This document shows, piece after piece, positions 1 through 15,781 of a stretch of DNA of 15,781 nt. Numbering within the stretch: position 1 is the stretch's first letter; each line of letters starts with the position of its first letter. This DNA comes from Brevundimonas sp. UBA4609 (lineage in GTDB: Bacteria > Pseudomonadota > Alphaproteobacteria > Caulobacterales > Caulobacteraceae). The position numbers were made by a program, and so were the translations under genes. The notes beneath the pieces are model-generated. The model saw nothing but the letters and a program-made list of their open reading frames with translations. It had not been told where the DNA came from and did no database searches. The DNA lies in contig DGIZ01000197.1 of assembly GCA_002386585.1 (NCBI GenBank), positions 1 to 15,781 on the forward strand, in the 5' to 3' direction.

Positions 1-222
1 CGCATGGCAGAACAGATTGACGTTGAACGGCCGCTCGGTCAGCGCCCTGGCCGCACAGATGGCCTTGCGGCACGCCTCGGCGTCGATGGCGCCCAGGGCG
101 ATGGAGCCCAGCGCCCCCGCGTTCGATACAGCGGCGGCCAGTTCGGCGGTCGAGGTTCCGGCCATCGGCGCCTGGATCAGGGGGAAGGACAGGCCGAGGC
201 GGTCGGTCAAGGCGGTCTTCAT
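1..222 (-). CDS. Nitronate monooxygenase (2-nitropropane dioxygenase family), N-terminal part
   Basis: The reverse strand reads 74 codons from ATG at 222 to the window edge, so only the N-terminus is present. It begins MKTALTDRLGLSFPLIQAPM and continues with an AGTSTAELAAAVSNAGALGS stretch. The family hallmark is this early 'PLIQAPMAG' strand of a TIM barrel followed by 'AVSNAGALGS', which helps form the FMN site. Members oxidise alkyl nitronates using FMN and oxygen in the cytoplasm. A clear Shine-Dalgarno sequence, GAAGGAG (228-234 on the plus strand, read in reverse), lies five bases before the ATG and fixes the start. The gene is divergent from parC. The family assignment is firm, but substrate and symbol cannot be decided from the fragment; an FMN-dependent enoyl reductase of the same fold remains possible. 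Confidence 0.82.
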   Translation of the reverse strand, partial: MKTALTDRLGLSFPLIQAPMAGTSTAELAAAVSNAGALGSIALGAIDAEACRKAICAARALTERPFNVNLFCHA

Positions 223-312
223 CAGCGCTCCTTCGCGTGTTTCTGCACAGATAGGCGCTGACAATCCCGGCGTCAGGCCCCGGCTGCGCTAGACTTTCCT
301 CGTCCGATCATT

Positions 313-317
313 GATTC
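313..317 (+). promoter_or_regulatory. GANTC (CcrM methylation) site just upstream of parC
   Basis: GATTC lies 9 bases before the parC ATG. In Caulobacterales, GANTC sites are methylated by CcrM and, near promoters, can confer GcrA-dependent cell-cycle control. A GCTAGACT sequence at 288-295 resembles the Caulobacter -10 consensus, but I find no good -35 at the right distance. GANTC also occurs inside several coding regions here, so this site alone is weak evidence for regulation. Confidence 0.3.
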
Positions 318-325
318 GAAGCCGT

Positions 326-2539
326 ATGACCATCCACACCCCGACGCCGGACGGCGGCCGCATCGTTGAAGAGCCGATGGGCGAGGCGCTGTCGCGCCGC
401 TATCTGGCCTACGCCCTGTCGACCATCACCAACCGCGCGCTGCCCGACGTGCGTGACGGCTTCAAGCCCGTGCACCGGCGCATCATGTACGCCATGCATC
501 AGATGCGGCTGAACCCGCAGGCGGCGGCGCGCAAATGCGCCAAGGTCGTCGGCGAGGTCATGGGCGGCTATCACCCGCACGGCGACGCCTCCATCTATGA
601 GGCCCTGGTCCGCCTGGCCCAGGACTTCGCCCAGCGCTATCCGCTGGTCGACGGCCAGGGGAACTTCGGCAACATCGACGGCGATAGCGCGGCGGCCATG
701 CGCTACACCGAGTGCAAGCTGACGCCCGCCGCCGTCCTGCTGCTCGACGGCATCGACCAGGACGCGGTCGACTTCCGTCCCACCTATGACGATCAGGACG
801 AGGAGCCGGTGGTCCTGCCGGCGGGCTTCCCCAACCTGCTGGCCAACGGCTCGTCGGGCATCGCCGTGGGCATGGCGACCTCGATCCCCCCGCACAACGT
901 GGGCGAACTGATCGACGCCTGCCACCTGCTGCTGGAACGGCCGGACGCCACGACCGAGGACCTGGTCAAGATCGTGCCGGGGCCGGACTTCCCGACCGGC
1001 GGCGTGTCGGTCGAGGGCCACGCGTCCATGCTGGACGCCTATGAGACGGGCCGGGGCGGTGTGCGCCTGCGCGCCGCCTGGGACACCGAGGATCTGGGCC
1101 GAGGCGTCTGGCGCATCGTCGTCACCGAAATCCCCTATCAGGTGCAGAAGTCCAAGCTGATCGAACAGCTGGCCGACCTGATCGAGAACAAGAAGGCGCC
1201 CCTGCTGGCCGACGTGCGCGATGAGTCGGCCGAGGACATCCGCCTGATCCTGGAGCCCAAGTCCCGGACGGTAGAGCCTGAAGTCCTTATGGAAAGCCTG
1301 TTCAAGCTTTCCGATCTGGAGACGCGCTTCCCCATCAACATGAACGTGCTGGACGCCACCGGCACGCCGCGCGTCATGGGGCTGAAGGACTGTCTGCGGG
1401 CCTTCCTGGACCACCGCCGCGTGGTGCTGAACCGCCGCAGCCAGTGGCGCATCGCCCGCGTGGAGAAGCGCCTGCACCTGTTGGAAGGCCTGCGCATCGT
1501 CTTCCTGAACCTGGACGAGGTCATCCGCATCGTCCGCGAGGAAGAGCAGCCCAAGGCGGCCCTGATCACGACCTTCGGGCTGAGCGAGCTTCAGGCCGAC
1601 TTCATCCTCGACACCCGCCTGCGCCAGCTGGCCCGTCTCGAAGAGATGACGATCGAGAAGGAATTCAAGGAGCTGTCGGAAGAACTTGCAGCGCTGCAGG
1701 CGCTGACGTCGTCCGAATCCAAGCAGTGGAAGGCCATCGGCAAGGAGCTGGAAGCCGTGCGCAAGGCGCTGATCTCGCCGCGCCGCACCGTGATCGGCGA
1801 AGCGGTCGACGCCTCGGCCTTCGTCGCGCCGGAGGCCTTCATCCCGCGTGAGGCGATCACCGTCATCCTGTCGGATCGCGGCTGGATCCGCGCCGCCAAG
1901 GGCAAGGTCGACGACCCCTCCGAGCTGAAGTTCAAGGAAGGCGACAAACTGGGCTTCCTGGTCCCCGCCTATACGACGGACAGGCTCCTGATCGGCGCCT
2001 CGGACGGCCGCATCTTCACCATCGGCGCCGACAAGCTGGCGTCGGGGCGCGGGCATGGCGAACCGTTGCGCCTGATGATCGATCTGGACGAGAAGGCTGA
2101 GATCATCAATGTCGTGGCGCACGAACCCGATGCGAAGCTGCTGATCGCGTCCAGGGCCGGTTACGGCTTCGTGGCGCCGGAGAACGATCTTCTGGCCCAG
2201 AAGCGCGGCGGCAAGCAGGTGCTGAACGGCGAGATGCTGGCCATGTTGCGGGTCCCCCAGACGCCTGTTGGCGACCATGTCGCGACCATCGGCGAGAACA
2301 TCAAGACGCTGATCTTCCCCCTGGCCGAACTGCCCGAAATGGGCCGGGGCAAGGGGGTGAAGCTGCAGAACTACAAGCAGGGCGGCCTGGCCGACGTGGC
2401 GGTGTTCAACGCCGAACAGGGGCCGGAATGGGTCGACGGCGGCGGCCGCCGCCGCAACTGGCCGGACTGGAAGGACTGGCTGGGCAAGCGCGCCGGGGCC
2501 GGCCGCCAGGGGCCGCGCGGCCTGAGGAAGTTCCGCTGA
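326..2539 (+). CDS. parC: DNA topoisomerase IV subunit A
   Basis: ParC is the DNA-cleaving subunit of topoisomerase IV, which with ParE decatenates daughter chromosomes. The 737-residue protein has the type IIA order: an N-terminal breakage-reunion domain ([20 protein letters not shown], then [10 protein letters not shown]), the active-site tyrosine Tyr127 in AAMRYTE, a long coiled-coil/tower region, and a C-terminal beta-pinwheel from about residue 500. It is ParC rather than GyrA because the C-terminal domain is short and has only a degenerate KRGGKQ in place of the GyrA box; the tail ([13 protein letters not shown], ending GLRKFR) is basic. In the quinolone-binding helix ([11 protein letters not shown]) the position of E. 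coli ParC Ser80 is Ala88, while the Glu84 position is kept as Glu92. I chose ATG 326 over in-frame TTG 311 because family homology starts here; no strong ribosome binding site is visible. The gene appears to be transcribed alone and ends at a hairpin. Confidence 0.93.
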
Positions 2540-2545
2540 TCGTCA

Positions 2546-2572
2546 GCTCCTCTCCACGGCGTGGAGAGGAGC
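2546..2572. terminator. Perfect GC-rich hairpin between convergent parC and the small membrane gene
   Basis: CTCCTCTCCAC (2547-2557) pairs perfectly with GTGGAGAGGAG (2561-2571) around a GGC loop, and a flanking G/C pair makes 12 bp. It sits 7 bases after the parC stop and 8 bases beyond the stop of the opposite-strand small gene, so it could terminate both. There is no T-run on either side, so classical intrinsic termination is uncertain. The arms resemble in composition, but do not match, the CCTTCTCCC hairpins further right. Confidence 0.55.
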
Positions 2573-2580
2573 GCGACGCC

Positions 2581-2706
2581 TCAGGCGGCGAAGAACGACA
2601 CGTAGATGCTGAACAGGAAGGCGGCCAGGAAAGCCATGAAGGCGATCCCCGCGGCCACCGCTCCGATACCCAGGAGTACGGTGAGGGTCTGATCTCTCAT
2701 CTTCAT
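2581..2706 (-). CDS. Small single-span membrane protein of unknown function (41 aa)
   Basis: On the reverse strand an ORF from ATG 2706 (or in-frame ATG 2700) encodes 41 residues: MKMRDQTLTVLLGIGAVAAG, then a continuous hydrophobic stretch through IAFMAFLAAFLF to SIYVSFFAA. This predicts one transmembrane helix covering residues 9-34 or so, with a short charged N-terminus. Third positions are overwhelmingly G or C, as in the neighbouring real genes. The start at 2706 is supported by TTGTGC-N18-TACGTG placed so that transcription would begin at the ATG; no Shine-Dalgarno sequence is present. It converges on parC across a hairpin and is divergent from lemA. I do not recognise the family and assign no function. 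A chance hydrophobic ORF remains possible. Confidence 0.6.
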   Translation of the reverse strand: MKMRDQTLTVLLGIGAVAAGIAFMAFLAAFLFSIYVSFFAA

Positions 2707-2838
2707 GCAGCACACGTAGTACGCCGTTCTTTCACTGCACAAGCCGGATGCGTCAGAAGACCGCGTATGTCGGGATTTTCATTAGGCGCGACGCGGGTTG
2801 CCCCCCATATTCACGCCTGATCTTTCGGAGGAGGCTCA

Positions 2839-3408
2839 ATGATCACCTGGATCATCATCGGCGTCATCGTCGTCATTCTGCTGTTCGTCGTGGTCGGCGC
2901 CTACAACCGGCTGGTGAAGCTGGACCAGACGGCGAACCAGTCGTTCGCGGACATCGACGTGCAGCTGAAGCAGCGTCAGGATCTGATCCCCAATCTGGTC
3001 GAGACGGTGAAGGGCTACGCCACGCACGAGCGCGGCACCCTGGACGCCGTGACCCAGGCGCGCGCCGCCGCTGCGGGGGCTCGCACCGTCGATGAGAAAG
3101 TGCAGGCCGAGAACATGCTTACGGCGACGCTCGGCCGTCTGTTCGCCGTGTCCGAGGCCTATCCGGACCTGAAGGCCAACGCCAACTTCCAGCAGTTGCA
3201 GATGGACTTGTCGGACATCGAGAACAAGCTGGCCGCCGCGCGCCGATTCTTCAACAATGCGGTCAGCGAGTTCAACGCCGTGCGCCGCCAGTTTCCGACT
3301 GTTCTGTTCGCTGGGATGTTCGGCTTCGGCGCCGACAAGCCCTTCTTCGACGTGGGCGAAAGCGAGCGCGCCGGCCTGAACGCCGCGCCGCCGACGGTGA
3401 AGTTCTAA
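2839..3408 (+). CDS. lemA: LemA family protein
   Basis: The 189-residue protein has one N-terminal membrane helix (residues 3-20, IIIGVIVVILLFVVVGAYN) and then the LemA signature: NRLVKLDQTANQSFADIDV, LKQRQDLIPNLVETVKGYA, and later AYPDLKANANFQQLQMDLSD and ENKLAAARRFFNNAVSEFN. LemA proteins are anchored helical bundles whose molecular role is poorly defined; the gene is widely found next to an M48 membrane protease, as here. Length is normal for the family. The start is decided by a very strong ribosome binding site (GGAGGAGG, 2827-2834) five bases before ATG. The protease gene starts 6 bases after the stop, so the two are almost certainly one operon. The 3' end codes for a short disordered tail ending PPTVKF. 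Confidence 0.93.
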   Translation: MITWIIIGVIVVILLFVVVGAYNRLVKLDQTANQSFADIDVQLKQRQDLIPNLVETVKGYATHERGTLDAVTQARAAAAGARTVDEKVQAENMLTATLGRLFAVSEAYPDLKANANFQQLQMDLSDIENKLAAARRFFNNAVSEFNAVRRQFPTVLFAGMFGFGADKPFFDVGESERAGLNAAPPTVKF

Positions 3409-3414
3409 GCCCCA

Positions 3415-4443
3415 ATGGCGGTTTTCGGTCAGGCCGTCGGCCTCAAGACCCACATCTGGCGCAACAACGCCCGGTCAGCGATCCTGCTGGCCGGGTTCCC
3501 GGTGCTGCTGGTCGGCATCCTGTTCGGCGTTCAGGTGCTGATGATGGGGTTCGGCTTGCTGCCCAACTCGGGCGGCGATCTGGGCCAGGACCTGGCGCTG
3601 GCGGCCTCCATGCTGGGGTGGACCGTGCCCTTCGCCGCCATCGCGGCGGCGATCTGGTTCGTCATCGCCTATTTCGGCAACCAGATGATGATCGACGTCA
3701 TGACCGGCGCGCGAAAGGTCGAGCGCCGGGTCGAGCCGGACCTCTATAATCTGTTGGAGAACCTGGCGATCTCGCGCGGGATGAAGACGCCCGCCTTGCG
3801 CATCATCGAAAGCCCGTCGTTGAACGCCTATGCGTCCGGCCTGCATGAGGGGAACTACAGCGTCACCGTCACGCGCGGTCTGATGCAGACCCTGAACCGG
3901 GACGAGATGGAGTGCGTCCTGGCCCATGAGCTGACCCACGTCATCAACAAGGACGTGCGGACCATGGTGATCGCCTCGATTTTCGCGGGGATCATCAGCG
4001 TGGTGGCCGAACTGGTGTTCCGCAGCCTGTTCTATGTGCGCGGCGGCCGCGGCGGGAACAACAAGAACGCCATGCCCCTGATCCTGATCGGTCTGGCGAT
4101 CGGGGTGATCGGTTTCGGCCTGGCCGCCGTCATCCGCATGACCCTGTCGCGGACGCGCGAGTATGTGGCCGACGCCGGCGCGGTGGAGCTGACCAAGAAT
4201 CCGGACGCCATGATCTCGGCGCTGAGGAAGGTGTCGGGCCAGTCGAAGGTCGAGGCGCCGGACGAACTGCGCGGCATGTTCCTGGACAATACGGCCGACA
4301 AGGCGGGATTCTCGGGCCTGTTCGCGACGCACCCGCCGATCGAGAAACGCATCGCGGCGTTGGTGCAGTTCGCCGGCGGCCGAGACGACGGACCGTGGGG
4401 CGGAGCGCCTCAAACTTCAGGTACGGCGGTGCCGACGACGTAG
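3415..4443 (+). CDS. M48 family membrane zinc metalloprotease (HtpX-like)
   Basis: This 342-residue membrane protease carries the zinc motif HELTH (residues 171-175) and the third ligand Glu249 in SRTREYVAD, typical of M48/HtpX enzymes. Predicted membrane spans lie at about 22-46, 65-88, 184-207 and 219-241, putting the active site on the cytoplasmic face. The NAYASG segment (137-142) and FATHPPIEKRI (303-313) are also family hallmarks. HtpX-like proteases take part in quality control of membrane proteins. It lies 6 bases after lemA with no good ribosome binding site of its own, which suggests translational coupling. The N-terminus (FGQAVGLKTHIWRNNARS) resembles the stand-alone LemA-linked M48 proteases more than classical E. 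coli HtpX, so I leave the symbol blank. The tail after 320 is low-complexity. Confidence 0.9.
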   Translation: MAVFGQAVGLKTHIWRNNARSAILLAGFPVLLVGILFGVQVLMMGFGLLPNSGGDLGQDLALAASMLGWTVPFAAIAAAIWFVIAYFGNQMMIDVMTGARKVERRVEPDLYNLLENLAISRGMKTPALRIIESPSLNAYASGLHEGNYSVTVTRGLMQTLNRDEMECVLAHELTHVINKDVRTMVIASIFAGIISVVAELVFRSLFYVRGGRGGNNKNAMPLILIGLAIGVIGFGLAAVIRMTLSRTREYVADAGAVELTKNPDAMISALRKVSGQSKVEAPDELRGMFLDNTADKAGFSGLFATHPPIEKRIAALVQFAGGRDDGPWGGAPQTSGTAVPTT

Positions 4444-4448
4444 GTTTT

Positions 4449-4471
4449 CCTTCTCCCACAAGGGGAGAAGG
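4449..4471. terminator. Hairpin (CCTTCTCCC-type repeat) between convergent protease and flavin reductase genes
   Basis: CCTTCTCCC (4449-4457) pairs with GGGAGAAGG (4463-4471) around loop ACAAG. The hairpin occupies nearly all of the 29-base gap between two convergent stop codons, as a bidirectional terminator would. The same 23 bases recur exactly at 6993-7015, and inverted with one mismatch at 6879-6901, so this is also a dispersed repeat unit. The run of four Ts is 5' of the plus-strand hairpin, not 3'. Confidence 0.55.
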
Positions 4472-4472
4472 A

Positions 4473-4979
4473 TCAGGCCGTCGGATCGACCGCTTTGCCG
4501 TACTTCCCGCGGAAATAGGTCAGGGCGTCGCCCGGCCGCGTATCGAACGCCTCGACCCGGCCGACGATGACCAGATGGTCGCCCATGACGATGCGGTCGT
4601 GCGTCCGACAGGTCAGCCGCGTCACCGCGTTCAGCAGGCGCGGCGGCTCGGGGTCGGCGACCGCGAACTCATCGTCCGACAGGCGGCACACTCCCCAGGC
4701 GAAGCGGTCGGACATGGCCTGATCCTCGACCGGCAGCATATGCACCGCGAACCGATCCGCCCCGGCGAAGGCGTCGTGGCGGTCGGACTTGATGTCCATG
4801 CACCACAGCACCAGCGGCGGGTCCAGCGAGACGGAGGTGAAGCTGTTCACCGTGATCCCCAGCGGGCCGTCGACCGTATGGGCCGTGACCACGCACACCC
4901 CCGTCGCGAACCCGCCCAGCGCTCGGCGATAGGCGCGAGGATCGAAATCGGCGGCAGGTGAAGCGGACGCGTCGGACAT
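4473..4979 (-). CDS. Flavin reductase family protein (FMN-binding, HpaC/ActVB type)
   Basis: This 168-residue cytoplasmic protein is a single flavin-reductase-like domain. The family motif is seen as YRRALGGFATGVCVVTA (18-34), then GITVNSFTSVSLDPPLVLWC, the usual FMN-binding loop and strand, with later HDRIVMGDHLVIVGRVEAFD. Relatives use NAD(P)H to reduce FMN or FAD and hand it to a two-component monooxygenase. No monooxygenase partner is in the window, so the physiological partner is unknown. There is no usable Shine-Dalgarno sequence (the nearest purine run abuts the ATG). Instead TTGCCG and TAGCTG hexamers are placed for transcription to begin at the ATG. The gene converges on the M48 protease and is divergent from motB. 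Family call is firm; substrate specificity is not decidable. Confidence 0.88.
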   Translation of the reverse strand: MSDASASPAADFDPRAYRRALGGFATGVCVVTAHTVDGPLGITVNSFTSVSLDPPLVLWCMDIKSDRHDAFAGADRFAVHMLPVEDQAMSDRFAWGVCRLSDDEFAVADPEPPRLLNAVTRLTCRTHDRIVMGDHLVIVGRVEAFDTRPGDALTYFRGKYGKAVDPTA

Positions 4980-4985
4980 GGCCCT

Positions 4986-5014
4986 CAGCTAGGCCGTGAA
5001 GCCCGTATCGGCAA
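4986..5014 (-). promoter_or_regulatory. Candidate leaderless promoter of the flavin reductase gene
   Basis: Reading the reverse strand, TTGCCG (5014-5009) is followed by 17 bases and TAGCTG (4991-4986), which ends 6 bases before the start codon at 4979. The expected transcription start is therefore the A of the ATG. The same -35/-10/ATG geometry occurs at three other genes here. Confidence 0.5.
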
Positions 5015-5069
5015 GGGCGCGGCGCGCCGTCGCATCTCACCGCAACCGCTTCTTAAGCCCCGCATGGGA

Positions 5070-5096
5070 TTTAGGGCGAACGAACACGGTTAAGAC
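5070..5096 (+). promoter_or_regulatory. Possible motB promoter
   Basis: TTTAGGG (5070-5076), 12 bases, then GTTAAGAC (5089-5096) approximates the Caulobacter housekeeping pattern TTGACGS-N10-14-GCTANAWC, giving a very short leader before ATG 5108. Two or three mismatches in each half keep this tentative. I looked for, and did not find, the GG/GC dinucleotide pair of a sigma-54 flagellar promoter. Confidence 0.28.
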
Positions 5097-5107
5097 GGAC
5101 CCGCCCC

Positions 5108-6010
5108 ATGGCGCTGAACGATCGCCCGATCCTGATCAAGAAGGTGAAGAAGGTGTCCGGACACGGCCACCACGGCGGCGCGTGGAAGGTGGCCTACGCC
5201 GACTTCGTCACCGCCATGATGGCCTTCTTCCTATTGATGTGGCTGATCAACACGACCGATCCGGAGCAGAAGCGCGGCATCGCCGAATATTTCGCCCCGG
5301 CCAACGTCTCGGCCTCGACCTCGGGCTCCGGCGGCATCCTGGGCGGCACGTCGCTGGGCGATTCCGAAGGGGCCAAGGGCGCCGGCTCCAACGCCGTCAT
5401 CGAACAGTTGGCCCCCGAAGCCCCCGACGCGCCGCAGGAAGCGGGCCAGAACTCCAACCTGGCCTCGGCCAGCGAAGCCGCCCTGCGCGCCGAGATCGCC
5501 CGTCGCGAGGCCGCCGACTTCGCCAGCGCCGCCGAATCCCTGCGCCAGGCCATGCAATCCATGCCGGAACTGGCCGAACTGTCGAAACAGCTGATCATCG
5601 ACCAGACGCCCGAGGGCCTGCGCATCCAGCTGGTGGATCAGGAAGGCCGCTCGATGTTCGAGAACGGCTCCTCGCGCCCCAATCCGCGCGCCCAGTTGCT
5701 GCTGCGCGCCGTGGCCAAGGTCATCAACCAGTTGCCCAACCGCATCTCCATCACCGGCCACACCAACGCCGTCGCCGGCTCCAGCCGAGCCAGCAGCCCC
5801 GGCGACTGGCCCCTCTCCTCGGCCCGCGCCGACGCCTCGCGTCTGGTGCTGCAGGGCTCAGGCGTGAACACCGACCGGGTCTATTCCGTCGCAGGCAAGG
5901 CGGGGTCCGATCCCCTCTATCCCGACGATCCGTCGCTGGCGGGCAACCGCCGCATCGCCATCGTCCTGCTGCGCGAAGCGCCGGTCCTGCCCACGGACAC
6001 CAGCCTGTGA
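5108..6010 (+). CDS. motB: Flagellar motor stator protein MotB
   Basis: MotB with MotA forms the proton-conducting stator that drives flagellar rotation and anchors it to peptidoglycan. This 300-residue protein has a basic N-terminus (LIKKVKKVSGHGHHGG), one membrane helix with the proton-carrying Asp32 in AYADFVTAMMAFFLLMWLIN, a Ser/Gly/Ala-rich linker with an alanine-rich helical section at 120-160, and a C-terminal OmpA-like domain (about 168-290) with ISITGHTN, WPLSSARADASRLVL and NRRIAIVLL. The linker is fairly long, which is common in alphaproteobacterial MotB. motA is not adjacent; the gene stands alone between a divergent flavin reductase and bpt, 133 bases downstream. No strong ribosome binding site precedes the ATG at 5108, but homology starts right there. 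Confidence 0.95.
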   Translation: MALNDRPILIKKVKKVSGHGHHGGAWKVAYADFVTAMMAFFLLMWLINTTDPEQKRGIAEYFAPANVSASTSGSGGILGGTSLGDSEGAKGAGSNAVIEQLAPEAPDAPQEAGQNSNLASASEAALRAEIARREAADFASAAESLRQAMQSMPELAELSKQLIIDQTPEGLRIQLVDQEGRSMFENGSSRPNPRAQLLLRAVAKVINQLPNRISITGHTNAVAGSSRASSPGDWPLSSARADASRLVLQGSGVNTDRVYSVAGKAGSDPLYPDDPSLAGNRRIAIVLLREAPVLPTDTSL

Positions 6011-6143
6011 GGCCGTGCGGCGACGCCCTCGCCGCACGAAGAAGGCTTGCGAAAACGGCTGGTTGCGCGCCAAATCAGAATATGAGCCGCGGGTACCCAT
6101 CCAGCCCCTGTGCGGGCGCTGATTTCGTCACGGAGCGACAACC

Positions 6144-6875
6144 GTGACCCAGCACTTCTTCTCGCGCCAGCTTCGCTTCTTCATGACCGCCAGCGCGCCC
6201 TGCCCCTATCTGCCAGGGCAGTTCGAGCGCAAGGTCTTCGCCAACCTGCCGTTCAGCGACGGGGCCGACGTCAACGACGCCCTGACCCAGGCCGGGTTCC
6301 GTCGCAGCCAGAACATCGCCTATCGCCCGGCGTGCGAGGCCTGCATCGCCTGCGTCTCGGTACGGATTCCCGTGGCGGATTTCCAGCTGTCCCGCTCGCG
6401 TCGCCGCATCCTGGCGCGCAACGCCGACCTGTCGCGCGACCTGGTCGAGGCCGAGGCGACGATGGAGCAGTTCGACCTGTTGCGCCGCTATCTGACCGCC
6501 CGCCACCCCGGCGGCGGCATGAGCGACATGGGCTGGCTGGACTATGTGTCGATGGTCGAGGACACCGCCGTCCGCACCCATCTGATCGAATACCGCATGC
6601 CCAGCGAGGATGACGGCCCCGGCCGCCTGGTCGGCGTCTGCCTGACCGACCTGCTGCATGACGGCCTGTCGATGGTCTACAGCTTCTTCGACCCGGACCT
6701 TGAGCGCCGCAGCCTGGGCCGTTTCGCCATCCTCGACCACCTGCATCAGGCCGAGACCGTGGCCCTGCCCTATGTCTACCTCGGCTACTGGGTCCAGGGT
6801 TCGCCCAAGATGGACTACAAGGCCGAGTTCCGCCCTCTGGAGGCATTGCGCCCTTGGGGCTGGGAACGGCTGTAA
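6144..6875 (+). CDS. bpt: Aspartate/glutamate leucyltransferase (bacterial N-end rule)
   Basis: Bpt transfers leucine from Leu-tRNA to N-terminal Asp or Glu of proteins, marking them for ClpS/ClpAP degradation. The 243-residue length is standard. Seen motifs are the N-terminal ATE domain (RQLRFFMTASAPCPYLPGQF, ERKVFANL, then IAYRPACEACIACVSVRIPV with Cys64, Cys67 and Cys70) and the C-terminal GNAT-like half (GLSMVYSFFDPDLERRSLG, LGYWVQGSPKMDYKAEFRP). The start is GTG at 6144: it keeps the conserved segment before CPYLPG and has GGAG (6132-6135) eight bases upstream, whereas the internal ATG at 6183 would remove it. The gene ends 2 bases before the palindromic repeat that separates it from convergent hemB. 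The 133-base gap from motB suggests its own transcript; I find no convincing promoter there. Confidence 0.94.
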   Translation: MTQHFFSRQLRFFMTASAPCPYLPGQFERKVFANLPFSDGADVNDALTQAGFRRSQNIAYRPACEACIACVSVRIPVADFQLSRSRRRILARNADLSRDLVEAEATMEQFDLLRRYLTARHPGGGMSDMGWLDYVSMVEDTAVRTHLIEYRMPSEDDGPGRLVGVCLTDLLHDGLSMVYSFFDPDLERRSLGRFAILDHLHQAETVALPYVYLGYWVQGSPKMDYKAEFRPLEALRPWGWERL

Positions 6876-6877
6876 CG

Positions 6878-7016
6878 CCCTTCTCCCCTTGTGGGAGGAG
6901 GAGGAGGACGGATGAGGGGTGCGAAGACACGCGCTCGTGTTTCCCGCTTCATAACGCCCGCCGACACCCCTCATCCGAGCCCTTCGGGCCCACCTTCTCC
7001 CACAAGGGGAGAAGGG
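6878..7016. repeat. Palindromic mosaic repeat element filling the bpt/hemB gap
   Basis: This 139-bp element has two nested inverted-repeat pairs. Outer arms are 20 bases each and perfect (6878-6897 and 6997-7016; left arm begins CCCTTCTCCCC). Inner arms are 13 bases and perfect: CGGATGAGGGGTG (6909-6921) and CACCCCTCATCCG (6965-6977). The outer arms are themselves hairpins of the CCTTCTCCC-loop-GGGAGAAGG type; the right one is identical to 4449-4471. Between the right-hand inner and outer arms is a small hairpin, GCCC-TTC-GGGC (6979-6989). The central 43 bases are unpaired. It spans almost exactly the convergent gap and encodes no protein. Layout is like the intergenic mosaic elements described in rhizobia (RIME-type); whether it is homologous is an inference. 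It may act as a bidirectional terminator or mRNA-end stabiliser. Confidence 0.75.
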
Positions 7017-7021
7017 AAAGA

Positions 7022-8023
7022 TCAGCCCATCATCTGCGCGGCTTGGGGCGCGAAGTAGCTGATGACGCCGGACGCGCCGGCGCGCTTGAAGGCGTGCAGG
7101 CTTTCCAGGATGGCGCGGTCCGGGTCCAGCCAGCCGTTGGCGAAGGCAGCCTGCATCATCGCGTACTCGCCGGACACCTGATAGGCGAAGGTCGGCACCT
7201 TGAAGGTCTGCGACACCAGGCGGACGATATCCAGATAGGGCAGGCCCGGCTTGACGATCAGGGCGTCGGCGCCTTCCGACAGGTCCATCGCCACTTCGCG
7301 CAGGGCCTCGTCGGCGTTGGCGAAGTCCATCTGATAGGTCTTCTTGTCGCCAGTCAGCGACTTGGACGAGCCGACCGCGTCGCGATACGGGCCATAGAAG
7401 GCCGAGGCGTATTTGGCCGCATAGCTGATGATCAGCGCATCGCTGAGGGCGTTGGCCTCCAGCGCCTCGCGGATGGCCTGGACCCGGCCGTCCATCATGT
7501 CGGACGGCGCCACGGCGTCGGCGCCGGCGTGGGCGTGGATGAAGGCCTGTTCGGCCAGTCGCTCCAGCGTCGGATCGTTGACGATGCGGCCGTCTTCCAG
7601 AACGCCGTCGTGACCGTGGTCGGTGTAGCAGTCCAGCGCCACATCGGTCATGACGCCGATCTCGGGCGCGGCGTCCTTGATGGCGCGGATGCAGTCGGGG
7701 ATCAGGCCGTCCGGGTCGGTGGCGGCGGTGGCCACATTGTCCTTCAGCCCATCGTTCACATTGGGGAACAGGGCGACCATCGGAATGCCCAGATCGCGCG
7801 CCTCGACGGCGGCCTTGGCGGCCTCCTTGGGCGACAGGCGGAAGACGCCCGGCATGGAGGCGACCGGCTGGCGGTCCTCGTCGCCGTCATGGACGATCAG
7901 CGGCCAGATCAGATCGGCCGGCGTCAGCGTCGTCTCGGCGACCAGACGGCGCACCCACGGCTGCGAACGCAGGCGACGCGGGCGGGCGTAGGGGAAGGCG
8001 GCGGGCTGGAAGGGCATGGTCAT
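7022..8023 (-). CDS. hemB: Delta-aminolevulinic acid dehydratase (porphobilinogen synthase)
   Basis: HemB condenses two 5-aminolevulinate molecules to porphobilinogen in cytoplasmic haem synthesis. The 333-residue protein has RPRRLRSQPWVRRLVAETTL, SMPGVFRLS and the two active-site lysines, Lys204 in SYAAKYASAFYGPYR and Lys258 in ALIVKPGLPYLD. The metal loop reads DVALDCYTDHGHDG (127-140): aspartates replace the three zinc-binding cysteines of the E. coli type, so this belongs to the magnesium-dependent class of the family. I chose ATG 8023 over ATG 8017, two codons in, because the promoter hexamers (TTGCCT, TAAGCC) are spaced for transcription to begin at 8023, and no Shine-Dalgarno sequence exists for either. 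It converges on bpt across the repeat and is divergent from the acyl-CoA dehydrogenase. Confidence 0.96.
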   Translation of the reverse strand: MTMPFQPAAFPYARPRRLRSQPWVRRLVAETTLTPADLIWPLIVHDGDEDRQPVASMPGVFRLSPKEAAKAAVEARDLGIPMVALFPNVNDGLKDNVATAATDPDGLIPDCIRAIKDAAPEIGVMTDVALDCYTDHGHDGVLEDGRIVNDPTLERLAEQAFIHAHAGADAVAPSDMMDGRVQAIREALEANALSDALIISYAAKYASAFYGPYRDAVGSSKSLTGDKKTYQMDFANADEALREVAMDLSEGADALIVKPGLPYLDIVRLVSQTFKVPTFAYQVSGEYAMMQAAFANGWLDPDRAILESLHAFKRAGASGVISYFAPQAAQMMG

Positions 8024-8029
8024 GCGCGC

Positions 8030-8058
8030 GGCTTAAAACAAAGCGGGGGGAGAGGCAA
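8030..8058 (-). promoter_or_regulatory. Candidate leaderless promoter of hemB
   Basis: On the reverse strand TTGCCT (8058-8053), 17 bases, then TAAGCC (8035-8030), ending 6 bases before ATG 8023. Transcription would begin at the start codon. A TTTTAA overlapping the -10 region is an alternative -10, which would shift the start a few bases upstream. Confidence 0.45.
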
Positions 8059-8101
8059 AAGGCGAACTGTCCACCCGTGGTCATCCCTCGGCGGGGACGG
8101 G

Positions 8102-8130
8102 GTGACGCGCGCTCCGCCAGCCGTTAGAAG
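8102..8130 (+). promoter_or_regulatory. Candidate promoter of the acyl-CoA dehydrogenase gene
   Basis: GTGACGC (8102-8108), 14 bases, then GTTAGAAG (8123-8130) fits the Caulobacter pattern TTGACGS-N10-14-GCTANAWC with one mismatch in the -35 and two in the -10. The expected leader is about 40 bases, consistent with the ribosome binding site GGGAG (8168-8172) used by this gene. Confidence 0.45.
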
Positions 8131-8177
8131 CGCCCCGAACGCCCCGTCAGAGGGCAGGCTGCAATGCGGGAGCTTTC

Positions 8178-9314
8178 ATGGACTTCGCCCTCACCGACGA
8201 TCAACGCGCCATTCAGGACGCGGCCCGCGCCTTCGCCGAGGCCGAACTGGCCCCGCACTCGGCCCGCTGGGACGAGGACAAGCATTTCCCGGTCGACGTG
8301 CTGAAGGCCGCCGCCGAAATGGGCTTCGCCGGCATCTATACGGGCGAGGAACACGGCGGCATGGGGCTGGGCCGGGTCGAGGCGGCGGTGATCTTCGAGG
8401 AGCTGTCGCGCGGCGACGTGGCGACGGCCGCCTTCATCTCGATCCACAACATGGCGACGTGGATGATCGATAAGTTCGGCTCGGACGATCTGCGGGCGCG
8501 CTTCGTGCCGTCGCTGGTCGGGATGGAGAAGATCGCCAGCTACTGCCTGACCGAGCCGGGCTCGGGCTCGGACGCGGCGGCGCTGCGGACGACGGCGGTG
8601 CGCGACGGCGACCACTATGTGCTGAACGGCGCCAAGGCTTTCATCTCGGGCGCCGGGACGTCGGACGTCTATGTCGTCATGGTCCGCACCGGCGGCGAGG
8701 GGCCCAAGGGCATCTCGACCATCGTGGTCGAGGCGGGCACGCCTGGCCTGTCCTTCGGCGCCAATGAGAAGAAGATGGGCTGGAACGCCCAGCCGACCGC
8801 CGTGGTCAGCTTCGACGACTGCCGCGTGCCGGCCGCCAACCTGGTGGGCGAGGAAGGCGCGGGCTTCAAATACGCCATGGCCGGTCTGGACGGCGGGCGC
8901 CTGAACATCGCCGCCTGCTCGCTGGGCGGGGCGCGTCTGGCGCTGGAGACGGCCCAGGAATACGTCGCCGGCCGCAAACAGTTCGGTCAGGCGATCGGCC
9001 AGTTCCAGAACACCCAGTTCGAGCTGGCGGACATGGCCACGGATCTCGAGGCCGCCCGTCTGATGGTGCTGCGCGGCGCCTGGGCCATCGACACCGGCCA
9101 CGCGGAGAAGACCAAGTGGTGCGCCATGGCCAAGCGCCTGACGACCGACGCCTGCTTCCAGATTGCCGATCAGGCGCTGCAGCTGCACGGCGGCTACGGC
9201 TATCTGAAGGACTACCCGCTGGAGCGGATCGTGCGCGACCTGCGCGTTCACCGCATCCTGGAAGGCACCAATGAGATCATGCGCGTGATCGTGGCGCGCG
9301 AGCTGGCGCGCTAG
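8178..9314 (+). CDS. Isobutyryl-CoA dehydrogenase-type acyl-CoA dehydrogenase (ACAD8-like)
   Basis: This 378-residue FAD enzyme has the full acyl-CoA dehydrogenase fold: an N-terminal helical domain, the FAD-binding strand segment (ASYCLTEPGSGSDAA; AKAFISGAG), and the C-terminal helical domain with RKQFGQAIGQFQ and ALQLHGGYGYLKDYPLERIV. The catalytic base is Glu362 in HRILEGTNEIMR. Phrases such as AAFISIHNMATWMIDKFG, SDVYVVMVRTGGEGPKGIS and GWNAQPTAVVSFDDC closely follow vertebrate ACAD8, so the likely reaction is isobutyryl-CoA to methacrylyl-CoA in valine breakdown. The nearby 3-hydroxyisobutyryl-CoA hydrolase gene supports this. A short-branched-chain acyl-CoA enzyme is the alternative. 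GGGAG (8168-8172) five bases before the ATG fixes the start. The stop is 3 bases from the stop of the convergent gene. Confidence 0.9.
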   Translation: MDFALTDDQRAIQDAARAFAEAELAPHSARWDEDKHFPVDVLKAAAEMGFAGIYTGEEHGGMGLGRVEAAVIFEELSRGDVATAAFISIHNMATWMIDKFGSDDLRARFVPSLVGMEKIASYCLTEPGSGSDAAALRTTAVRDGDHYVLNGAKAFISGAGTSDVYVVMVRTGGEGPKGISTIVVEAGTPGLSFGANEKKMGWNAQPTAVVSFDDCRVPAANLVGEEGAGFKYAMAGLDGGRLNIAACSLGGARLALETAQEYVAGRKQFGQAIGQFQNTQFELADMATDLEAARLMVLRGAWAIDTGHAEKTKWCAMAKRLTTDACFQIADQALQLHGGYGYLKDYPLERIVRDLRVHRILEGTNEIMRVIVARELAR

Positions 9315-9317
9315 GCG

Positions 9318-9782
9318 TCAACCGCAGCGCCTCGCCAGATTCACCAGCGCGGCGGACTGGCCCAGATACCACGGCTCGTCCGCCTCGTTCGGGGCGTCTA
9401 GGTCGACGTTGCGCGCCTGTCTCAGCGCGGCCTTGCCTTCGGACGACAGGGTGTAGACTTGTCGGTCCATCTCATCGACCGAGGGCGTCAGCGCATAGTC
9501 CGTGTTGTCGATCGTCACAGCCAGGGCGCGCTCGCCGGGACCAGGCGATCCCGGAAAATCATAGAAATACTGGAACGTGATCTGTCCGCCCGCGCAGTGC
9601 GCGCGTGTGATGACCGAGGTGAAGTTCCAGTTCAGGAAGCTGGCCACCGGCCCTTCGCCCGATACGTCGTGCGTCACCCACTGCGCGCTCCTTTCATCCA
9701 CGGGAGCGGCCGTCAGGGTCAGGGCGGCTGTCATCGCGGTGATGAGCATGGGGGAAGTCTTTCGTGAACTGGAAGGAGCCAT
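9318..9782 (-). CDS. Putative secreted protein of unknown function
   Basis: I do not recognise this family. From ATG 9782 the product has 154 residues, beginning MAPSSSRKTSPMLITAMTAA, a basic n-region plus a hydrophobic core like a signal peptide, with a possible cleavage around TAAPVDERSA. The mature part contains WVTHDVSGEGPVASFLNWNF, two cysteines (in RAHCAGGQ and the C-terminal ARRCG), FQYFYDFPGSPGPGERALAV and YTLSSEGKAALRQARNVDLD. The two cysteines could form a disulfide in the periplasm. ATG 9749 (143 aa) is an alternative start; it would leave no basic n-region. Neither start has a ribosome binding site. Codon usage is like the neighbours. It sits on the opposite strand between the two valine-degradation genes, with only 3 bases to the dehydrogenase stop and no room for a terminator. 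Confidence 0.65.
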   Translation of the reverse strand: MAPSSSRKTSPMLITAMTAALTLTAAPVDERSAQWVTHDVSGEGPVASFLNWNFTSVITRAHCAGGQITFQYFYDFPGSPGPGERALAVTIDNTDYALTPSVDEMDRQVYTLSSEGKAALRQARNVDLDAPNEADEPWYLGQSAALVNLARRCG

Positions 9783-9823
9783 ACCAACGCTGCTGCAGCG
9801 CGAATGCAAGACGGCTCTTCGGC

Positions 9824-9852
9824 TTTACCCGCGGCGGCCTCGGCTCTAGACG
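9824..9852 (+). promoter_or_regulatory. Candidate leaderless promoter of the 3-hydroxyisobutyryl-CoA hydrolase gene
   Basis: TTTACC (9824-9829), 17 bases, TAGACG (9847-9852), then 6 bases to ATG 9859. In the Caulobacter notation it reads TTTACCC-N14-TCTAGACG. No Shine-Dalgarno sequence precedes the ATG, which agrees with leaderless initiation. Confidence 0.42.
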
Positions 9853-9858
9853 CAAGAC

Positions 9859-10914
9859 ATGAGCACTGAATCCGAAGTCATCACCCGCATCGAGAACGGT
9901 GTCGGCCGCATCACCCTGAACCGGCCCAAGGCGATCCACGCCCTGAACCGGGCTATGTGCGAGGCGATGATCGAGGCGCTGTTGGCCTGGCGCGCGGACG
10001 ACGCGGTTCGGTCGGTGCTGATCGACCATGCGGGCGAGCGCGGCTTCTGCGCGGGCGGCGACATCCGCATGATCGCCGAGAGCGGGGCAGGGGATGCGTC
10101 CGAGGCCAAGGCCTTCTTCAAGGCCGAGTATCAGCTGAACCATCTGATGTTCGTCTATTCCAAGCCGATCACGGCGGTGGTGGACGGCATCGTCATGGGC
10201 GGCGGCGTGGGCATCAGCGAGCCCGCCCACGTCCGCATCGCCACCGAGCGCACCACCTACGCTATGCCCGAGACCGGCATCGGCCTGTTCCCCGACGTGG
10301 GCGGCGGCTGGTTCCTTCCGCGCCTGCCGGGTCAGACCGGCGTCTGGCTGGCCCTGACCGGCGCGCGGCTGAAGGCGGCGGACACGGTGGCGCTGGGCAT
10401 CCACACCCACTTCGTCGCATCCGAGGCCGTCGAGGCGTTGAAGACCGAACTGCGGGCCGCGCCCGCCGATCCGAAGGCGGTCGCCGATCGCGCCGCCGGA
10501 GACGCCGGGCCGTCGCCGCTGGCGCCGCACCGCGAGGCCATCGACCGTCTGTTCGCCTTCGACACGGTGGAAGAGATCGTCGCCGCCCTTCAGGCCGAGG
10601 GTTCGGAGTGGGCGCTGAAGCAGCTCGACATCCTGAAGACCAAGTCGCCGCAGTCGCTGAAGGTCTCGCTGCGCCAGATCCGCACGGGCGCGACGCTGAC
10701 TGACTTCGCCGACAACATGGCGATGGAATACGCCCTGGGCGGACGTGTCGTGCAGACCCACGATTTCCAGGAAGGCGTGCGCGCCGTCATCATCGACAAG
10801 GATAATGCGCCCCAGTGGTCGCCGGCCGAGCTTTCTTCGGTTTCAGAGGCCCAGATCGAGGCTCTGTTCGCGCCCCTGCCTGCGGGTGAGGCATGGAAAC
10901 CGCTGATCCGCTGA
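9859..10914 (+). CDS. 3-hydroxyisobutyryl-CoA hydrolase (crotonase superfamily)
   Basis: This 351-residue crotonase-fold enzyme matches the hydrolase branch: GVGRITLNRPKAIHALN at the N-terminus, the oxyanion segment GFCAGGDIR (62-70), VVDGIVMGGGVGIS (107-120), then ATERTTYAMPETGIGLFPDV with the paired acids Glu138 and Asp146 at the eight-residue spacing of human HIBCH. FLPRLPG and LALTGARLKAADTVALGI follow. Length exceeds simple enoyl-CoA hydratases (about 260) and fits HIBCH with its C-terminal helical extension. It would hydrolyse 3-hydroxyisobutyryl-CoA to free 3-hydroxyisobutyrate in valine degradation, two steps after the dehydrogenase at 8178-9314. The intermediate hydratase and downstream mmsB/mmsA genes are not in this window. 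An enoyl-CoA hydratase/isomerase label is the fallback. Confidence 0.92.
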   Translation: MSTESEVITRIENGVGRITLNRPKAIHALNRAMCEAMIEALLAWRADDAVRSVLIDHAGERGFCAGGDIRMIAESGAGDASEAKAFFKAEYQLNHLMFVYSKPITAVVDGIVMGGGVGISEPAHVRIATERTTYAMPETGIGLFPDVGGGWFLPRLPGQTGVWLALTGARLKAADTVALGIHTHFVASEAVEALKTELRAAPADPKAVADRAAGDAGPSPLAPHREAIDRLFAFDTVEEIVAALQAEGSEWALKQLDILKTKSPQSLKVSLRQIRTGATLTDFADNMAMEYALGGRVVQTHDFQEGVRAVIIDKDNAPQWSPAELSSVSEAQIEALFAPLPAGEAWKPLIR

Positions 10915-10930
10915 TTTCGCGCAAGCTTCA

Positions 10931-10959
10931 TTGTTCCGGGCGGGGGAAAAGCCTATCTT
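10931..10959 (+). promoter_or_regulatory. Candidate leaderless promoter of the DAHP synthase operon
   Basis: TTGTTC (10931-10936), a 17-base spacer, and TATCTT (10954-10959) end 6 bases before ATG 10966, so transcription should start at the A of the start codon. The bases between (GGCGGC) contain no ribosome binding site. This is the best of the leaderless promoter candidates here. Confidence 0.55.
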
Positions 10960-10965
10960 GGCGGC

Positions 10966-12336
10966 ATGACTAGTCGCTGGACCCCCGAATCCTGGAGAAA
11001 CAAGCCCGTCCTGCATATGCCGACGGACTATCCGGACGCCGCCGAACTGGCGCGCGTCGAAGACGAGCTGCGCGCAATGCCGCCCCTCGTCTTTGCGGGC
11101 GAGGCGCGCAAGCTTACCGATCACCTGGCCCAGGTCGAGGCGGGCGACGCCTTCCTGCTGCAGGGCGGCGACTGCGCCGAGAGCTTCAAGGAGTTCTCGA
11201 CCGACAACATCCGCGACACCTTCCGCCTGATCCTGCAGATGGCGGTGGTGCTGACCTTCGCCGGTCGCAAGCCGGTGGTGAAGGTCGGCCGCATCGCCGG
11301 TCAGTTCGCCAAGCCGCGCTCGTCCCCGATCGAGGAGATCGGCGGGGTCGAGCTGCCGTCCTATCGCGGCGACATCATCAACGGCATGGGTTTCACGCCG
11401 GAAGAGCGCACGCCCGATCCGCAGCGCCTGATCCGCGCCTATAACCAGTCGGCCTCGACGCTGAACCTGCTGCGCGCCTTTGCGGGCGGGGGGTATGCCG
11501 ACCTCTACAACATCCACCGCTGGACGCTGGGCTTCGCCGACGACGGCGCGGGCGCGGCCTATCGCGAGCTGGCCGACAAGATCACCGAGGCCCTGGCCTT
11601 CATGGAGGCGGTCGGCGTCACGCCCGAGACGCATCCCGACCTGTCGCGCGTCGAGGTCTTCACCAGCCACGAAGCCTTGCTGCTGAATGTCGAGAGCGCC
11701 CTGACGCGCCTGGACGGCTCGACCGGCGAATGGTTCGACACCTCGGCCCACATGCTGTGGATCGGCGAGCGCACGCGTCAGCTGGACGGCGCCCACATCG
11801 AGTTCATGCGCGGCATCTCCAACCCCATCGGGGTCAAGTGCGGGCCGACCATGACGGCGGACGACCTGTTGCCGCTGATCGACGCCCTGAACCCGAATAA
11901 CATTCCGGGCCGCCTGACGCTGATCGGCCGCTTCGGCCACGACAAGGTGGGCGACCGCCTGCCGGGCCTGATGCGGGCGGTGAAGGCGGCGGGCAAACGC
12001 GTCATCTGGTCGATCGACCCGATGCACGGCAATACGCTGAAGGCCGGCAACGGCTACAAGACCCGGCCCTTCGACCGCGTCATGGGCGAGGTCCGCACAT
12101 TTATTGATGTTGCGGAGGCCGAGGGGGTCCACCCCGGCGGCGTCCACCTGGAGATGACCGGCCAGAACGTCACCGAGTGCATCGGCGGCGCCCAGGCGGT
12201 GACCGAGGACGACCTGTCGAGCCGTTACCACACCCATTGCGATCCGCGCCTGAACGCGGATCAGGCGCTGGAGATGGCCTTCCTGGTCGCCGAGCGTCTC
12301 AAGGCCGGGCGGCAGGCCCGGTCCGAGGCCGCATGA
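10966..12336 (+). CDS. Class II 3-deoxy-7-phosphoheptulonate (DAHP) synthase
   Basis: DAHP synthase condenses phosphoenolpyruvate and erythrose 4-phosphate, the first step of the shikimate pathway. This 456-residue protein is the plant-like class II type. Seen motifs are [27 protein letters not shown] and the metal ligands Cys70, His354 (SIDPMHGNT), Glu396 ([15 protein letters not shown]) and Asp426 (HTHCDPRLN). The His-Glu-Asp spacing of 42 and 30 residues equals that of the Mycobacterium tuberculosis enzyme. The N-terminus is short: it lacks the additional N-terminal segment that carries part of the aromatic-amino-acid sites in the mycobacterial protein, so its feedback control may differ. 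It starts at a likely leaderless ATG and its TGA overlaps the ATG of the prephenate dehydratase (ATGA), making the two an operon. Confidence 0.95.
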
Positions 12337-12899
12337 CGGCAGAAGACGAAACGCCCGGCCGCGTCGCCTATCAGGGCGCGCCGGGCGCCTTCAGCCACGA
12401 AGCCTGCCTGGACCTGCGTCCGTGGGACGAGGCGGTCGGCTTTGAGACCTTCCAGGGCGCGATCGACGCCGTCCTGAGCGGCGACTGCCATTGCGCCCTG
12501 ATCCCCGTCGAGAACTCGACCGTGGGCGTGGTCGAGCCCGCCGCTACGCTTGTGAGAGAGGCGGGACTTGTGGCGGTCAGCGACGCCTGGCGGCCGATCC
12601 GTCTGGCCCTGCTGGGCGTGCCCGAGGCGCGGTTATCGGACGTGAAGACGGCCGAGAGCCACCCGGTGGCCCTGCAGCAGTGCTCCAAGGCCCTGAAAGA
12701 GATGGCGATCACGGCCGTCGAAGTGTTCGACACCGGGGGCGCGGCCGCTGCGGTGGCCGAGGCGGGCGACGTCTCGCGCGCCGCCGTTGCGCCCGCTCGC
12801 GCGGCTGAGGTCTATGGGCTGTCGGTTCTGCGCAACGATCTGCAGGATTTCAGCGACAACCGCACACGGTTTGTCCTCTTCACGGCTCCTGAGGCTTGA
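12333..12899 (+). CDS. pheA: Prephenate dehydratase, catalytic domain only (no ACT domain)
   Basis: The enzyme converts prephenate to phenylpyruvate, the Phe-specific branch step. The 188-residue product has the catalytic motifs [16 protein letters not shown] (9-24), [15 protein letters not shown] (55-69), [13 protein letters not shown] (109-121) and the active-site DNRTRF (175-180, catalytic Thr178). It stops eight residues after TRF. Family members usually continue with an ACT domain of about 90 residues (GALV and ESRP motifs) that binds phenylalanine for feedback inhibition. None is encoded after the stop in any forward frame that I can see, so this is a short form and not a visible frameshift. 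It is translationally coupled to DAHP synthase (ATGA overlap). Substrate could also include arogenate. A second, ACT-containing copy elsewhere in the genome is possible. Confidence 0.88.
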
Positions 12900-12924
12900 C
12901 CGCGCATAAAATTTGCTGTTGTAA
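12896..12924 (+). promoter_or_regulatory. Candidate promoter for the Phe/Tyr leader and chorismate mutase transcript
   Basis: TTGACC (12896-12901) overlaps the stop codon of the prephenate dehydratase and belongs to CTTGAC, the strongest alphaproteobacterial -35 form. Seventeen bases later TTGTAA (12919-12924) is a mediocre -10. An alternative -10, TAAAAT (12907-12912), has no matching -35. Transcription would start near 12931, making a leader of about 280 bases before chorismate mutase. Confidence 0.4.
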
Positions 12925-12927
12925 GGC

Positions 12928-12963
12928 CCGGTCGGATCAACCCTGATCCAGAAACCGGACCGG
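12928..12963 (+). promoter_or_regulatory. Stem-loop immediately upstream of the leader peptide
   Basis: A perfect 6-bp hairpin GGATCA-ACCC-TGATCC (12934-12949) is enclosed by CCGGTC (12928-12933) pairing with GACCGG (12958-12963). The structure ends four bases before the leader ATG, so it may limit ribosome access to the leader, or act as a transcription pause site. Confidence 0.45.
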
Positions 12964-12967
12964 ATTC

Positions 12968-13069
12968 ATGTCCTCGCTGCGCGCACAAATGACCCTTGAA
13001 ACCACCTCGCGCGCGGTGGCCGGCTTTTATTTTGGCTACGGCTATTACGGCTTTCGATACGCCGGCTGA
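12968..13069 (+). CDS. Phe/Tyr-rich leader peptide (putative attenuator leader of chorismate mutase)
   Basis: A 33-residue ORF begins MSSLRAQMTLETTSRAVAG and ends FYFGYGYYGFRYAG. The tail holds three Phe and five Tyr within twelve residues, in a gap between two Phe/Tyr biosynthesis genes. All three Phe codons are TTT, while all three Phe codons of the downstream chorismate mutase are TTC; TTT is generally uncommon in genes here. Two of five Tyr codons are TAT. The peptide has no domain, signal sequence or other plausible job, and the ATG has only a weak GGA before it. This is what a transcription-attenuation leader looks like (as pheL, hisL and trpL do in enterics): ribosomes would stall over these codons when charged tRNA-Phe or tRNA-Tyr is scarce. 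The stop (13067-13069) lies inside a potential hairpin. Function is inferred from sequence alone. Confidence 0.75.
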   Translation: MSSLRAQMTLETTSRAVAGFYFGYGYYGFRYAG

Positions 13070-13133
13070 GGCGTCGGGCTTCTAACCAGACCCTGACTGT
13101 CTCGCTGGCGACCGCTTCTCCCCAAGCGGCCAG
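13016..13133 (+). promoter_or_regulatory. Attenuator region with alternative hairpins before chorismate mutase
   Basis: Overlapping, mutually exclusive pairings are visible. (1) GCCGGC 13019-13024 with GCCGGC 13061-13066, enclosing all Phe/Tyr codons. (2) ACGCC 13059-13063 with GGCGT 13070-13074. (3) GTCGGG 13073-13078 with CCTGAC 13092-13097, one G-U pair. (4) CCA/GAC 13086-13091 with GTC/TGG in 13099-13108. (5) CTGG plus CCGCTT (13105-13108, 13112-13117) with AAGCGG plus CCAG (13124-13133), loop CTCCCC. Hairpin 5 is the strongest and is the terminator candidate, though no T-run follows. A ribosome stalled on the Phe/Tyr codons blocks 1 and 2 and could favour 3 or 4; pairing 4 takes the CTGG strand of 5. 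The remaining bases to 13209 carry a weak GTCG/CGAC stem (13159-13174). Pairings were found by eye, without energies. Confidence 0.5.
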
Positions 13134-13209
13134 TACGCGCGTTCACGCCTGACCTTCTGTCGGCGGGACGCGACCTCCCCATCGAAACCCATGCTGAAAG
13201 CCATCTCCC

Positions 13210-13971
13210 ATGTCGCAATCCGCCATCCAGCAAGTCTGGCCCGCCGAAACCGTTGAACTGAGCGCCGAACAGAAGGCGCTGGCCGCCCTGCGCGCCGAAA
13301 TCGACAGCCTGGACGATCAGATCCTCGAACTGTTCGAGCGCCGCCTGGCCGTCGCCGCCCAGGTGGGCAAGGCTAAGGACGCTCCGACCGGCCCCCACAC
13401 CAAGCTGCGCCCCGACCGCGAACAGGCCGTCCAGGCCCGCATCCTGAAGCAGTGCGAACCCGAGAACCGCGAGGCGGTCGAGCATCTGTGGCGCGAGATC
13501 GTCGGTTGGGGTCTGGCCCGTCAGGGCCGCCTGCAGGTCCAGGTCTGGGCCCCGATCGACCCGGCCAAGGCCGTCGACGGCGCCCGCCTGCGCTTCGGCG
13601 CCGCCGCCGACATCAAGCTGGTCCTCGATCCGCAGGCCGCCCTGGCCCATGCGGCCGAGGGCAAGGGCGTGGCCGTCCTGTCCATCAGCGGCGATGATCC
13701 CTGGTGGATCGGCCTGCGCCGCGAATGGTCGATGCTCAGCGTCTTCGACGGTTACGGCGGCGAGACGCCGACGTCGCTGGCTGTCGGCAAGATCGATCCG
13801 CCGGCTCTGCCCAAGGGCCGCCGCGTCGTCGTCACCGCGGGCGGCGATGCGGGCGACGGTTCGGGCGCGCGTCGCTGGGGCCTGAACACTCACCACGGCT
13901 GGAGCCTGGCCCTGACCGACGCCGATGTGGCGCCGGGCGATGTCGAAGGCTGCGTCGGCGCCATCGGCTGA
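13210..13971 (+). CDS. Chorismate mutase (AroQ type) with C-terminal domain of unknown function
   Basis: Chorismate mutase makes prephenate, committing chorismate to Phe and Tyr. Residues 22-105 are an AroQ helical domain: LRAEIDSLDDQILELFERR, LAVAAQVGKAK, LRPDREQAVQARIL. Residues matching the E. coli active site are present: Arg28 (E. coli Arg11), Arg44 (Arg28), Lys56 (Lys39), Arg70 (Arg51), Glu71 (Glu52) and Gln105 (Gln88, by alignment). Residues 106-253 form a second domain (QVQVWAPIDPAKAVDGARLR; GKGVAVLSISGDDPWWIGLR; KGRRVVVTAGG; HHGWSLALTDADV) that I cannot name. It lacks a dehydratase TRF or dehydrogenase motif and may be regulatory. The gene follows the Phe/Tyr leader region and the DAHP synthase-prephenate dehydratase operon. 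The ribosome binding site is weak (GAAAG, 13196-13200). Confidence 0.9.
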   Translation: MSQSAIQQVWPAETVELSAEQKALAALRAEIDSLDDQILELFERRLAVAAQVGKAKDAPTGPHTKLRPDREQAVQARILKQCEPENREAVEHLWREIVGWGLARQGRLQVQVWAPIDPAKAVDGARLRFGAAADIKLVLDPQAALAHAAEGKGVAVLSISGDDPWWIGLRREWSMLSVFDGYGGETPTSLAVGKIDPPALPKGRRVVVTAGGDAGDGSGARRWGLNTHHGWSLALTDADVAPGDVEGCVGAIG

Positions 13972-14020
13972 CCGCAGGCCGTTAACTCCGTCTCAAAGCA
14001 GGGCGGGCGAGGGTGGCTGC

Positions 14021-14629
14021 ATGGCACAGCCCGCCCTGCATCGATCGCGCCGCGTCGTCGCCCTTGCGGCGGCTGCGCTGACGCTTGCGGGCTGCGGCGT
14101 GAACGAAGCCGATCCCAATCGCTTCGAGACCCTGGCGCAGTCGGTGGCTTCCATTCCAGTGTCGGCTGAAGACGAGGGCGAGGCGCGGCCGACCGTCACG
14201 CCGGATCAGCCGCGCGAGCGAGCTGCGCCGTTGAAGGTCGAGCTGATGACCCCGCACGAACTGTGGGACGCCCGCGAAGGGGTGACAGCCAGGGTTCGCC
14301 TCGCCTCCGCGTCAACGCCGACGAACGACCCTGATCTCGAGACGCCGCCTGCGGCCGTTGCGGCGCAGCCCGCGACCGCCGTCCGCCAGGTGCAACTCGG
14401 CGCCTATTCCAGCGAAGACGGCGCCCGCGCGGCCTGGGCGCGGCTGAGCCGAGGGCCGGGCGGGGCGGCGCTGTCCGGGCTTCAACCCGCCTATGAGGCG
14501 GTGGAGGTCGGCGGGCGTCGCCTGGTCCGGCTGAAGGTCGCCGCCTCCGTCGAACAGGCTCAGGCCCTGTGCCGCGACCTGGCGGCGTCGGACCCATGGT
14601 GCGCGCGATCCGGCGCCGCTGCGGCCTGA
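14021..14629 (+). CDS. SPOR-domain lipoprotein
   Basis: From ATG 14021 the 202-residue product has a basic N-terminus (HRSRR), a hydrophobic stretch and the lipobox LAGC with Cys25, so it should be a lipid-anchored envelope protein. The middle (28-125) is Pro/Ala/Glu-rich and probably disordered. Residues 128-195 look like a SPOR domain, the peptidoglycan-binding fold for denuded septal glycan: VRQVQLGAYSSEDGARAAWA, then RLVRLKVAASVEQAQALCRD. SPOR proteins usually act in cell division or wall remodelling, which fits its neighbour mipZ. The start is supported by GAGGG (14009-14013) seven bases upstream; a longer reading from 13925 would put the signal in the interior. It begins 49 bases after chorismate mutase. 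Which SPOR protein it is cannot be told. Confidence 0.82.
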   Translation: MAQPALHRSRRVVALAAAALTLAGCGVNEADPNRFETLAQSVASIPVSAEDEGEARPTVTPDQPRERAAPLKVELMTPHELWDAREGVTARVRLASASTPTNDPDLETPPAAVAAQPATAVRQVQLGAYSSEDGARAAWARLSRGPGGAALSGLQPAYEAVEVGGRRLVRLKVAASVEQAQALCRDLAASDPWCARSGAAAA

Positions 14630-14646
14630 TCGTCCACAGGCTCAGC

Positions 14647-14686
14647 TTAAGGTTTCGTTGACGATTGGCCTGCGGAGGCTGATCTT
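14647..14686 (+). promoter_or_regulatory. Candidate mipZ promoter with CtrA-like half-sites
   Basis: TTGACG (14658-14663), 17 bases, GATCTT (14681-14686) is a plausible Caulobacter-type promoter: the -35 is perfect, the -10 is half-matched. Overlapping the -35, TTAA (14647-14650), 7 bases and TTGA (14658-14661) resembles the CtrA box TTAA-N7-TTAA with one mismatch. The predicted leader is about 57 bases. Confidence 0.42.
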
Positions 14687-14716
14687 GCGGCCCATGGGCG
14701 GGCGGCGGACGAAGAT

Positions 14717-14721
14717 GAGTC
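14717..14721 (+). promoter_or_regulatory. GANTC (CcrM methylation) site upstream of mipZ
   Basis: GAGTC lies 28 bases before the mipZ ATG and is the only GANTC in the 120-base gap. In Caulobacter crescentus CcrM methylation of GANTC in the mipZ promoter is reported to activate mipZ transcription, so a site here is expected if that control is conserved. It lies downstream of the promoter proposed at 14658-14686, so either the promoter or the role of the site needs adjustment. Confidence 0.45.
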
Positions 14722-14749
14722 GCGCCTGCTGATCACAGTGGGATTTCAC

Positions 14750-15583
14750 ATGGCGCAGCCTCAGGTCATCGTCATCGGCAATGAAAAGGGCGGGGCGGGC
14801 AAGTCCACCCTGGCCATTCACATCGTCACCGGCCTTCTGCACGCCGGACGCAAGGTCGCCATCATCGATCTGGACCTGCGTCAGCGCTCGCTGGAGCGGT
14901 TCTTCGCCAACCGCGTCGCCTGGACCAAGGCCAACGGCCATGATCTGCCGCTGCCCTTCGTGCCGGACATGGGCGACGGCAAGGCCCTGCATAAGGCCGA
15001 TGAGACGGAGCAGTTGGCGCGTTTCGAGGCCGCCTACGCCGAGGCGAGGGGCGTCGCCGACGTCATCGTCATCGACACGCCGGGCGGGGACACGGCTCTG
15101 TCGCGCGCCGCGCATGGCCGCGCAGACCAGATCGTCACCCCCATGAACGACAGCTTCGTCGACTTCGACCTGCTGGGCGAGGTGGACCCGGTGACGCTGG
15201 ATCTGATCCGTCCCTCCATCTATTCGGAAAGCGTCTGGGAGGCGCGCAAGCATCGCGCCGTCACCGAGGGCCGTCAGGTGACGATCGACTGGATCGTCGT
15301 CACCAACCGTCTGGCCGTCGCCGAGGCCCGCAACCGCCGCCGTCTGGCCTCGCGCATGGCCAAGCTGGCCAAGCGGGTCGGTTTCCGCGTCGGGCCGGGC
15401 CTGCGCGACCGGGTCATCTATCGCGAGCTCTTCCCCTTCGGCCTGACGGTGGCGGACCTGTCGAACGACATCCGCCCGGTGTCGGTGTCGCTGGCCCACG
15501 TCGCCGCGCGTCAGGAGATGCGCAACCTGATGCAGGCCCTGGGGCTGGACGACGCCATCGCCGGCATGGACGCGGCGGCCTGA
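14750..15583 (+). CDS. mipZ: Division-site positioning ATPase MipZ
   Basis: MipZ is a ParA/MinD-type P-loop ATPase that forms a bipolar gradient through ParB and inhibits FtsZ assembly, so placing the division septum at mid-cell. The 277-residue product has a deviant Walker A, GNEKGGAGKST, with Lys13, Gly14 and Lys18, and Asp42 in IIDLDLRQRS, at the same numbers as in C. crescentus MipZ. VIDTPGGDTALSRAAHGRAD, TPMNDSFVDFDLLGEVDPVT and RVGFRVGPGLRDRVIYRELF are near-diagnostic. ATG 14750 is preferred over the upstream in-frame GTG 14738 because the family begins here; GGGA (14740-14743) is a weak ribosome binding site. The membrane-protein gene 7 bases downstream probably shares the transcript. 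The upstream SPOR lipoprotein is another envelope/division gene. Confidence 0.97.
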   Translation: MAQPQVIVIGNEKGGAGKSTLAIHIVTGLLHAGRKVAIIDLDLRQRSLERFFANRVAWTKANGHDLPLPFVPDMGDGKALHKADETEQLARFEAAYAEARGVADVIVIDTPGGDTALSRAAHGRADQIVTPMNDSFVDFDLLGEVDPVTLDLIRPSIYSESVWEARKHRAVTEGRQVTIDWIVVTNRLAVAEARNRRRLASRMAKLAKRVGFRVGPGLRDRVIYRELFPFGLTVADLSNDIRPVSVSLAHVAARQEMRNLMQALGLDDAIAGMDAAA

Positions 15584-15590
15584 TCGCTTC

Positions 15591-15781
15591 ATGGGTCTGA
15601 TCTGGTTGGGTCTGGCCGCTGTGGCCCTGTGGGCCATGGTGCGACTGGGCCGCCAGACCGAGCGCGTCCGGCGCGGTCATTGGCGCATCTCCGCCACCCT
15701 ATTGAGCGCCGCCCTGCTGGCCGGGGCGGTGTTCGCCGCCGCGCGCGGAGCCTGGCTGATCGCGGGCGGCATGGCGGCGGC
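15591..15781 (+). CDS. Membrane protein downstream of mipZ, N-terminal part (possibly J-domain protein)
   Basis: The ORF starts 7 bases after the mipZ stop and runs off the window after 63 codons. It reads MGLIWLGLAAVALWAMVRLG, then a basic loop RQTERVRRGHWRIS, then a second hydrophobic segment ATLLSAALLAGAVFAAARGA. This predicts two membrane helices separated by a short positively charged turn. Alphaproteobacteria often carry, in this type of context, a membrane protein with two N-terminal helices followed by a C-terminal DnaJ-like (J) domain; the visible part fits, but no J-domain sequence is present, so that is an inference. There is no ribosome binding site, consistent with coupling to mipZ. 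Confidence 0.65.
   Translation, partial: MGLIWLGLAAVALWAMVRLGRQTERVRRGHWRISATLLSAALLAGAVFAAARGAWLIAGGMAA

Follow-up and report, generated by a model that had tools for sequence, protein, structure and literature searches.

Does the small open reading frame (ORF) in front of a chorismate mutase gene of Brevundimonas sp. UBA4609 control this gene and, if so, does it act on transcription or on translation? We addressed this question by computational analysis of a DNA stretch of 15,781 nucleotides (the window). On the basis of Pfam and NCBIfam profiles, three enzyme genes that presumably form an operon were assigned on its forward strand: a class II DAHP synthase gene (10966-12336; TIGR01358 above cutoff), a prephenate dehydratase gene encoding the catalytic domain only (12333-12899; PF00800, residues 11-185 of 188), and the presumed regulated gene, which encodes an AroQ-type chorismate mutase (CM; 13210-13971; PF01817, E 2.3e-16, residues 27-105). 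An earlier note on this DNA had placed a Phe/Tyr-rich ORF of 33 codons between prephenate dehydratase and the AroQ mutase, and had proposed that it works like the leader of enteric pheL while reading both amino acids. Both the ORF and its position are borne out by the sequence and by the PF00800 and PF01817 matches upstream and downstream of it.

The leader ORF (12968-13069, forward strand) starts with ATG, contains 33 codons followed by TGA, and reads MSSLRAQMTLETTSRAVAGFYFGYGYYGFRYAG. Its Phe/Tyr codon tract FYFGYGYYGFRY (13025-13060, forward strand), in which the in-frame enrichment precedes a constant core described below, holds the three Phe and five Tyr in 12 residues that had been counted before. 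With these eight residues, it is the stop-free 12-mer richest in Phe and Tyr across the six reading frames of the window, the next unrelated 12-mer having five, and in 60 Markov-1 copies of the window the number per 12-mer did not exceed five. Directly 5' of the leader there is an inverted repeat, GGATCA-ACCC-TGATCC (12934-12949), and a GATC..GATC repeat is found at this place in 48 of 114 leaders.

To describe the coding signal, codons were counted in 83 leaders that are distinct across the 45 nt before the core, and were numbered from the core Phe (codon 0). Over the nine codons that lead up to the core, the share of Phe plus Tyr is 47% in the leader frame, compared with 4.6% and 11% in the two alternative frames; the value for CM itself is 2.7%. 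The maxima lie at codons -3 (0.89), -2 (0.90), 0 (1.00) and +2 (0.96), of which 0 and +2 belong to the constant core. Phe and Tyr alternate at one and the same position (F 55 and Y 19 at -3; Y 31 and F 13 at -5). The suggestion that the leader reads both amino acids thus stands as far as the codons are concerned, the two being interchangeable at leader positions. Synonymous codons differ as well, and at several positions both TAT and TAC are seen with Tyr kept. The use of TTT for all three Phe codons of the leader, to which the earlier note had drawn attention, is a property of the window's genome, where the three operon enzyme genes have TTC 23 times versus TTT 5 times; it does not extend to the relatives, which have TTC 36 times and TTT 19 times at codon -3 and constant TTT in the core only. 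No in-frame stop codon occurs within the last nine codons, and an in-frame ATG is present in 114 of the 115 leaders of the locus set defined below, the exception (L100) having GTG alone and a 10-codon reading.

These data bear on the idea that the ORF is fortuitous, that only the structure of the RNA has a function, and that the Phe/Tyr codons are just a U-rich anti-Shine-Dalgarno sequence. The Phe codons UUU and UUC do complement GAAA, and the folding model presented below pairs the CM Shine-Dalgarno sequence with the tract in many species. However, a chance ORF accounts neither for an enrichment confined to one frame, nor for the stop-free last nine codons and the nearly universal ATG, nor for a Tyr that is preserved by TAT and TAC alike, and we regard it as extremely unlikely. 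The leader therefore appears as a short ORF rich in codons for the end products of the pathway, as is found in amino acid attenuators.

When 121 Brevundimonas genomes were searched for the CM protein, 117 gave a match and four did not. The 3' end of the leader is present upstream of CM in all of the 110 loci that were examined first. As for the remaining seven genomes, G055 and G082 also contain the leader, G116 has merely 17 bases 5' of the CM match, and G005, G034, G051 and G072 are outside the counts. Of 40 CM loci in Caulobacteraceae outside Brevundimonas, six have the leader (genera g3, g9 and g10), and no Phe/Tyr-dense ORF of this kind was found at the other 34 loci, which represent 16 other genera of the family; in ten of these 34, a search with covariance model R1 gave 11.5 bits at best. 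The set of 115 loci used throughout consists of the first 110 Brevundimonas loci plus L118, L119, L121, L122 and L123; L120 (g10), which also has the leader, is not included, since no usable CM start is reached before the end of its contig. The comparison across genomes suggested in the earlier note thus revealed a Phe/Tyr-dense ORF with a drifting N-terminus that is kept before CM in Brevundimonas and three sister genera.

Searches at the DNA and RNA levels were also carried out. A DNA pattern consisting of the core and a second anchor matched 107 stretches in species representatives, of which 101 are the leader, and 97 of these 101 have a CM motif at most 700 bases away. The other six (L163, L195, L202, L210, L237 and L244) fit the pattern and proved, on reading, to be unrelated sequences; the pattern had no matches in viral contigs. 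Using strict filters on 249 genomes of the order, R1 matched 22 Brevundimonas genomes and, at E 1e-4 to 0.009, six others. No Phe/Tyr leader is present at four of the six matches outside the genus, namely those other than G436 and G389, nor at a second weak match in the window's own genome; four of these five weak matches lie inside open coding frames and the one in G321 lies at the end of a frame. Because R1 also gives 21.6-29.5 bits for five sequences that match the DNA pattern without being related, scores of about 30 carry little weight. For G202, a weak CM match was all that was obtained, and there was no RNA match.

In a tree of 68 N-terminal parts of CM, built from few columns and with a warning for long branches, all 34 leader-bearing rows fall, together with two leaderless rows of genus g17, in one fork with a support of 100/100. 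In g17 (L137 and L153) the leader is absent and the CM frame begins close behind class II DAHP synthase, and judged from this arrangement the absence looks like a secondary loss. The idea that the leader travels with prephenate dehydratase was abandoned: the end motif of this enzyme is found upstream in 109 of the 115 loci, in none of the five g3, g9 and g10 loci, and is absent in L111. Two minor observations concern metagenome-assembled genomes (MAGs). One MAG has a second CM locus (L291; G094:C127), which may be contamination, and its leader has fewer Phe/Tyr codons and the core kept; another MAG, labelled Bordetella (L206), has a Brevundimonas leader and CM and is probably mislabelled or contaminated.

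The 3' end of the leader contains a near-invariant core, TTTCGATACGCCGG (13052-13065, forward strand), which comprises the codons for F, R, Y and A and the first two bases of that for G, and whose nucleotides are the same in nearly all leaders. In the leader end TTT CGA TAC GCC GGC TGA, the codons TTT, CGA and GCC are present in 83 of the 83 distinct leaders, and TAC and TGA in 80 each. A pattern search of 199 genomes of the family in which the wobble positions were free gave 36 matches, of which 35 are identical and one has a single-base difference. The first core pattern covered 107 of 110 loci; L094, L111 and L112 are outside that pattern and within the 115-locus counts. The constancy of the peptide end is hence a consequence of that of the RNA. 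Even where CM is just 39-48% identical to that of the window, the core is retained, also in g3, where the frame reads seven codons beyond the usual stop and the partner of the helix named P1 below is lost.

Could the peptide itself be the functional product? FRYAG is nearly constant and the stop codon follows directly in 81 of the 83 distinct leaders, which would fit a TnaC-like nascent chain whose end, on sensing free Phe or Tyr, causes the ribosome to stall at the stop codon. Such an arrest peptide would have a conserved C-terminus with free synonymous variation. What we observed is constancy at the nucleotide level, in TTT, CGA and GCC, which the peptide does not need; moreover, g3 leaders extend seven codons further, and FRRAG and FRHAG variants occur. 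We therefore consider nascent-chain arrest very unlikely.

The invariance of the core appears to exceed the needs of coding and pairing, and because of this apparent excess a second partner of the leader RNA is conceivable. This leads to another alternative, in which a ligand or a protein binds to the core and the adjacent hairpins, with the leader codons playing a minor part or providing a second input. That TTTCGATACGCCGG and CYGGCGACC are both near-invariant, even at the low CM identities just mentioned and with P1 lost in g3, speaks for this alternative, and a protein is favoured for a similar element, the LEU element, in the available part of PMC1262725. A binding site would leave unexplained why Phe and Tyr are enriched in one frame and replace each other. 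A search with Rfam 15 gave no match in the whole window at gathering scores, nor in 12850-13300 at E values up to 1. Altogether, we judge it improbable that a binding site is the main function.

The region between the leader and CM is rich in predicted structure, and none of 100 shuffled sequences folds as well as the window's leader RNA (z -4.2). The structure counts cover three nested helices. Helix P1 is a proposed pairing between GGCUUUCG (13049-13056, forward strand), at the leader end, and UGAAAGCC (13195-13202, forward strand), which holds the presumed CM Shine-Dalgarno sequence GAAAG (13196-13200). Hairpin P2 (13060-13110, forward strand) has the leader stop codon in its 5' arm; its closing helix is found in 114 of 115 loci, the exception being L100, for which the inner anchor had been taken and to which R1 gives 80.7 bits, and its upper stem has a quite different sequence in g10 and g9. 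Hairpin P3 (13112-13129, forward strand) begins one nucleotide 3' of P2. A second upstream complement of UUUCGAU, the sequence AUCGAAA, is present at 13181-13187 of the forward strand, and may pair likewise.

Leader-end/CM-start complementarity is found in nearly all loci: a score of at least 15 was reached in 110 of 115, compared with 15% of 2300 shuffles, and with 4 of 32 CM start regions from leaderless genera (2 of the 34 being without a start). Part of this complementarity is inherent, as any GAAAG can face any CUUUC. The five loci with a poor partner (L106, L110, L112, L122 and L123) have nonetheless kept the core. GAAAG is present in 102 loci and absent from the other 13 of the 115; where it is present, the base 5' of it is C in 81, T in 21 and a purine in none, and both C and T pair with the facing G; elsewhere in those loci, a purine precedes GAAAG in 23 of 81 cases. 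In an alignment of 33 loci, 91.7% of the cells of P1 and 97.6% of those of P2 are paired, and sliding the partners of P1-P3 by one to three columns reduces the share of paired cells, 94% in the counted structure, to 40-49%. Both partners have changed in two pairs of P1 and in four of P3; the total of such pairs was eight, versus a mean of 4.1 for shuffled partners, and one of 500 shuffles was as high, a comparison that is inflated by relatedness. RNAalifold did not predict P1 from the full alignment, and the covariation term was small (-0.81). Covariation of P1 is thin because its 5' strand hardly varies. The CM Shine-Dalgarno region is thus complementary to leader RNA, as in translational attenuators.

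The earlier note's analogy with the mechanism of enteric pheL, on the other hand, found no counterpart in the sequence. No intrinsic terminator was detected in a scan of positions 12700-14100, and a U-run, scored as at least five T per 8-nt window located 10-36 nt past the second anchor, is present in just 1 of 115 loci. In addition, the longest T run between P2 and the Shine-Dalgarno region is at most three in 112 of 115 loci. A U-run terminator hairpin competing with an antiterminator, which characterizes a transcription attenuator, was consequently not found. Under transcription attenuation, leader translation would determine whether transcription is terminated before CM or continues by antitermination, with termination either at an intrinsic terminator like that of pheL or through the action of Rho on RNA that is not translated. 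A leader ORF with cognate codons is the classic sign of such attenuation, two strong hairpins lie 3' of the ORF, and the spacer past P3 would be untranslated; Rho is also named as one possibility for the leader peptides of actinobacterial cys and cbs operons that have no terminator in the accessible text of PMC1262725. Against this, there are the results of the terminator scan and the virtual absence of U-rich stretches after P3, which concern the intrinsic type, and an intrinsic terminator would have no need of complementarity between the leader RNA and the CM start. For these reasons we hold transcription attenuation to be unlikely. Because the leader coding RNA is complementary to the ribosome-binding site of CM, control of translation initiation is indicated instead.

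The effect of a ribosome on this pairing was modelled for 59 loci, with folding at 30 °C and the ribosomal A site scanned from codon -14 to codon +6. The mean openness of the Shine-Dalgarno sequence is 0.19 without a ribosome; it is unchanged with the A site at codons -14 to -5 (0.18-0.23) and becomes 0.48-0.54 with the A site at codons -4 to +6, the only part of the scanned range in which it rises. At codons -3, 0 and +2, a gain of more than 0.1 is predicted for 46, 47 and 42 of the 59 loci, respectively, and a loss of more than 0.1 for 3, 3 and 4. Since the range of the rise covers the Phe/Tyr maxima, the codons at which a pause would be effective are those most fixed as Phe or Tyr.

In 33 diverse loci, the modelled partner of the Shine-Dalgarno sequence is split between the core (0.38) and the preceding 40 nt, that is, the Phe/Tyr tract (0.35). 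Masking the core lowers Shine-Dalgarno pairing in these loci from 0.79 to 0.65, and masking a control stretch leaves it at 0.79. Because the partner is divided in this way, the whole leader coding RNA would be the lock, with the core as its most constant part. In the model for the RNA of the window, the Shine-Dalgarno sequence pairs mainly with the tract (0.56; core 0.06), and masking the core does not open it (pairing 0.62 before and 0.65 after). It is 38% open without a ribosome, 0.43-0.61 open with the A site at codons -4 to +3, and 0.23 open at +4, and the modelled effect of the ribosome is modest in this RNA.

Taken together, we think with moderate confidence that the leader is a cis-acting translational attenuator for CM that senses Phe and Tyr, rather than a terminator of the pheL type. 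According to this proposal, a short peptide-coding frame that finishes with Phe/Tyr codons lies on the mRNA between prephenate dehydratase and CM, and the core GGCUUUCGAU, in some species together with the preceding Phe/Tyr codons, would pair with the CM Shine-Dalgarno sequence across P2 and P3, this P1-type pairing keeping down the translation of CM. With charged tRNA-Phe or tRNA-Tyr in short supply, the ribosome on the leader would pause at the last Phe/Tyr codons, cover the anti-Shine-Dalgarno stretch and so expose the CM start; when both charged tRNAs are plentiful, it would terminate at the stop codon and depart, and the CM start would be hidden again. Opening of the CM start by the paused ribosome is predicted by the folding model, and we infer leader translation, the sensing of tRNA charging and the effect on CM.

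The leader end, GGC UUU CGA U, presumably resembles the tail of 16S rRNA that binds Shine-Dalgarno sites, and because of this resemblance the supply of Phe and Tyr might be read on the very bases that lock the enzyme start. We tentatively extend the proposal, although we doubt that it goes this far, to a two-signal switch at the Phe/Tyr branch point, in which one set of nucleotides both makes up the sensing codons and acts as the switch, and the extra invariance of the core reflects a second input, be it an alternative fold, a protein or a ligand.

How does such a translational attenuator relate to known systems? The pheL leader of enteric bacteria acts by transcription termination and is not known to read amino acids other than Phe, and Rfam includes a Phe leader family. 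The CM leader shares with pheL a Phe-rich leader peptide before the chorismate mutase step, and differs from it in having both Phe and Tyr codons and no terminator that we could find. In translational attenuation of the ermC type, a leader ribosome that has stalled frees a sequestered start site; there, the stall is caused by an antibiotic, whereas in the CM leader it would be caused by a codon without charged tRNA. The rtpLP leader of the B. subtilis anti-TRAP gene, said to have been described by Chen and Yanofsky in 2003 and 2004, reportedly controls downstream translation initiation through pausing at Trp codons. Pausing on cognate codons would thus govern the translation start of the next gene in both cases. 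In rtpLP it is reportedly the terminating ribosome itself that masks the start, whereas an RNA helix would do so in the CM leader; furthermore, rtpLP concerns Trp, a T-box above it and the gene of a regulatory protein, and the CM leader an enzyme gene.

By analogy, the nearest published layout is that of the LEU element, located upstream of leuA in Actinobacteria, in which a run of Leu codons has been proposed to pair with the leuA Shine-Dalgarno sequence (PMC1262725, as far as its text was available). In both, the leader ORF includes a run of codons for the amino acids of the pathway, and conserved RNA lies between this run and the Shine-Dalgarno sequence; other attenuator elements are likewise said, in that portion of the paper, to be missing from the LEU element. 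Pairing of cognate codons with the Shine-Dalgarno sequence of the enzyme gene is seen in the CM leader as a computed pairing. The two differ in the amino acids (Leu; Phe and Tyr), the gene (leuA; chorismate mutase), the fold (a pseudoknot; two adjacent hairpins) and the phylum. In the same portion, mutations of the Leu codons are reported to be without effect on regulation, and the authors doubt codon sensing and prefer a protein. A conserved upstream ORF rich in the amino acids of its own pathway, as in the CM leader, is also part of the ilvB-II motif of Corynebacterium, where it is connected with transcription attenuation and branched-chain amino acids (PMC10272879, in the part available).

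No report of a Phe/Tyr leader before CM was found among the matches listed in a search of the open-access literature. A coding map of Caulobacter crescentus (PMC4117421, available in part) gives leader coding sequences for trpS and ilvIH, and neither 'chorismate' nor 'phenylalanine' occurs in its main text. By term search, 'chorismate' is also absent from an alphaproteobacterial motif paper (PMC1273637) and from a paper on 104 RNAs (PMC2864571). If our proposal is true, an alphaproteobacterium has an amino acid attenuator that acts on translation and not on transcription, and that reads Phe and Tyr as one pool at the enzyme feeding both. The CM leader would also be a second, unrelated example of the LEU layout, the mechanism of which is left unsettled in the accessible part of PMC1262725, and would provide a testable case for the question of whether a run of codons acts as a sensor if it pairs with a Shine-Dalgarno sequence.

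A possible reason for such control is found in the neighbouring gene. The prephenate dehydratase of the window (188 aa) has no match to an ACT domain, and in 109 of the 115 loci the upstream frame stops 5-8 residues past the NxTRF motif of prephenate dehydratase, so the loss of the Phe-binding domain appears to be fixed in Brevundimonas. Because the neighbouring enzyme has no ACT domain, the leader may stand in for lost feedback. With respect to the other genes, the C-terminal part of CM 3' of the AroQ domain, about 150 residues (106-253), has no Pfam match, and the DAHP synthase and prephenate dehydratase genes overlap in ATGA (12333-12336), an arrangement suggesting that translation of these two genes may be coupled.
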